Shown here piece by piece: positions 1-64,000 of a DNA stretch of 64,000 bases. Origin of the DNA: Bacillus kwashiorkori. GTDB lineage: Bacteria > Bacillota > Bacilli > Bacillales > Caldibacillaceae. Under the pieces are notes generated by a model. That model ran no database searches and was not told the DNA's origin. It saw only the letters and a list, made by a program, of their open reading frames with translations. The DNA lies in the NCBI RefSeq assembly GCF_001375515.1, contig NZ_CTDX01000014.1, forward strand, positions 62,001 to 126,000. The letters run 5' to 3'. Every line of letters starts with the position of its first letter. The first letter of the stretch is position 1. The position numbers and the translations under genes are program-made.

Positions 1-39
1 CTACTTACATTAAAATGAAAGGTAAGGGGAAATGGAACG

Positions 40-1377
40 ATGAAAAAGTATTTTCAATTTGAAGAATTAGGCACAAACTATCGTCGTGAATTTATTGGGG
101 GCTTAACTACATTTTTATCTATGGCTTACATTTTAGTTGTTAATCCACTTATGCTTTCACTTTCCGGTGTGGAAGGTGGAGAAAGTTTAGGTATGGATTA
201 CGGGGCAGTATTTGTTGCCACTGCAATAGCGGCTGCCATTGGTTCACTATTAATGGGAGTGTTCGCTAAACTTCCAGTTGCCCTCGCTCCAGGAATGGGT
301 TTAAATGCATTTTTTGCCTTTGGTGTCGTTATTGGGATGGGGATTCCTTGGCAACATGCATTAACAGGAGTGTTATTCTCTGGTCTTATTTTTGTAATTT
401 TATCAATTTCTGGTTTAAGAGAAAAAATTATTAACTCCATTCCTGCCGAATTAAAGTATGCCGTTGGTGCTGGTATCGGTTTATTTATTACATTTGTTGG
501 ATTTCAAAACGCAGGCATTATCGTTAATAGTGATTCAACATTAGTCACAATTGGGGATTTAACCCATGGCAATACGCTACTAGCAATCTTTGGTATTTTC
601 GTTACTGTGATTTTAATGACTCGAAAAGTAAAAGGTGCTATTTTTATCGGAATGGTTATTACATCAGTTGTCGGAATGTTTGCTAACTTAATAGAATTAC
701 CAAAAAAAGTCATTGATATAGCGAACATGCCAAGCATTGCTCCGACATTCGGAGCGGCATTGGAGCCGATTTTCCAAACACCTGGGGAGATTTTCACTTT
801 AAATATGCTCGTCGTTGTTCTTACTTTTCTATTTGTTGACTTTTTTGATACAGCTGGAACTTTAGTTGCTGTCACAAGCCAAGCTGGTCTATTAAAAAAT
901 AACAAGATCCCTAGAGTAGGGAAGGCTTTATTAGCAGATTCGTTAGCAACGGTTAGTGGTGCCATTCTCGGTACGTCAACAACAACTTCTTACGTGGAAT
1001 CGACAGCAGGGGTAGCTGCCGGAGCACGTTCTGGTTTTGCATCGGTTGTAACGGCTGGACTATTTCTATTATCGATTATTTTCTTCCCAGTTCTTTCGGT
1101 AATTACCGCACCTGTTACCGCACCAGCACTAATTATTGTCGGTGTATTAATGGTATCATCGCTAGGGAAAATCGAATGGGATCGTTTTGAAATTGCTTTA
1201 CCAGCGTTTTTAACTATTATCGCTATGCCACTAGCTTATAGTATTGCAACAGGGATTGCGATTGGTTTTATCTTTTATCCATTAACAATGGTTTTAACAG
1301 GGAAAGCGAAACAAGTGCATCCAGTAATGTATGGACTATTCGTCGTATTTATTTTCTACTTTATATTCTTAGCATAA
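40..1377 (+). CDS. pbuG: NCS2/AzgA-type purine (guanine/hypoxanthine) permease
   Basis: A 445-residue polytopic membrane protein predicted to import purine bases by proton symport. The N-terminal motif FIGGLTTFLSMAYILVVNP, the segment ALAPGMGLNAFFAF and the later DFFDTAGTLVAV are hallmarks of the AzgA-like branch of nucleobase permeases that holds B. subtilis PbuG and PbuO. About 12 hydrophobic segments cover the whole length, which is normal for the family. The ATG at 40 follows AAGGGGA with a 9-base gap. The leader lies outside the window, so a purine riboswitch could not be looked for. A strong terminator follows. The exact base specificity is inference; the transporter family is clear. 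Confidence 0.87.
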   Translation: MKKYFQFEELGTNYRREFIGGLTTFLSMAYILVVNPLMLSLSGVEGGESLGMDYGAVFVATAIAAAIGSLLMGVFAKLPVALAPGMGLNAFFAFGVVIGMGIPWQHALTGVLFSGLIFVILSISGLREKIINSIPAELKYAVGAGIGLFITFVGFQNAGIIVNSDSTLVTIGDLTHGNTLLAIFGIFVTVILMTRKVKGAIFIGMVITSVVGMFANLIELPKKVIDIANMPSIAPTFGAALEPIFQTPGEIFTLNMLVVVLTFLFVDFFDTAGTLVAVTSQAGLLKNNKIPRVGKALLADSLATVSGAILGTSTTTSYVESTAGVAAGARSGFASVVTAGLFLLSIIFFPVLSVITAPVTAPALIIVGVLMVSSLGKIEWDRFEIALPAFLTIIAMPLAYSIATGIAIGFIFYPLTMVLTGKAKQVHPVMYGLFVVFIFYFIFLA

Positions 1378-1394
1378 TAAAATTTCATTTATAG

Positions 1395-1442
1395 AAGGGC
1401 ATCCAACTAGTCTTGTAACAGACAGATGGATGTCCTTTTTTT
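1395..1442 (+). terminator. Rho-independent terminator of the purine permease gene
   Basis: Inverted arms AAGGGCATCCA (1395-1405) and TGGATGTCCTT (1427-1437), with one G-T pair, are followed by a T-run. Confidence 0.85.
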
Positions 1443-1763
1443 ATTGTCAATAAAAATGTCTATTGCAATTGCTGGAAGAGTATCTTATAAGGCGATAAAG
1501 CAACTCACAAACTAGAAAATTCCTATGTTTTGTTCTCTAGTAAAGGCTAAATATGGGAGAAAATTAATTTCTTACCACAATTATTGACCAATTCCATCCT
1601 AGAAAAATGAATATATATGAAATGAAACTAGAAATGTTTAACATTGATTTTTTACTTATAAACTTATAATATATCATTATTGTCTTCAAACATGAGGTTT
1701 AGTTGAAAACGTTCCAAAAACGATGGGATTTAGAAAATTGTACTAGAAAAGGTGCACTATAGT
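1443..1763 (+). promoter_or_regulatory. Upstream region of glcT: candidate promoter and weak cre
   Basis: This gap of about 320 bases has no credible gene. A sigma-A-like promoter is seen as TTGATT (1644-1649) and TATAAT (1665-1670) with a short 15-base spacer. Downstream, TGAAAACGTTCCAA (1704-1717) agrees with most but not all positions of the CcpA cre consensus. If real, it would act as a roadblock between promoter and gene. The rest of the gap is AT-rich with nothing recognisable. Confidence 0.4.
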
Positions 1764-2609
1764 ATGGAAAATTATGTTGTCAAAAAGGTTTTGAATAATA
1801 ACGTACTGTTGGCAGAACATGAAAGTGACGGGGAAGTAGTTTTAATTGGGAAAGGTATCGGATTTACTGCGAAAAATGGACAAAAATTACCGTCTCATAT
1901 TGCAGAGAAAATCTTTGTCTTAAAGGATAAAGAGGAACAAGAACAATATAGAAAATTACTTTCACGAAAAAATGACGTACTATTTGATGCAATCATAGAT
2001 GCGATGGAATATATACGAACAAAAACCAATTCCTTTTTAGATGGACATTTTCACGTTGCACTAACCGATCATATTATTTTTTCTGTTCACCGCTTTACAC
2101 ACGGGATGGAAATTAAAAATCCATTTTTACTGGAAACTAAAATACTGTATCCTTTTGAATATGAATTGGCAAAAGAAGTATTGCAAATCGTTAACAAAGC
2201 CATCAAATTGGAGCTCCCAGAAGATGAAATTGGGTTTGTAGCTTTACACATCCATAGTGCAATGAACAATAAAAAACTAACAGATGTGAACATGCATTCG
2301 ACATTGATTAGTGAACTTATTTTTATAATTGAAAATGAATTTAATATAGAAATTGATAAATCGGACATTGATTATATGAGACTTGTTCGTCATCTAAGAT
2401 TTACGATTGAACGTGTGTTAAAGAATGAACAAGTAGCTGAACAAAAAAATCTCGCCAGCTTATTGCAAAAAGAATATCCTATCTGTTACAATCTTTCTTG
2501 GAAGCTAATTAAAATTATGCAAAATACGCTTAAAAAACCCGTCTACAATGCGGAAGCCATTTATTTAACGATGCACTTGCAACGACTCCGAAATAGGGGT
2601 AACAAATAA
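1764..2609 (+). CDS. glcT: BglG-family transcription antiterminator (GlcT type)
   Basis: RNA-binding antiterminator expected to prevent termination ahead of ptsG when glucose is present. Layout: an N-terminal co-antiterminator (CAT) RNA-binding domain (about residues 1-55, with KKVLNNNVLLAE and IGKGIGFTAKNG), then two PTS-regulation domains. PRD histidines are visible in HVALTDHI and ALHIHSA (PRD1) and RHLRFTIER and LTMHLQRL (PRD2). These are the phosphorylation sites by which PTS proteins control the family. I chose ATG 1764 (281 residues); the in-frame GTG at 1752 lies inside the ribosome binding site AAAAGG. A RAT and terminator begin 10-25 bases after the stop, directly before ptsG, which supports the GlcT assignment. 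Confidence 0.9.
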   Translation: MENYVVKKVLNNNVLLAEHESDGEVVLIGKGIGFTAKNGQKLPSHIAEKIFVLKDKEEQEQYRKLLSRKNDVLFDAIIDAMEYIRTKTNSFLDGHFHVALTDHIIFSVHRFTHGMEIKNPFLLETKILYPFEYELAKEVLQIVNKAIKLELPEDEIGFVALHIHSAMNNKKLTDVNMHSTLISELIFIIENEFNIEIDKSDIDYMRLVRHLRFTIERVLKNEQVAEQKNLASLLQKEYPICYNLSWKLIKIMQNTLKKPVYNAEAIYLTMHLQRLRNRGNK

Positions 2610-2616
2610 ATAGTCG

Positions 2617-2720
2617 TGTAACTGATTCGATCAGGCATGAGGAAGAAGATAAATAAAAACTAACTAGGTGGAAAAACTACCATTGATATAGTTTTTATTT
2701 TCTTTTCCCATGCCTTTTTA
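2617..2720 (+). promoter_or_regulatory. RAT antiterminator and overlapping ptsG leader terminator
   Basis: The RNA target ACTGATTCGATCAGGCATG lies at 2621-2639. Its 3' part (AGGCATGA from 2633) is also the start of the 5' arm of a long terminator hairpin. The 3' arm runs from about 2688 (TAGTTTTTATT...) to CCCATGCCT at about 2715, ending in TTTTTAT. The two structures are therefore mutually exclusive, as in GlcT control of B. subtilis ptsG. The promoter for this leader is not evident; it must lie inside glcT or further upstream. The remaining leader, 2721-2939, holds only a small hairpin (CCTTTC/GAAAGG near 2833-2850). Confidence 0.85.
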
Positions 2721-2939
2721 TATTTTATGCAATGTAATAGTGCATTTTTGAGCTTATTGTAGTGCGTACCCGTTACGCGAGCCCGATAGTCGCCAGCATT
2801 CCATTTTACGAGAGAGCTAACATTAAAAACCCCTTTCACTACTGGAAAGGAATGGTAAGTGTTACTTGTTTTAAGTAGTTTTAATTAAATTTAGTAACTT
2901 CCGAGTTACAAACGATAGAGAGAATTAGGAGGAAACGAA

Positions 2940-5003
2940 ATGTTTAAAAATGCTTTTGGAGTTTTACAAAAAGTTGGTAAAGCGTTAATGTTACCAGTTG
3001 CGATTTTGCCAGCTGCAGGTATTCTTCTTGCCATTGGTTCTGCTTTGCAAAACCCAACTTTAACAGATATAGCTCCTTTTTTAACAGCCGATTGGGTCGT
3101 GCGTGTTGCAGGTGTTATTGAAGAAGCTGGAGGAATTGTTTTTGATAATTTACCTTTACTATTTGCAGTAGGTTCTGCCATTGGACTAGCTGGTGGAGAA
3201 GGGGTCGCTGGTCTTGCGGCAATTGTCGGTTATTTAATAATGAACGTAACGATGGGTGCAGCACTTGGTCTAACCCCGGAATCATTAGAAGGAAGTATGG
3301 CTTATGCAAGTGTTCTAGGAATACCGACATTACAAACTGGTGTATTCGGCGGTATTATTGTCGGTTTATTAGCAGCGTATATGTATAATCGTTTTTTTAA
3401 TATTGAGTTAAAACCATATTTAGGATTTTTTGCTGGGAAGCGGTTCGTTCCAATTGTGACAGCAGCATCATCCGTTGTTCTTGGATTATTGATGATTCTT
3501 ATTTGGCCTCCAATTCAAAACGGGTTAAATAGCTTTTCTAATTTAATGTTGCATGGAAACTTAACTTTTTCCGCTTTTATCTTTGGACTAATTGAAAGAA
3601 GTTTAATTCCATTTGGCTTACATCACATTTTTTATGCACCTTTTTGGTTTGAGTTTGGTTCTTATACAACACTTGCTGGCGACATCGTTCGTGGAGATCA
3701 AGCGATATTTATGAAACAAATTCAAGATGGTATAGAAAACTTAACAGCAGGAACATTCATGGTTGGGAAATATCCATTTATGATGTTCGGTCTTCCTGCA
3801 GCTGCATTAGCAATTTATCAAGAGGCTAGACCAGAAAAGAAAAAAGTAGTTGGTGGCTTAATGGCATCCGCTGCTTTAACATCATTTTTAACAGGTATTA
3901 CGGAACCACTTGAATTCTCCTTTTTATTTGTTGCACCGGTATTATTTGGGATTCATGCTATATTTGCTGGTTTATCTTTTATGACAATGCATCTTTTAAA
4001 TGTAAAAATTGGGATGACATTCTCTGGTGGCTTAATTGATTTTATTTTATTCGGAGTATTGAATCCACAAACTAATTGGTGGTGGGTCATTCCTGTCGGT
4101 TTAGTATTTTCTGTCATTTATTACTTCGGTTTCCGCTTTGCGATTCGAAAATTCAACTTAAAAACACCAGGGCGGGAAGTGGAAGAGGAAGGTAAATCTA
4201 ACGTTGCGGAACAACAAGGTGGAGATCTTGCTACTAACGTTTTAGCCGCAATGGGTGGTAAAGAAAATATTGCCCATTTAGACGCTTGTATTACCCGTCT
4301 CCGTGTATCGGTAAATGATGTGAAAAAAGTGGATAAACCGCGTCTTCAGCAATTAGGTGCTGCTGGTGTGTTAGAAGTAGGTAATAATATTCAAGCTATT
4401 TTTGGACCGAGGTCGGATGCGATTAAGTCACAAATGAAAGATATTATGGAAGGAAGAGCGCCACAAACTGCTAAAGTCGATGAAGAAGCAGAAGTACAAC
4501 AACAAATAGAAGAAGTTCAGCCAGAAGTTTTGCAAAATGAAATGAGTCAAAATGAAATAATTGTTGCTCCGCTAAAAGGTACGTTAAAGCCTATTACAGA
4601 AGTTCCTGATCAAGTCTTTTCCGGAAAAATGATGGGAGACGGATTTGCTATTGAACCAGAAGAAGGAACGGTTGTTTCACCGGTCAATGGTAAAGTTATT
4701 AACGTTTTCCCAACGAAACATGCTATCGGTATTCAATCTGAAGGTGGTAAAGAAATTCTTATTCATTTTGGTATTGATACGGTTAATTTAAAAGGTGAAG
4801 GGTTTGAAACATTAATCAAGGAAGGCGAACACGTAAAAGCTGGTCAACCATTATTTCAAGCGGACTTAGATTTTATCAAGAGTAATGTACCATCTACTAT
4901 TACACCAATCGTCTTCACAAACTTACAAGCTGGAGAGCAAGTAATTATTAAAAAGAACGGAAAAGTAGAGTTAAAAGAAGAAAATATTATCGAAATAAAG
5001 TAG
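2940..5003 (+). CDS. ptsG: Glucose-specific PTS permease, EIICBA
   Basis: Imports and phosphorylates glucose using phosphate relayed from HPr. The 687 residues are in the order IIC, IIB, IIA. The membrane IIC domain fills about residues 1-410. The linker motif NLKTPGRE is followed by IIB with the phosphorylated Cys450 in [14 protein letters not shown] occupies about the last 150 residues, with active-site His609 (ILIHFGIDT) and the auxiliary His594 (KHAIGIQ). Length and order match Gram-positive PtsG. ATG 2940 follows AGGAGG. Expression should depend on GlcT through the RAT at 2617. Its IIA may also serve NagP at 48.9 kb, which lacks one. Confidence 0.95.
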
Positions 5004-5020
5004 TATAGTTAAACGTATTT

Positions 5021-5061
5021 AAAAAGGCATTGGTTTCACTAAAAAACCAATGCCTCTTTTG
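5021..5061 (+). terminator. Terminator of ptsG
   Basis: Arms AGGCATTGGTTT (5025-5036) and AAACCAATGCCT (5044-5055) enclose a short loop and are followed by CTTTTG. Confidence 0.85.
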
Positions 5062-5096
5062 CTGACAAACATTGCTGCTGCAAAAATTGCCCTTTA

Positions 5097-5516
5097 TTAT
5101 CCTTTATTCGTAAAAGTATCAATTAGTTGTTTAATTTGTGGTTCACTTTCATTATTCGTATTGGATTGATTAGCACTCTTATTTCCTTGGTTGCCTCCAT
5201 TATTTGTTTCTTTATTATTTTTAGCGTCACCTTGATTGTTATCGTGTTTCTTTTGTTCGTTTGAGTTTCCATTGCTACGAATGTTAAGTCCGAATAAGCT
5301 ATTGCCATTTTCCATTTGCTTTTTCATTACATCCGTTACTGGGCAATATTTGACAATCCCTTCTGCCACTTTCATAGCTCCCATCATTGCCCAAAATAAA
5401 TAAGAAATTTTTCTCGGTTTTTTTGCTAATTTAGCAGTACTCCAAGACAACATCGTTAATCCTAATGTAATTCGAATTAATGCATTGATGGTTCCGACGT
5501 TCTTTTGAATATTCAT
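5097..5516 (-). CDS. DUF2892 (YgaP-like) small membrane protein with Asn/Gln-rich tail
   Basis: 139 residues. The N-terminal half has the DUF2892 signature NVGTINALIRITLG followed by hydrophobic stretches and a conserved-looking KYCPVTDVM segment. In this family the domain is a two-helix membrane hairpin, sometimes fused to rhodanese; no rhodanese is present here. The C-terminal half is low-complexity and rich in N, Q and K. The start at 5516 follows GGAGG; the longer frame to 5549 adds 11 residues without a binding site. It stands alone between ptsG and the divergent yerA-like gene. Function unknown. Confidence 0.75.
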   Translation of the reverse strand: MNIQKNVGTINALIRITLGLTMLSWSTAKLAKKPRKISYLFWAMMGAMKVAEGIVKYCPVTDVMKKQMENGNSLFGLNIRSNGNSNEQKKHDNNQGDAKNNKETNNGGNQGNKSANQSNTNNESEPQIKQLIDTFTNKG

Positions 5517-5605
5517 GAATAAAACCTCCATCGTTAACAGAAATGTCACAAATATTTTATAACTTTAGTGCGCTAAACTGTTATTTGTGGTAATATAATA
5601 TAAAT

Positions 5606-5621
5606 TGTAAGCGCTTTTACA
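5606..5621 (+). promoter_or_regulatory. Candidate cre-like operator before the yerA-like gene
   Basis: TGTAAGCGCTTTTACA is a near-palindrome resembling the CcpA cre core (AAGCGCTT), but is one base longer than the usual 14-base site. It lies in the divergent region between the DUF2892 gene and the yerA-like gene. Inference only. Confidence 0.35.
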
Positions 5622-5679
5622 TTATATCCACTATTTTTAAGTGGTTAAATAGAAAGCAATGAATAAAGGGCTGATGAAA

Positions 5680-7419
5680 ATGTTAACTGCAAAGTATAAA
5701 TGGAGAACGAAACAACTACGGGAACATGTAGAAGTATTAAATGGAAAAAAGTCTCCAACTATTCTGCTTTACAATGCAACCTATTTAAATGGGATATTAA
5801 AACGATGGATGAAGGCAAATATTTGGATTTATGAAGACCGGATCATTTATGTTGGTGATAAACTACCAGAACTAGTTGATCCTTCATGCGAAAAAATTGA
5901 TTGTAGTAATCAATATTTAGTTCCAGGTTATATTGAACCTCATGCCCATCCATTTCAATTATATAATCCCCAAACCTTTGCACAGTATGCATCCTTAACC
6001 GGAACAACTACATTAATAAATGATAACTTAACATTAGCATTACTGTTAAAAAATGAAAATGCCTTATCTTTTATTGAAAAAATAAATGATTTACCGGTGA
6101 CGATGTATTGGTGGTGTCGGTATGATGGGCAAACAGAAATTATCAATGAGGATGCAGTTTTTTCCCATAGTAATGTTAAGTCATGGCTCAGCAATAGTCA
6201 TGTATTACAAGGTGGAGAATTAACTGGTTGGCCGAAATTATTAGCTGGGGATGATTTGATTCTGCATTGGATTCAAGAAACGAAACGACTTAGGAAGCGG
6301 GTGGAGGGTCATTTTCCTGGGGCATCGGAAAAAACACTTGCTAAACTAATGTTACTCGGGGCTGATTCCGACCACGAAGCAATGACAGGCGAAGAAGTAA
6401 TGAGAAGAATGATGCATGGATATATGGTTTCTTTACGCTACTCATCGATTCGGCCAGATTTGCCGACGATACTAGATGATTTAGCTGAATACCAGTTACC
6501 AAATTATGATCAATTCATGTTAACGACAGATGGTTCCCCACCATCCTTTTATGAAAATGGTGTAATGGATCGATTAATTAACCTTGCTATTTCAAAGGGC
6601 GTGCCCGCAATCGAAGCGTATCAAATGGCAACAGCTAATCCAGCAAAATATTATCAAATAGATCATTATCATGGCTTCATCACAACAGGTCGAGTAGCAA
6701 ACATTAACTTTTTAACAGAAAAAGAAAATCCAACGCCAATTTCTGTGTTGGCAAAAGGAAAATGGATAAAACGGGAACATTTCGAACAAGATGAGCAATT
6801 AGATTGGCAATCCTTTGGTTTTTCCCCGTTGCAAATAGACTGGGAATTAACGATGAATGATTTGCAGTTTTCTATGCCATTAGGAATAAGGATGGAAAAT
6901 TCTGTAATTACCAAGCCGTATTCGGTGACGATTGATGCATCTAGAACGGAACTTGACCCGGATATCGATGAAAGTTTCTTTTTATTAATTGATAAACATG
7001 GAAAATGGCGGGTAAGTACCATTTTAAAAGGATTTGCTAAAAATGTAAGCGGGTTTGCTTCCTCGTTTTCCAATACGGGTGATATAATTGTCATTGGTAA
7101 AAATAAGCAGGCAATGATGGAGGCCTTCAATAAAATGAAGGAACTAGGCGGCGGCATAGTAATGGTAGAGAAGGGGCAATCCATTTTCGAACTACCTCTC
7201 CCACTTGGAGGCGTAATTAGTGATTTACCATTTCAGACCTTAATAGAAAAGGAAAAGAAATTAAAACAATTATTAATGGAACGAGGATATTCATTTGCAG
7301 ATCCAATATATACACTACTATTCTTTTCGTCAACTCATTTACCGTATATTCGAATTACCCAACAAGGTTTATTTGATGTAATGAAAAAAACAGTGTTGAT
7401 TCCTGCGATAATGCGGTAA
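5680..7419 (+). CDS. yerA: Adenine deaminase-like amidohydrolase (YerA type)
   Basis: A 579-residue amidohydrolase-superfamily protein related to adenine deaminases. Metal ligands His88 and His90 are seen in EPHAHPFQLYNP; EGHFPGA and TDGSPPSF follow as further conserved segments. The C-terminal third (from about residue 390) is the adenine-deaminase C-terminal domain with SGFASSFSNTGDIIVIG. ATG 5680 has AAAGGG nine bases upstream and gives the length of B. subtilis YerA; the ATG codons at 5659 and 5674 have poor spacing. Its place before yerB-yerC-pcrB-pcrA matches B. subtilis. That it deaminates adenine is not shown by sequence alone. Confidence 0.82.
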   Translation: MLTAKYKWRTKQLREHVEVLNGKKSPTILLYNATYLNGILKRWMKANIWIYEDRIIYVGDKLPELVDPSCEKIDCSNQYLVPGYIEPHAHPFQLYNPQTFAQYASLTGTTTLINDNLTLALLLKNENALSFIEKINDLPVTMYWWCRYDGQTEIINEDAVFSHSNVKSWLSNSHVLQGGELTGWPKLLAGDDLILHWIQETKRLRKRVEGHFPGASEKTLAKLMLLGADSDHEAMTGEEVMRRMMHGYMVSLRYSSIRPDLPTILDDLAEYQLPNYDQFMLTTDGSPPSFYENGVMDRLINLAISKGVPAIEAYQMATANPAKYYQIDHYHGFITTGRVANINFLTEKENPTPISVLAKGKWIKREHFEQDEQLDWQSFGFSPLQIDWELTMNDLQFSMPLGIRMENSVITKPYSVTIDASRTELDPDIDESFFLLIDKHGKWRVSTILKGFAKNVSGFASSFSNTGDIIVIGKNKQAMMEAFNKMKELGGGIVMVEKGQSIFELPLPLGGVISDLPFQTLIEKEKKLKQLLMERGYSFADPIYTLLFFSSTHLPYIRITQQGLFDVMKKTVLIPAIMR

Positions 7420-7462
7420 AATAAGAAAAGATAGATTTTTGCAACTAGATTGAGGTGTTTTT

Positions 7463-8494
7463 GTGACGAATAAGTACAAGTTTCTTCTATCCGCTATAGT
7501 ATTTTTTGTTTTTCTTATTGCTGGTTGTAGTAAAAAGGAAGAAACGGAAAACAAATCTGCAAGTAACGATGACTTGCAACTACAAAGTGAAAAGCAACAA
7601 GACATAGAACCAGTAATGTTTCAGTTCCCACTAACAGGGATGGAAACGACAGAACAGTCCGACAATCGGGCAATTAGTGTAATGATCAATAACCATCCTT
7701 CGGCACGCCCGCAATCTGGTTTACAAAAAGCGGATATTGTGTATGAAGTGTTAGCAGAGGGCGGCATAACTAGATTGTTAGCAGTATTCCAAAGCGAAAT
7801 GCCTGAGAAAGTTGGACCAATTCGTAGTGCGAGAGATTATTACATTCAACTTGCCAAAGGATTTAATAGCTTTTATATTTTTCACGGGTGGAGTCCTAGT
7901 GCGAAAAAACTAATTGAACAAGGGATTGTCGATTCATTGAATGGATTAACATACGATGGAACATTATTTAAGCGGGCATCGTTCCGGGTCGCTCCGCACA
8001 ACTCGTATATTACGTATAAAAATATCGTCAAAGGCGCCGGTGAAAAGCAAGTTTCTTTAACAGGAGCACCGAAAGCAAATATTTTCTTAAAGGATAAGGA
8101 AGATATTATTGGCGAGGATTTAAATAAAATGACGATATCCTATTCTGACAAAAATTTTGAAGTACAATATGAATATGATCAAACGATAGGAAAATACATC
8201 CGGTTTTCTGGAGGAGTACAAACACTCGATTTAGAATCAAAAGACCCGATTGTGTTGGATAACATTTTTATTGTAGAAATGAAACACGGCTTTTTAAAAG
8301 ACGGTTACCGAAGATGGGTGGACCTTCAATCCGGCGGGAGCGGCTATGCTTTACAAAAAGGAAAATTACTAACAATTGAATGGAAAAATGTAGATGGAAG
8401 AATAGTCCCGTATAAAGATGGGAAGCCCCTTCCATATGTTCCTGGAAAAACGTGGGTTAATATTGTACCAAATTTAAATTTGCTAAGCTACTAA
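7463..8494 (+). CDS. yerB: DUF3048 lipoprotein YerB
   Basis: Predicted surface lipoprotein of 343 residues. The signal peptide ends in the lipobox LIAGC with Cys22 as the lipidation site. A polar linker of about 30 residues follows, then the N- and C-terminal DUF3048 domains (RPQSGLQKADIVYEVLAEGG, KVGPIRSARDYY and a final PYVPGKTWVNIVP). The GTG start at 7463 is preceded by GAGGTG. It lies between yerA and yerC as in B. subtilis. The biochemical role of the family is unknown to me. Confidence 0.88.
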   Translation: MTNKYKFLLSAIVFFVFLIAGCSKKEETENKSASNDDLQLQSEKQQDIEPVMFQFPLTGMETTEQSDNRAISVMINNHPSARPQSGLQKADIVYEVLAEGGITRLLAVFQSEMPEKVGPIRSARDYYIQLAKGFNSFYIFHGWSPSAKKLIEQGIVDSLNGLTYDGTLFKRASFRVAPHNSYITYKNIVKGAGEKQVSLTGAPKANIFLKDKEDIIGEDLNKMTISYSDKNFEVQYEYDQTIGKYIRFSGGVQTLDLESKDPIVLDNIFIVEMKHGFLKDGYRRWVDLQSGGSGYALQKGKLLTIEWKNVDGRIVPYKDGKPLPYVPGKTWVNIVPNLNLLSY

Positions 8495-8554
8495 TATTAA
8501 CTCATTCATAGTGAACATACATTTGATGAGAAGTTTTGTGAGGAGGATTCTCTA

Positions 8555-8887
8555 GTGCAAATAGACAAGTTACGTGGAAGAGAGTTGGACCAATTATTTG
8601 AAGCAATTTTATCATTAAAAGATGTAGAGGAATGTTATCGTTTTTTTGATGATTTATGCACGATAAACGAAATACAATCATTATCTCAGCGTTTGGAAGT
8701 AGCTAGGTTGTTGCAAACAGGAATCACATACCAAAATATTGAAAAACAAACCGGTGCAAGTACAGCAACTATTTCTCGGGTGAGAAGATGTTTAACTTAT
8801 GGTAATGACGGATATCCAATGGTGTTAAATCGAATTAATAAAGATGAAAAGAAGCCTGAAACCGAAGAAGAAACAGTACATGAATGA
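8555..8887 (+). CDS. yerC: YerC/YecD family TrpR-like DNA-binding protein
   Basis: 110-residue helix-turn-helix protein of the TrpR/YerC-YecD superfamily. The segment LSQRLEVARLLQTGITYQNI followed by GASTATISRVRRCLTYG is the TrpR-like recognition helix pair. GTG 8555 follows AGGAGG with 9-base spacing. No tryptophan genes are nearby, so the ligand and targets are unknown. It is followed by a terminator, separating it from pcrB. Confidence 0.9.
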   Translation: MQIDKLRGRELDQLFEAILSLKDVEECYRFFDDLCTINEIQSLSQRLEVARLLQTGITYQNIEKQTGASTATISRVRRCLTYGNDGYPMVLNRINKDEKKPETEEETVHE

Positions 8888-8906
8888 TAAAATATATTTA
8901 CTAACG

Positions 8907-8936
8907 AAAGAGCAAGGGATTCCTCGCTCTTTTTTC
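8907..8936 (+). terminator. Terminator after yerC
   Basis: Arms AAAGAGCAAGG and CCTCGCTCTTT, with one internal mismatch, are followed by a T-run at 8928-8935. Confidence 0.75.
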
Positions 8937-9035
8937 TTGAAAAAAATTCCATGTATAAAAAGACAGCGAATGATTTTTTAAAAGAAAAAGGAATGTTATA
9001 ATGTTTTAATGGACGATATAAATGGAGGAAAAACG

Positions 9036-9740
9036 ATGTACAATGTTCAGGAATGGAAGCATGTATTTAAGTTAGATCCAAATAAAGAGATATCCGATGA
9101 GCATTTAGAGAAAATTTGTGAATCTGGAACGGATGCAATTATTATTGGTGGAACAGATGGGGTAACACTAGAAAATGTATTAAATCTAATGGCAAGAGTT
9201 AGGCGTTACCCGCTTCCTTGTTCATTAGAAGTTTCTTCCTTTGAGGCAATTACCCCTGGCTTTGATTTATATTTTATCCCAACCGTTTTAAATAGTAAGA
9301 ATCGTGAGTGGATTGTTGGACAACATCATCAAGTTCTAAAAGAAGTTGGATATTTAATTAATTGGGATGAAGTTGTTGTCGAAGGATATTGTGTGTTAAA
9401 TCCAAATAGTCATGTTGCGAAACTAACCGAAGCAGATACTAACTTAGATGAAGACGACATTATTAGTTATGCGCAATTATGTGAAAGAATTTTCCAACTA
9501 CCGATTTTTTACTTGGAATATAGCGGTACATACGGCAATCCGGAAATAGTAAAAGGGGTGAAAGACAAACTCGAAAATGCCCAACTATTTTACGGTGGTG
9601 GTATTACCGATGCGACGAAGGCAGAAGAAATGAGTAAGCACGCAGATACAATTGTTGTAGGAAATATTATTTATGAAGACTTAGAGCGTGCGTTAACAAC
9701 GGTAAAAGCAGTAAAAAAAATGTCAAAAGGCATTGATTGA
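9036..9740 (+). CDS. pcrB: Heptaprenylglyceryl phosphate synthase PcrB
   Basis: TIM-barrel prenyltransferase of 234 residues that joins a heptaprenyl chain to sn-glycerol-1-phosphate in Bacillales. Family motifs: WKHVFKLDPNK at the N-terminus, IIGGTDGVT, PVLNSKN-like PTVLNSKN, FYLEYSG and the phosphate-binding YGGGI and VVGNIIYED near the C-terminus. ATG 9036 follows GGAGG and matches the B. subtilis N-terminus; an earlier in-frame ATG at 9009 lacks a binding site. An extended -10 (TGTTATAAT, ending 9002) lies just upstream. It probably leads the pcrB-pcrA-ligA-camS transcription unit. Confidence 0.95.
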   Translation: MYNVQEWKHVFKLDPNKEISDEHLEKICESGTDAIIIGGTDGVTLENVLNLMARVRRYPLPCSLEVSSFEAITPGFDLYFIPTVLNSKNREWIVGQHHQVLKEVGYLINWDEVVVEGYCVLNPNSHVAKLTEADTNLDEDDIISYAQLCERIFQLPIFYLEYSGTYGNPEIVKGVKDKLENAQLFYGGGITDATKAEEMSKHADTIVVGNIIYEDLERALTTVKAVKKMSKGID

Positions 9741-9797
9741 TCAATACAACTAATGTACAATAAAATACAAACATTTGTTCTTATAAGGGTGATATAA

Positions 9798-12017
9798 ATG
9801 CAATTTTTAACAGATCGGTTACTGTCGGGATTAAACAAAGAGCAACAAGCGGCAGTAAAGTTAACAGAAGGTCCACTGCTGATTATGGCAGGGGCTGGTA
9901 GTGGCAAAACCCGTGTTTTAACCCATCGAATAGCATATTTAATGGTAGAAAAACAAGTGAATCCTTACAATATTTTAGCCATTACTTTTACGAATAAAGC
10001 CGCCCGTGAAATGAAAGACCGGATTAGACAATTGCTTGGTGGTGCAGCGGAGGAAATATGGATTTCCACTTTTCACTCGATGTGTGTGCGAATTTTAAGA
10101 AGAGACATCGACCGCATCGGGATCAATCGCAACTTTACAATATTAGATTCTGGTGATCAATTATCCGTAGTAAAAGGCATTGTCAAAGAATTAAATATTG
10201 ATCCGAAAAAATTTGATCCTCGTGCTATTCAAGGTACGATTAGTAGCGCGAAAAATGAACTAGTAGATGCAAAGGGATATGAAAAATCTGCAGGTAATTA
10301 TTATGAGAAAGTTGTTGCCGATGTTTTTACTGAATATGAGAAAAGGCTTTTAAAAAACCATGCACTCGATTTTGATGATTTAATCATGAAAACAATTTTA
10401 TTGTTCCAACGAGTGCCAGAAGTATTGGAATACTATCAGCGAAAGTTTCAATATATTCACGTTGATGAGTATCAAGATACGAATAAAGCCCAATATCAAT
10501 TAGTTCAAATGCTTGCTGCGAAATTTAAAAATATTTGTGTTGTTGGTGACTCGGATCAATCGATTTACCGTTGGCGAGGTGCAGACATTGCCAATATTTT
10601 ATCGTTTGAAAAAGATTATGAACATGCAGAGGTTATTTTACTCGAACAAAATTATCGATCTACGAAAACGATTCTACAAGCGGCAAATGAAGTGATAGCG
10701 AATAATAAAAATCGTAAACCGAAAAATTTATGGACGGAAAATTCGCAAGGCAATTTAATCCACTATTATCATGCGGCAACAGAAAGTGAAGAGGCATTAT
10801 TTGTCACTAGTAAAATTGATGAACTTGTCAAGACAAAAAAGCGAAAGTATGCTGATTTCGCCATACTATACCGTACAAATGCCCAATCACGGGTAATGGA
10901 AGAAATGTTAATTAAAGCGAATATTCCATATAAAATTGTTGGCGGTACGAAATTCTATGATCGGAAAGAAATTAAAGACTTACTTGCATATTTGCGTCTA
11001 ATTTCTAACCCAGATGATGATATTAGTTTATCCAGAATCATTAACGTCCCAAAACGGGGAGTTGGCGTTAGTTCTCTAGAAAAAATTGCCCAATATGCTG
11101 GCCGAAATGATATCTCACTTTTTGCTGCATTAAAAGAAGTGGATTTTATCGGATTAACTCCAAAAATAACGAAGGCTTGTATGGAGTTTTATGAGTTAAT
11201 CAATGGTTTTCATCAAATGCAAGAATATTTATCTGTTACGGAATTAACGGAAGAAATTATCGAAAAATCAGGATATAAAGAGATGCTTAAGGCGGAAAAA
11301 TCATTAGAAGCGGAAAGCCGGTTGGAAAACATTGAAGAATTTCTTTCTGTTACGAAAAGTTTTGAAGAAAAAACGGAGGATAAATCGCTTCTCGCCTTCT
11401 TAACAGATCTTGCCCTCATTGCCGATATTGATCGAATGGATGAGGAAGAAGTAGTGGATGATTCCGTTGTGTTAATGACTTTGCATTCAGCGAAAGGGTT
11501 AGAATTTCCGGTCGTGTATTTAATCGGTTTGGAGGAAGGGATTTTTCCTCATAGTCGTAGCTTAATGGATGAAGCGGAAATGGAAGAAGAACGTCGGTTA
11601 ATGTATGTGGGAGTTACAAGGGCGGAAGAAGAATTATTTTTAACAAACGCCCAAATGCGCACACTATACGGACGCACGAATATGAATATGCCTTCCCGGT
11701 TCATTGATGAAATTCCGGCAGAGCTGTTCCTTGACTTAAATGAAGTAAGGAAACAGAAAAGGTCAGAGAGTACAACAGCTGTGACAAACACCATGAATAC
11801 AGTACAGAGAAGGCAGAGAGTAATGGCTCCTATTAGTAGCGGTGGTGAAAAACTTGCATGGAAAGCAGGAGACCGCGCTCAACATAAAAAATGGGGCATT
11901 GGTACGGTTGTTGCAGTATCAGGAAAAGAAGATGACTTGCAATTAGATATTGCTTTTCCGAGTCCAGTAGGTATAAAACGGCTATTAGCTAAATTTGCCC
12001 CTATTGAAAAAGCGTAA
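9798..12017 (+). CDS. pcrA: ATP-dependent 3'-5' DNA helicase PcrA
   Basis: Superfamily 1 helicase of the UvrD/Rep/PcrA group, 739 residues, acting in DNA repair and replication-conflict resolution. Walker A is AGAGSGKT with Lys37. Motif II is DEYQDTN, motif [17 protein letters not shown], motif IV EQNYRST, motif [19 protein letters not shown] and motif [13 protein letters not shown]. The C-terminal tail (about residues 650-739) contains the Tudor-like RNA polymerase-binding segment, with [15 protein letters not shown]. It sits between pcrB and ligA as in other Bacilli. Confidence 0.98.
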
Positions 12018-12222
12018 TTTTAATAAAGATTATGATAAACTACTTTTTCGCCTGTATGAGGGGGAGTATTTCCTCATGTGTTATTTTTTAAAGTGAAAAG
12101 ATAGCCTAGATAGATAAGTTGGAAGAGTATTCAGTAGCGTCCTACTAGTCAATCTGCTACTGGCGTTGTATGAAGTAGTAACAATGTCAAATCCTCTTTT
12201 TAGTGCAGTTTGTAATGATTGA

Positions 12223-14253
<2,031 letters not shown>

Positions 14254-14457
14254 CTCTGTTATTTGAAGCGAAGTATCGGTTTTTTTGCCTTTATATAAAA
14301 AGCGGAAAGGAGGAAACAAGGTAGAGGTATCGGATGTATCAGATAGTATGGTTGATGATTTGAACGTTCCATGCTGTATCTGGCGGGATTTCCTCCCCCA
14401 CTTATCGTTGAATTATGTTTCTCATACGATTAGTTAGGGGTTCCTTGTCTATTTGAG

Positions 14458-15618
14458 ATGAAAAAAATGATGATTTCAGCCTTTCTCCTCATCTTTGTTT
14501 TATCAGGATGTGTGCCTAACTTTGGAGAACAGGAAGAAGTAATACCTGAAGATAAAGATACAGAAGAGAAAGCAATTGTTCCTAACTATCAAATTTCTGA
14601 TTCGTATTATCGGACAATTTCTCCATTTAAGCCTTCCGACTCAAGAGGAACCGTCTTAGAGAGATTGAACTCTCGTTATGATAGTGATGAATTTGAAGAA
14701 GGGTTGCTTCGGATTGCACAAAAAACTTTTTCAACGGAAGATTATATTTTCCAAGATGGTCAATATTTAGATAAGGATACGATTGTTAAATGGCTTAGTA
14801 GGAAATATACAGCGAGCCAACTAAAAGAGCGCAATTTGAGCGAAACAGATAATGTCGGACTAAATCCTACGTTAAATGTTGGTAAAGACGAAGTAGCAGC
14901 CCATGAAAAAAGCCCTTTGTATTTATCACATATTCTGGAACATAATTATTTAGTTAAAACGGACGGAAAAAAAGTAAAACTAGCAGGTATTTCTATTGGT
15001 CTTGCCTTAAACTCCGTGTATTACTACAATACTAAAGATGGTAGATCAAACAGTGTCGAGATTTCTGATACAGAATTGGATAAGCAAGGGAAAAAAATAG
15101 CGGAGGAAATCGTTCAACGTTTGCGAAAAATTGAAGGCTTAGGAAGTGTTCCAATTGTCGTTAGTTTATATAAGCAACAAGAACGGAATTCGGTAATTCC
15201 AGGTAATTTCTTTTCCTATGGTGTTGTAAAGAAGGGTACATCAGTTGATTGGTCGGAAGTGAATGAACAGTATGTACTTTTCCCTTCGTCCATAGCTTCA
15301 TCAAAACAATACCGGGCAGACTTCGAGAAATTTGAACAGTTTCAAAACAATGTCGATAAATATTTTCCAAACTATAATGGGGTCGTCGGTCGTGCGTTTT
15401 ATGCGGAAAATGAAATACGAAAATTGGAGATTGATGTGACAATCCAATTTTTTGGCAAAGCAGAAACAATAGGCTTCGCCCAATATGTCGCCGGTCTACT
15501 TGTTAAATCATTTCCAGAGAATTTGCATGTCGAAATCAATATAAAATCAACAAAAGGCCAAGAAGCATTAATTCTAAAAGAAGCAAACAAAGACGAACCT
15601 TTCGTATATGTTTACTAG
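14458..15618 (+). CDS. camS: CamS-family sex-pheromone-precursor-like lipoprotein
   Basis: 386-residue lipoprotein of the CamS/YerH family (YerH in B. subtilis). The short signal peptide ends in VLSGC with Cys18 as the lipidation residue. The mature domain includes YYRTISPFKPSDSRG and the repeated fold with GNFFSYGVVKKG and VVGRAFY. In staphylococci and enterococci, signal peptides of this type are cut to release mating pheromones; nothing shows that here. No good Shine-Dalgarno lies before ATG 14458, and ATG 14467 is an alternative. Position after ligA is conserved in Bacillus. Confidence 0.88.
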   Translation: MKKMMISAFLLIFVLSGCVPNFGEQEEVIPEDKDTEEKAIVPNYQISDSYYRTISPFKPSDSRGTVLERLNSRYDSDEFEEGLLRIAQKTFSTEDYIFQDGQYLDKDTIVKWLSRKYTASQLKERNLSETDNVGLNPTLNVGKDEVAAHEKSPLYLSHILEHNYLVKTDGKKVKLAGISIGLALNSVYYYNTKDGRSNSVEISDTELDKQGKKIAEEIVQRLRKIEGLGSVPIVVSLYKQQERNSVIPGNFFSYGVVKKGTSVDWSEVNEQYVLFPSSIASSKQYRADFEKFEQFQNNVDKYFPNYNGVVGRAFYAENEIRKLEIDVTIQFFGKAETIGFAQYVAGLLVKSFPENLHVEINIKSTKGQEALILKEANKDEPFVYVY

Positions 15619-15653
15619 GTATAGCCAATGTATTCGGCTATACCTCTTTTTTT
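15616..15653 (+). terminator. Terminator after camS
   Basis: Perfect arms AGGTATAGCC (15617-15626) and GGCTATACCT (15636-15645) followed by eight T residues. Confidence 0.9.
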
Positions 15654-15655
15654 GG

Positions 15656-15691
15656 TTGGGGACAGTCCCCCACTGCTTTAAAGCGCTAAAG
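15656..15691 (+). repeat. GGGGACAGTCCCC palindromic repeat, copy 1
   Basis: TGGGGACAGTCCCCCA is followed by GCTTTAAAGCGCTAAAG, which contains a second palindrome (GCTTTAAAGC). The same bipartite unit recurs at 41350. It lies between the camS terminator and the rocA promoter. Confidence 0.8.
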
Positions 15692-15707
15692 TATGTTCGC
15701 ATATTCA

Positions 15708-15761
15708 TTGAAGGGGAAAAGTAAAACGTGCTAGAATAGAGGGGAAATGGAAACGCTTTTA
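15708..15761 (+). promoter_or_regulatory. rocA promoter with candidate cre
   Basis: TTGAAG (15708-15713) and TAGAAT (15732-15737) are spaced by 18 bases, with TG one base before the -10. Just downstream, TGGAAACGCTTTTA (15748-15761) resembles a cre site and would place CcpA over the early transcribed region. B. subtilis rocA instead uses sigma-L and RocR; no sigma-L site was seen here. Confidence 0.5.
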
Positions 15762-15780
15762 TACATAGGAGGGGAAATGG

Positions 15781-17328
15781 ATGGTATTACCTTACAAACA
15801 TGAACCATTTACGGATTTTTCGAATGAGGATAATCGGAAGAAGTTTTTAGCTGGTCTAGACCTTGTAAATAGTTATTTAGGGAAGGACTATGATTTAGTA
15901 ATTGGCGGTCAACGAGTGACAACAGAAGAAAAGATTATTTCTATAAATCCAGCAAATAAAGAAGAGGTTATTGGCCGTGTAGCAAAGGCAAGTCGTGACT
16001 TAGCAGAACAAGCGATGCAAGAGGCACTAAAAGCATTTGAAACATGGAGAAAGTCTAAGCCGGAAATGCGCGCAGATATTTTATTTAAAGCGGCGAATAT
16101 CGTTCGGATGAGAAAGACGGAGTTTAGTGCGCTATTAGTAAAAGAGGCTGGGAAATCTTGGAGAGAAGCGGATGCGGATGTGGCAGAGGGCATTGACTTT
16201 ATGGAATATTACGCAAGGCAAATGCTGGAGTTAAAAGAGGGAGTTCCCGTTGAATCGAGACCGGGTGAGTTAAACAAATTTTTCTACATCCCACTAGGAG
16301 TCGGCGTCGTGATTTCCCCGTGGAATTTTGCCTTTGCAATAATGGCAGGAACAACAGTTGCTGCTTTAGTTACTGGAAATACCGTTTTACTAAAACCTGC
16401 TTCAGCTACTCCAGTCGTTGCAGCTAAGTTTGTGGAAGTTTTGGAAGAAGCAGGCTTACCTGCAGGAGTTCTGAACTATATACCTGGAAGTGGATCGGAA
16501 ATTGGGGACTATTTAGTCGATCATCCGAAGACACGTTTTATTAGTTTCACTGGTTCACGTGAAGTTGGTGTAAGAATATATGAGCGCGCTGCGATAGTTC
16601 AACCTGGACAAATTTGGCTTAAGCGGGTTATCGCTGAAATGGGCGGTAAGGATACGATTGTTGTCGATAAAGAGGCAGATTTGGAATTGGCGGCTCAATC
16701 CATCGTAGCGTCAGCTTTCGGATTTTCTGGACAAAAATGTTCAGCCTGTTCACGTGTTGTTGTTGTTGAAGATGTTTATGAACAAGTGATAAATAGAGTG
16801 ACCGAATTAACAAATCAATTACAAGTTGGTGATCCTGCATTATTTGAAAATTATACAGGGCCTGTTGTAGATCAAGCAGCATTCGATAAAATTATGAAGT
16901 ATATTGAAATTGGTAAACAAGAAGGAACCCTCGTAGCGGGTGGTGAAGGCGATAATAGTAAAGGATACTTTATTAAGCCAACTGTATTTAAAGATGTTGC
17001 TCCGGATGCGGTCGTTATGCAAGAAGAAATTTTTGGCCCAGTCGTTGCTTTTACGAAAGCGAAGGATTTTGATCAAGCAATCGAAATTGCCAACAACACA
17101 GAATATGGTCTAACTGGTGCAGTAATTTCAAATAACCGTGATCATATTGAGAAAGCTCGGGAAGACTTCCATGTCGGCAACCTCTACTTTAACCGTGGGT
17201 GTACGGGGGCAATTGTTGGCTATCAACCTTTTGGTGGTTTCAATATGTCAGGAACTGATTCGAAAGCTGGTGGTCCGGATTACCTCCTTCTTCACATGCA
17301 AGCAAAAACAACGTCAGAAATGTTTTAA
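15781..17328 (+). CDS. rocA: 1-pyrroline-5-carboxylate (glutamate semialdehyde) dehydrogenase
   Basis: Oxidises glutamate-gamma-semialdehyde to glutamate with NAD+, the last step of proline and arginine breakdown. The 515-residue length and the N-terminal extension before the aldehyde dehydrogenase core fit the RocA/PutC group. Visible motifs: [12 protein letters not shown] (cofactor site), FTGSREVG, general-base Glu286 in AEMGGKD and nucleophile Cys320 in SGQKCSAC. A second aldehyde dehydrogenase of another subfamily is at 27173. No proline dehydrogenase lies next to it. Copies of a palindromic repeat sit on both sides of the gene in inverted orientation. Confidence 0.93.
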
Positions 17329-17396
17329 TGGAGAACGAATGAATGTACATTAACTTCACTTATATTATAAGCTAGTAATTAATTTTCAATACGAAG

Positions 17397-17448
17397 AAAA
17401 AAGCCGTTAAAACCCCTAGCTAAGGGAGGGTTTTAACGGCTTTAAATT
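17397..17448 (+). terminator. Terminator of rocA
   Basis: Perfect 15-base arms: AAGCCGTTAAAACCC (17401-17415) and GGGTTTTAACGGCTT (17428-17442), flanked by A- and T-rich ends that could work in both directions. Confidence 0.85.
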
Positions 17449-17464
17449 TCGCCCACGCCCACGC

Positions 17465-17483
17465 TTGGGGGACTGTCCCCAAC
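17465..17483 (-). repeat. GGGGACAGTCCCC palindromic repeat, copy 2 (inverted)
   Basis: TTGGGGGACTGTCCCCAAC is the reverse complement of the 5' half of copy 1 at 15656, including the flanking GTTGGGG. It lacks the GCTTTAAAGC half. With copy 1 it brackets rocA. Confidence 0.75.
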
Positions 17484-17673
17484 AATTCTAAAAGTATTGA
17501 ATTTTTATTTGAAAACAGGTAAGCTATTATATGAATGTTCGGTTTTTCACAATTTATTAATCGGCAATAATAACCATCAAATAGGAAGTCACAATCCAGA
17601 CTGGGTGAATAGACTGTAAGGAAGAAAACGCATATTAAAATAGATTAATACGCAAATTTAGGAGTGTATTTCG

Positions 17674-18129
17674 ATGGGCGGACCAAACTTAGATGATTAT
17701 TTAACAAAAGGAATGTATGGCGAGAAACAAATTAAAGCTGATGAGCGGCGAAAGTTTCTTGGAACTATAAGAGAACGGGTTGTCGTTGTACTTACGAACG
17801 AACAAATATATGAAGATAAATTATCGAAGCAAATAGGGGATTATATGAAATCCAATCCAAAAGCGAAACTTTTACTGAATGGTGCAATTAATTACGATTT
17901 CCTGCGCAAATATATTCAATTGGCGGATAAACATCACATCCCATTTACTATCGTTAATAAAGATACAGAAACAAACATTGGCCTTGTTTTGACATATGAC
18001 TATGCGATTGATAAAGAAAATATCTATTTAAAAGATGAAGATGATCTGTTAGAAACGGAGCAAACGCCAAAAAGTACAAACGAAGAAACAGGTGGCCTAA
18101 AATCCTTTCTTAAAAAATTATTAAGGTAA
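17674..18129 (+). CDS. yueI: YueI family protein (DUF1694)
   Basis: 151-residue soluble protein of the YueI/DUF1694 family. Recognised from the N-terminal LDDYLTKGMYGEKQIKADER and RKFLGTIRERVVVVLT, with LLLNGAINYDFLRKYIQLAD in the middle. The last 25 residues are charged and variable. ATG 17674 follows TTTAGGAGTG. It stands alone between rocA and gatC and is closed by a hairpin terminator. Function unknown. Confidence 0.85.
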   Translation: MGGPNLDDYLTKGMYGEKQIKADERRKFLGTIRERVVVVLTNEQIYEDKLSKQIGDYMKSNPKAKLLLNGAINYDFLRKYIQLADKHHIPFTIVNKDTETNIGLVLTYDYAIDKENIYLKDEDDLLETEQTPKSTNEETGGLKSFLKKLLR

Positions 18130-18216
18130 ATAGTTTCTATCAGCTTTTAACAGGTTGGCGCGACAATGTTTAAACTGTAACCTTATCATACGAAGCTCAA
18201 AAAGTGTTCATATAAC

Positions 18217-18280
18217 AATCAGACAGCCCTTTCCAGAACGTACCTTCGTTCTGCAAATAAAGGTGTCTGATTATTTTTTT
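18217..18280 (+). terminator. Terminator after yueI
   Basis: Outer arms AATCAGACAGCCCTTT (18217-18232) and AAAGGTGTCTGATT (18259-18272), with an inner CAGAACG/CGTTCTG stem and a final T-run. The rest of 18130-18593 holds no supported gene. Confidence 0.75.
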
Positions 18281-18525
18281 AGAAGAAAGTGCCCAAACAC
18301 GTCTGACCAGACTGCTTTGTTTTTTACTTCCAAAAACGCGGCGTTGGCCAAAACTCTAACTCTTTCTATCAATACTTTACCTACTTAAGCTAGCGTATGA
18401 GTAAAATTATAGTAGGCAGAAAGATATGTTCTTCCCCGTTCATTTCGTGATTGTCCAATAGAGCGCTTACTAAATAACCCACAAGCACTATTTTCAAAAA
18501 CATGATAAAATATCCATGGATAACA

Positions 18526-18555
18526 TTGCCTTACTAATTTCCGTTTTGCTATGAT
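18526..18555 (+). promoter_or_regulatory. Sigma-A promoter of gatCAB
   Basis: TTGCCT (18526-18531) and TATGAT (18550-18555) are spaced by 18 bases, about 40 bases before the gatC start. Confidence 0.6.
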
Positions 18556-18593
18556 AAAGAATAGTGTTTGGTAAATTTTTTGGAGGTGAGATT

Positions 18594-18884
18594 ATGTCAA
18601 GAATTTCTAAAGAACAAGTACAACACGTAGCCCATTTGGCACGGTTGGAAATAACAGAAGAAGAAACAGAATTATTCACATCTCAATTAGATGCAATTAT
18701 TTCTTTTGCAGAAGAATTAAATGAATTAGATACATCCAATGTAACACCTACATCCCATGTATTAGAAATGAAAAATGTGATGCGCGAAGATGCTTCTGGA
18801 AAAGGATTGCCTCGCGAGGAAGTTTTAAAAAATGCACCAGATCATCAAAATGGACTCATTCGCGTGCCGCAAATATTAGAATAA
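18594..18884 (+). CDS. gatC: Asp-tRNA(Asn)/Glu-tRNA(Gln) amidotransferase subunit C
   Basis: Small 96-residue subunit that holds GatA and GatB together in the amidotransferase converting Glu-tRNA(Gln) to Gln-tRNA(Gln). Family motifs: [16 protein letters not shown] and [12 protein letters not shown], with a C-terminal [19 protein letters not shown] 18594 has GGAGGTGAG just upstream and gives the normal length; the frame is open 10 codons further but without a binding site. It is 13 bases from gatA. Confidence 0.97.
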
Positions 18885-18897
18885 GGAGGGAAAAAAC

Positions 18898-20358
18898 ATG
18901 GCTTTGTTTGACCATAAATTAAAGGACCTTCATGAATTGCTAGATAAGAAAGAGATTTCCGTTTCCGACCTAGTTGCTGAAGCTTTTAACAGAATACATG
19001 AAGTAGACGGGAAAGTAAAAGCATTTTTAACATTAGATGAAGAACGGGCGAAAGAGCGGGCAAAATCCCTCGACACTGTATTACAAAATGAAGGAAAAAA
19101 AGGTTTGCTCTTCGGGATACCGATTGGGATTAAAGATAATATTGTCACGAAAAACCTTCGAACAACTTGTGCGAGTAAAATGTTAGAAAACTTTGACCCC
19201 ATTTACGATGCAACAGTTATGGAAAAATTAGCTGATGCAGGTACGATAACAATAGGTAAATTAAATATGGACGAGTTTGCAATGGGATCGTCCACCGAAA
19301 ACTCCTACTTCCAAAATACATATAATCCGTGGAATTTAGACTATGTTCCCGGTGGTTCATCTGGTGGCTCTGCAGCAGCTGTTGCGGCTGGGGAAGTACC
19401 ATTTACTCTCGGTTCCGATACTGGTGGATCCATTCGACAACCAGCAGCATATTGTGGCGTTGTTGGGTTGAAACCGACATACGGCCGTGTTTCACGCTAT
19501 GGTCTTGTCGCTTTTGCTTCATCTTTTGACCAAATTGGGCCAATTACGAAAACGGTAGAAGACAATGCCTATCTTTTCCAAGCAATTGCAGGAGTTGATC
19601 CGAAAGATTCTACTTCCGCTAATATCACTGTTTCTGACGTTACTGCTAGTTTAACTGGTGATATTAAAGGCTTACGAATTGCTGTACCAAAGGAATACCT
19701 TAGTGAAGGTGTAAGTGAAGAAGCCCGTCAAGCAGTGATGGCTGCCTTAAAAACATTAGAAAATTTAGGAGCTACTTGGGAAGAAGTTTCTTTACCACAC
19801 TCTAAATACGCATTAGCTACGTATTATATTTTAGCTTCATCAGAGGCGTCTTCTAACTTAGCAAGATTTGATGGGGTTCGTTACGGTTACCGTACACCAA
19901 ATGCGAAAAATCTAGAGGAACTGTTCAAGAAGACACGTCGAGAAGGATTTGGTGACGAAGTAAAACGTCGGATTATGCTCGGAACATTCGCATTAAGTTC
20001 TGGATATTACGATGCTTATTATAAAAAAGCCCAACAAGTTCGCACATTAATTAAAAATGACTTTGAAAAGGTTTTTGAAAAATATGATGTAATTGTTGGT
20101 CCAACAACTCCAACAGCTGCATTTAAAATTGGTGAAAACATTAATGATCCATTAACAATGTATGCTAATGATATTTTGACAATCCCTGTCAACTTAGCTG
20201 GAGTTCCTGGCTTGTCTATTCCATGCGGTTTTTCAAGTAATGGTCTTCCTTTAGGTTTACAAATTATTGGAAAACACTTTGATGAAGCGACCGTATATCG
20301 TGTTGCCCATGCATTTGAACAAGCAACTGACTATCATAAACAAAAACCACAATTGTAA
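18898..20358 (+). CDS. gatA: Glutamyl-tRNA(Gln) amidotransferase subunit A
   Basis: Glutaminase subunit that supplies ammonia to GatB. It belongs to the amidase-signature family. The catalytic triad is visible as Lys79 (IGIKDN), cis-Ser154 (GGSSGGS) and Ser178 ([11 protein letters not shown]). The length of 486 residues is normal. ATG 18898 follows AGGAGGG, and the next gene starts 13 bases after its stop, consistent with one operon. Confidence 0.98.
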
Positions 20359-20370
20359 GGGGTGAAACTA

Positions 20371-21801
20371 ATGAATTTTGAAGCAGTAATAGGTTTAGAA
20401 GTTCACGTGGAACTAAAGACCGAGTCGAAAATCTTTTCACCGGCACCAGCTCATTTTGGGGCGGAACCGAACACAAATACGAATGTTATTGACTTAGGTT
20501 ATCCAGGTGTGCTACCTGTATTAAATAAACGTGCGGTTGAGTTTGCGATGAAAGCAGCAATGGCGTTGAACTGTGAAATTGCTACCGATACAAAATTTGA
20601 TCGGAAAAACTACTTTTATCCTGACAACCCGAAGGCTTACCAAATTTCCCAATATGACAAACCAATTGGTCAAAATGGTTGGATTGAAATTGAAGTCGGC
20701 GGTAAGATAAAACGCATCGGAATTACCAGACTTCATTTGGAAGAAGATGCAGGAAAACTATTCCATGGACAAGACGGGCACTCCCTCGTTGACTTTAACC
20801 GTCAAGGAACGCCATTAATTGAAATTGTATCTGAACCAGATATGCGCACGCCGGAGGAAGCTTACCTTTACTTGGAAAAATTAAAATCCATTATTCAATA
20901 TACAGGAGTTTCTGATGTACGGATGGAGGAAGGTTCGTTGCGCTGTGATGCGAATATTTCTTTGCGTCCGATCGGTCAAGAGCAGTTTGGGACAAAAACG
21001 GAATTGAAGAACTTGAACTCCTTTAATTTTGTTCGAAAGGGTCTAGAGTTTGAAGCTGACCGTCAAGAAAAGGTGTTATTGTCTGGTGGCGTAATTCAAC
21101 AAGAGACCCGACGCTTTGATGAAGCGACAGGACAAACAATTTTAATGCGGGTGAAAGAAGGATCCGAAGACTATCGCTATTTCCCTGAACCTGATTTAGT
21201 CGATCTCTACATAGATGAAGAGTGGAAAGCCCGTGTTCGTGAGACGATTCCAGAATTACCAGATGCGCGTAAAAAACGCTATGTTGAACAACTTGGCCTG
21301 CCAGCTTATGACGCAATGGTATTGACTTTAACGAAAGAAATGTCCGATTTCTTTGAAGCTACGATTGCAGCAGGAGCGGATGTGAAACTGGCATCGAACT
21401 GGTTAATGGGTGAGGTGTCTGCTTACTTAAACGCTGAACAAAAAGAATTGCATGATACCCCACTCACACCTGAAAGTTTAGCGAAAATGATTAAACTTAT
21501 TAGTGATGGCACTTTATCATCCAAACTAGCGAAAAAAGTGTTTAAAGAACTAGTGGAAAAAGGCGGCGATCCGGAAAAAATCGTCAAGGAAAAAGGGTTA
21601 GTACAAATTTCTGATGAAGGCGAATTATTAAAAATTGTCACTGAAATTTTAGACGCTAATGAACAATCAGTGATTGATTTTAAAAATGGAAAAGACCGTG
21701 CGCTAGGATTTTTAGTAGGGCAAATTATGAAAGCGACAAAAGGACAAGCGAACCCACCACTTGTGAATAAATTGTTACTACAAGAGATGGATAAACGGTA
21801 A
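20371..21801 (+). CDS. gatB: Aspartyl/glutamyl-tRNA amidotransferase subunit B
   Basis: tRNA-binding and kinase subunit of GatCAB, 476 residues. Motifs: [15 protein letters not shown] at the N-terminus, [29 protein letters not shown] and [17 protein letters not shown]; the helical and YqeY-like tail covers about the last 150 residues. I use ATG 20371 behind AAGGGGTG. The GTG at 20362 is part of that ribosome binding site. Confidence 0.98.
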
Positions 21802-21921
21802 ATTGTTGACATTCACTACGAATAAAAATAGATGTAACTTCCCGTTGGGGGCTGTCCGAAAAGTAAAAACCCTCAAAAAAGCGGTAAACAACAGTTGATA
21901 TATCAAGGGTTTGAAACATAA

Positions 21922-21982
21922 AGAGGGGCTATCCAGAAGTTGAAAATACGACTTTCTGGATAGCCCCTTATTTATTTTTGCT
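21922..21982 (+). terminator. Terminator after gatB
   Basis: Arms AGGGGCTATCCAGAAGT (21924-21940) and ACTTTCTGGATAGCCCCTT (21951-21969), followed by ATTTATTTTTG. A related but unpaired GGGGGCTGTCCGAAAAG stands at 21846-21862. Confidence 0.8.
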
Positions 21983-22247
21983 TCGGTGTGATGGATGGAT
22001 GTGCCAGAGATATCGTAACAATCATTGTAGTAATTCCCCATCTTTCGCCCCTATCAACAGGCTTTCCACGATAAATTCTTTCCTTGATATAATCTAGAAA
22101 ATATAGAAACCTTTCAACAGTGTTAACGTATTTATATACATACTAAACTATGCATGCCGCATCCCTTATGGTGAACTCTAAATGTAATCTTGTTGTAAAA
22201 CGCTATTTGCCCATTGTGCTCTAGCTAATTATTCGCTAAAAAAACTT

Positions 22248-22330
22248 GACCAATTAGGAAGGAAAATAATAATTAGGTGTAATTAATACCCCATATTTGC
22301 CTGACCAATTAGGAAGAAAATTAATTATGA
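22248..22330 (+). repeat. Pair of direct repeats before the BaxI gene
   Basis: TGACCAATTAGGAAG occurs at 22248 and again at 22302, each followed by AAAATAAT-like sequence and TTA(G/T)G(A/T)G, so the starts are 54 bases apart. They lie in the 678-base gap between gatB and the BaxI gene. Purpose unknown; either a duplicated operator or a local tandem duplication. The rest of the gap shows nothing clear. Confidence 0.55.
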
Positions 22331-22479
22331 GATGAACCGTTAAACATCTGTTAATTTTGTGAGTTCTAAGAAAATTTATCACTTAGAAAAAAAGGTAACA
22401 AAATAATAAGCCTGTCCGTGAAAGAACAGAGACGATCACGAATACAATAATCATGGATGCAATGAATGGAGGGAAAATA

Positions 22480-23214
22480 GTGAGAAGTGGAAATCCGAGC
22501 TTAAGAGAAAACACGTTTAATGATTATCAAGGATTAGGTTATCAAAATGAAATGACGATTTCTGGTACCGTAAATAAGACATTTATTTTATTAGTCTTAG
22601 TAACGGCTAGTGCAGCATTTACATGGTACTTATATTTTACCGGACAAAATGTGATGCCATATTTGATTACGGGAGCGATTGGCAGCTTTATTTTTGCTTT
22701 AATAACTATTTTTGCGAAGAAGGCTGCTCCAGTAACTGCCCCAATTTATGCTATTTTAGAGGGACTATTTATTGGTGGTATATCGGCATTTTATGAAGAA
22801 CAAGTAGAAGGTATAACGTTTATGGCTGTATCGTTAACTTTTGCAGTGTTATTCGGATTATTGCTCGTCTATAAATCTGGTTTAATTAAAGTTACTCAAA
22901 ATTTTCGTCTCGGTATATTTGCTGCAACACTCGGGATATTTCTAGCCTATTTTTTACATTTTATTTTGAGTTTTTTCGGGATGTCGATTCCTTTTATTCA
23001 TGATTCTGGCCCAATTGGCATCGGTGTGAGTGTATTTATTGTAATTATTGCAGCCTTAAACTTAGTGCTTGATTTTGATTTTATTGAAAAAGGGGCGGAA
23101 ATGCGTTGTCCGAAATATTTGGAATGGTATGCTGCATTCGGTTTAATGGTGACACTTGTATGGCTTTATTTAGAAATATTACGGCTTCTGTCTAAAATTT
23201 TCTCCAGGGATTAA
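22480..23214 (+). CDS. Bax inhibitor-1/YccA family membrane protein
   Basis: 244-residue protein with seven hydrophobic segments, from about residue 30 to the C-terminus. The order of segments and motifs such as PVTAPIYAILEGLFIGGISAF and the acidic DFDFIEKGAE near the C-terminus mark the bacterial BaxI_1 family. The GTG start at 22480 is preceded by GGAGGG with six-base spacing; an earlier in-frame ATG at 22453 has no binding site. Family members in bacteria have been linked to calcium leak and protease control. No such role can be shown from this locus. Confidence 0.8.
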   Translation: MRSGNPSLRENTFNDYQGLGYQNEMTISGTVNKTFILLVLVTASAAFTWYLYFTGQNVMPYLITGAIGSFIFALITIFAKKAAPVTAPIYAILEGLFIGGISAFYEEQVEGITFMAVSLTFAVLFGLLLVYKSGLIKVTQNFRLGIFAATLGIFLAYFLHFILSFFGMSIPFIHDSGPIGIGVSVFIVIIAALNLVLDFDFIEKGAEMRCPKYLEWYAAFGLMVTLVWLYLEILRLLSKIFSRD

Positions 23215-23310
23215 CGTAGATCGACAATGAAAAAGCGATAAAATTGCTAGTGAGGGGAATGGAAGTTAAAATAGTTACTAGTAATAATAAAGGGATTAAG
23301 GGGGATATTT

Positions 23311-23865
23311 ATGCAATTAAATGATTGGTTTCAAAAGGGGATTTCCTTTGAACAGTACATTGAGCAGATGGAGCGAAATAAAGAGAAGATGCTTTCCATC
23401 TATAGTCAATTTGAATTAACCGACAATCAAGTGGAAAAGTTAACAAGTTTAGCAACAGAAGAAATACGTGTCATTGCCATTACGGAAGATTGGTGTGGGG
23501 ATGCGATGTTAAATAATCCAATCTTAATGAGGATTGCTGAAAGAGCTAAAATGAATGTCCACTTTTTACTGCGTGATCAAAATTTAGAATTAATGGATCA
23601 GTATTTAACGAACGGTACATCCCGTGCAATCCCGATATACATATTTCTGAATGGGGCAGGAGAGGAAATTGCTGTTTGGGGTCCAAGATCAAAGGAAATG
23701 CAACAATTTGTATTAGAAGAAAGAGAAAAATTACCACCACAAGAGGCAGAAGATTTTTCCGATAAACAACAAGAAATGTACCGAAATATTACGAAGCGTT
23801 TTTTAACTGATAAGACTGTATGGGATAATGTTGCCGACAGTATTATTGCGACATTAGTTAGATAA
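23311..23865 (+). CDS. Thioredoxin-fold protein with a single cysteine (WCGD)
   Basis: 184-residue soluble protein of the thioredoxin family variant often labelled Thioredoxin_9. The fold is suggested by EEIRVIAITEDWCGDA, RDQNLELMDQYL and the cis-proline region SRAIPIYIFLN. Residue Cys62 is the only cysteine: the usual CxxC is replaced by CGDA. A classical dithiol oxidoreductase cycle is therefore unlikely unless a partner thiol takes part. ATG 23311 follows AAGGGGG. It stands alone and ends with a terminator. Confidence 0.75.
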   Translation: MQLNDWFQKGISFEQYIEQMERNKEKMLSIYSQFELTDNQVEKLTSLATEEIRVIAITEDWCGDAMLNNPILMRIAERAKMNVHFLLRDQNLELMDQYLTNGTSRAIPIYIFLNGAGEEIAVWGPRSKEMQQFVLEEREKLPPQEAEDFSDKQQEMYRNITKRFLTDKTVWDNVADSIIATLVR

Positions 23866-24008
23866 ATATTTTTATCAAAAATGTCTTCAAGCGATAGACT
23901 TGTGAATTACTACATTAAAAAATTCGTACGATAATTTGCAGTTATTTTTCGGATTAGGGGAGTATAAAACCTTTTATAATGTTTATTTAGGGTAAGTAAA
24001 ATGTAATC

Positions 24009-24043
24009 ATGCTTGGGAAGACCACTATCCCAAGCATTTTTCA
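24009..24043 (+). terminator. Terminator after the thioredoxin-fold gene
   Basis: Perfect arms ATGCTTGGGA (24009-24018) and TCCCAAGCAT (24028-24037) followed by TTTTTC. Confidence 0.85.
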
Positions 24044-24106
24044 TAAATTTAGTAATGTTGCCCTATCGTCAAAGGTAGGAATAATACGTTCATAAGGGGC
24101 GAGCAA

Positions 24107-25090
24107 ATGAAGAAATGGATTTTACCGTTGGTTGCATTGCTAATATTAAGTGGCTGTAATAATTTTCCTGTATATAAACAAAACGGACTTGAACAGCTAA
24201 TTGTTCAAAGGGAAACAATCCAAGAGCAATTTGTTGATCTAGAAGTGATTCAACTAGACGATGATTATGAGATAACGGTTGTGTTTCCGTTCAAAGCTTA
24301 TGAAGAATATATTCGAATTGTAAACAAGCAAGGAAGTCAAGATGAGTCTAGTCAATTAAAAGATATTTTTCAAGAAACAGTGATAGATAATATTGCCACT
24401 TACTGCTTTCTCACAAAACCTAATTCCATCCATTATGATCATTATATTAATAACCCACCACCGTTAAAAGGTGATTTATTAAAAACATATTTAAAAGAAC
24501 TTGATAAAGAAGCGATATTAATGATGATAGCAAAAGGGCTTACGGAATCAAGAGATCTATTAAAGGGACCAAAAAAGGGAAATGTTTGTGTTTTACCAGC
24601 ACCAACATTTTCATATTCAAGTGGAATCGCTAAAGGAGAACGAAATATGATTTTATTTTATCGTAATATTAATGATTTAGATTCTCTTTTTGATGTGATA
24701 ACGCATGAGTATCATCATAATGCACTCGCAAATTTAGCTCCAACCCATAATTATATTACTCTCCTAGAACAGCTTATTATTGAGGGGAAAGCAACTTACT
24801 TTGAAAGTTTATTAAACCAAGAATCAGTTCTGAATGGTGGGGAAGAATATGAAAATCATGAGCTTGTGAAAGTAGTATTAGAAAACTTAGATTCATATAG
24901 TAGTGAGTTCAATGAAAAGGTTTTATTCGGTGATGACGAGAGGTTTCCACCAAATTATGGATATTATTTAGGATATACGATAGTGAAAGAGTATGTTGAG
25001 AAGCACCCGCAACTTTCAATTGAAGAATGGACGAAGGCAGATCCAGAAGAAATTCTAGAAAATACCGAGGATTGGAAGCACAGCTATTAA
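24107..25090 (+). CDS. DUF2268-type lipoprotein with zinc-protease motif
   Basis: 327-residue predicted lipoprotein. The signal peptide ends in LILSGC with Cys17. A metalloprotease-type motif HEYHH gives His200, Glu201 and His204 in THEYHHNALANL, and a downstream Glu in IIEGKATYFESLL could be the third ligand. This arrangement is that of the DUF2268 putative Zn-dependent proteases. ATG 24107 follows AAGGGGCGAG. The next gene starts 32 bases after its stop, so the two are probably co-transcribed. Substrate unknown. Confidence 0.72.
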   Translation: MKKWILPLVALLILSGCNNFPVYKQNGLEQLIVQRETIQEQFVDLEVIQLDDDYEITVVFPFKAYEEYIRIVNKQGSQDESSQLKDIFQETVIDNIATYCFLTKPNSIHYDHYINNPPPLKGDLLKTYLKELDKEAILMMIAKGLTESRDLLKGPKKGNVCVLPAPTFSYSSGIAKGERNMILFYRNINDLDSLFDVITHEYHHNALANLAPTHNYITLLEQLIIEGKATYFESLLNQESVLNGGEEYENHELVKVVLENLDSYSSEFNEKVLFGDDERFPPNYGYYLGYTIVKEYVEKHPQLSIEEWTKADPEEILENTEDWKHSY

Positions 25091-25122
25091 ACATGGAATG
25101 GAATGAAAGGGGGCAACCTTCT

Positions 25123-27051
25123 TTGAAGTATTATAAAAAAGCAATCTTCACTTTATTACTCGTTTGTTTCATTGTAATGAGTTATCCAATGATCTACGCC
25201 AACGCAGCTATAAAAGAGATTGATAAGTTGGAGATTTTTGCTTACGTATTACCGGACGGTGATTTATATGTGGAAGAGTTATATAGTTATAACTTTATCG
25301 GGAAACATGATAGTATTTCGCGGATTATTGAGTTAGATAAATCGACTAGAGTGGAATTTTTTGAAGGATATAAAGTTCCAAATGATGTTGCCACTTGGTA
25401 TGAATTGCCTGAGGAGCTAGAATCATTAACGGTTACTAGAGATGAAAGTACATATAACGTTCTGGATAGTTACCAAAATGAGCGGAGGAAAGTATTTTAT
25501 CGATATCGCCTTGATAGTGTGGTGAGAAAATATAAAGATGTCGGTGACTTAACTTGGAATTTTTTTAGCCCACTTCAAATGGATGACATAAAGGAATTGA
25601 CTATAACCATTTTTTTATCGGAACAAGAATATTTCCCACCGTATACATATGGATTTATTCACGATTTAACAAATGGAAAAATGGAGGTTACTTCTCATTC
25701 ATTATATTACTATAACAAAAACATTAGAGGAGGTTCACCGATTGAGTTTCGCCTCGTTTTTCCAGCTGATTTTTTATATGATCAGAAGATAGACGAAAAT
25801 GAAGCGATGCTCGAGACGATTTTGGCTGAGGAAAAAATATATAAACAGCGCTTATCTCGGCATAATGCGTGGCTGCCGATTATGGATGACTTTTATATGT
25901 ACTTCACCGTTATTGTACTGCTGTTAACGGTATTCTCCATTTTTTATCCGCCACGATTGATTCGATTGTTTTCTAGTGCAGAACGGTTGAACTCGGTAGA
26001 ACAACTAGATTCCTTAACATTGTTAGCCTTTAGAAGAAAGCTGAAATTTCATTACCAAGATATTATTGCGGGGTTATATAGTCTTGTGCAAAAACAATAT
26101 GTTCGCGTGGAATGGATAGCTGCAAAGGAAGCCTATCAGCAAGATGAACGGGCTCCAAAGATGGTACCGAAATTGATTTTAGTAACACCGTTAGAAACAT
26201 TAAAAAAACACGAGCAATATTTAGTGGAATGGCTTTTTACAACTGAGAATAATGAAAAAGTTTTCGTATTGGATTATTTACCAGTACTGACTAATTATGA
26301 GAAGACAAATGATTGGCGAAACTATGATGAGCATGTAAGGAACCGAAAGTTGTTTCGCAAAAAAATCAAGGAATGGGCAAAATTAGTGCGAACAGATGAA
26401 GAATTGAATAAATGGATTCGGCAAACTAAATTTCGCCAACTTTTGTTTTATATCGTCACTCCTTTCTGGTTATTAACGACGGTAGTGACTGCTGGAGTGA
26501 TAGGAATGGCAGATAGCTTTGATTTATTCACTTTACTTTTTTTTCTTGTTGGAACGTATTTAACTTTATATTTTACTAAAAAGAACGGTCCAATGATGTT
26601 AGCCTTATATTTTTTATTTTTTGGCTTTTCCATCGGTTACATTTGGAATTTAAATATTTTAATGTATGAATTATTAGCCCTTTTACTAGCAATTATTTCG
26701 CTATTCGTTCCAAAAGTGTATTCAACAAAATTAGGTGCACCAATGCAGAAAACAATTAATAAATGGTGGAAGGAAGTTCGCAGCGGAAAAATGCAGTTTC
26801 ATAACTTTAGTGGTATGGAAAGGTCATTCCAGCATGCAATTGTTTTAGATTTCGGTCCTCATTTTTATTCTGTGTATTTAAAAAACTTAGAAGAGATAAG
26901 CGAAGAGTGCTTGTTTTTACAGCACGGTGAAGAGATAATGGGACTTTTTCGCTATCAAGCGTCAAAAATTAATTTAACGTATGCCACTAGACCTTGGCGA
27001 AGTAGTCGGGCGTATCAGTCGTCTCGTGATCGGGTGGTTGAGCATTTTTAA
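25123..27051 (+). CDS. DUF2207 membrane protein
   Basis: Large membrane protein of about 642 residues. A signal/anchor segment (IFTLLLVCFIVMSYPMI) leads into an extracytoplasmic domain of the DUF2207 type (IDKLEIFAYVLPDGDLYVEE). A single membrane helix follows near residue 265, then a cytoplasmic region, then about four helices clustered near residues 445-540 and a soluble tail. I chose TTG 25123 because AAAGGGGG lies nine bases upstream; ATG 25093 overlaps that signal's upstream sequence. It follows the DUF2268 lipoprotein gene and ends in a terminator. Function unknown. Confidence 0.68.
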   Translation: MKYYKKAIFTLLLVCFIVMSYPMIYANAAIKEIDKLEIFAYVLPDGDLYVEELYSYNFIGKHDSISRIIELDKSTRVEFFEGYKVPNDVATWYELPEELESLTVTRDESTYNVLDSYQNERRKVFYRYRLDSVVRKYKDVGDLTWNFFSPLQMDDIKELTITIFLSEQEYFPPYTYGFIHDLTNGKMEVTSHSLYYYNKNIRGGSPIEFRLVFPADFLYDQKIDENEAMLETILAEEKIYKQRLSRHNAWLPIMDDFYMYFTVIVLLLTVFSIFYPPRLIRLFSSAERLNSVEQLDSLTLLAFRRKLKFHYQDIIAGLYSLVQKQYVRVEWIAAKEAYQQDERAPKMVPKLILVTPLETLKKHEQYLVEWLFTTENNEKVFVLDYLPVLTNYEKTNDWRNYDEHVRNRKLFRKKIKEWAKLVRTDEELNKWIRQTKFRQLLFYIVTPFWLLTTVVTAGVIGMADSFDLFTLLFFLVGTYLTLYFTKKNGPMMLALYFLFFGFSIGYIWNLNILMYELLALLLAIISLFVPKVYSTKLGAPMQKTINKWWKEVRSGKMQFHNFSGMERSFQHAIVLDFGPHFYSVYLKNLEEISEECLFLQHGEEIMGLFRYQASKINLTYATRPWRSSRAYQSSRDRVVEHF

Positions 27052-27077
27052 AGGCGGCAATAATTAGCCGCCTTTTC
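27050..27077 (+). terminator. Terminator after the DUF2207 gene
   Basis: Arms AAAGGCGGC (27050-27058) and GCCGCCTTT (27067-27075), overlapping the stop codon. Confidence 0.8.
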
Positions 27078-27172
27078 TCATGGGAAGAGAGGTTACGCCA
27101 ACAAATATGACTACTAATAAAATAGGCATCTCGTTACAGCGAATGTTCATCACAAGATCTATCTATTTTCTC

Positions 27173-28621
27173 CTATATTTTAATAGAAACATATTTCAAT
27201 TCGAGAAATTCGTCGATACCAAAATGTCCTCCTTCTCTTCCTAAACCACTTTCCTTCATACCGCCAAATGGTGCTTGAGCAATGGATGGCAAACTATCAT
27301 TTAAACCGACAATCCCGTATTCTAGCTTTTCGTAAACATAGATGGCAGTCTTTAAGTTTTCCGTAAAAGCATAGGCGGCTAAGCCAAATGGAGAATGATT
27401 AGCCCGTTCAATTACTTCTTCTTTTGTTTTAAAAGTAGTGACAGGAGCAACGGGACCAAATGTTTCTTCATTCATAATTTTCATCTCATCGGTCACATCG
27501 TTAATAATCGTAGGCTGGACAAAATAACCGCCTTCCAAATCAGTAACCCGCTTTCCGCCACAAGCAATGGAAGCTCCGTTAGCAACGGCATCATCAATAT
27601 GACTTTTTACCTTTAAGTAAGCATTTTCATCGATGAGTGGACCGATATGCGTATTTGCTTCGAGACCATAACCTACTTTTAATTTTTTCGTTTCTTCTGC
27701 TAGTTTTTCGACAACTTCTGCTGCAATCGATTCATGGACGTAAATTCGATTTGTACAAATACATGTTTGGCCACTATTGCGGAATTTTGACTGGATAACT
27801 CCTTGAACAGCTAAATCAATATTTGCATCATCAAAAATAATGAATGGCGCGTGTCCGCCAAGTTCTAAAGATACTTTTTTTACTGTATCCGCCGCACCTT
27901 TCATCAAATATTTCCCGACAGCCGTGGAGCCAGTGAAAGTTAATTTTCGCACCCGTGAGTCTTCTAACCAAGCTGCACCGATTGCTTTCGGGTCTCCAGT
28001 GACGACGTTAATTACACCAGGAGGAATACCGGCTATTTCTGCTGCTTCTGCAAGCTTTAGTGCAGTTAATGGTGTTTGTTCGGCTGGTTTAATCACTGTC
28101 GTACAACCAGCAGCAAGGGCAGGGGCCACTTTTCTCGTAATCATTGCCGCCGGGAAATTCCACGGTGTTATGACGGCAGTCACTCCAACAGGTTGTTTTA
28201 AAACGAGAATTCTTTTATCAGGTGCAGATGCAGGTATCGTTTCTCCGTAAATCCGTTTTGCTTCTTCTGCATACCAAGAAATAAAACTAGCTGCATATGT
28301 AATTTCTCCAAGTGCCTCTTTCATTGGCTTTCCATTCTCTAATACTAACGTTTCAGCAATTTCATGCTTATGGTCGAGAATGCAATCGTACCATCTTTTT
28401 AATAAGTGGCTCCGTTCCTCAGCTGTTTTTTCTGACCACTTTTGAAAAGCTTCATGACTAGCGGTAACCGCAAGTTTTGCATCTTCGTAACTACCTTTTG
28501 GAACCGAGGCAATTTTTTGTCCATTCGCAGGATTATATACGTTAAATGAATCATTACTAATTGCTTTTACCCATTCTCCATTAATAAACATTCGATTAAG
28601 TAGTACCGTCCGTAGCGACAT
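27173..28621 (-). CDS. gabD: Succinate-semialdehyde dehydrogenase-type aldehyde dehydrogenase (GabD)
   Basis: 482-residue NAD(P)-dependent aldehyde dehydrogenase. Motifs: VITPWNFPAAMITRK, FTGSTAVGKYL, the general-base Glu in LELGGHAPF and the nucleophilic Cys in SGQTCICTNR, with the Phe/Gly-rich end PFGGMKESGLGREGG. The CICTNR active site and overall sequence favour the GabD/SSADH branch, which feeds GABA-derived succinate semialdehyde into the TCA cycle. No gabT is adjacent. ATG at 28621 follows GGAGG on the minus strand. A TATAAT lies just upstream (28652-28657 in plus coordinates). Confidence 0.85.
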   Translation of the reverse strand: MSLRTVLLNRMFINGEWVKAISNDSFNVYNPANGQKIASVPKGSYEDAKLAVTASHEAFQKWSEKTAEERSHLLKRWYDCILDHKHEIAETLVLENGKPMKEALGEITYAASFISWYAEEAKRIYGETIPASAPDKRILVLKQPVGVTAVITPWNFPAAMITRKVAPALAAGCTTVIKPAEQTPLTALKLAEAAEIAGIPPGVINVVTGDPKAIGAAWLEDSRVRKLTFTGSTAVGKYLMKGAADTVKKVSLELGGHAPFIIFDDANIDLAVQGVIQSKFRNSGQTCICTNRIYVHESIAAEVVEKLAEETKKLKVGYGLEANTHIGPLIDENAYLKVKSHIDDAVANGASIACGGKRVTDLEGGYFVQPTIINDVTDEMKIMNEETFGPVAPVTTFKTKEEVIERANHSPFGLAAYAFTENLKTAIYVYEKLEYGIVGLNDSLPSIAQAPFGGMKESGLGREGGHFGIDEFLELKYVSIKI

Positions 28622-29131
28622 TACAACACCTCCAGAATAATTGCTACTACAATTATACTAAATTTTTAAAAAATTAAAAGACCCCTTTTGTAAAAAATGC
28701 TGTGTAAAATATAGTTCGTCATAGTAGCTAAAATACTAGCAAAATAATATCCTTGCGACTTTAATATACTTTATCCCATATTAACGGGTAGTATGACTGA
28801 CGACACAAATTTTAAATAAAACGATAAGGTAAGGCGGGAGTCAAACTGCCCGCATACATACGGTTAGTTAGACAAGCAATGGTCGCTACATAAGTATTGT
28901 CACAAAGGTTGGCATGTGTAGCCTCTTGTTTTTTACATAGGGGGATGAAACAGGCGGAAACTACGATCATCTTTGTCGATCTGCACGTCGGACTTCTTTC
29001 TCGTGGTAGAATTACTTTTTCCACAAATGAAAATATCATGTTACAGTAAAAACAGTAGAAAAAAGTGTAGGGTTTTTCGTCGAACTTATCGTCTATTAGG
29101 ATGAAACTTATTTTTAAAGGAGGGGAGAGAG
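28622..29131. other. Intergenic region between gabD and the ECF operon
   Basis: Divergent spacer of about 510 bases with no supported gene. It must hold the promoter of the ECF sigma operon. Two ECF-like candidates are seen: GGAAAC (28956) with 15 bases to CGAT (28977), and TGTAGG (29066) with about 18 bases to CGTC (29090). Neither matches well enough to call. A minus-strand frame of 123 codons across it is not convincing. Confidence 0.4.
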
Positions 29132-29671
29132 ATTCAACTTGATACATTAATAAAAAAGGCTCAGTCAGGAAATCAACAAGCATTTCGCCTGCTAGTGGAA
29201 ATGTTCAAAAACGATGTATTTCGCCTAGTGTATGGTGTTTTGCGAAATCAAAAAGATGCAGAAGACGCAGCACAAGAAGTGTTTTTGAAAATTTTCACAT
29301 CTCTCCCTAAATATGAAAATCAAGGTTTTAAAACATGGATATCAAGAATTGCCATCAATCATGCCATTGATATAAAACGAAAACAAGCACGGATGCGTGA
29401 AGAAGTATCCGATACATATTTAGAGACAGCAAGTGAGGAACGATCAGTAGAAGAAACCATTATTCAGGAGGAAAAGCGTAGAAAAATTCAGGAGAGGATA
29501 CGGGACTTGCCGGAAAATTATCGAGATGTCATTTACGGGTATTACATCCTTGAAAAATCATACGAACAATTAGCTAATGAACAACAAGTCCAAGTAAAAA
29601 CGATTGAAACAAAACTGTATCGGGCTCGAGTTTGGATAAAAAAACATTGGAAGGAGGAAGAGTTTTTATGA
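29132..29671 (+). CDS. ECF-type RNA polymerase sigma factor, likely ATT start
   Basis: Extracytoplasmic-function sigma factor. Region 2 is NDVFRLVYGVLRNQKDAEDAAQ followed by EVFLKIF; region 4 is LPENYRDVIYGYYILEKSYE through VKTIETKLYRARVWIKKHW. The first normal start codon in frame, GTG 29195, would remove the start of region 2. The frame continues upstream as LDTLIKKAQSGNQQAFRLLV, which is what ECF factors have there. The only sensible start is ATT 29132, six bases after AAAGGAGGGG, giving 179 residues. A TTG at 29139 is out of frame. Its stop overlaps the anti-sigma start (ATGA). Confidence 0.85.
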   Translation: MQLDTLIKKAQSGNQQAFRLLVEMFKNDVFRLVYGVLRNQKDAEDAAQEVFLKIFTSLPKYENQGFKTWISRIAINHAIDIKRKQARMREEVSDTYLETASEERSVEETIIQEEKRRKIQERIRDLPENYRDVIYGYYILEKSYEQLANEQQVQVKTIETKLYRARVWIKKHWKEEEFL

Positions 29672-30147
29672 AATCTCAATCTAGGCATTTTCTTATTGAT
29701 GAATGGCGGCAATATCGAAATGGTGAAGTGGAAGAGAAAAAGGCAGAAAAGATGGAAGAGCATCTTTATAACTGTGACCAATGTTTAAATCTATATATCG
29801 AGGCAACGGATACAATTTTGGATATAGCTATCCAAGATGAAATGGCTTTTACTAATGGGGTTATGGAGCAAATAAATTCACTCGTTTCAATAGAGCAAGA
29901 CCGTGAGAAAACAAGGAAATCAAGGAAGAAAAACTATTATAGACAAAAATGGCTACATTATTGTGTAGCTGCTAGTGCGACGTTATTTTTGATGTCATCT
30001 GGTATTTTTGATAAAGTCGCTAGCGAAATGATATCGGTACAAGAGGAAAGTTTTCAAGAAAGCAAATCATTTACGGTAGAGATTATGAATAAAACAACAG
30101 GTTTTATTGACTTCATTATGAGTGATGAAAGAGAAGGAGGAAAATAA
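29668..30147 (+). CDS. Zinc-binding anti-sigma factor (ZAS type)
   Basis: 159-residue membrane protein predicted to hold the preceding sigma factor. The N-terminal cytoplasmic domain has the ZAS motif H-x3-C-x2-C in EEHLYNCDQC. One transmembrane helix (about residues 100-118, HYCVAASATLFLMSSGIF) is followed by a short extracytoplasmic tail of about 40 residues. ATG 29668 follows AAGGAGGAAG and overlaps the sigma stop by four bases, a sign of translational coupling. This pairing is the standard ECF control module. Confidence 0.88.
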   Translation: MKSQSRHFLIDEWRQYRNGEVEEKKAEKMEEHLYNCDQCLNLYIEATDTILDIAIQDEMAFTNGVMEQINSLVSIEQDREKTRKSRKKNYYRQKWLHYCVAASATLFLMSSGIFDKVASEMISVQEESFQESKSFTVEIMNKTTGFIDFIMSDEREGGK

Positions 30148-30150
30148 CTA

Positions 30151-31224
30151 GTGAAAAACCCAATTTTAGCATTTTTACTTGCCTTTTTCCCAGGTGCTGG
30201 ACTTTTATATTTAGGGAAAATTCGGGGGCTATTTTATACGTTTGCAGTAATAGCTTCTCCCTTCCTATTTTACTTCTTATATGGTATGAGCGGCTGGTGG
30301 GATATTTTTATCTTTTTAGGATTTGGCTTTACCATTTTATTTTACTTAATCAATTTTATCGATACGGCTGTGACAGCATCCAAGCTGTATGGGAAATCCG
30401 TTTCGCAAAATAATCCAGAACAAAGAACGAAATCAAATGAACAAGAAAGGTTTTTTACTATTATTTTGTCCTTTGTACCAGGGCTCGGACATTTGCAACT
30501 TAACTTAATGAACCGTGGACTTACATTGTTAATTGCTTTTATTGGGCTTGCTGGCATGATTATCTTCGTTACTTTGTTGACAGGACGTGGCGAGTTTTTA
30601 ATCTTTAGTATCTTTTTACTTGTTATTTGGATCTTTGGCTTTTTTGATGCAATGAAGCAGTTGGAGAAAAAACAGCGAGGAGAATTGCTTGAGGATAGAA
30701 GTATTCTTGAAGAATTGGAAATGCGACGGGAAGATGGAAAGAAAAGTAAATCGGTCGCAACCATTTTGTCGTTATTCCCTGGAGCAGGTCATCTTTATTT
30801 AGGTTATCAAAAGCGGGGAATTCAACTAATGGCGCTGTTTTTGTTTTCTATTTATGTGCTAGATTTTCTAAGATTAGGTCTTTTCCTATTTCTTATTCCA
30901 ATTATTTGGTTTTATAGCTTTTTTGACGGGATGCAAAAAGCGAGTAATTATGAACAAGGAGAGGTAAATGATGTTCCTATCATCTCTTATTTAATAAATC
31001 ATCAACGTTGGGTTGGAGTTGGCTTAATATTAATTGGGGCCTACTACTTAGCAAATAATATCATTATTCCATCGTTAGCCCCAAAACTGGAAGCTATGTG
31101 GGAAATAGACATTTATTACTTGTTTGACCGCTATTTCCAAACAGCAATTGTGTCTGCCTTATTTATTTTTGGCGGGATCAAGCTGTTGTTTAGTAGTAGA
31201 AAGGTAGAAGAGCATGGAAAATAA
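30151..31224 (+). CDS. Multi-spanning membrane protein with three internal FPGAG repeats
   Basis: 357-residue membrane protein built from three copies of a TM2-like unit. The repeats start at Phe13 (FPGAGLLYLG), Phe108 (FVPGLGHLQL) and Phe209 (FPGAGHLYLG). Each is followed by a basic turn ending in RG and then two hydrophobic helices; the first two repeat units end near F(I/F)D. A further helix pair closes the protein. GTG 30151 has GAAGGAGG ten bases upstream. As third gene of the ECF operon it is a likely effector or sensor of envelope stress. No enzyme motif seen. Confidence 0.72.
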   Translation: MKNPILAFLLAFFPGAGLLYLGKIRGLFYTFAVIASPFLFYFLYGMSGWWDIFIFLGFGFTILFYLINFIDTAVTASKLYGKSVSQNNPEQRTKSNEQERFFTIILSFVPGLGHLQLNLMNRGLTLLIAFIGLAGMIIFVTLLTGRGEFLIFSIFLLVIWIFGFFDAMKQLEKKQRGELLEDRSILEELEMRREDGKKSKSVATILSLFPGAGHLYLGYQKRGIQLMALFLFSIYVLDFLRLGLFLFLIPIIWFYSFFDGMQKASNYEQGEVNDVPIISYLINHQRWVGVGLILIGAYYLANNIIIPSLAPKLEAMWEIDIYYLFDRYFQTAIVSALFIFGGIKLLFSSRKVEEHGK

Positions 31225-31280
31225 TAGCGGTATTTCTGCTGGTTTTTTCCTAAACTATAAATTAAACAGGAGGAGAGAAG

Positions 31281-32246
31281 ATGCGGAGTTGGCGTGTTGG
31301 TACGTACTCAATGGGAGCTGCATTAATTAGTCTAGGTCTTTTCCTTTTTGCTGCTCAATTTTTAAAAATAAATTTGTCTGCAGTAATGAAAGCATGGTGG
31401 CCTGTTATTTTGATTATTTTGGGCATCGAGCTGTTAGTGTTTTTACAAATGAATAAAAAAGAAAATCCGCCAGTAAAATATGACTTTTTAAGTATTATTT
31501 TTGTCATTGTAATTGGATCTCTAGGGGTGGCATTTGCGTTAGCGAATACAACTGGAATCATTGATAAAATCGATTATGCGGTAAATTCAGAGCAGAAAAC
31601 ATTAGATTTGCCGATTTTCGATGAAGAAGTTCCAAGTGTTATAAAGCGAATAGTAGTAGACACTGCTTATCCTTTAACAATCGAATCGACGAATGAGCTA
31701 AAAGTTTCTGTGTTTGGTACATATCAATCAACAGTACGAAAGTTAGAGAAATTAGTGGACAAACCAGAAGAGTTTATTCAGAAACATATAAATGGCGATA
31801 CTATTTTTATTCGAATAAAAGAGCTCCCGGTTAAGGAGCAATTTTTCCAAACGATAGGTGAAGTGACACCGACTATTTTAGTACCTGGAAATATAAATTT
31901 AGAAGTGAACGGGCATCAACACGAGATTAAATTAAAAAGCAGGACATTGTTAAGTAATTGGGAAGTAACTAATGCTGGGAATGTTACCGTTAAAATAAAA
32001 AAAGACGAAAATGTATCAGTAGTTGCACGGGATAGTAGGATCGTTAATAGCGAGCTTGGTTGGGATCAAATCAAAAGGTTGGAGGATTTTGAATCTAGTG
32101 ACAGAACAAGTGAAGAGAATGAAAAAGTTTTAAGAGAATATAATGAACAAGAGTGGGTAGTTGAAGCAGTAAAAAAGATAGGAAAAGGCGAATATACAAT
32201 TTTAGTTTTAGATTCAGAAAGTGTTCAGATTGAGTTTGGTTTATAA
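31281..32246 (+). CDS. LiaF/LiaI-like membrane protein
   Basis: 321-residue protein. The N-terminus has two helices in the LiaI/LiaF-type arrangement (GAALISLGLFLFAAQF and WWPVILIILGIELLVF), then a third at about residues 70-92. The remaining 220 residues form a beta-rich extracytoplasmic domain with no cysteine and no enzyme motif. In LiaF-like proteins such domains oppose or sense cell-envelope damage signalling. ATG 31281 follows AGGAGGAG. It is the last gene of the ECF operon. The LiaF comparison rests on the membrane region only. Confidence 0.65.
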   Translation: MRSWRVGTYSMGAALISLGLFLFAAQFLKINLSAVMKAWWPVILIILGIELLVFLQMNKKENPPVKYDFLSIIFVIVIGSLGVAFALANTTGIIDKIDYAVNSEQKTLDLPIFDEEVPSVIKRIVVDTAYPLTIESTNELKVSVFGTYQSTVRKLEKLVDKPEEFIQKHINGDTIFIRIKELPVKEQFFQTIGEVTPTILVPGNINLEVNGHQHEIKLKSRTLLSNWEVTNAGNVTVKIKKDENVSVVARDSRIVNSELGWDQIKRLEDFESSDRTSEENEKVLREYNEQEWVVEAVKKIGKGEYTILVLDSESVQIEFGL

Positions 32247-32399
32247 TAGTAAGGTGGAACGCTGTGAAAAAAGCGCTATTTATTGTATGGGTAGATTACT
32301 AATATAAGGTAAAAAATTGGATTTAAAATTTGCTCCGAGACTATTCTTACGTTATTATTTTCAGTGGGATGACAAATAAAAAGAAAATGGATGATGCTT

Positions 32400-33326
32400 A
32401 TGAAAAGTGCACGTATCATTTATAATCCGACATCAGGAAGAGAAATATTTCGCAAACATTTACCCGATGTTTTAGAAAAATTGGAAAGAGCTGGATATGA
32501 AACATCATGTCATGCGACAACTGGTGCTGGCGATGCAACAAAGGCGGCAAAAATTGCAGTAGAAAGACGTTACGATATAGTTGTTGCAGCAGGTGGAGAT
32601 GGTACGTTAAATGAAGTGGTCAATGGCCTTGCCGAGCAAGAATATCGACCGAAACTTGGAATTATACCGACAGGAACAACGAATGATTTTGCGCGGGCGT
32701 TGCATATTCCCCGCGATATACTAACAGCGACAGATATTATTGTAAATAACGAAACAGTTCCTATTGACTTAGGCAGAATGAATGATAAATATTTTATTAA
32801 TATTGCTGGTGGCGGCAGAATTACCGAGTTAACGTATGAAGTTCCAAGTAAATTAAAGACAATGCTCGGACAATTAGCTTATTATTTAAAAGGAATTGAA
32901 ATGTTACCTTCGATTAAATCGTCCAATCTTCGCATTGAATATGATGGTAAGTTTTTTGAGGGTGATGCGATGATGTTTCTCATTGGCTTGACGAACTCCG
33001 TCGGCGGTTTTGAAAAATTAGCACCAGATGCCTCCATTAACGACGGATATTTTTCTTTGCTAATTTTAAAAAAGGTTAATTTAGCTGACTTTATCCGGAT
33101 TGCAACGTTAGCTATCCGCGGTGAACATATTAATGATCCACTTGTTATTTATACGAAAGCAAGTTATGTAAAAGTTACATCACCTGAAGAAGTGTTAATT
33201 AATTTAGATGGTGAGTTAGGCGGCGTTGCACCAGTAGAATTTAAAAATTTGTATCGCCATTTAGAAGTTTTTGCACCAGTAGGCAAATTAGCTCCGGAAA
33301 ACCAAGTGAGAGAACCGAATGAATAA
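32400..33326 (+). CDS. dgkB: Diacylglycerol kinase DgkB
   Basis: Lipid kinase of the DagK/YerQ family that returns diacylglycerol from lipoteichoic acid synthesis to the phospholipid pathway. Motifs: RIIYNPTSGRE at the N-terminus, the nucleotide-binding AAGGDGTLNEVVNG, GIIPTGTTNDFARAL, and the C-terminal INLDGELGG. Starting at ATG 32400 gives 308 residues with the usual MKxARIIYNP opening; ATG codons at 32391 and 32394 add only three residues. Neighbouring rlmCD preserves the B. subtilis order. Confidence 0.95.
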   Translation: MKSARIIYNPTSGREIFRKHLPDVLEKLERAGYETSCHATTGAGDATKAAKIAVERRYDIVVAAGGDGTLNEVVNGLAEQEYRPKLGIIPTGTTNDFARALHIPRDILTATDIIVNNETVPIDLGRMNDKYFINIAGGGRITELTYEVPSKLKTMLGQLAYYLKGIEMLPSIKSSNLRIEYDGKFFEGDAMMFLIGLTNSVGGFEKLAPDASINDGYFSLLILKKVNLADFIRIATLAIRGEHINDPLVIYTKASYVKVTSPEEVLINLDGELGGVAPVEFKNLYRHLEVFAPVGKLAPENQVREPNE

Positions 33327-33354
33327 GGGCCACTTCCTTTAATGGTCCTTTTTT
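33325..33354 (+). terminator. Terminator of dgkB
   Basis: Arms AAGGGCCA (33325-33332) and TGGTCCTT (33343-33350) with a T-run, overlapping the stop codon. Confidence 0.75.
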
Positions 33355-33595
33355 CGTTTGTTGGAGCGATTTAAGTGTCTCAAATTGTGAAAGACTATGA
33401 ATACACCTACTGAATGTTCAGGCGTTTTAAAATCGTATTAGTGAACAAATCGAGAAACTGAAAAAACATTATAGTGGAAAATCCACTTTTTGATCGGACT
33501 TTTTACGGTAGTGTTTAAGGTAATTCACGAGAATCGACCATAGTGTATTGTCTTTTTTCGTACCGTTTATAAATTTTTATAAAAGGATGAAGTAA

Positions 33596-34975
33596 ATGAA
33601 ACAACAACCTCCAGTAAAGAAAAATGAATACATAGATGTTGCTTTTGATGATTTAACACATGAAGGTTTCGGGGTTGGAAAGGTAGAAGGTTATCCAATC
33701 TTCGTACAAGGAGCACTTCCTGAAGAACAGGCACTTATTAAAGTTATTAAAGTGAATAAATCGTTTGGATACGGGAAATTAGTGGAATTGAAAAGTGAAA
33801 GTCGATATCGAGTGAATATTCCTGAATCAGAATTGGTTAAATACGGTGGTTGCCAATTGCAACATATGAGTTATGAAGGACAACTTAATTTCAAACAAAA
33901 CTATGTGGAACAGGTGCTGAAGCGGGTTGGAAAATTAAGCGAGGTAGAAGTGTTGCCAATTATCGGAATGGAACATCCTACCGAGTACCGAAATAAGGCT
34001 CAAGTTCCCGTTGGTGAAAAAGATGGTAAGTTAGTAGCAGGGTTTTTCAAGCCAAGAACCCATGAAATTATTGATACCGATTATAGTATTATCCAGCTGC
34101 AGGAAGTTAATGAAGCGGTAAAAGTGGTGAAAGAAGTTTGTCGCGAGTTAAACATCCCTCCTTATAATGAAGAGAGCCATACAGGGGTGTTGCGCCATAT
34201 AATGGTTCGTTACGGGATACAAACAGGAGAGCTAATGGTTGTGTTCATTACAAGAACTAATGACATCCCTCATAAAAAGACTTTAATCCACTTACTTACG
34301 AAACGTTTACCAAAATTAACATCACTCATACAAAATGTTAATACGAATAAGACGAATGTTATTTTAGGGGAGAAAGTTATCGCATTATGGGGTAATGAAG
34401 TAATTTATGATTATATTGGTGAGGTAAAATTTGCCATCTCTGCTAAATCATTTTATCAAGTAAATCCAGTTCAGACGAAAATTTTATATGACAAGGCTTT
34501 ACAGTTTGCAGAGTTAACAGGGGAAGAAACGGTTATCGATGCATACTGTGGAATAGGGACAATTTCTTTGTTTTTAGCAAAAAGGGCGAAAAAAGTATAT
34601 GGAGTGGAAATTGTTGCGGATGCCATTAATGATGCTAGGCGGAACGCTAAATTAAATGGTATTAGTAATGTACAATTTGCAGTTGGTGAGGCGGAAAAAG
34701 TTATTCCTATGTGGGCAGAAAAAGGAATTCAAGCGGATGTCCTTGTCGTTGATCCGCCACGAAAAGGCTGTGACGAGAAATTACTAGAAACAATTACTAC
34801 TATGGAACCGAAACGAATTGTCTATGTATCGTGCAACCCAGCTACATTAGCTCGAGACTTACAAACATTAGTAGGTGCAGGGTATAAAGCAACAAAAGTA
34901 CAACCAGTCGACATGTTCCCGTTTACCAATCATGTGGAGTGTGTCTCGCAACTCATTTTAAAAGAAGGCAACTAA
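33596..34975 (+). CDS. rlmCD: 23S rRNA (uracil-5-)-methyltransferase RlmCD
   Basis: SAM-dependent m5U methyltransferase of 459 residues; the B. subtilis homologue (YefA) modifies both U747 and U1939. An N-terminal TRAM domain (about residues 8-68) is followed by the methyltransferase domain, with DAYCGIGTISLFLA, VDPPRKGC and the nucleophile Cys413 in VSCNPATLARDL. At the place where RlmD proteins carry iron-sulfur cysteines there is only GGCQLQHM, so no cluster is expected. Start ATG 33596 follows AAAGGATGAAG. A terminator overlaps the 3' end. Confidence 0.95.
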   Translation: MKQQPPVKKNEYIDVAFDDLTHEGFGVGKVEGYPIFVQGALPEEQALIKVIKVNKSFGYGKLVELKSESRYRVNIPESELVKYGGCQLQHMSYEGQLNFKQNYVEQVLKRVGKLSEVEVLPIIGMEHPTEYRNKAQVPVGEKDGKLVAGFFKPRTHEIIDTDYSIIQLQEVNEAVKVVKEVCRELNIPPYNEESHTGVLRHIMVRYGIQTGELMVVFITRTNDIPHKKTLIHLLTKRLPKLTSLIQNVNTNKTNVILGEKVIALWGNEVIYDYIGEVKFAISAKSFYQVNPVQTKILYDKALQFAELTGEETVIDAYCGIGTISLFLAKRAKKVYGVEIVADAINDARRNAKLNGISNVQFAVGEAEKVIPMWAEKGIQADVLVVDPPRKGCDEKLLETITTMEPKRIVYVSCNPATLARDLQTLVGAGYKATKVQPVDMFPFTNHVECVSQLILKEGN

Positions 34976-34998
34976 CGCATTGCTTTGTTGCCTTTTAT
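34964..34998 (+). terminator. Terminator of rlmCD
   Basis: Arms AAGGCAAC (34965-34972) and GTTGCCTT (34987-34994) followed by TTATG. The 5' arm overlaps the stop codon. Confidence 0.7.
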
Positions 34999-35012
34999 GC
35001 TATTTTTCCTTG

Positions 35013-35240
35013 TAAAGGATTGACGAACTTGTACTGAATAATGATGGGACCATCAAGGTAACATGTGATCTTTTCGACGAGTGAGTGAAAAATTTTGGTG
35101 TTAAGCCTTTTAACTTCAAGACATTCTTCAGCTTTTCTTGGATGTTCACGATGTATTGCTCATCATCACATTCCTGCATTTTTTGGTTACAAATCGCTCT
35201 GGTCTTGCAGTTTCGTTATTTTTTGATTTTGTCTAGTTTA
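35013..35240 (-). pseudogene. Decayed C-terminal fragment of a serine recombinase
   Basis: Read on the minus strand, one frame gives MQECDDEQYIVNIQEKLKNV and then LKLKGLTPK. After a one-base shift in an A/T run near 35090 the next frame continues as FHSLVEKITCYLDGPIIIQY, then KFVNP. The join LTPK-IFHSLVEKI resembles the C-terminal segment of large serine recombinases (LTxExLHxLIxKIEV...GxIxIxYxF). There is also a stop upstream (near 35217), and no catalytic domain. In B. subtilis a recombinase-like gene (yefC) lies in the same place beside rlmCD, as I recall it. No att sites could be identified. Confidence 0.5.
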
Positions 35241-35283
35241 ATGTTAACATACCAACATTTTTCCTTTTTGATATAGAATACAC

Positions 35284-35324
35284 CAAAAACTCGGGTCATC
35301 CTCAACAGGAGCCCGAGTTTTTTC
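35284..35324 (+). terminator. Hairpin terminator in the rlmCD-GntR gap
   Basis: Arms AAAACTCGGG (35286-35295) and CCCGAGTTTT (35312-35321) followed by T residues. No gene immediately precedes it on the plus strand, so it may be left over from a lost gene. Confidence 0.65.
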
Positions 35325-35513
35325 ATACCTTTTTCAATAAAAAATTCAATTTTTGACGGAGATATATTTTCTTTTTTCTTCCTCTGTTATTTTCGAATTC
35401 TTCCCTCTGCATTGCAAAGCTTTACTCTACTCCAGAAAAACAGTGAAAAAGTAGCCGGAAAGGTGAAAAAAACTTTTCCGTAATTTTATGGATGTCATTT
35501 TTGAAAAAAAGTG

Positions 35514-35563
35514 TTGAAAAATAATCATTAGTTGTATATTATGTATATAAAGTATATATACAA
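35514..35563 (+). promoter_or_regulatory. Promoter and palindromic operator of the GntR-ABC cassette
   Basis: TTGAAA (35514-35519) and TATTAT (35537-35542) are spaced by 17 bases. An inverted repeat TTGTATAT (35532-35539) ... ATATACAA (35556-35563) overlaps the -10 region. This suits autorepression by the YtrA-type regulator that follows. Confidence 0.7.
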
Positions 35564-35582
35564 TATAAAAAGAGGTATTTGC

Positions 35583-35960
35583 ATGCAAATTATAATAACC
35601 AATAATTCAAAGGAACCTATTTATAAGCAAATTTATGATCAGATTAAGAAACATATTTTGACCAATGAATTGAAAGCGGGACAGTCTTTACCATCTATGC
35701 GAGGGTTAGCGAAGGATTTGGATATAAGTGTCATTACAACAAAGCGAGCATATGAAGAACTTGAAAAAAGGGGCTTTATCTACTCGATAGTTGGAAAAGG
35801 CTCGTTTGTGTCTGAACAAAATAATCAAATGATTGTGGAGCGAAAAAGGAAAGTAATTGAAGAACAACTAATGGCAGCGATTCAAAATAGTAAGGAAATA
35901 GGAATAGATTTGGCAGAATTAAGCGAACTTCTTGCTATTCTGTATGGGGAGGAAGAATGA
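35583..35960 (+). CDS. GntR/YtrA-family transcriptional repressor
   Basis: 125-residue regulator. The winged helix has the GntR pattern EPIYKQIYDQIKKHILTNEL, then LPSMRGLAKDLDISVITTKR and FIYSIVGKGSFVSEQ. Only a short C-terminal helix follows, as in the YtrA subfamily, which controls ABC transporter operons. ATG 35583 has AGAGG upstream; the frame is open 17 codons further but through the operator sequence. Its stop overlaps the start of the ATPase gene. Likely represses its own operon until cell-envelope or peptide stress. Confidence 0.88.
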   Translation: MQIIITNNSKEPIYKQIYDQIKKHILTNELKAGQSLPSMRGLAKDLDISVITTKRAYEELEKRGFIYSIVGKGSFVSEQNNQMIVERKRKVIEEQLMAAIQNSKEIGIDLAELSELLAILYGEEE

Positions 35961-36841
35961 TGGAAAATGTCATTGAATTACAACATGTGAATAAGGCTTT
36001 TAAAGGATTTGAACTAAAAGATTTATCCATTTCAGTTAAGAAAGGATTTGTTACAGGTTTTATTGGTGCAAATGGGGCAGGAAAGTCTACCACGATTAAG
36101 TTAATTATGAACTTATTACAGCCGGATAGAGGAAAACTTTCCATTTTTGGCCTCGATTATAAAAAACATGAGAAGGAAATAAAGCAACGAATTGGTTTTG
36201 TATATGACAGTAACGTTTTCTATGAAAATATTACATTAAATGAAATGAAGAACATCATTCATCCGTCTTATAAAAACTGGGATGATTCTGTTTTTCACTA
36301 TTATGTCGACACTTTTGAATTACCATTAAAGAAAAAGCTAAAAACATTTTCAAAAGGAATGATGATGAAGGTCTCTTTAACCTTTGCATTATCACACCAT
36401 GCAGAGTTAATTATTATGGATGAACCAACTTCGGGCTTGGACCCAATATTTCGCAGAGAGTTATTAGATATTCTGCATGACCTGATGCAAGACAGTGAAA
36501 AAACCATTTTTTTCTCTACGCATATTACAACAGACTTAGACCGGATTGCTGATTATATTACCTTCATCCATCATGGTCAGCATGTTTTCTCCAAGGAGTT
36601 TTATAAAATTGAAGAAGAATATGTCATTGTAAAAGGAGATAAGAATTTACTGGATCAGGATACAGAGCAAGAATTTATTGGAATACGGAAATCAAATCAT
36701 GGATTTGAAGCGTTATCTGCGAATAAAAAGCGTGCTGAAAAAATATTTGGTGATTTGGCTATTTTAGAAAAGCCAACGTTAGAAGATATTATGCTTTATA
36801 CAAAGAAAGGGAAGAGTTCAAATGTTGAATCTTATACGTAA
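35960..36841 (+). CDS. ABC transporter ATP-binding protein
   Basis: 293-residue ATPase of an export-type ABC transporter. Walker A is GANGAGKSTT, the signature is FSKGMMMKVSL, Walker B is ELIIMDEPTSGLD and the switch histidine is in FFSTH. ATG 35960 lies seven bases after GGGGAGG and overlaps the repressor stop (TGATG); ATG 35957 is a near alternative. Its 3' end overlaps the permease gene by 20 bases. Closest in style to the YtrB/YhcG group; substrate unknown. Confidence 0.9.
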   Translation: MENVIELQHVNKAFKGFELKDLSISVKKGFVTGFIGANGAGKSTTIKLIMNLLQPDRGKLSIFGLDYKKHEKEIKQRIGFVYDSNVFYENITLNEMKNIIHPSYKNWDDSVFHYYVDTFELPLKKKLKTFSKGMMMKVSLTFALSHHAELIIMDEPTSGLDPIFRRELLDILHDLMQDSEKTIFFSTHITTDLDRIADYITFIHHGQHVFSKEFYKIEEEYVIVKGDKNLLDQDTEQEFIGIRKSNHGFEALSANKKRAEKIFGDLAILEKPTLEDIMLYTKKGKSSNVESYT

Positions 36842-37430
36842 AGATTTTTTATTACAAAAAAATATATTGTTAATTATGCTGACATTGTTGTTTGTATCTA
36901 TTAATTTTGCTACTTCCGCAATTTGGGTAGGAATATTGTTTAGTATTGCAATTGTTATGCAATGTTTTTCAGCAGACGAAAAATCACCAATCCATCTTTT
37001 ATTAAATTCATTACCTTACAGTCGAAAAGAAATTGTTAGTTCTAAATATATAGGTGCATGTGTTTTTGTCATTCTCGTCTTAGTGACTATTTTTATAGGG
37101 CATTTAATTATTCACAAAGAAATTTTTCCGTGGAGAAACATGTTATTTATTACGAATATCGTACTTATATTTATCTCCTTTGCTTTTCCTTTTTCGTACA
37201 TGTTTAATAGTCATTATTTATTGATTGCTTCTGGTGTTCTATTCGTTTTGTATTTAATGTTGATTAATTTATTTTTACCTAATTTGAATGACATGATAAG
37301 GGAGATTAGTGGGCTAGTATTGGCATTAGATAACGATCAATCCTATTTAATCGTGAGTCTAGGGGTTTTGATTATATATTTTTTTTCGTGGGTACTTTCC
37401 ATACGTATTTATAGTAAAAAGATATTTTAG
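36822..37430 (+). CDS. ABC-2 type permease subunit
   Basis: 202-residue membrane protein with about six hydrophobic helices and the N-terminal LIRKDFLLQKNI and LLLNSLPYSRKEIVSSKYIG segments typical of small ABC-2 permeases (ABC2_membrane_5 style). It overlaps the ATPase gene and must form the transporter with it. It is short compared with permeases that carry extracellular domains, so bulk export rather than peptide sensing is likelier. A weak hairpin follows at 37468-37497. Confidence 0.85.
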   Translation: MLNLIRKDFLLQKNILLIMLTLLFVSINFATSAIWVGILFSIAIVMQCFSADEKSPIHLLLNSLPYSRKEIVSSKYIGACVFVILVLVTIFIGHLIIHKEIFPWRNMLFITNIVLIFISFAFPFSYMFNSHYLLIASGVLFVLYLMLINLFLPNLNDMIREISGLVLALDNDQSYLIVSLGVLIIYFFSWVLSIRIYSKKIF

Positions 37431-37515
37431 TTAAATCTCGGAACTGAATCATATGTGCAATAAAAAACGTTCTTTCCCTAGTTCTTGAAAGAATGATATT
37501 TTATAAAAGAATAGG

Positions 37516-37779
37516 ATGATACGTAATGAGGAATTGGTTAATGAATATTGGTTTTTTTTATTTCTTCATTTCATATTGATAATGGTTGATAATACTCCAT
37601 TTGTTAATGAATTTGAATTTGGTAATTTTGGGAATGAAATGTTACAAACAAAAATTTTTACTGAATGGTTTAATTTCTATGATACCCCATTCTTTAATGT
37701 TGTTTTATTTTTCTCTTTAATCCATTTAATCACGTTTCCTTTTTATTGGATTATATTTAAAAAGAGAACTGTTAAATAA
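37516..37779 (+). CDS. Possible small membrane protein
   Basis: A frame of 87 codons with two hydrophobic stretches (WFFLFLHFILIMV and VVLFFSLIHLITFPFYWIIF) and a basic end. The start is unclear: ATG 37516 has a poor binding site. A second frame, from ATG 37525 (MRNWLMNIGFFYFFISY), is also hydrophobic but stops after 17 codons, so a frameshift near 37575 is possible. No family recognised. It follows the ABC cassette and may belong to it. Confidence 0.4.
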   Translation: MIRNEELVNEYWFFLFLHFILIMVDNTPFVNEFEFGNFGNEMLQTKIFTEWFNFYDTPFFNVVLFFSLIHLITFPFYWIIFKKRTVK

Positions 37780-37966
37780 AATTACTCAAGCTCTGTAAAT
37801 GTTAGTAGTTATTGATGCTTGATAAAATCTTATTACATTTTTTATATAAGCTACCCTGAAAATATAGCTATTTTCATTCACCATGGTGAAAAATCGGTTT
37901 CATGGGTGTCGCAAATGACATTTCAAGCCTTTTCTATTCTCATGAATTGTGGGAAATTGAACCTAG

Positions 37967-38013
37967 AAAAAAACAACCACTATAGACTTATTGTTTTTTA
38001 GTGGTTGTTTTTG
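37967..38013. terminator. Bidirectional terminator downstream of ahpF
   Basis: Arms ACAACCACTA (37973-37982) and TAGTGGTTGT (37999-38008) are flanked by A-run and T-run, so it can serve both ahpF (minus) and any plus-strand transcript. Confidence 0.8.
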
Positions 38014-38023
38014 TTGAGTATTT

Positions 38024-39556
38024 TTAGTTACGGATAAGATAATCAAAGGCGCTTAGGGCTGCGGTTGCACCAGAACCCATAGAAATGATAATTTGTTTAT
38101 ATGCGCTATCTGTACAATCTCCAGCAGCAAAAACTCCTGGAATATTAGTCGCCCCTCGCTTATCAACGATAATTTCTCCAAAACGATTCCGTTCAATAGC
38201 CGAGTTACTTAACCAATCGGTGTTTGGAACTAAACCGATTTGAACAAATACACCTTCTAATTCAATATGATGTTCTTCGCCACTATCGCGGTCGATGTAT
38301 GTTAACCCATTTACTTTATCTGTTCCAGTAATTTCTTTCGTTTGAGCGTTTTTAATTACAGTAACGTTTGATAGACTATATAGTCGTTCTTGTAATACTT
38401 TGTCCGCTTTTAATTCTGGTAAGAACTCTATAACAGTGACATGTTTTACAACTCCAGCTAAGTCAATTGCAGCTTCGATTCCAGAGTTGCCACCGCCAAT
38501 TACTGCTACATGTTTTCCTTCAAAGATAGGACCATCGCAATGTGGACAATAGGCTACGCCTTTATTTTTAAATTCCAATTCACCTGGAACACCAACATTA
38601 CGCCAACGAGCACCAGTTGCTAAGATAATTGTTTTACTTTTCACAACTGCGCCGTTTTCAAGTTGAACTTCTATTAGATCTTTTTTCTCAATACCTTCCA
38701 CACGCACAGATTTCATTACATCAATATTGTATTCGTTTATATGTTCCTCCAAACTAGCAGCAAGTTTTGGACCTTCCGTATATTTCACGCTAATAAAGTT
38801 TTCAATGCCTAACGTGTCCATTATTTGGCCACCAAACCGTTCCGCTACGATGCCAGTGCGAATGCCTTTTCTAGCAGCATAAATGGCTGAACTAGCTCCA
38901 GCTGGTCCCCCACCAACAACAAGTACATCAAAAGGTTCTTTATCAGCGAATTCAGAAGCATCTGGCTTACTTCCTAATTTAGCAAGAATATCTTCTACTG
39001 ACATACGGCCACTTTCAAAAAATTCCCCATTAAGAAATACAGTTGGTACAGCCATTATGCCTTTACTTTCCACTTCATCTTTAAAAGCAGCCCCATCAAT
39101 CATCGTATGGGTTACCCCAGGGTTTAACAGACTCATAACATTTAAAGCTTGTACAACGTCAGGGCAATTGTGACAAGTTAAGCTAATGTAGGATTCGAAA
39201 TGATACTCGCCTTTCAAATTTTTAATTTGATCCATTAGTTTTTGGTCAATTTTTGGAGCTCGACCACTTACTTGTAACAGTGCAAGTACTAAAGAAGTAA
39301 ATTCATGCCCAAGTGGAACGCCAGCAAAAGTAATCCCCGTGTCCTCCCCGATACGATTGACACTGAAACTTGGGATTCTGTCTAAGTTTGTCCGTTCTAC
39401 TTTTATGTTTGGTGACATTTTTGCAAGTTCGCCTACTAGCTCTAACATATCATTTGAAACCTTGTCATTGCCAGCACTAACTTTTAGCAGCACATCGCCC
39501 TCCATCATTTGGAGATATTGGGCGAGTTGTGCTTTTATATCTGCATCTAAAATCAT
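38024..39556 (-). CDS. ahpF: Alkyl hydroperoxide reductase subunit F
   Basis: Flavoprotein disulfide reductase of 510 residues that recycles AhpC with NADH. The N-terminal tandem thioredoxin-like domain holds Cys128 and Cys131 in CHNCPDV. The thioredoxin-reductase-like part has the FAD motif VVGGGPAGASSA, the active-site disulfide in YCPHCDG, the NADH motif VIGGGNSGIEAA, and GVFAAGDCTD near the end. It lies 27 bases downstream of ahpC and is co-transcribed with it. Confidence 0.97.
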   Translation of the reverse strand: MILDADIKAQLAQYLQMMEGDVLLKVSAGNDKVSNDMLELVGELAKMSPNIKVERTNLDRIPSFSVNRIGEDTGITFAGVPLGHEFTSLVLALLQVSGRAPKIDQKLMDQIKNLKGEYHFESYISLTCHNCPDVVQALNVMSLLNPGVTHTMIDGAAFKDEVESKGIMAVPTVFLNGEFFESGRMSVEDILAKLGSKPDASEFADKEPFDVLVVGGGPAGASSAIYAARKGIRTGIVAERFGGQIMDTLGIENFISVKYTEGPKLAASLEEHINEYNIDVMKSVRVEGIEKKDLIEVQLENGAVVKSKTIILATGARWRNVGVPGELEFKNKGVAYCPHCDGPIFEGKHVAVIGGGNSGIEAAIDLAGVVKHVTVIEFLPELKADKVLQERLYSLSNVTVIKNAQTKEITGTDKVNGLTYIDRDSGEEHHIELEGVFVQIGLVPNTDWLSNSAIERNRFGEIIVDKRGATNIPGVFAAGDCTDSAYKQIIISMGSGATAALSAFDYLIRN

Positions 39557-39583
39557 TGTTTTATCCTGCTCCCTTTAGATGAA

Positions 39584-40147
39584 TTAAATTTTACCTACTA
39601 AATCAAGACTTGGTTTTAATGTTTCTCCACTTTCTTTCCATTTTGCAGGGCAAACTTCACCTGGATGATTACGTACATATTGTGCCGCTTTGATTTTATC
39701 AACTAATGCACTTGCATCACGACCAATTCCATCTGCATTAATTTCCACCATTTGAATTACTCCATCTGGATCAATGATGAAGGTACCGCGATCTGCAAGA
39801 CCTTCTTCTTCTCTCAACACATCAAACATGTTGATCAGTTTGTGAGATGGGTCACCAATCATAATATATTCGATTTTACTAATAGCTTCTGAATGGTCAT
39901 GCCATGCTTTATGAGTGAAATGAGTGTCTGCGGAGCAAGCATAAACTTCAACATCTAAATCTTTTAATGTTGCATATTGTTCTTGAAGATCCTCTAATTC
40001 CGTAGGGCAAACAAATGTAAAGTCTGCTGGATAAAAACATAGGACGCTCCATTTCCCTTTGAAGTTTTCTTCTGTTACATCAAGAAATTCTCCGTTTTGA
40101 TAAGCCTTTAATGAAAATGGTTCAACTTGTTTTCCAATAAGTGACAT
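39584..40147 (-). CDS. ahpC: Alkyl hydroperoxide reductase peroxiredoxin AhpC
   Basis: Typical two-cysteine peroxiredoxin, 187 residues, that reduces hydrogen peroxide and organic peroxides. The peroxidatic Cys47 is in DFTFVCPTE and the resolving Cys166 in EVCPAKW. The GGLG-type segment is altered here. ATG at 40147 follows AGGAGG. A PerR box and sigma-A promoter lie 50-100 bases upstream, so induction by peroxide is expected. Confidence 0.98.
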
Positions 40148-40200
40148 AATATCTTCCTCCTGAATATTTTAATATGTAGTCTTTTAAAAGAAAAATTATC

Positions 40201-40242
40201 TTAGAATAATTATTATTATAAAGGAATTTTTATTTATTTCAA
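40201..40242 (-). promoter_or_regulatory. ahpC promoter with PerR box
   Basis: On the minus strand TTGAAA (40242-40237) and TATAAT (40220-40215) are spaced by 16 bases. Immediately downstream TTAGAATAATTATTA (40201-40215 plus strand) matches the PerR box TTATAATNATTATAA at 13 of 15 positions, abutting the -10. The remaining gap, 40243-40470, shows nothing recognisable. Confidence 0.8.
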
Positions 40243-40470
40243 GGAGATAACTGAAATAACTTTGAACATTTTGTGAAAAAAGCCCCAATATGATATTAAA
40301 GTATAATAATTCATGACGAGTCAACAATGATTTAACAGCACTATACATTATTATGTCTAATTTCTTGGAAACCTAAACTAAAAAAAATAAAACTATCACA
40401 TAATGTAGGAAAAGCTATAAAAAGCATAATATTTTCAATTACCGCCCCGCCAATGAGAACGAATAATTTA

Positions 40471-40499
40471 TAGGGGGACAGTCCCCCACTACTTTAAAA
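40471..40499 (+). repeat. GGGGACAGTCCCC palindromic repeat, copy 3
   Basis: AGGGGGACAGTCCCCCACT followed by ACTTTAAAAA, a degraded form of the GCTTTAAAGC half seen in copies 1 and 4. Same orientation as copy 4; the two flank the EcsC gene. Confidence 0.75.
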
Positions 40500-40559
40500 A
40501 CAGTTTTGTGAAACGGAATGATTTCTGATGCGTATGTTGTACATGAGGAGTGATGTAGA

Positions 40560-41375
40560 ATGGGAAGAGAGACGATAGAATGGCTTCAAGAAGAATTACA
40601 TAAAGTGAAAAAATGGGAGCAAGACCAAAGCGACTTATGGTTTTGGGAAAAGCTAGGGAGAATACCTTTTAAAATTTTGGATAAATGGACACCAAAGTTT
40701 ATTCATGAGAAAGTAGGGGTTTTGCTTGACGAAATGGGCAATTATATTCAAACTGGCGGTTCGTATTTAAGTTCCATTGAAAAACTAAATGACTATTATC
40801 CTGGGAAACAATTTAGTGGACTAGAAGATGTCTTCGATTTATATATAGTAGAAATGGATAAGGCGGCAGAAAATATAGCAAAGGGAAGGAAAAAATTAGC
40901 AACATTTCAAGGAGCCAGTACTGGTTTTGGAGGTATCTTTACGTTAACAATTGATATACCACTTTTACTCGGTTTGCAACTGAAAACGTTGCAAGATATC
41001 GCCATTTGTTATGGGTATAATCCTAATGAAAAAAGTGAACGAATATTTATTGTGAAAGTTTTACAATTTGTTTCATCCGATTATGTAGGAAAACAGACAA
41101 TTTTATCCCAGCTTACTCATTACAATATGCCTGTTGGTGAAGAAAAAAGAGAAGTAGTTTCAGAAATTCAAGGGTGGCGTGAAGTATTTTTTACGTACCG
41201 TGACCAGTTCGGTTGGAAAAAATTATTTCAAATGATCCCAGTTGCAGGTTTAATCTTTGGTGCCTTCACCAACCGATCCGCCATTAACGACATTGCGGAA
41301 GCAGGACAAATGCTGTATCGCAAACGTCGAATCATCGAGCGACTGACTGCTGGGGACAGTCCCCCACCGCTTTAA
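40560..41375 (+). CDS. EcsC family protein
   Basis: 271-residue protein of the EcsC family, recognised from ETIEWLQEELHKVKKWEQDQ, the central STGFGGIFTLTIDIPLLLGL hydrophobic segment and LKTLQDIAICYGY. In B. subtilis EcsC accompanies the EcsAB transporter, which is absent here, so this is a stand-alone paralogue of unknown role. ATG 40560 follows GAGGAGTG. The last eight codons (from Ala264: AGDSPPPL) and the stop are supplied by a palindromic repeat that starts at 41351, so the original C-terminus has been replaced or trimmed. Confidence 0.82.
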   Translation: MGRETIEWLQEELHKVKKWEQDQSDLWFWEKLGRIPFKILDKWTPKFIHEKVGVLLDEMGNYIQTGGSYLSSIEKLNDYYPGKQFSGLEDVFDLYIVEMDKAAENIAKGRKKLATFQGASTGFGGIFTLTIDIPLLLGLQLKTLQDIAICYGYNPNEKSERIFIVKVLQFVSSDYVGKQTILSQLTHYNMPVGEEKREVVSEIQGWREVFFTYRDQFGWKKLFQMIPVAGLIFGAFTNRSAINDIAEAGQMLYRKRRIIERLTAGDSPPPL

Positions 41376-41386
41376 AGCGCTAAAGT
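41350..41386 (+). repeat. GGGGACAGTCCCC palindromic repeat, copy 4
   Basis: TGGGGACAGTCCCCCA then CCGCTTTAAAGCGCTAAAG, agreeing with copy 1 (15656) over about 35 bases except one position. It overlaps the end of the EcsC coding sequence and supplies its stop codon. Confidence 0.85.
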
Positions 41387-41500
41387 GATTCCCATCACGT
41401 TGCGGGAGGCGGGGTTGCGTTTAATTTTTTGCGAAAGAAAAGAAAAATGGATAAAAAATGGATATTGGAGGACAATAGTTTCGTAAGGAGGTGCTTCTTT

Positions 41501-42049
41501 ATGACAAATATAATCGAAGTGATAAAGGAATATTTTCAGACGAAACTAGATGATGAACCAAAAAGTCCATTACATGTAGGAGAAGTAATGAATTGTTGGA
41601 TGTATTTAACTATTATGGATGAGTCCTCGGTATATTTGGAAATTGGGATTAATACAACAACAGATGATGAAGTAAAACATATATTAATGGAAAGTTTGGA
41701 ACAATGTCAAACACAAGCAAACCGGGTTCGTGATTTTTTAATTAATGAAGGAATTCCTCTACCGCCAACAAGTGAGCAACGACCAAAATCCAACCCAAAT
41801 GAAATTCCGCTTGGAGCAAAACTAACGGATGAAGAAATAATAAATGGCCTGAGTATAAAAACAGTTACTGCCATTATGCAATGTGCAACAACAATTTCAC
41901 AAGCGGTACGTAATGATGTTGCAGGACTTTTTACCCATGCATTATTAGAAAAAATGAAATTTGGCATGAATTTAAAGGAAGCGATGAAAAAAAGAGGTTG
42001 GATAAAAGTACCGCCTTACTATTATCCACCTGGAAAAACAAATAACTAA
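41501..42049 (+). CDS. DUF3231 family protein
   Basis: 182-residue protein with the DUF3231 pattern: an N-terminal helical unit (SPLHVGEVMNCWMYLTIMDE) and a ferritin-like four-helix arrangement ending in GWIKVPPYYYPPG. The family is common in spore formers, usually with two such units; this one has a single unit. ATG 41501 follows AAGGAGG. Its relation to CotF-like coat proteins is inference from the family. A hairpin terminator follows. Confidence 0.78.
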   Translation: MTNIIEVIKEYFQTKLDDEPKSPLHVGEVMNCWMYLTIMDESSVYLEIGINTTTDDEVKHILMESLEQCQTQANRVRDFLINEGIPLPPTSEQRPKSNPNEIPLGAKLTDEEIINGLSIKTVTAIMQCATTISQAVRNDVAGLFTHALLEKMKFGMNLKEAMKKRGWIKVPPYYYPPGKTNN

Positions 42050-42075
42050 CAATCGTTCAAAATGTCAAATCATAT

Positions 42076-42107
42076 TAGCCACACAACTATGGGGTGGCTT
42101 TTTTACT
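42076..42107 (+). terminator. Terminator after the DUF3231 gene
   Basis: Arms AGCCAC (42077-42082) and GTGGCT (42094-42099) with a T-run. Confidence 0.7.
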
Positions 42108-42325
42108 TTTTAAAATGGTCTTTGACGAAAAAATATTCATGGATACATGAGCAAAAACTCGCAAATACTTAAAAGAGTAATTCGCGGATGAAGAGGAGAA
42201 ACAAATAATCGGTAGGCAATAACCTCATTTTCTATTCTTACTTATATAAAGATTCTGCAAACTAAAAGATAATAATGGAAAAATAAAAGATTAGTAGTCA
42301 ATAACCCTTCGTAACCAGATCCCAA

Positions 42326-42715
42326 CTACAAAAACCTTTTCCTAACTTCCGGTGTTGGTAATAAACAATGCGAACTGCGGCCAAAAAACCGATAACGATT
42401 TTTTGCAATCATATCATAGACCATATTTCTCCAACGTTCAGGTAGGAATAAAAAATACTTCCCCGCCTGCCAAAACCCAGATAAGTTTTTGCATATTTTT
42501 AGAGCTGCCGTTGATTTAACGTAATACGTTTTCCCTTCTAATAAAACCAAACTGTCCACATCTTCTCGAACGCCATATTCAATAAGCAATTTTTGACCGA
42601 TATCACTTTGCAAAGAAGCAAATTTAAAGTATGCATGTGGATCCCGTTTTATTATAAACTGAACACTTTTATTGCAAAAATTACATTCGCCATCGAATAA
42701 GATAATTCCACTCAA
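42326..42715 (-). CDS. DCC-family thiol-disulfide oxidoreductase-like protein (DUF393)
   Basis: 129-residue protein of the DCC/YuxK family. The N-terminal motif ILFDGECNFCNKSVQFII holds the CxxC pair and an acidic residue, and the domain continues through KSTAALKICKNL to the conserved end YRFFGRS. The fold is thioredoxin-like in the family. The start at 42715 follows AGGAGGG on the minus strand. Not in an operon; physiological substrate unknown. Confidence 0.85.
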   Translation of the reverse strand: MSGIILFDGECNFCNKSVQFIIKRDPHAYFKFASLQSDIGQKLLIEYGVREDVDSLVLLEGKTYYVKSTAALKICKNLSGFWQAGKYFLFLPERWRNMVYDMIAKNRYRFFGRSSHCLLPTPEVRKRFL

Positions 42716-43071
42716 CTTAATCCCTCCTTCTTAAAAATAGTTTGTTACACCCACATGCTGTTTTCCCTTACTAGTAAGCAAGTTTCACTCACTACGAATT
42801 ACACTAGGAATGGATAGACATTATAGAATGTCCAACGAGCTCATAAAAATAGATTAACGAAGCATTGTTTTAGTTTTTACTTTATTCCTATTATAATCGA
42901 AACAAGTGATATTAAATGTTAAAAAGTAACTTCCTTAATGATGTATTTACTATTTTTAACTAATGAATACCAATTTATTACATTAATTGTAAAATTGCAG
43001 ATTGTTTGATTTTTAACAAACTACTAATATATAATGAAAGTGGATACAAATAATGGTACGGAGGGATATTT
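42716..43071 (+). promoter_or_regulatory. Divergent spacer with the SDR gene promoter
   Basis: The 356-base gap holds no gene. A sigma-A promoter for the SDR gene is seen as TTGATT (43006-43011) and TATAAT (43030-43035) with 18-base spacing. Nothing else recognised. Confidence 0.55.
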
Positions 43072-43806
43072 ATGGGAAGGTTAGATGGCAAAGTAGCAGT
43101 TATTACTGGTGGTGCGCGCGGTATGGGTGCAACCCACGTGAAAACATTTGTAGCTGAAGGGGCAAAAGTAGTTTTTACAGACATCCTGGAAAATGAAGGC
43201 AAGGCTCTAGCATCAGAACTTGGAGAAAATGTAAAATTTATTAAACAGGACGTAACGAAAGCTGTTGATTGGGAAACTGTCGTAACAGAAGCAGAAGAAA
43301 CGTTTGGACCGATTAATATTTTGGTTAATAATGCTGGTATAACAATGGCAAAAAGTATTACAGATTTAACAGAACAAGAGTATCGTAGAATCGTAGACAT
43401 CAATCAAGTTTCTGTATTTTTAGGAATGAAGGCAGTTGTTCCATCAATGCAAAAGGCAGGTGGCGGTTCTATCATTAATATTTCATCCATAAACGGGTTA
43501 GTGGGTGGAGCAGTAGGTTATACAGATACGAAATTTGCTGTTCGAGGAATGACAAAAGCAGCCGCATTGGAACTGTCCCATTATGGCATTAGAGTAAACT
43601 CGGTCCATCCTGGTGTCATTGAAACGCCAATGGTTGTACAAGAGGATACAAAGGCTGCCGTGGAGGAATTCTCTAAATTTATCCCAGTGAAAAGAATTGC
43701 AAAACCAGTAGAAGTCTCGAATCTCGTATTGTATCTTGCTTCTGATGAATCAAGCTATTCCACTGGCTCAGAGTTTGTTGTGGATGGCGGTATTACAGCC
43801 CAATAA
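43072..43806 (+). CDS. Short-chain dehydrogenase/reductase
   Basis: 244-residue classical SDR. The cofactor motif is TGGARGMG (residues 12-19), NNAG follows at 86-89, and the catalytic set is Ser138/139 (INISS), Tyr150 and Lys154 (YTDTK). An acidic residue at the end of the second strand (TDILEN) favours NAD over NADP. C-terminal VDGGITAQ is typical. The substrate cannot be told; homologues are annotated as glucose, 3-oxoacyl or hydroxysteroid dehydrogenases. ATG 43072 follows GGAGGG. Confidence 0.88.
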   Translation: MGRLDGKVAVITGGARGMGATHVKTFVAEGAKVVFTDILENEGKALASELGENVKFIKQDVTKAVDWETVVTEAEETFGPINILVNNAGITMAKSITDLTEQEYRRIVDINQVSVFLGMKAVVPSMQKAGGGSIINISSINGLVGGAVGYTDTKFAVRGMTKAAALELSHYGIRVNSVHPGVIETPMVVQEDTKAAVEEFSKFIPVKRIAKPVEVSNLVLYLASDESSYSTGSEFVVDGGITAQ

Positions 43807-43892
43807 ATAGGAAATTTCTAGACTAATAGAAAGAACGGAAATTTTCATAACAAGACTAGGACAATTGGGAAAGCAATGGTTTAACCTATTAT

Positions 43893-43946
43893 ATTAAAAA
43901 CCCAAGGATGCAGTTCATTACATCCGCATTCTTGGGTTTTAATTTA
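43893..43946. terminator. Bidirectional terminator between the SDR and EamA genes
   Basis: Arms AAAACCCAAGGATGC (43897-43911) and GCATTCTTGGGTTTT (43926-43940), with one mismatch, lie between convergent genes and carry A- and T-rich flanks. Confidence 0.8.
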
Positions 43947-44000
43947 CTTTTTTTCAGTAAATGGAATTTATCCACACTCACTTATACCTATTCTCTAACA

Positions 44001-44906
44001 TTACAATTCGTCTGCGACCCCGAGCAGTGCAATACCAAGCATTACTATGGCAATAACAAGATAATGTTTCCGAGTTAATTTCTCTTTTATAAAAATTCGT
44101 GACAAAATAACGGAAAATATACTGTAAGAAGCAATAATTGGTGCAACAATAAGAGCGTTTTTCGCCATAGCAAATACATAGAAAAATTGTCCAGTCGTTT
44201 CTAATACAGCCGCAATCCCTTTATCCCGTTCTTTAAAGATATGAAAGGGAACTTTTTTTATCGATAAATAAATAAAGCTAATGACCGCGCAAATGAGAAA
44301 AGTATATTCATAAGCGAGAAGTGCAGCATCTTCACTAATTAAACTAAGTTCATCTAAATAAATCCCATCTGCAAATGTCCCAAGTCCATCGATAAGCGCA
44401 TATAAAATTGGAAACGTAATTGCTAAAATGCCAATTTGATATTTTTTATCAATTTTTTCCCTTTCCAACGATAATGCTCGCATCTGTGCTTGTCTTTCTA
44501 ATACTGCTAAAGCAATTACCCCAAAAGTTACCGCAGTAATACCAATAATATGGTAGACACTTAATTCTCTAGGGAAAAAGATAAATAATAAAATGGCTGT
44601 AACAGCCCCAGAGGAATTTTGTACAGGTGATGCAATGGATAGTTCGATATATCTTAACCCAATATAACCAATGGTCATAGATAATATGTAAAGTGCCGAA
44701 ACAGGTAAGTACTTAATCATATCAAATGGATCAAAAGAAATGCCTTTAATCATCATATAACCAGTAGCATGAATCCCCATTACAAGACCGACCATAATGA
44801 CAATTTTCAGATGACTATATTTATCATTGCTGTCTGATCCCTTTTTATAGAATAGATCTGCGCCACCCCAACTTAAGGCTGTTAATATGGAAAAAATAAA
44901 CCACAT
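44001..44906 (-). CDS. EamA/DMT-family membrane transporter
   Basis: 301-residue protein with about ten hydrophobic helices in two repeated halves. The N-terminus (FSILTALSWGGADLFYKKG) and the second half ending IFIKEKLTRKHYLVIAIVML are typical EamA units. ATG at 44906 follows GGAGAG. It is expected to move small metabolites across the membrane, but the substrate cannot be assigned. A 12-base inverted repeat lies in its upstream region. Confidence 0.82.
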   Translation of the reverse strand: MWFIFSILTALSWGGADLFYKKGSDSNDKYSHLKIVIMVGLVMGIHATGYMMIKGISFDPFDMIKYLPVSALYILSMTIGYIGLRYIELSIASPVQNSSGAVTAILLFIFFPRELSVYHIIGITAVTFGVIALAVLERQAQMRALSLEREKIDKKYQIGILAITFPILYALIDGLGTFADGIYLDELSLISEDAALLAYEYTFLICAVISFIYLSIKKVPFHIFKERDKGIAAVLETTGQFFYVFAMAKNALIVAPIIASYSIFSVILSRIFIKEKLTRKHYLVIAIVMLGIALLGVADEL

Positions 44907-44942
44907 AATGAACTCTCCTCTATTTATTTTTCTTTCTATAAA

Positions 44943-45051
44943 ACTTTGTTAAACGGTGATTTGCCAGCTTCTTGATTGACAAAAAAGTCGAAGCATACAC
45001 TAGTGAAAACATCTAACCTTTGAATAAATCAACGATAAAGTTTAACAAAGT
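44943..45051. repeat. Perfect 12-base inverted repeat upstream of the EamA gene
   Basis: ACTTTGTTAAAC (44943-44954) and its exact reverse complement GTTTAACAAAGT (45040-45051) are separated by 85 bases. They lie in the 440-base gap between the divergent EamA and small hypothetical genes. Could be paired operators or a hairpin; nothing else was recognised in the gap apart from the promoter at 45283. Confidence 0.6.
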
Positions 45052-45282
45052 CTTTCATAAAAATAAGTCTCAAAACGTTTCAATTATACATGATTAACAC
45101 CGTTACCGCTACTATTAATTTCCAAATAAGACATGAATGGTTTCATTTTTTATGAACTAAAAAGATGGATAAAAAATGATATGGAATAATTTCATTATAT
45201 CCCAGCAAGTAATTTTATTTTTGTTTCGGAATATGTATATTTTCCATTGGTAAAAATAGAATGAATTAACTTAAAAAAACGG

Positions 45283-45310
45283 TTGAATTTTTGGTTAACC
45301 TTGTTATAAT
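45283..45310 (+). promoter_or_regulatory. Sigma-A promoter of the 68-residue protein gene
   Basis: TTGAAT (45283-45288) and TATAAT (45305-45310) are spaced by 16 bases, about 37 bases before the start codon. Confidence 0.65.
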
Positions 45311-45346
45311 TCATATTGTATAATTAACTTCCTAAAGGTGGGCAGC

Positions 45347-45553
45347 ATGGGTAAAACATGTAGATATGTAGTAAATGCAATCGGTAAAGGCGGCGAAACG
45401 TATCATACGTATTGTAAAGATAAACAAGAATTAAAAAAATGGATAGCCGATAATCAAGAAAGAATTACAATGGACGAATTGAAAATTGTTGATCGAAGTA
45501 AAAACCCGATAATGAAATGTATTAATTTTATCAACCGAGGTATGTTATCATAA
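45347..45553 (+). CDS. Small conserved-looking hypothetical protein
   Basis: 68 residues, soluble, basic. Opens with GKTCRYVVNAIGKGGETYHT and has a predicted strand-strand-helix order with two cysteines (Cys4 and a later Cys in TYCKDKQELKKWI). ATG 45347 lies behind AAAGGTGGG; the GTG at 45338 falls inside that signal. A good promoter precedes it, which supports a real gene. Not recognised. Confidence 0.7.
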   Translation: MGKTCRYVVNAIGKGGETYHTYCKDKQELKKWIADNQERITMDELKIVDRSKNPIMKCINFINRGMLS

Positions 45554-45675
45554 TCATAAATAAACCGAAATATGTTACTTTATATTCTATTGGTTAGAGA
45601 AGCTCAGATTTTTTGGCGTCATTCGATATTAGGATGGCGTCATGTTTTATTCTAGAGAAATTAGTGGTGAAAAAG

Positions 45676-47043
45676 ATGATAGGTAAAACTCAAAAAAAAC
45701 GAAAGAAAAATTATGTTAAGTGGTCACATCTCAACCCTCCCCAAATGTTCGCTCTCAGCTTTATTGCTTTAATCATCATTGGTACGCTATTACTCAAACT
45801 ACCGTTTGCAACAGTTAATGGGACTTCCCTTTCTTTTATTGATGCATTATTCGAAGCCACATCAGCAGTATGTGTAACAGGCCTAGTCGTAGTTGATACG
45901 GGTACTACTTTTACCGTCTTTGGGCAAATAGTTATTATGCTATTAATTCAAATGGGTGGATTAGGATTTATGACGTTTGGTGTTTTAATCGCACTATTAT
46001 TTGGAAAAAATATAGGCCTGCAAAGTCGTCTCATGATTCAAGAGTCTTTTAATCAAAATCGCCTAGAGGGAATGGTTCGCCTAGTAAAATTCATCTTTAT
46101 ATTCACCATTATTATGGAAACAATCGGTGCTTTTATTTTAACGTTGAGTTGGCTGAACGAGTTCGGCTTTTGGAAAGCAAGTTTTTATGGACTATTTCAT
46201 TCCATTTCTGCTTTTAACAATGCTGGCTTTGATTTAATAGGAAATTATCAAAGTTTAACAGCATATAATGGGAACTTCCCAATTATTATGACAATCAGTG
46301 GACTAATCATTATTGGTGGTCTTGGTTTTACTGTTGTTCTTGATATTTGGAAAAGACGTTTGTGGAAAAAGTACTCCCTTCAAACAAAATTAGTTATTCT
46401 TTTAACTATCTTTTTTATTGTTCTTGGGACTATGGCAATATATTTCATGGAATTCGACAATGAAAAGACACTTGGAAATTTATCTCCTGGCGAAAAATGG
46501 TTAGCTGCATTTTTTCACAGTGTTGTTCCTAGAACTGCAGGATTTAATTCTTTATCCACTAGTGATTTAACATTAAGCTCTCAACTTTTAACGGTTATAT
46601 TTATGTTTATCGGCGGGGGATCTGGTGGTACTGCGGGTGGCATTAAACTTACGACGTTTGCGATTATCCTGTTTTCTTTAATAACAATTATTCGAGGGAA
46701 TAATAACGTTCATGTCATGAAAAGGATGATTCAAAGAGATCTTATTTACCGTGCATATGCCATCACAGTATTTTCATTTTTTGTCGTGTCCACCGTTTTA
46801 TTTGTATTAACTATTACAGAAAAGGCACCTTTGAACGTTCTATTATTTGAAGTTGTTTCAGCTTTTGGTACGGTTGGGATGAGTTTAGGATATACTTCGG
46901 AGCTTACAGCAGTTGGAAAGATACTAATTGCTTTATTAATGTTTGCTGGCCGAGTAGGTCCTTTAACACTTGCTTTTGCACTAACGAAGAAAAAGGAAAA
47001 AGAAACATTTCATTATTCTGAAGAAACGATCATGATAGGGTAG
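45676..47043 (+). CDS. ktrB: TrkH/KtrB-type potassium uptake channel subunit
   Basis: 455-residue potassium translocation subunit. Four pore loops carry the selectivity-filter glycines: SAVCVTGLVVVD, SAFNNAGFDLIG, VVPRTAGFNSLS and SAFGTVGMSLGY. The third inner helix has the gating-loop GGGSGGTAGGIK. It needs a cytoplasmic KtrA/KtrC partner, none of which is in the window, so it could equally be KtrD. ATG 45676 with GGTG upstream gives the usual length; the frame extends 21 codons further. Confidence 0.9.
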   Translation: MIGKTQKKRKKNYVKWSHLNPPQMFALSFIALIIIGTLLLKLPFATVNGTSLSFIDALFEATSAVCVTGLVVVDTGTTFTVFGQIVIMLLIQMGGLGFMTFGVLIALLFGKNIGLQSRLMIQESFNQNRLEGMVRLVKFIFIFTIIMETIGAFILTLSWLNEFGFWKASFYGLFHSISAFNNAGFDLIGNYQSLTAYNGNFPIIMTISGLIIIGGLGFTVVLDIWKRRLWKKYSLQTKLVILLTIFFIVLGTMAIYFMEFDNEKTLGNLSPGEKWLAAFFHSVVPRTAGFNSLSTSDLTLSSQLLTVIFMFIGGGSGGTAGGIKLTTFAIILFSLITIIRGNNNVHVMKRMIQRDLIYRAYAITVFSFFVVSTVLFVLTITEKAPLNVLLFEVVSAFGTVGMSLGYTSELTAVGKILIALLMFAGRVGPLTLAFALTKKKEKETFHYSEETIMIG

Positions 47044-47241
47044 CGATTATTTCTGTCGTGTTTTTTAGCAGGATAAATGTAATAAAACTGTAAAAGTTAT
47101 AATATTCACAAACAGAAAAAACATGGTACGGTTAAATTATGATATTACAGATGAACTCAAGTTTGTAACGCATTTTTAGCTAACTATTGTACAAGCATTG
47201 CGCTTAAAAACAATACACCAAAAATTGGGGGCGAATAACAA

Positions 47242-47562
47242 TTGGCTAAAAGAGTGTTAAATAATGGACCTAAAGTTCAAAAAGAAAAGACCATTGTGGC
47301 AGAAATGATACATATATACTGCCGAAAAAAACACCACCAAGAAGAGTTATGTGCAGACTGTTTAGATTTAAAAAATTACGCCCATAAAAGATTATCTTCA
47401 TGTCGTTTTGGTGAAGAAAAGTCCGCATGCTCCAATTGCAGAATTCACTGCTATAAACCAGAATACCGTGAAAAGATTAAGTCAATTATGCGTTTTAGTG
47501 GGCCGAGAATGCTCTTCCATCATCCCTTCTATTCTATTAAGCATTTATTGAATAAAGGTTAG
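47242..47562 (+). CDS. YgbA-type (nitrous oxide-stimulated promoter family) cysteine-rich protein
   Basis: 106-residue basic protein with at least seven cysteines, arranged as IYCRKKHH, ELCADCLDLKNYAHKR, LSSCRFGEEKSACSNCRIHCYKP and a RMLFHHP end. This pattern is that of the YgbA_NO family; the E. coli member is induced by nitric oxide. Metal or iron-sulfur binding is plausible. The TTG start at 47242 follows GGGGGCG. No nitric oxide regulator site was identified. Confidence 0.8.
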   Translation: MAKRVLNNGPKVQKEKTIVAEMIHIYCRKKHHQEELCADCLDLKNYAHKRLSSCRFGEEKSACSNCRIHCYKPEYREKIKSIMRFSGPRMLFHHPFYSIKHLLNKG

Positions 47563-47589
47563 TTAGTGATTTTCCTGAAATTTTTGTTA

Positions 47590-47639
47590 TGAAAACGCTA
47601 ACAAATAGTATTGTATTTTTATAAATATAGTGTTAATAT
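47590..47639 (+). promoter_or_regulatory. cre site and promoter of the second antiterminator-PTS locus
   Basis: TGAAAACGCTAACA (47590-47603) matches the cre consensus TGWAANCGNTNWCA at all 14 positions. Eight bases on, TTGTAT (47611-47616) and TAATAT (47634-47639) form a 17-base-spaced promoter. CcpA bound here would sit against the upstream edge of RNA polymerase. Confidence 0.75.
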
Positions 47640-47674
47640 AAAAATAACTTAGTAAGAATACGGAATCACATGTG

Positions 47675-47740
47675 ACTGATTCGATCAGGCATGGTGGTAA
47701 TATTAGGGGAAATCCCTTTTAGTACCCCATGCCTTTTTTG
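47675..47740 (+). promoter_or_regulatory. Second RAT antiterminator and overlapping terminator
   Basis: ACTGATTCGATCAGGCATG (47675-47693) is identical over 19 bases to the RAT before ptsG. AGGCATG (from 47687) pairs with CATGCCT (47728-47734) of a terminator stem (GGTGGTA against TACCCC inside) that ends in six T residues. It lies upstream of the antiterminator gene itself, so the circuit should be autoregulated. Confidence 0.85.
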
Positions 47741-47851
47741 TTGATTTTTTTCTGTTAAATTGAATAAAATTGCACATACTAAAAATGCAAAGTATCTCAA
47801 CTTTTTCTGGAACTACTATTAGTTGGGATTTGTTGAAGGTGTGAAGGACTT

Positions 47852-48676
47852 GTGAAAATCACGAAAATTTTAAATAATAACGCGGTTGTTGTTAAAGATG
47901 GCAATGTCGAGAAGGTAGCCATTGGACCAGGAGTTGCTTTTCAAAAAAGAAAGAATGATATTGTTAATGTGCATAAAATCGAAAAACTCTTTGTTATGGA
48001 AGAAAACGACAAGTTACAACAATTATTAAACCGGATTCCAGAAGAATATTTTATCATCTCTGAGGAAATTATTTCTTATGCAGAACAGCATATTGGCACA
48101 AAATTAAATGAACATATACACATTGTGCTAACTGATCATATATCTTTTGCCATTGAAAGGGAAAGAGAAGGAATTCATCTTCGCAACAAATTATTAAATG
48201 AAATTAAAATACTGTATAAAAGAGAATTTGAAGTTGGTCAATGGGCGATAAAACATATTAAAGAACAGCTAGGAATCGAGATGCAAGAAGATGAAGCAGC
48301 TTACATAGCACTTCATATTCATACGATGAAACCAACAGGAGGCGATTTACAAGAAACCATTCGTCAAACAAAAATTATTAAAGATATGGTACAAACAATT
48401 AAAAAACATGTGAACATTGTAGTTGAGGAAGATGATTTAGCTTATCACCGTCTAATTACCCATCTACGATTTACGTTAACGAGAGTAGATGAATACGACA
48501 TTCGAACACTTGATGAAGAAATGATTGAAATGATTAAGAAGAAATTTCCATTTTCGTTTCAGTGTGCTTCATCTGTAGCTAGAGAAGTGTTATTAGTTCA
48601 TGGTATTAGCTTGCCACAGCAAGAGCTAGGATATATCACGCTTCATATTGAAAGGTTAAGAAAGCAATTGGATTGA
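47852..48676 (+). CDS. BglG/PRD-family antiterminator (second GlcT-like)
   Basis: 274-residue antiterminator, paralogous to the product at 1764. The CAT domain opens KITKILNNNAVVVKDGN; PRD1 has HIVLTDHISFAIER and ALHIHTM, PRD2 has THLRFTLTR and TLHIERLR. All four PRD histidines remain. The GTG start at 47852 follows GAAGGAC. The RAT in its own leader is the same as that of ptsG, and a PTS permease gene follows 238 bases downstream. It probably controls nagP and itself; the inducing sugar is inferred, most likely N-acetylglucosamine. Confidence 0.88.
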   Translation: MKITKILNNNAVVVKDGNVEKVAIGPGVAFQKRKNDIVNVHKIEKLFVMEENDKLQQLLNRIPEEYFIISEEIISYAEQHIGTKLNEHIHIVLTDHISFAIEREREGIHLRNKLLNEIKILYKREFEVGQWAIKHIKEQLGIEMQEDEAAYIALHIHTMKPTGGDLQETIRQTKIIKDMVQTIKKHVNIVVEEDDLAYHRLITHLRFTLTRVDEYDIRTLDEEMIEMIKKKFPFSFQCASSVAREVLLVHGISLPQQELGYITLHIERLRKQLD

Positions 48677-48814
48677 TTTAAGGTTAGGGGCTGTTTTTCT
48701 ATTTTATTGCATTTTACAATGATTAATTCCGTTTCAATCATGTAGCCTCAACGAATCACAACAACATTGCTTTAGAAAAGAGCCTTGTAAAAAGGTAGTT
48801 TCTTTAAGGAGGTG

Positions 48815-48921
48815 ATGGAAAAATAAAGTACAGGGTCATTCGTTTACTGTTTTTGGGACTTATTTCCTATTATTTGTTTTTAAAATTTCCAAATGATGAT
48901 TGGAGGAATTATTTATGGTAA
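48815..48921 (+). pseudogene. Short membrane-peptide frame interrupted in an A-run
   Basis: A near-ideal Shine-Dalgarno (AAGGAGGTGATGG, from 48806) precedes ATG 48815, but this frame stops at once (ATG GAA AAA TAA). One base over, the frame from 48823 reads KYRVIRLLFLGLISYYLFLK and then FPNDDWRNYLW before TAA at 48919, which overlaps the ATG of nagP. One extra A in the A-run would restore a 35-residue peptide with one membrane helix. Either a leader peptide that decayed or frame-slipping control. Confidence 0.4.
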
Positions 48922-50360
48922 TGAAATATTTACAAAGACTTGGTCGCTCCCTTATGTTGCCTGTCGCAGTATTACCAGCCGCCGCAATTTTAATGGGTAT
49001 TGGTTACTGGATTGACCCTTCAGGTTGGGGTGAAGGTAGTCCTATCGCTGCATTTTTAATTAAAGCTGGTAGCTCCATCATCGACAACATTCCAATTCTT
49101 TTTGCTGTCGGTGTAGCCCTCGGGATGGCAAAGGAACGAGACGGTTCTGCAGCATTAAGTGGTCTCGTTGCTTACTTAGTAACAACAACTTTATTGTCTA
49201 CTGGTACAGTTGCAATGCTTCAAGGAATTGACGCTGCGAATGTTGACCCAGCATTTGGCAAAATTGGAAACGCGTTTGTTGGTATTTTATCTGGTATTAT
49301 TGCATCTATGTGTTATAATCGTTTCCATTCAGTCAAATTACCTGATGCGCTGGCATTCTTTAGTGGTAAGCGTCTCGTTCCGATAATGACTTCTGCTTCG
49401 ATGATTTTAGTATCTGTTGTTTTATTCTTCGTATGGCCACCAGTATATGGTGCATTAGTAGCCTTTGGTGAAGGAATTGCGAAACTGGATGCTGTCGGTG
49501 CAGGTTTATATGGTTTCTTCAACCGTTTGTTAATTCCAACAGGATTACACCACGCATTGAACTCGGTATTCTGGTTTGACGTTGCTGGAATTAATGATAT
49601 CGGTAACTTCTGGGCTGGTACAGGTGAAAAAGGTGTTACTGGTATGTACCAAGCAGGTTTCTTCCCAATTATGATGTTTGGTCTTCCAGGAGCAGCGCTA
49701 GCTATGTATCATACAGCGAAAACTGCTAAGAAAAAACAAGCTGCATCTCTATTGTTAGCGGCTGGTTTTGCAGCATTCTTTACAGGTGTAACTGAACCAC
49801 TTGAGTTCTCATTTATGTTCTTAGCACCAGCACTTTACTTTGTCCATGCGTTATTAACAGGTATTTCATTAACTATCGCTGCAATATTCAACTGGACAGC
49901 AGGATTTGGATTTAGTGCCGGATTCGTTGACTTCTTTTTAAGTTCAAGATTACCTTTAGCAAATCAACCGTATATGTTAATTGTTCAAGGGCTTGTGTTC
50001 TTTGCTATTTACTATTTCTTATTCCGTTTCTTAATCGTGAAATTCAACTTAAAAACACCTGGACGTGAAGATGACGAAGCTGGTAGTGAAACTATTACTG
50101 CAGCACCAGGAAAAGAGAAATTCGCGGTTATGGCAGCAAAAATTTATGAAGGTTTAGGCGGAGACGCTAACGTTACTTCTGTTGATAACTGTGTAACTCG
50201 TTTAAGAGTAGAAGTGAAAGACATGAAAAAAGTAGATAAACAAAAAATTAAAGCTACAGGCGTACCAGGAATTAAAGAAGTTGGACCACACAGCATTCAA
50301 GTCGTAGTTGGAACAAATGTCCAATTTGTTGCTGATGAAATCCACAAAATCCGCAAATAA
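48915..50360 (+). CDS. nagP: PTS permease EIICB, N-acetylglucosamine type
   Basis: 481-residue PTS permease with a IIC membrane domain (about residues 1-385) and a IIB domain holding the phosphorylated Cys426 in DNCVTRLRVEV. There is no IIA. The start LGRSLMLPVAVLPAAAILMG and the IIC sequence are closer to NagE/NagP than to glucose permeases. It must take phosphate from another IIA of the glucose class, for example that of PtsG. ATG 48915 follows GGAGG. It is preceded by a PRD antiterminator; B. subtilis nagP is instead controlled by NagR. A terminator follows. Confidence 0.87.
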   Translation: MVMKYLQRLGRSLMLPVAVLPAAAILMGIGYWIDPSGWGEGSPIAAFLIKAGSSIIDNIPILFAVGVALGMAKERDGSAALSGLVAYLVTTTLLSTGTVAMLQGIDAANVDPAFGKIGNAFVGILSGIIASMCYNRFHSVKLPDALAFFSGKRLVPIMTSASMILVSVVLFFVWPPVYGALVAFGEGIAKLDAVGAGLYGFFNRLLIPTGLHHALNSVFWFDVAGINDIGNFWAGTGEKGVTGMYQAGFFPIMMFGLPGAALAMYHTAKTAKKKQAASLLLAAGFAAFFTGVTEPLEFSFMFLAPALYFVHALLTGISLTIAAIFNWTAGFGFSAGFVDFFLSSRLPLANQPYMLIVQGLVFFAIYYFLFRFLIVKFNLKTPGREDDEAGSETITAAPGKEKFAVMAAKIYEGLGGDANVTSVDNCVTRLRVEVKDMKKVDKQKIKATGVPGIKEVGPHSIQVVVGTNVQFVADEIHKIRK

Positions 50361-50370
50361 CAGAAAAACT

Positions 50371-50397
50371 AAGGTCCCCAAAGTTGGGGACCTTTTC
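50371..50397 (+). terminator. Terminator of nagP
   Basis: Perfect arms AAGGTCCCCA (50371-50380) and TGGGGACCTT (50385-50394) followed by TT. Confidence 0.85.
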
Positions 50398-50400
50398 ACA

Positions 50401-50414
50401 TGGGGTCAGACTCC
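50401..50414 (+). repeat. GGGGTCAGACTCC short palindrome-like repeat
   Basis: TGGGGTCAGACTCC resembles the GGGGACAGTCCCC family with A and T exchanged. It lies directly after the nagP terminator and encodes the last residues and stop codon of the OsmC gene on the other strand. Confidence 0.5.
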
Positions 50415-50855
50415 TAATTTTATTGTAACCTGTAATTCAAGTTCAACGTTTCCCTCTATGGCTCGGCTAATCATGCATGATTTTTCAGCTTTTTTTGCGA
50501 GGTTTTCAGCTAATTTTACATCATCGTCGCTTGCGTCTGCTTTTAAGATGATAATCGGCCGATGAATGATTTTCCTATAAGTAAATACCCCGTTCGTTAC
50601 ATTCACGATACCTTCTGACTCCATTGTTAAACTTTCTTTCGCGAGGTGTGATCTTTCCATCATTGCCGCAAGTGTAATAATATAACATGTTGCTGCGGCC
50701 CCAAGCAGCATTTCATCGGGATTTGTTCCTATTCCTGGTCCGTCCATTTCAGGAGGAATAGAAATCTTAGTTTTTAAATTTCCTGCATCAATTTCGCCAA
50801 CATCGTTTCGCAAACCAGGCCAATTTGCTTTTAAGTAAAAATGATGGTCTGCCAT
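50406..50855 (-). CDS. OsmC/Ohr family protein
   Basis: 149-residue peroxiredoxin-like protein. The family's two cysteines are visible in AAATCYIITLA and KKAEKSCMISRA, and NPDEMLLGAAATC is the conserved turn. It belongs to the OsmC-like subgroup rather than to Ohr, since the tail is IEGNVELELQVTIKLG. Thiol-dependent peroxide reduction is the family role. ATG at 50855 follows AAAGGAG. Its 3' end (last two residues and stop) coincides with a repeat-like GGGGTCAGACTCC. Confidence 0.85.
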   Translation of the reverse strand: MADHHFYLKANWPGLRNDVGEIDAGNLKTKISIPPEMDGPGIGTNPDEMLLGAAATCYIITLAAMMERSHLAKESLTMESEGIVNVTNGVFTYRKIIHRPIIILKADASDDDVKLAENLAKKAEKSCMISRAIEGNVELELQVTIKLGV

Positions 50856-51120
50856 CTATTTCACTCCTTTCAACAATACTTATAGTGTAATCCAGTTTTA
50901 GAAAAATTGCTAATATAGAAAGGAAGAGATTATTTATAGCTTAGTCATATTCGCCTCAACTTTTGGAAATCTTCCTTTAGCGCTTCACTCAAACAATTCC
51001 ATTGCTTATCATCGCGTTGCTTCCACAAAAAAAGCCTGCTCTTAAATAAGAAACAGACCATTAATTATTAGATCAGTTGTGCGATTTGAACAATTTCTTT
51101 TTGCATGGAATCAAATACCC

Positions 51121-51765
51121 CTACAACACGTAAAAAAATACGGATAAGAAATGCGCAGTGCTACCGAGCATGATGAAAATATGGAATATTTCGTGGAAAC
51201 CCCAACGTTTAAATTGAATGAATTTAGGTTTTGCTCCATAAATCACAGCGCCTACAGTATATAATATACCACCTAACACTAATAAGAACACACCTGTGCC
51301 ATCAAGTACTTTAGATAAAGGGGCAAAAAAGAAAACTACTAACCAGCCCATTGCTATATAGAGAACCGTTGATATCCAACGTGGGCAGTGAAACCAAACC
51401 ATTTTAAAAACAACACCAGCTAATGCGATTGTGTTAATTAAGATAAATAAAATCCAGCCGACCGTTCCTTTCATTGCAATTAAACAAAAAGGAGCATAAG
51501 TTCCGGCAATTAAAATAAAAATCATGGAATGATCTAACTTACGTAAAAAAGCAATAATGCTATCTCTTGCCGTTACCATATGATAAGTTGCGGAAGCGGA
51601 ATAAAGTAAAATCATACTAATTCCAAAAATGATTACTGCTGTAATTGCTAAAGTGGAGCCACTAGCAGATGCTTTAATGACCATCGCAAGCAAACCGACA
51701 AAGGAAAGAATGGCTCCGATTAAGTGTGTCAGTCCGTTGATTGGTTCACGAATATAAGTTTCCAT
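51121..51765 (-). CDS. trhA: PAQR/hemolysin III family membrane protein (TrhA/YqfA)
   Basis: 214-residue protein with seven hydrophobic helices. Family marks: EPINGLTHLIGAILSF at the N-terminus with the first conserved His, SATYHM, LRKLDHSMIFILIAGTYAPF with Asp-His, and the C-terminal GFHEIFHIFIMLGS. ATG 51765 has GAGGGGG nine bases upstream; the GTG at 51783 lies in that region. Members influence membrane fluidity in Bacillus. Transcribed divergently from the DUF1836 gene. Confidence 0.9.
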   Translation of the reverse strand: METYIREPINGLTHLIGAILSFVGLLAMVIKASASGSTLAITAVIIFGISMILLYSASATYHMVTARDSIIAFLRKLDHSMIFILIAGTYAPFCLIAMKGTVGWILFILINTIALAGVVFKMVWFHCPRWISTVLYIAMGWLVVFFFAPLSKVLDGTGVFLLVLGGILYTVGAVIYGAKPKFIQFKRWGFHEIFHIFIMLGSTAHFLSVFFYVL

Positions 51766-51908
51766 AAGTAAAATCCCCCTCACTACGAAATGTAGTTTTA
51801 ATAACTACTTATAATAATATAACCATTCCACCATGTAGTCAACATTTACATTTAAAAAATTTTCCTTTAAAATATACGTAACAATAAATAAAAAATGAGG
51901 TTTTTGTG

Positions 51909-52508
51909 ATGGAAAATATTATGCAAATATTGAAGCGACTAGACTTAGAAAAAAATATTACCTTAGATGATATTCCGAACATTGATTTATATATGGATCA
52001 AGTAATTCAATTATTTGAAAGTGTTTTTAACAGTACACGAAGAGATGAAAATGAAAAAGTATTAACAAAAACGATGATTAATAATTATGCAAAAGGAGGA
52101 CTTTTCTTCCCGATTAAAAATAAAAAATACTCGAAGGAACACCTTCTATTAATCAGTCTAATTTACCAATTAAAAGGAACATTATCAATTCAAGATATTA
52201 AGGCGGTATTAGCTGGAATAAATAAAAAAATTTCAGAAGAAGAATTCACATTAGATGCTTTCTATAATAGCTATATAGAACTAACAAAGAAAAATGTGTC
52301 TTCTTTTTATGATGAAATTCCTAAAACGGCAGAATCGGTGAAAAAAGAATTAGAACATTTTACTAGTGACAAAGATGCTAATTACTTAGAAAAAGCGCTG
52401 TTAATTACTTCACTTGTCCATATGAGTAGTTTGTACAGAAGAGTAGTGGAGAAATTAGTGGATTCCATCATTGAAGAACAAAGTGAGGAAAAGCCAAAAA
52501 ATAAATAG
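51909..52508 (+). CDS. DUF1836 protein, putative MerR-like regulator
   Basis: 199-residue helical protein of the DUF1836 family. The segment LTKTMINNYAKGGLFFPIKN followed by KKYSKEHLLLISLIYQLK looks like a MerR-type helix-turn-helix with its wing. ATG 51909 follows TGAGG. It is divergent from trhA with 143 bases between, so control of trhA is a reasonable guess but unproven. Confidence 0.78.
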   Translation: MENIMQILKRLDLEKNITLDDIPNIDLYMDQVIQLFESVFNSTRRDENEKVLTKTMINNYAKGGLFFPIKNKKYSKEHLLLISLIYQLKGTLSIQDIKAVLAGINKKISEEEFTLDAFYNSYIELTKKNVSSFYDEIPKTAESVKKELEHFTSDKDANYLEKALLITSLVHMSSLYRRVVEKLVDSIIEEQSEEKPKNK

Positions 52509-52611
52509 GTGTGATAAATGAAAGTAATGGTGGAATAAGAAAGTTTGCTTTAGCTAAGGTGAGTTCGTAAATATGTGGAAGTGGCTTATATATAAATCGG
52601 ATACTTAAACA

Positions 52612-52678
52612 ACATGAAAAAAAGCCATTTCCGAATAATTACCACTGTACAAGGTAATTTCCGACTTGAAATGGCTTA
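52612..52678 (-). terminator. Terminator of the EIIC-type permease gene
   Basis: AAGCCATTTC (52622-52631) and GAAATGGCTT (52668-52677) form an outer stem with a second inner stem (AATTACC/GGTAATT). The T-run lies on the minus-strand side (AAAAAAA at 52617-52623 of the plus strand). Confidence 0.7.
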
Positions 52679-52753
52679 TCGATATTTGTAATTATTCGTT
52701 TTACCACATGTAATTATTAAAAACTATCGGTTTATGCAAACTGACCAAGTCTA

Positions 52754-53773
52754 TTATTTCTTTTCCATCGTATGTAATTGCATGTCTCCGTACTTAATCC
52801 AGCCCTTTTTACGCATTAGTTCCGAAATTAATAAACTAATGATAGCTGGTCCAACAATATGTAAAATAATGATTTGTACTAACACATCTGTACTAAGACC
52901 CATCGTTTTAATCGTCATAATTTGGCCGACTAACCCACTAGTTCCCATGCCAGCACCAGCGGCATTATTTTCCATAACCCAGATAGTTGTACCTATTGGG
53001 GCGAGGAGTGCGCCTGCGATTGTTGGTGGAATGAGTATTCTTGGGTTTCTAATAATATTTGCGACTTGCAACATAGAAGTTCCTAGACCTTGGGCAATCA
53101 ACCCACCAAACTTGTTTTCCCGAAAACTGCTAATAGCAAAACCAATCATTTGCGCTGAACACCCAATAGTTGCTGCTCCTGCTGCAACACCATTTAAATC
53201 GAGCATGAAGGCAATGGCGGCACTAGAAATAGGTGCAGTTAACGCCAGTCCCATTAGAACAGCTACAACGATTCCCATTAAGATCGGTTTTTGTTCTGTC
53301 CCCCACATAATTAAGTCGCCAAGTCCTCTCATTAAATAATCAATTCCAGGACCAATCAATTTTGCAGCACTATAACCAGTGAATATGGTAACGAATGGTG
53401 TTACAATAATGTCAACCTTTGTTTCTTTACTTACTAATTTACCAATTTCTGTTGAGATTAGAGCAGCGATAAAGCTTCCGGCAGGTCCTCCAAGTGTTGC
53501 TCCAGCTGCTCCGGTAACAATTGCAGAAAAGATGACGAGTGGTGGAGCATTTAATCCGTAGGCAACAGCTACACCGATTGCTGGGCCCGAAAAACCCATT
53601 GCAAGTGATCCCATGTCTACCAAATATGGTAACTTAGCCTGTTCGCCAACCGTTTGGATAATTAACCCGATAATTAGTGAGGCGAATAATCCTAAAGCCA
53701 TACTACTTAAGGCGTCAATCACATACACTTTTGCAGATAGACTAACTCCTTTTCTTTGTAAAAATGCCTTCAT
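52754..53773 (-). CDS. PTS EIIC-type (EIIC_2 family) membrane permease
   Basis: 339-residue polytopic protein, Gly/Ala-rich, with about eight to ten helices. The pattern GGPAGSFIAALISTEIGKLV, LTAPISSAAIAFMLDLNGVA and GGLIAQGLGTSMLQVANIIR marks the PTS_EIIC_2 family, which lacks recognised IIA or IIB partners. No PTS phosphorylation domain is nearby, so it may be a permease independent of the PTS. ATG at 53773 follows AGGAGAGG. Substrate unknown. Confidence 0.78.
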   Translation of the reverse strand: MKAFLQRKGVSLSAKVYVIDALSSMALGLFASLIIGLIIQTVGEQAKLPYLVDMGSLAMGFSGPAIGVAVAYGLNAPPLVIFSAIVTGAAGATLGGPAGSFIAALISTEIGKLVSKETKVDIIVTPFVTIFTGYSAAKLIGPGIDYLMRGLGDLIMWGTEQKPILMGIVVAVLMGLALTAPISSAAIAFMLDLNGVAAGAATIGCSAQMIGFAISSFRENKFGGLIAQGLGTSMLQVANIIRNPRILIPPTIAGALLAPIGTTIWVMENNAAGAGMGTSGLVGQIMTIKTMGLSTDVLVQIIILHIVGPAIISLLISELMRKKGWIKYGDMQLHTMEKK

Positions 53774-53933
53774 TCGTTTTTCCTCTCCTTAGTGAATATT
53801 TTAACATAAGAAAAATTTTAAAAATTTCATATCTATTTTAATCGGAACTTAGAAAAAAGAAAACTATTTTTTCGTCAAAATTAGCAATTTCCGGGGAAAT
53901 AATACAAAATTCGCCGTTAAGTTTGTCGATTTT

Positions 53934-53970
53934 TTTATAAAAAAACAGACTCTTTTTTTACGGAGTCTGC
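53934..53970 (-). terminator. Terminator of queT
   Basis: CAGACTC (53946-53952) pairs with GAGTCTG (53963-53969); the T-run is on the minus-strand side. Confidence 0.8.
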
Positions 53971-53981
53971 ATTTTTCTTTA

Positions 53982-54467
53982 CTATATTTTCTCATCAAGT
54001 TTAACTTGTTTGTTAATAGAATAAATAATGGGCATTCCAACAGCCATGACAACAAATTCACCGATTGCTGCTAACATCCAAGTTTCCCAAAATGGAAATC
54101 CCATTGCAAGGTTTAATTCATAGGCGATGATAAACATCGTGAAAGTAAAGAATAACGTATTCACCGCCATTTTAACCCATACGTTTTTAATAAATCGAAC
54201 TACAAAAATCGTTAATCCTAATGTGATGATAGAGTGTCCAACACCGAAGAAAAGATCATAAGGTAATAAATTTGAAAAGAACAAATTACCAAAAAACACT
54301 CCGATAACGACACCGAAAAAGTACTTCTTATTAAAGACTACTAAATGGTTAAAAATTTCTGGGATGCGAAACTGGACGTTTGAAAAAGCAATCGGTTGAA
54401 TAATACCTGTTATTGCAATATAAAGTGCAGCAATGATCCCATTGACAACAATAGTTTTTGTTTTCAT
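53982..54467 (-). CDS. queT: Queuosine-precursor transporter QueT
   Basis: 161-residue membrane S-component of the ECF transporter family (formerly DUF988), with about five helices. Motifs: NGIIAALYIAITGIIQPIAF, FRIPEIFNHLV and PYDLFFGVGHSIITLGLT. A preQ1-I riboswitch lies directly upstream and includes the ribosome binding site, which firmly supports a role in importing preQ1 or a related queuosine precursor. The energising ATPase and EcfT subunits are elsewhere. Confidence 0.93.
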   Translation of the reverse strand: MKTKTIVVNGIIAALYIAITGIIQPIAFSNVQFRIPEIFNHLVVFNKKYFFGVVIGVFFGNLFFSNLLPYDLFFGVGHSIITLGLTIFVVRFIKNVWVKMAVNTLFFTFTMFIIAYELNLAMGFPFWETWMLAAIGEFVVMAVGMPIIYSINKQVKLDEKI

Positions 54468-54474
54468 CTAATCA

Positions 54475-54512
54475 CTCCTTAGTTTTTTTACGTGGGATGG
54501 TTTCGAACCACG
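54475..54512 (-). promoter_or_regulatory. preQ1-I riboswitch, translational type
   Basis: On the minus strand CGTGG (from 54512) is followed by TTCGAAACCAT, then CCACG closing stem P1, and an A-rich tail AAAAAAACTAAGGAG. This is the preQ1-I layout: P1 stem, ligand loop with conserved TTC, and A-rich tail that docks in P1. The tail contains the Shine-Dalgarno of queT, so ligand binding would hide it. Confidence 0.87.
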
Positions 54513-54754
54513 ACTTGAATCAGACTAGTAAGATCCAAGATTATTATTATAACAGTTTAAAGTCATAGTTTCAAAGTGAAGTTTTGGCAACAATTTGCAA
54601 AAAAAAAACGCCACCACTATGGTTATCGCTAAACGTTATTATTTCCTCCCTTTTCTGTAATTCGATTATTAATCAAAATGAATAAGCTAAGCAAATCCAC
54701 GATTAGTGCGTAAAAATGAATGGTTTATATACATATTAATAAAGAATTTTTTAT

Positions 54755-55129
54755 TTAAAAGCCGTCTTCAATTGCTGAAAATGGTATTTGTAGTCGATTT
54801 TCTACAATACGCAATCTTTGATTAAGGCGTTGCAACTTTCTAGTTTGACGTTCATTTTCACGGCTTAATCGAGTGATTTCCTGGCTCATACGTCTCATTT
54901 CTCCATTGATTCTGGTTATTTCTTGATTCAAACGACGAATTTCATCGTTTTGTCTCGTCAGTTCTTCTGTCTGTCTTTCGTTTTGTCTTTCTAACTGACT
55001 TACTCTTCTTTCCAAGTTTGGTTGACGGATATCATAACTAGAGTAGTCATACGTATTTGAAAAGGACGAATAACTAGGTGAGTAAGAATATGTTAGCATT
55101 TGATAAGGGGAATACTCGTTAGCATACAT
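54755..55129 (-). CDS. Tyr-rich, coiled-coil small protein, possibly spore-associated
   Basis: 124 residues. The first 35 are rich in Tyr and Ser ([20 protein letters not shown]). Residues of about 40-113 form an uninterrupted coiled coil dense in Arg, Gln, Glu and Asn, with regular spacing of L/I. The end is [16 protein letters not shown] precedes ATG 55129. An upstream CATATCGTA fits the sigma-K -10 pattern. Similar composition is common in spore coat proteins, so a coat role is plausible but unproven. No named family recognised. Confidence 0.7.
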
Positions 55130-55164
55130 TGGGCATCTCTCCTTTTTTTAGTAGGTAAATCCAC

Positions 55165-55175
55165 TATACGATATG
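55165..55175 (-). promoter_or_regulatory. Candidate sigma-K/sigma-E -10 element
   Basis: Minus-strand CATATCGTATA fits CATANNNTA. No clear -35 was found at the right distance, so this is weak support for mother-cell expression. Confidence 0.3.
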
Positions 55176-55355
55176 ATAATTTTCAAAAACTGACAGGGCA
55201 AATTCATCAAGTGTAATGGATTTTATCCATTATCATTAATAAATACTTACTCCGTGAAAATCATTTTTGTTAAGCATATTGAAAATACAGTAGGAAATAG
55301 ATTACACTGTCTTCAGTATGATTGTTCTTTATAAGAATGGAGAGGGGAGATAGAA

Positions 55356-56120
55356 ATGGAAACAAAAGAAGTGAAAGAAAATAATGAAATAAGTGAGCTT
55401 TGTCTCCTCGCAGGGAAAATTATGTTAGAAAGTGGCGCAGAAACATATCGTGTAGAAGATACAATGATTCGAATAGCTAATGCATACGGTGTTCATAGTG
55501 CCGAAAGCTATGTCACGCCAACAGGAATTGTTTTTTCACTCGAAGGGGAATATCCAACAAAAACGAAAGTAATTCGAATATTAAAAAGAGGAACGGATTT
55601 AAATAAAATTGCTATTGTAAATAGTACTTCTAGAGATATTAGTACTGGAAAATATTCGGTAAGAGAGGCATATAACAAGCTGAAGGCAATCGAAAAAGCA
55701 AACTTAATGTATTCCGTCTGGTTGCAAGTGTTAGCTGCAGCGCTTGCCAGTGCCTGTTTTGTTATTATGTTCCGGGGAAGTTGGGATGATTTTGTTCCTG
55801 CAATATTCGCAGGTGGGTTTGGCTTTTTTATGTTTCTTTATATTGATCGCATCGTGCAAGTCAAATTTTTCTCTGAGTTTTCAGCCTCACTAATAATAGG
55901 GTTGTTGGCAAGTATTTTCGTTCATTATGGTTTTGGTAAAGAAGTAGACAAAATTATTATTGGGTCTGTCATGCCACTTGTTCCTGGACTGCTCATTACA
56001 AATGCCATCCGAGATCTAATGGCAGGACATTTAGTTTCCGGCCTCGCAAAAGGAGCAGAAGCTGTGTTAACAGCTTTTGCCATCGGTTCCGGAATAGCTG
56101 TAATTTTAGCTATGTTTTAA
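55356..56120 (+). CDS. Threonine/serine exporter ThrE-type, large subunit
   Basis: 254-residue protein of the ThrE (YjjP-like) family. The N-terminal 110 residues are soluble with ELCLLAGKIMLESGAETYRV and SYVTPTGIVFSLEG. Five hydrophobic helices follow, with IIGSVMPLVPGLLITNAIRD containing the conserved proline pair. It must combine with the small subunit encoded 34 bases downstream. In E. coli the YjjPB pair has been linked to succinate export, so the substrate is open. Confidence 0.87.
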   Translation: METKEVKENNEISELCLLAGKIMLESGAETYRVEDTMIRIANAYGVHSAESYVTPTGIVFSLEGEYPTKTKVIRILKRGTDLNKIAIVNSTSRDISTGKYSVREAYNKLKAIEKANLMYSVWLQVLAAALASACFVIMFRGSWDDFVPAIFAGGFGFFMFLYIDRIVQVKFFSEFSASLIIGLLASIFVHYGFGKEVDKIIIGSVMPLVPGLLITNAIRDLMAGHLVSGLAKGAEAVLTAFAIGSGIAVILAMF

Positions 56121-56154
56121 AAATGGCAATGTTAAAGAAGGAGTTGATCGGTTA

Positions 56155-56610
56155 ATGTTGGCACAGCTATTCACTAGTTTTGTTGCAACATCTGGATTTG
56201 GTGTCATTTTTAATGTACCAAAAAAAGCATTAATCCAATGCGGTTTTGTTGGGATGGTTGGCTGGGCGATTTACTTTTATATGGTGGAACAGCAAATAGA
56301 CTCTGTTCCAGCTAGTTTCGTTGCGGCATTTTTTATTTCCATTATTAGTCATATTTTTGCCAAAAGATATAAAACACCAGTTATTATTTTCACGGTTGCT
56401 GGAATTATTCCATTAGTTCCTGGCGGTTTAGCATATGAAACGATGAGAAATTTTGTCGTGAATGATTATAATATGGGAATCCAATTAGCTACTAAAGTTT
56501 TACTAATAGCCGGTGCAATTGCTATGGGGATTGTTTTCTCAGAAGTCTTTAATCAAATATTCCGGAGGTCATTGAATAAAATAGCAAAAATCAAACGTCC
56601 AAAGTCATAA
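56155..56610 (+). CDS. Threonine/serine exporter ThrE-type, small subunit
   Basis: 151-residue membrane protein of the ThrE_2 (YjjB-like) family with four helices. The motif TVAGIIPLVPGGLAYETMRN repeats the proline-rich loop of the large subunit. ATG 56155 follows AAGGAG. It completes the two-gene exporter; in other bacteria the two halves are fused. Confidence 0.87.
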   Translation: MLAQLFTSFVATSGFGVIFNVPKKALIQCGFVGMVGWAIYFYMVEQQIDSVPASFVAAFFISIISHIFAKRYKTPVIIFTVAGIIPLVPGGLAYETMRNFVVNDYNMGIQLATKVLLIAGAIAMGIVFSEVFNQIFRRSLNKIAKIKRPKS

Positions 56611-56705
56611 TAAAATTATCCTGATGAATATGTTAAGAAGTTCCAAATTAGATGCAATGAATAATCATTGATTTACTCAAGCAAACTATGTTTGAGGTGG
56701 TCGTT

Positions 56706-57167
56706 TTGAATAAACCGATGAAAACAGCACTGCTTACCATTGGATTAGCACAATTTATTAAAATACCATTAAGGATGCGTTCAACCGGAAAATGGGATTG
56801 GAATGTCTTCTTTGAGACAGGAGGGATGCCAAGCTCACACTCGGCAGGTGTTTCAGCATTGGCAACATATATCGCTTTAAGTCGCGGAATAAAAACAGTT
56901 GATTTCGCGTTATCAACCGTTTTTGGTCTTATCGTTATGTATGATGCACAAGGTGTCCGACGTCAAGCTGGGGAGCTAGGTCTGAAATTGAATGAGTTAG
57001 AAGAAGAAGTAGAAAGGTTAGCAGGTCAGAAAGATCGACATTATCATGACAGGAAGTCTGCTCGCATCCGTGAAAGATTGGGACATCAACCAATTGAAGT
57101 GGTCGGTGGATCGCTTTTAGGGATGATAACAGGTGCACTCAGCTATCTTTTGTTTGAGAAAAAATGA
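56706..57167 (+). CDS. yuiD: Divergent PAP2-family membrane protein YuiD
   Basis: 153-residue protein of the DUF212/YuiD family. The motif ETGGMPSSHSAGVSAL is the PAP2-like phosphatase signature, DAQGVRRQAGE follows, and GHQPIEVVGGSLLG is near the end. A TTG start at 56706 is chosen because GAGGTGG lies six bases before it; an ATG at 56688 has no binding site. Substrate unknown; membrane lipid phosphatase activity is inferred from the fold. Confidence 0.87.
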   Translation: MNKPMKTALLTIGLAQFIKIPLRMRSTGKWDWNVFFETGGMPSSHSAGVSALATYIALSRGIKTVDFALSTVFGLIVMYDAQGVRRQAGELGLKLNELEEEVERLAGQKDRHYHDRKSARIRERLGHQPIEVVGGSLLGMITGALSYLLFEKK

Positions 57168-57187
57168 TGTACATAGAAATAATAACA

Positions 57188-57274
57188 AGGCTGTCCGAGA
57201 GTTGCTTGATTCCGTATTCCATGTCACTAATTACGTCATGGACTTGGAGCAGGAGTTTTGGACAGTCTTTTTAA
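57188..57274 (+). terminator. Terminator after yuiD
   Basis: GGCTGTCC (57189-57196) pairs with GGACAGTC (57260-57267), followed by TTTTT; an inner CATG stem is present. The rest of the 409-base gap up to 57576 is AT-rich with no gene. Confidence 0.6.
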
Positions 57275-57576
57275 TGTGGTTTTCTCATTCTCAAATTGCG
57301 GATATTCAGTTGCTGCTTTTTTAGAATAGAGCATTATATTGTCTTGAAACTGAAAGGATATTGTAATTAATCCGTGAATATTATTTGATAGAATGAAATA
57401 GGTATAAAAGGAAAAGTAAGTTAAATCAATAATTGCATATATTTAAAAATTTCATTCCCTTATCCTATAAGCACATTTTCATAAATAATAAGCAATTCCA
57501 CAAAATCCGACAAACTTTGTAAAATATTTCATATACAATAGCGGTAATGAAAAATAAATTTTAATAGGTGATGCAG

Positions 57577-60318
57577 GTGAACTTAGAGAATAAGTTAATT
57601 TCTAAACAATATTATCAATCATTGGTCCGTGATTTTAAAGAAAACCATCCGATTCAATCGTTAGGGGAACTTTTTTTACTAGAACAAAAAAAAGAAATGC
57701 CAGATGCTTCATATATTCGTTTTTCGCAAGGTGAGGTCTATTATCAAAACAAAGACTACGAAGCAGCCATTTACAAATGGGAAAATGTGCACAATGAGTT
57801 AAAACCTTGGGCACAAAAAAACATTGGCGATGCATACTTTGAACTAGAACTCTATCCTACCGCTGAAAAAATATATACAGAAATTAATACAGAATCCATA
57901 CCATTACAAATGGAAATCCAATTACAATTGTTCGCACTGTATATCGAACAACACAATAGTGATGCGGCAAAACAAGCGATAAAAAAAGCTGTTTCAATAA
58001 ATCCTGATTATCCCAATGTAACAAAAATCGCCAAAAAACATTTTGAAAAAACACTAGATTGGGAAAGTGCTATGAACTTAGCTATATCAGAGGGGATACG
58101 TACCCAATCGTTATATTGGTTTGAACTCATTAAATCATACGTAAAGCAGAAAAAGGTTTATGAAATGCAGCCAGACTATTTTCATGAAGTATTAACAGTT
58201 CTTTTTAAGTTAGATAAATCGTTGTTTGAACAATTAGTTATTGCTTTATGGAATTATTTCAAAAATGAAGCAGCTTATTTTCCATGGTTAGTTGGGTTTA
58301 ACCGTTTATTTATAAGCCTAGAAGTAGATAGTTCCACAAAATGGAATTATTTGCCCGACCAATATGCACAATCTTATAAAGAATTAATGTCAGGGAATCA
58401 TTTATTAAATGAAATGAAAGTTGTGATTCCTGGATTTTTAAACACTTGGTTACTTTTGTCCAATAAAGAAACAGCTATTTTACCATGTGCTAACATCTTT
58501 GCTTGGAATGAAGTTATCCCACAATTTATTGCTCCAGAAATGTTGCAGGAAGCAGAAAAGTTAATTTTTCAATCAAATAACTATATCGATATTAATACAG
58601 AAACAGAGAAACTATATGTACAAATAATTAGCTGGAAACAACAGCAAAGATTAGAAGTGAACGGGCAACTTAATAGATTAAGCAACCATATATTAAATGA
58701 GAACAAGAATTATATTACACTTATTTCCATGATTGGAAGTGAAAAATCAGTTTTTGTTAATTCCCTGTTTAATAGGAATATATTACCAGAAGTACCGACA
58801 TCTGCTGTTACAATGTTCCAATATGGAGAAAAAAATTCTATTACCGAATATAAAGATAATCAATTCTTAGAAATATCAGATGTAGCAGATTATCATAGTT
58901 TTGTTGCAGCAAGACGAAGATCAACTGCAGCAAGTTATGATGTGAAATTGAATCATCCACACTTAAAAGAGTTTGAATTAGTTTTAATCGACACACCTGA
59001 TTTATATGGCAATATAGAATTAATGAATGATTTTGCTGATTTTCTCCATATTTCAGACGGTATCGCGATATTATTATATAAAGAACACCCAATAAGTAAC
59101 GAGGAATGGCAGTTATTAGAAAAACTAAAGTCTGAATATGGACATATTCCGTTATATTTTATTTTAGTAAATATGGATGATTTATATGAACAGCAAAGAG
59201 AAAGGGAAATGGTGGAAATTGGAAAGAAAAATATCGAAGTAAACTATTCAGATGCAACTATTTTTGCTTATTTTGATACAGAAAGTCACCGCAAATCCTT
59301 ATTGAAACTACTACAAGAAAGCAAGAAGAAAGATGTATATAATAAAGCCGAAAAATACGTATTTTTTATAAAAAGAATTATTGCAGATTTATTAGTGCAA
59401 CGAAAACAAGCCGAAAATCAACTGTTGGAATTGATTAATCAGAAGGAAGATTTATTACATCGAGTCATTGGTGCGAAAAATCAACTAACCGATCTACAAA
59501 AGGATAAAATCGCAATGATAAAAAAATCATATCATTTAGTTGCTGAGGAAATGCAAAATGAAATCATACAGAGATTACCGAAAGTGTTGCAAACGATGGC
59601 TGAAACCATTGACGAAGAACGTGATTTTTTTAAAATTAATCAAGAATTAAATGATGAAATGAATGAAAAAATTACTCAGTTTATTGAAAATATCATTTTA
59701 CCAGAATTTGAGAGCAGAATGAATGATTGGTTGAAGTTATCTGAACAAGAGTTAGAAGAAAGCAGAAAGTTTTTTGAGGAAATGGCTTATAGCCTCCATT
59801 CGTTAATTGGAGAAAACCAACTAGAAGCAGAGTTTGATTTTAACATACTAAACGACTGGCAACGGGATATTAATAGGTTAACGAGAAAAGTGGAGATAGC
59901 AAAAGCAAATATTTTACTGCGATATACACCGTCTCAAATATTTTTAAAAAGCACTGGTCGAGTCCTTTCCGTATTCTCTCAAAATAAAGCAACTTTAGTA
60001 AAAAAATATCAGTCATTTATAGAAAATGAAAATTATGAAGAAGTTGTAAAATCTATTGCTCACCAATTTGTGCAACCATTTACCTTAATTGAACAAGGGA
60101 TTGAACGGGATGTTGATATCTTTTTTGAAGATGCCTATGAAAAATTAATTCAATTAAGTAATGATACGGAAAAAGAAATTAGTGAGACGAAAGCCACTTT
60201 AATGAAATTAAAGGAAAATCCAGAAAGCTTTGAGGATCCGCTATCTATTTTTGAAATTTTACGTACGCAATTTGAAATCATTTTAAAAGTGATAAAGCCT
60301 GATCCGATAACAATATAA
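57577..60318 (+). CDS. TPR - dynamin-like GTPase-fold protein with degenerate P-loop
   Basis: 913-residue soluble protein. About residues 45-175 are TPR-like helical repeats (FSQGEVYYQNKDYEAAIYKW, AQKNIGDAYFELELYPTAEK). A dynamin-type G domain starts near residue 375: the P-loop is shortened to IGSEKS (Gly387-Ser391) in place of GxxxxGKS; G2 is PTSAVTMFQ; G3 is IDTPD (Asp472); G4 is NMDD in place of N/TKxD. Long helices from about residue 600 to the end resemble the stalk of dynamin-like proteins. GTG 57577 has AGGTG upstream; ATG 57571 is an alternative. It could be a pseudo-GTPase or bind membranes without hydrolysis. A terminator follows. Confidence 0.75.
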   Translation: MNLENKLISKQYYQSLVRDFKENHPIQSLGELFLLEQKKEMPDASYIRFSQGEVYYQNKDYEAAIYKWENVHNELKPWAQKNIGDAYFELELYPTAEKIYTEINTESIPLQMEIQLQLFALYIEQHNSDAAKQAIKKAVSINPDYPNVTKIAKKHFEKTLDWESAMNLAISEGIRTQSLYWFELIKSYVKQKKVYEMQPDYFHEVLTVLFKLDKSLFEQLVIALWNYFKNEAAYFPWLVGFNRLFISLEVDSSTKWNYLPDQYAQSYKELMSGNHLLNEMKVVIPGFLNTWLLLSNKETAILPCANIFAWNEVIPQFIAPEMLQEAEKLIFQSNNYIDINTETEKLYVQIISWKQQQRLEVNGQLNRLSNHILNENKNYITLISMIGSEKSVFVNSLFNRNILPEVPTSAVTMFQYGEKNSITEYKDNQFLEISDVADYHSFVAARRRSTAASYDVKLNHPHLKEFELVLIDTPDLYGNIELMNDFADFLHISDGIAILLYKEHPISNEEWQLLEKLKSEYGHIPLYFILVNMDDLYEQQREREMVEIGKKNIEVNYSDATIFAYFDTESHRKSLLKLLQESKKKDVYNKAEKYVFFIKRIIADLLVQRKQAENQLLELINQKEDLLHRVIGAKNQLTDLQKDKIAMIKKSYHLVAEEMQNEIIQRLPKVLQTMAETIDEERDFFKINQELNDEMNEKITQFIENIILPEFESRMNDWLKLSEQELEESRKFFEEMAYSLHSLIGENQLEAEFDFNILNDWQRDINRLTRKVEIAKANILLRYTPSQIFLKSTGRVLSVFSQNKATLVKKYQSFIENENYEEVVKSIAHQFVQPFTLIEQGIERDVDIFFEDAYEKLIQLSNDTEKEISETKATLMKLKENPESFEDPLSIFEILRTQFEIILKVIKPDPITI

Positions 60319-60328
60319 TCCAGTTTTC

Positions 60329-60384
60329 AAAGAGCTGCCTGCCTGAGAAATGAACATTTTCCGATTTAGGTAGCTCTTTTTTTG
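60329..60384 (+). terminator. Terminator after the dynamin-like gene
   Basis: AAGAGCTGCCT (60330-60340) and AGGTAGCTCTT (60368-60378) with a T-run. Confidence 0.8.
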
Positions 60385-60467
60385 CGTGAAAATACAGTGC
60401 TTCTTTTGTTCTATATACTACAAACTATCATATGTATGTAATAGGACAAGGATAGAGGGGGAGCGTA

Positions 60468-60866
60468 ATGGGTGCGAAACATGAAAAAATAGAAGTAACG
60501 GAAGAATTGGTTGAGCAATTCTTCTATTTGAGTAAACAAGCGAAGGAAATTGACCGTCAGTTGTCCATGTTGAAAAAAATTTTTAATGATTATTTAGATG
60601 AGTATTATGGGAGAAATGAGAGGGTGGACTTACAATTTGATCGTTTCCAACTGCAACGACAAGTCCGCGTAACGGAAAAATATGATGAGCCAAAAGTTGT
60701 GGAAAAACTGGAAAAGTTAAATTTAACGGACTGTATTAAAGTAGAAAAACGTCCAGACGGTGAAAAGATCCAAGCAGCAATTACGTTAGGACTATTAAAA
60801 GAAGAAGATTTACAGCAAATGAAGATTAAAAAAACTGCTACAGCGATTTCTGTGAAAGAAAAGTAA
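60468..60866 (+). CDS. Hypothetical helical protein
   Basis: 132 residues, soluble and highly charged. A first helical half (EELVEQFFYLSKQAKEIDRQ) leads to a beta-rich middle (FDRFQLQRQVRVTEKYDE) and a helical tail. The arrangement recalls small phage-derived proteins, but no family could be recognised. ATG 60468 follows AGGGGG. A terminator on each side makes it a single-gene unit. Confidence 0.65.
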   Translation: MGAKHEKIEVTEELVEQFFYLSKQAKEIDRQLSMLKKIFNDYLDEYYGRNERVDLQFDRFQLQRQVRVTEKYDEPKVVEKLEKLNLTDCIKVEKRPDGEKIQAAITLGLLKEEDLQQMKIKKTATAISVKEK

Positions 60867-60873
60867 TGAAGAA

Positions 60874-60918
60874 GTCAGGAATGTTCTATGAAATGATTAG
60901 ACATTCCTGATTTTTTGT
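60874..60918 (+). terminator. Terminator of the hypothetical gene
   Basis: TCAGGAATGT (60875-60884) and ACATTCCTGA (60901-60910) followed by TTTTTTG. In the remaining gap up to 61280 only a TATAAT at 61063 stands out. Confidence 0.85.
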
Positions 60919-61280
60919 CTTCACCCTGTAAAAATTGCCAAAAATGAGGTTCACACCCATTCCAATAGCAAGTTTATATAATCAGCTACTATAATAGCCT
61001 CTGAAAAAAGTTCATACTTAACGAATAAAGCGAACTTATTTTCCCTTTTAAAGCAAAAATTGTATAATAGCAAATAGCGACAAACGCAACAAACAGCCTA
61101 TCCGAAAAGGAAAATTTGCAAAAGCGAAAGCTAAGTTTATATCTTCTGCCCTTTTATGAAGGAATATTTGCCATAGAAAATGGTCATCTTACAATTAAAA
61201 TTTGTGTTACAGCATTTTATAAATAAATTCTTGTCATCTTCTTAGTAAGTTAAAATGCGTGAATAACTGGAGGTCTATCA

Positions 61281-62237
61281 TTGAAAGTAAAACTTTTTAC
61301 CGATACTGATTTAGATGGTTTAGGGTGTGGTATTATCGCAAGGATCGCATTCGGTGTGAATGTAGAAATTGCATACTGTTCTTATCGTAATCTGAATGAA
61401 CGTGTTACAGAGTTTATTCAAGAGGAAGAAAAACAATCTTACTACTTATTTATTACCGACTTAGCTGTGAATAAAGAAGTAGAAGGAAAATTGGCGGAAC
61501 GATTTAACCGTGGCCACCATGTACAAGTAATTGATCATCACGTTACTGCTTTGTATTTTAATGAGTATGATTGGGGAAAAGTAGTACCTATTGATGTTCA
61601 TGGGAAACAAACATCTGCTACTTCGTTATTTTACGACTTTGTTATAGAACAAGGATGGTTACAGCCGACAAAAGCATTAGCCGAATTTGTTGATTTAGTT
61701 CGCCAATATGATACTTGGGAATGGGAAGCAAATAATAATCTTCTTGCTAAACAGCTTAATGATTTATTTTTTATTTTCGGTAGAGAAGATTTTGAGACCG
61801 ATTTATTAAAAAGGTTACAAGCAAATAAAAGTACGTTTCAATTAACAGAAGTGGAACAAAAGCTGTTAGCGATTGAGTCAGAGAAAATTGAACGATATAT
61901 TAAGAAAAAAAATAACCAATTAATAAAAGCTCCGATACAAAATTATTCCATCGGGATAGTTCATGCAGAGCAATATTTATCTGAATTAGGGAATGCATTA
62001 AATAAATTAAACGACCAATTAGATATGATTGCTTTAGTTAATGTAGGAAGTAAGAAAATTGGCTTTCGTACCATTCATGACAAAGTGAATGTTGCAGAAT
62101 TTGCTAGGCAATTTGGCGGAGGCGGTCATCCGAAAGCTTCTGGATGTGACTTAAATGAGGATACGTTCCGGCTTTTTGTTACGGATGTCTTTCATTTGTT
62201 ACCTCTGAAAGAAGAACAACGTGATAAAGATATGTAA
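61281..62237 (+). CDS. DHH-family phosphoesterase, NrnB-like
   Basis: 318-residue phosphoesterase. DHH-domain motifs: FTDTDLDGLGCG (Asp8, Asp10, Asp12), ITDLAVN, the name-giving VIDHHVT, and in the DHHA1 part FGGGGHPKASG. The order and spacing fit B. subtilis NrnB (YngD), which degrades nano-RNA from the 5' end or short oligonucleotides, though this protein is shorter. The TTG start at 61281 is preceded by GGAGG. No recJ-like extra domains. Confidence 0.82.
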   Translation: MKVKLFTDTDLDGLGCGIIARIAFGVNVEIAYCSYRNLNERVTEFIQEEEKQSYYLFITDLAVNKEVEGKLAERFNRGHHVQVIDHHVTALYFNEYDWGKVVPIDVHGKQTSATSLFYDFVIEQGWLQPTKALAEFVDLVRQYDTWEWEANNNLLAKQLNDLFFIFGREDFETDLLKRLQANKSTFQLTEVEQKLLAIESEKIERYIKKKNNQLIKAPIQNYSIGIVHAEQYLSELGNALNKLNDQLDMIALVNVGSKKIGFRTIHDKVNVAEFARQFGGGGHPKASGCDLNEDTFRLFVTDVFHLLPLKEEQRDKDM

Positions 62238-62315
62238 GATAAATTGCCATGAGGGTTTCACACGAAAGATAACATACGAATTTCCCTTATACATATTTGC
62301 TTTTACGCCGTAAAT

Positions 62316-62358
62316 AGAAGTGGAGCGAACGTTAATGGACCTCCACCTCTATTTTATC
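62316..62358. terminator. Possible terminator between convergent genes
   Basis: AGAAGTGGAG (62317-62326) and CTCCACCTCT (62341-62350), with one G-T type mismatch, lie between the NrnB-like and GGDEF genes, followed by ATTTTAT. Confidence 0.55.
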
Positions 62359-62370
62359 TTTTTCCTCTAA

Positions 62371-63927
62371 TTAGCGAACGATAATCGTGTCCCGATTTCG
62401 CTTTGCTTCATACAGGGCACCATCTACTCGCTTATACAGTTCGTTAAATGTATCATTCTTACACCAAGTAGTACAGCCGATACTTACGGTTAGTGGAATA
62501 TGATAGCCAGCACATTCTATTTTGTTTTGCGCAATCGTATGCCGAATTCTTTCTGCCAATATCTTTCCGTCTTCTAAATCGCTATCAGGGAGGACTATAA
62601 CAAATTCCTCACCACCAAATCTACCGACAATATCGGAAGACCGTATCGATTTTTTGAAAATTTTTGCCAACTTCATTAAAACCTCATCACCAACATCATG
62701 ACCATATCGGTCATTCACCGATTTAAACAAATCCACATCAATAATCAGTAAGGAAAATGGTGACCTTTCTGTTTCTGCTTTAAGAATTAATTGTACAATT
62801 AATTCGTCTATGTATCTACGATTATATAACCCTGTCAAAAAATCTGTCTTAGCCTCATGCTCTCGGATTTTATTTAGTTCTTCTAATTGAAAAACAGTCT
62901 CCTTTAATTGCTTGTTTTTTTGTTCTAAACTATCCAATGCGATAGATAAAAGTTGGTTAAGCTGTTTGTTTTCCTTTAAAGTCAGTAATTGTCTAGTAAA
63001 TAGCAGGATAAAACAGATAAATGCACCAATCATCAAAATATTAAAATCCTTGATACTATAAACTAGGACAGTTATTAAAACACCAATACTAGATAATGGC
63101 AAAAAGTTGCCACGCATTAACTTTTGTAACCGTGTTTCATTTTCTTTAATTTTGGTGGAATGATTAGTGTATAAACTAGAAAATCCAATGGTGAACATAA
63201 ATAATGTCCATAGAGGCTCGGTTATTTTCTGAGTCAAAGGAAAACCTATAGCGGTATAATAAAGAAAGATTACTTCCACAAAAAAATAGATGCCAAAGCT
63301 ATATAGCAACAGTTTTAATGTTGTTTTAGATAAAAAGTGTTCGTTCAATAAGAAAGTTATATGTATTAATCCGAAAAAAATTAATAACTCTGTTAACGGG
63401 TAGGAAATCATCATAAATATTTCAGGGAAGGATGAATGACTACTTAAATAAAACGGCTTATAAATAAGCTCCCAACATATCGTTAAGACTACGGTAATAA
63501 TAATGAATATATCTAATATAGTTATGAGCGTACGTGTTTTTCTATTGTAAAACGAAACAGTAAAAACTAGTGCCCATAAAATTATGTTATAATTCAACAA
63601 ATAGAAAACATCAGAAATACTCGGAAAAGGGGGCTCTTTAAGTAGAGTGATATTATTGTAGTACCAAAAGAATTCACCAACAATACTGAATAAAATTCCA
63701 ATAAAAAGAAACTTCCAAAACACTTTTTCTTTACTGGAAGTTCTCTGAATAGCAAAAAATAGTAAAAAGGCACTAGTTACAGGACCGATAAACGAGAGAA
63801 TATTCGTTATGATCGTTTTTCCTAAACTATCAGAAACACCGAAAAGAATGATGTAATACAGCATCATATGCAACGGGATATAAAAATATAAGAAGCGCCG
63901 AATTGGATGTAAATTTATTTTTTGCAT
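62371..63927 (-). CDS. Membrane-bound diguanylate cyclase (GGDEF)
   Basis: 518-residue protein. The N-terminal 310 residues hold about nine membrane helices in a histidine-kinase-like sensor region without a named domain. A short coiled coil (about 320-350) leads to the GGDEF domain: EAKTDFLTGLYNRRYIDELI, DVDLFKSVNDRYGHDVGDEV, and the active site GGEEF. An RxxD (RSSD) stands five residues before GGEEF, the place of the allosteric inhibition site for c-di-GMP. All catalytic features seem intact, so it should make c-di-GMP. No EAL or PilZ gene in the window. Confidence 0.9.
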   Translation of the reverse strand: MQKINLHPIRRFLYFYIPLHMMLYYIILFGVSDSLGKTIITNILSFIGPVTSAFLLFFAIQRTSSKEKVFWKFLFIGILFSIVGEFFWYYNNITLLKEPPFPSISDVFYLLNYNIILWALVFTVSFYNRKTRTLITILDIFIIITVVLTICWELIYKPFYLSSHSSFPEIFMMISYPLTELLIFFGLIHITFLLNEHFLSKTTLKLLLYSFGIYFFVEVIFLYYTAIGFPLTQKITEPLWTLFMFTIGFSSLYTNHSTKIKENETRLQKLMRGNFLPLSSIGVLITVLVYSIKDFNILMIGAFICFILLFTRQLLTLKENKQLNQLLSIALDSLEQKNKQLKETVFQLEELNKIREHEAKTDFLTGLYNRRYIDELIVQLILKAETERSPFSLLIIDVDLFKSVNDRYGHDVGDEVLMKLAKIFKKSIRSSDIVGRFGGEEFVIVLPDSDLEDGKILAERIRHTIAQNKIECAGYHIPLTVSIGCTTWCKNDTFNELYKRVDGALYEAKRNRDTIIVR

Positions 63928-64000
63928 GTCATCCTCTCCTATTTGGACTGCCTGTAAATAATAGGACTTTATACCTATAATTTTACCATATTGCTTATTA

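Follow-up and report, generated by a model that had tools for sequence, protein, structure and literature searches.

Dynamins are defined by GTP hydrolysis coupled to membrane remodelling. What, then, could a dynamin relative do if the motifs that contact the nucleotide have decayed? The question is raised by a gene of Bacillus kwashiorkori within the window, the 64,000-nucleotide stretch of contig NZ_CTDX01000014.1 that was analysed. It is a single open frame encoding 916 residues from its first GTG, at 57568, which is the basis of the residue numbering used here, or 913 from the GTG at 57577. The latter had been chosen in a first-pass annotation of the sequence and is probably the right start: it is preceded, at 5 nt, by AGGTGA, which resembles a ribosome-binding site, and the N terminus that it gives, MNLENKLISK, matches the MTLENQLIKK of homologues. 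The TPR repeats described at the same time are borne out by Pfam TPR_1 (PF00515; E 1.3e-6; 28.4 bits against a cut-off of 27.8). The match to Dynamin_N (PF00350) is below the curated cut-off (22.2 bits against 27), whereas of 50 aligned relatives 40 match the same model with an E value of at most 0.001. Pfam and NCBIfam hold no curated name for the TPR-dynamin family, phmmer against PDB sequences returned only a weak TPR match, and no PADLOC model matched the protein, which speaks against a known defence system. Literature searches found no description of bacterial dynamins with TPR or as pseudo-GTPases, in line with the earlier remark that no described system was known to have this arrangement. 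The parts of the gene are as follows.

57568..60318, + strand: TPR-dynamin-like gene, single open frame
57589..58587, + strand: TPR alpha-solenoid, residues 8-340 (Pfam TPR_1; AlphaFold (AF2) pLDDT mostly >85; fold search; conservation)
58588..58695, + strand: neck helices, residues 341-376 (AF2; aligned with the neck of mitofusin/BDLP-like structures)
58699..59331, + strand: G domain, residues 378-588, fold predicted intact, motifs degenerate (AF2; fold match; Dynamin_N, sub-threshold as above)
58726..58749, + strand: G1/P-loop SMIGSEKS, residues 387-394, full length, both Gly substituted (homologue alignment)
58798..58800, + strand: putative G2 threonine, T411 (alignment)
58990..59001, + strand: G3 DTPD, residues 475-478, Gly lost (alignment)
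59170..59181, + strand: G4 position NMDD, residues 535-538, Lys lost (alignment)
59341..59808, + strand: first long stalk helices, residues 592-747 (AF2; fold search)
59809..60036, + strand: stalk tip, a putative membrane paddle, residues 748-823, including the most conserved part of the protein, D757-Y814 (AF2; conservation)
60037..60294, + strand: returning stalk helices, residues 824-909 (AF2; conservation)

The P-loop had been read as shortened, an alignment error in which Gly390 was mistaken for the first glycine. Set against homologues whose motifs are intact, S-MIGS-E-KS occupies every one of the eight positions in G-xxxx-G-KS without a gap, which rules out shortening. The first glycine has become Ser and the second, as already reported, Glu; Lys-Ser (K393, S394) is kept. 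SMIGSEKS departs in this way from the GxxxxGK[S/T] of active dynamin GTPases. The G3 letters, DTPD, are those read previously and lack the glycine of DxxG, and NMDD at G4 indeed lacks the Lys of [N/T]KxD. T411 stands at about the right place for G2, in a region that aligns with gaps. Of the four motifs that contact the nucleotide, three are broken, and the alignment of homologues at G1 and G4, which had been proposed as a check, traces the degeneracy of the window protein to substitution. G1 is broken at preserved domain length in 7/7 sequenced members of the window's family; each retains the P-loop Lys and has a residue other than Gly before it (SEKS, SDKS, STKA, SAKA, DTKT, DDKS, SEKM). Because this is so in all seven, it is more than chance or sequencing error. 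Homologues with a normal GxxxxGKS, which had been named as a sign of local deletion or misreading, do exist, but there is no deletion and the same-family relatives are all degenerate; decay common to the whole family rules out both a sequencing error and a local deletion at G1.

An AF2 model of the window protein, built from a 50-sequence alignment (mean pLDDT 87), predicts a TPR solenoid, a neck, a complete G-domain fold, long stalk helices and a tip. TPR structures are among the fold-search matches to residues 16-340. The modelled G domain aligns with the mitofusin 1 GTPase at Z 18.2 and 3.3 A over 208 residues (VIA-align), and such dynamin-type matches agree with the earlier supposition that the fold is kept. 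For the part after the TPR, the best matches are IniA (Z 18.5), mitofusin 1 (also mitofusin 2) and BDLP (Z 17.4), followed by SynDLP (540 residues aligned, Z 14.5) and LeoA; since models this long and flexible give a large rmsd over the stalk as a whole, the match there concerns its arrangement rather than detail. The tip is predicted to consist of short helices, conserved and only mildly amphipathic, and is a putative lipid-binding paddle. By predicted fold and by descent the protein belongs to the dynamin superfamily, its homology to proteins whose Dynamin_N matches exceed the cut-off extending over the full length.

Is the entire family inactive? It is not. Among 122 aligned homologues, 36 have intact G1, G3 and G4; since about a third thus keep all motifs, GTP matters somewhere in the family. 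In another 22 G1 is kept with G3 or G4 damaged, and in 38 G1 is broken, these states being assigned from motif patterns, so that some of the last group (e.g., with GKA) may still bind GTP. Finally, 26 lack the whole G domain (residues about 376-592) in a single open frame. These domain-less proteins, of about 690-750 aa, run from the TPR neck to the stalk directly or via a short linker. The AF2 model of one is as confident as that of the window protein (mean pLDDT 87-88 for the two); a fold search with it returned only TPR and other helical-repeat proteins and barely probed the stalk. Junction sequences and linker lengths vary between clades, as expected under separate deletions. On a tree from TPR and stalk columns only, with the G-domain columns left out, G-domain presence changes at least 7 times, a minimum under trees made by fast methods, and G1 state changes 12 to 17 times. 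The presence changes are read as losses because the root is a paralogue carrying the G domain. Forcing the domain-less proteins into one clade is 806 log-likelihood units worse (p-AU 1e-39), which rules out a single loss. Change is also seen at short range: a domain-less protein (L166) adjoins intact L144/L146 of the same genus, and intact L117 stands beside L118 with GKA. Two homologues of 841 aa (L157, L158) carry a partial deletion of about 80 residues between G1 and G3, a form intermediate between decay and complete loss. Separately, three copies (L181, L182, L183) are split into two overlapping or adjacent frames and are either recent pseudogenes or assembly errors.

Sequence conservation follows the same gradient. 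Relative to TPR plus stalk, mean pairwise identity of the G domain is 0.78 in intact homologues, 0.71 in those with G1 only and 0.54 in those with G1 broken, so that even among intact homologues it is the least conserved part. This is the reverse of ordinary dynamin-like proteins, where conservation lies mainly in the G domain (PMC10104851). Conservation is highest in the TPR groove and the stalk tip, namely at TPR residues 51-103 and tip residues 757-814, domain-less members included. Substitution rates were compared in pairs from the window's family, with no close relatives of the window species among them. In L068/L069 the G domain evolves about twice as fast as the TPR (dN 0.49 against 0.23). 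In close pairs every domain has a dN/dS well under 1, and in L067/L005 it is about 0.15 for the G domain, ratios that are rough because most pairs are almost saturated at synonymous sites. At a ratio that low the G domain is therefore maintained as a domain, though relaxed.

Taken together, these comparisons fit and strengthen the first-pass proposal of a nucleotide-free or non-hydrolysing TPR-dynamin scaffold: the motifs have decayed recurrently, there have been at least seven changes to a form lacking the G domain, and TPR and stalk have been kept. What falls away is the shortened P-loop and the inactivity of the family at large; for the window protein inactivity is deduced from its sequence. 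We consider it reasonably probable that the protein is a pseudo-GTPase acting as a TPR-to-membrane adaptor, and that its ancestor was a GTPase working alongside partner dynamins. We infer for it an adaptor function, no nucleotide binding, a tip that binds membrane and a partner held on the TPR. The N-terminal solenoid would bind the partner protein, and the C-terminal BDLP-type stalk with its conserved tip would bind either membrane or the stalk of a second copy. The degenerate G domain would persist as a mere folded spacer or interface, with no GTP-driven cycling, and the protein would tether its partner to the membrane, or assemble it there, statically. There is a precedent in B. subtilis DynA, which does not need GTP for membrane tethering and lipid mixing, although it does for phage protection (PMC8844932).

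The ancestral GTPase probably joined a pair of dynamins in a complex, as its third subunit. In each of the four genomes examined (L184/L200, L185, L196, L201), two dynamin-like genes (products of about 580-670 aa) are followed by a third gene that encodes a distant paralogue; its motifs are intact, it is about 24% identical, and the homology runs from end to end:

L184, 5917-12814: compact three-gene dynamin operon
L185, 5398-12071: compact three-gene dynamin operon
L196, 5356-11819: compact three-gene dynamin operon
L201, 9416-15834: compact three-gene dynamin operon

The products of the first two genes match LeoA and LeoBC models of PADLOC, and the operon is possibly a three-part relative of LeoABC. 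Similar three-dynamin operons occur at L197 (6638-13015) and L198 (5607-11983), where the third protein joins an N-terminal dynamin domain to a bacterial SH3 domain rather than TPR. The paralogue thus sits among adjacent dynamin-like genes, as in LeoABC-type operons, and the window gene does not: no dynamin gene is among its neighbours in the window. Among about 120 loci of single-copy genes, one has a dynamin neighbour. Apart from a diverged case beside a frameshifted copy (L183), the dynamin-operon setting either disappeared from around these genes or was never there. Neighbour clustering over these loci found no neighbour or operon partner conserved across families. A small coiled-coil protein is encoded at 54755-55129 on the - strand of the window, and similar genes lie near TPR-dynamin genes in five further loci, making six from four families. 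Elsewhere in the window, a PreQ1 riboswitch (RF00522, 53 bits, 54473-54517, - strand) stands directly upstream of a QueT transporter gene (PF06177, 53982-54467, - strand), a textbook arrangement, and a threonine/serine exporter is encoded by two adjacent genes on the + strand, 55356-56120 (PF06738) and 56155-56610 (PF12821).

The operon of the paralogue could also suggest that the window protein is still a subunit of a hetero-oligomer, its degenerate G domain dimerising across the G interface with an active dynamin (e.g., DynA) that supplies GTP turnover. The DynA of this genome has both heads, with both P-loops, intact, and of 40 genomes sampled 39 have a DynA-sized protein, irrespective of which state the TPR protein is in. 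Purifying selection on the G domain in L067/L005 would also fit, and septin pseudo-GTPases, which pair with active septins, offer a precedent (PMC10731463). However, the domain-less homologues persist though they cannot use a G interface, the near absence of dynamin neighbours extends across the single-copy loci, and one genome (G001) has a degenerate TPR-dynamin and no DynA-sized match, a counter-case, from that genome only, to obligatory dependence on DynA. We therefore regard a hetero-oligomer as unlikely.

Less probable still is a nucleotide binder with an unusual P-loop, holding GTP, GDP or another ligand as a locked switch that does not hydrolyse. K393 and S394 are kept, a caveat to any pseudo-GTPase reading, as some P-loop variants still bind nucleotide; the putative G2 threonine is retained too, the P-loop Lys is present throughout the window's family, and AF2 predicts an ordered G domain. 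Against this, an acidic or bulky residue replaces the Gly before that Lys in every family member, the window protein has also lost the G3 Gly and the G4 Lys, and elsewhere in the family the whole G domain is dispensable.

The family is widespread in this order. Matches were obtained in 28 of 61 near relatives and, across the order, in 201 of 397 genomes, or about half, a few of them being weak and single-domain; named carriers include Peribacillus glennii and Halalkalibacter akibai. When 299 genomes were sampled from across the phylum, hits beyond the order reached no further than the G domain and the stalk next to it, except for one weak TPR match, and no full-length relative outside the order was found. 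Searches of plasmid and phage collections with tblastn gave no match, ruling out a plasmid or phage gene. Could the gene simply be decaying, and functionless in B. kwashiorkori? A G domain evolving faster than its flanks, one genome of the window's family without the gene (G002) and the frameshifted or split copies L181-L183 elsewhere would suit decay. Yet 916 codons are open, TPR, stalk and tip are conserved, dN/dS is far below 1 in all domains of close pairs, and 6 of 7 other family genomes keep a full-length copy; we hold decay to be very improbable. Counts of changes alone cannot separate gain from loss, but an ancestral domain-less form that later received the G domain is scarcely credible when an intact G domain occupies the same position in the outgroup paralogue (L184, L185, L196, L201), the surrounding stalk matches dynamins that all have one, and several separate gains at one site are less plausible.

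With the window protein read as a pseudo-GTPase adaptor, the family as a whole looks, by a narrower balance of judgement, like a dynamin lineage that has repeatedly discarded its GTPase: GTP cycling would be dispensable, stalk, tip and TPR would form the essential unit, and a GTP-independent membrane adaptor would have evolved repeatedly from a subunit of a three-part complex. For bacterial dynamins it is still debated how the stalk functions in the absence of GTP, and the natural deletions of this family bear on it. Intact, damaged and domain-less homologues lie close together, a naturally matched set of variants in which GTP-dependent functions could be told from the rest.

Among known systems, septin pseudo-GTPases offer a parallel in which GTPase activity was lost repeatedly and independently within an oligomerising G-protein family (PMC10731463). 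Septins are eukaryotic filament proteins, and the part of that source used here describes no complete G-domain deletion of the kind seen in TPR-dynamins. B. subtilis DynA belongs to the same superfamily as the window protein and is encoded by a separate gene in the same genome; it is a two-headed fusion of about 1200 aa without TPR, both of its P-loops being intact here. The adjacent dynamin genes of the ETEC LeoCBA locus resemble the operon of the paralogue. In vitro, neither binding nor hydrolysis of GTP was seen with LeoA (PMC4159319), but it keeps most catalytic residues and has no TPR, whereas the window gene stands outside such an operon. Closest in predicted architecture are BDLP, IniA and SynDLP, with which the window protein appears to share the G-domain fold, the neck and the trunk stalk. 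In contrast to them, it adds a TPR solenoid of about 340 residues, has degenerate G1, G3 and G4, is encoded by a single gene, and has relatives that have dispensed with the G domain entirely.
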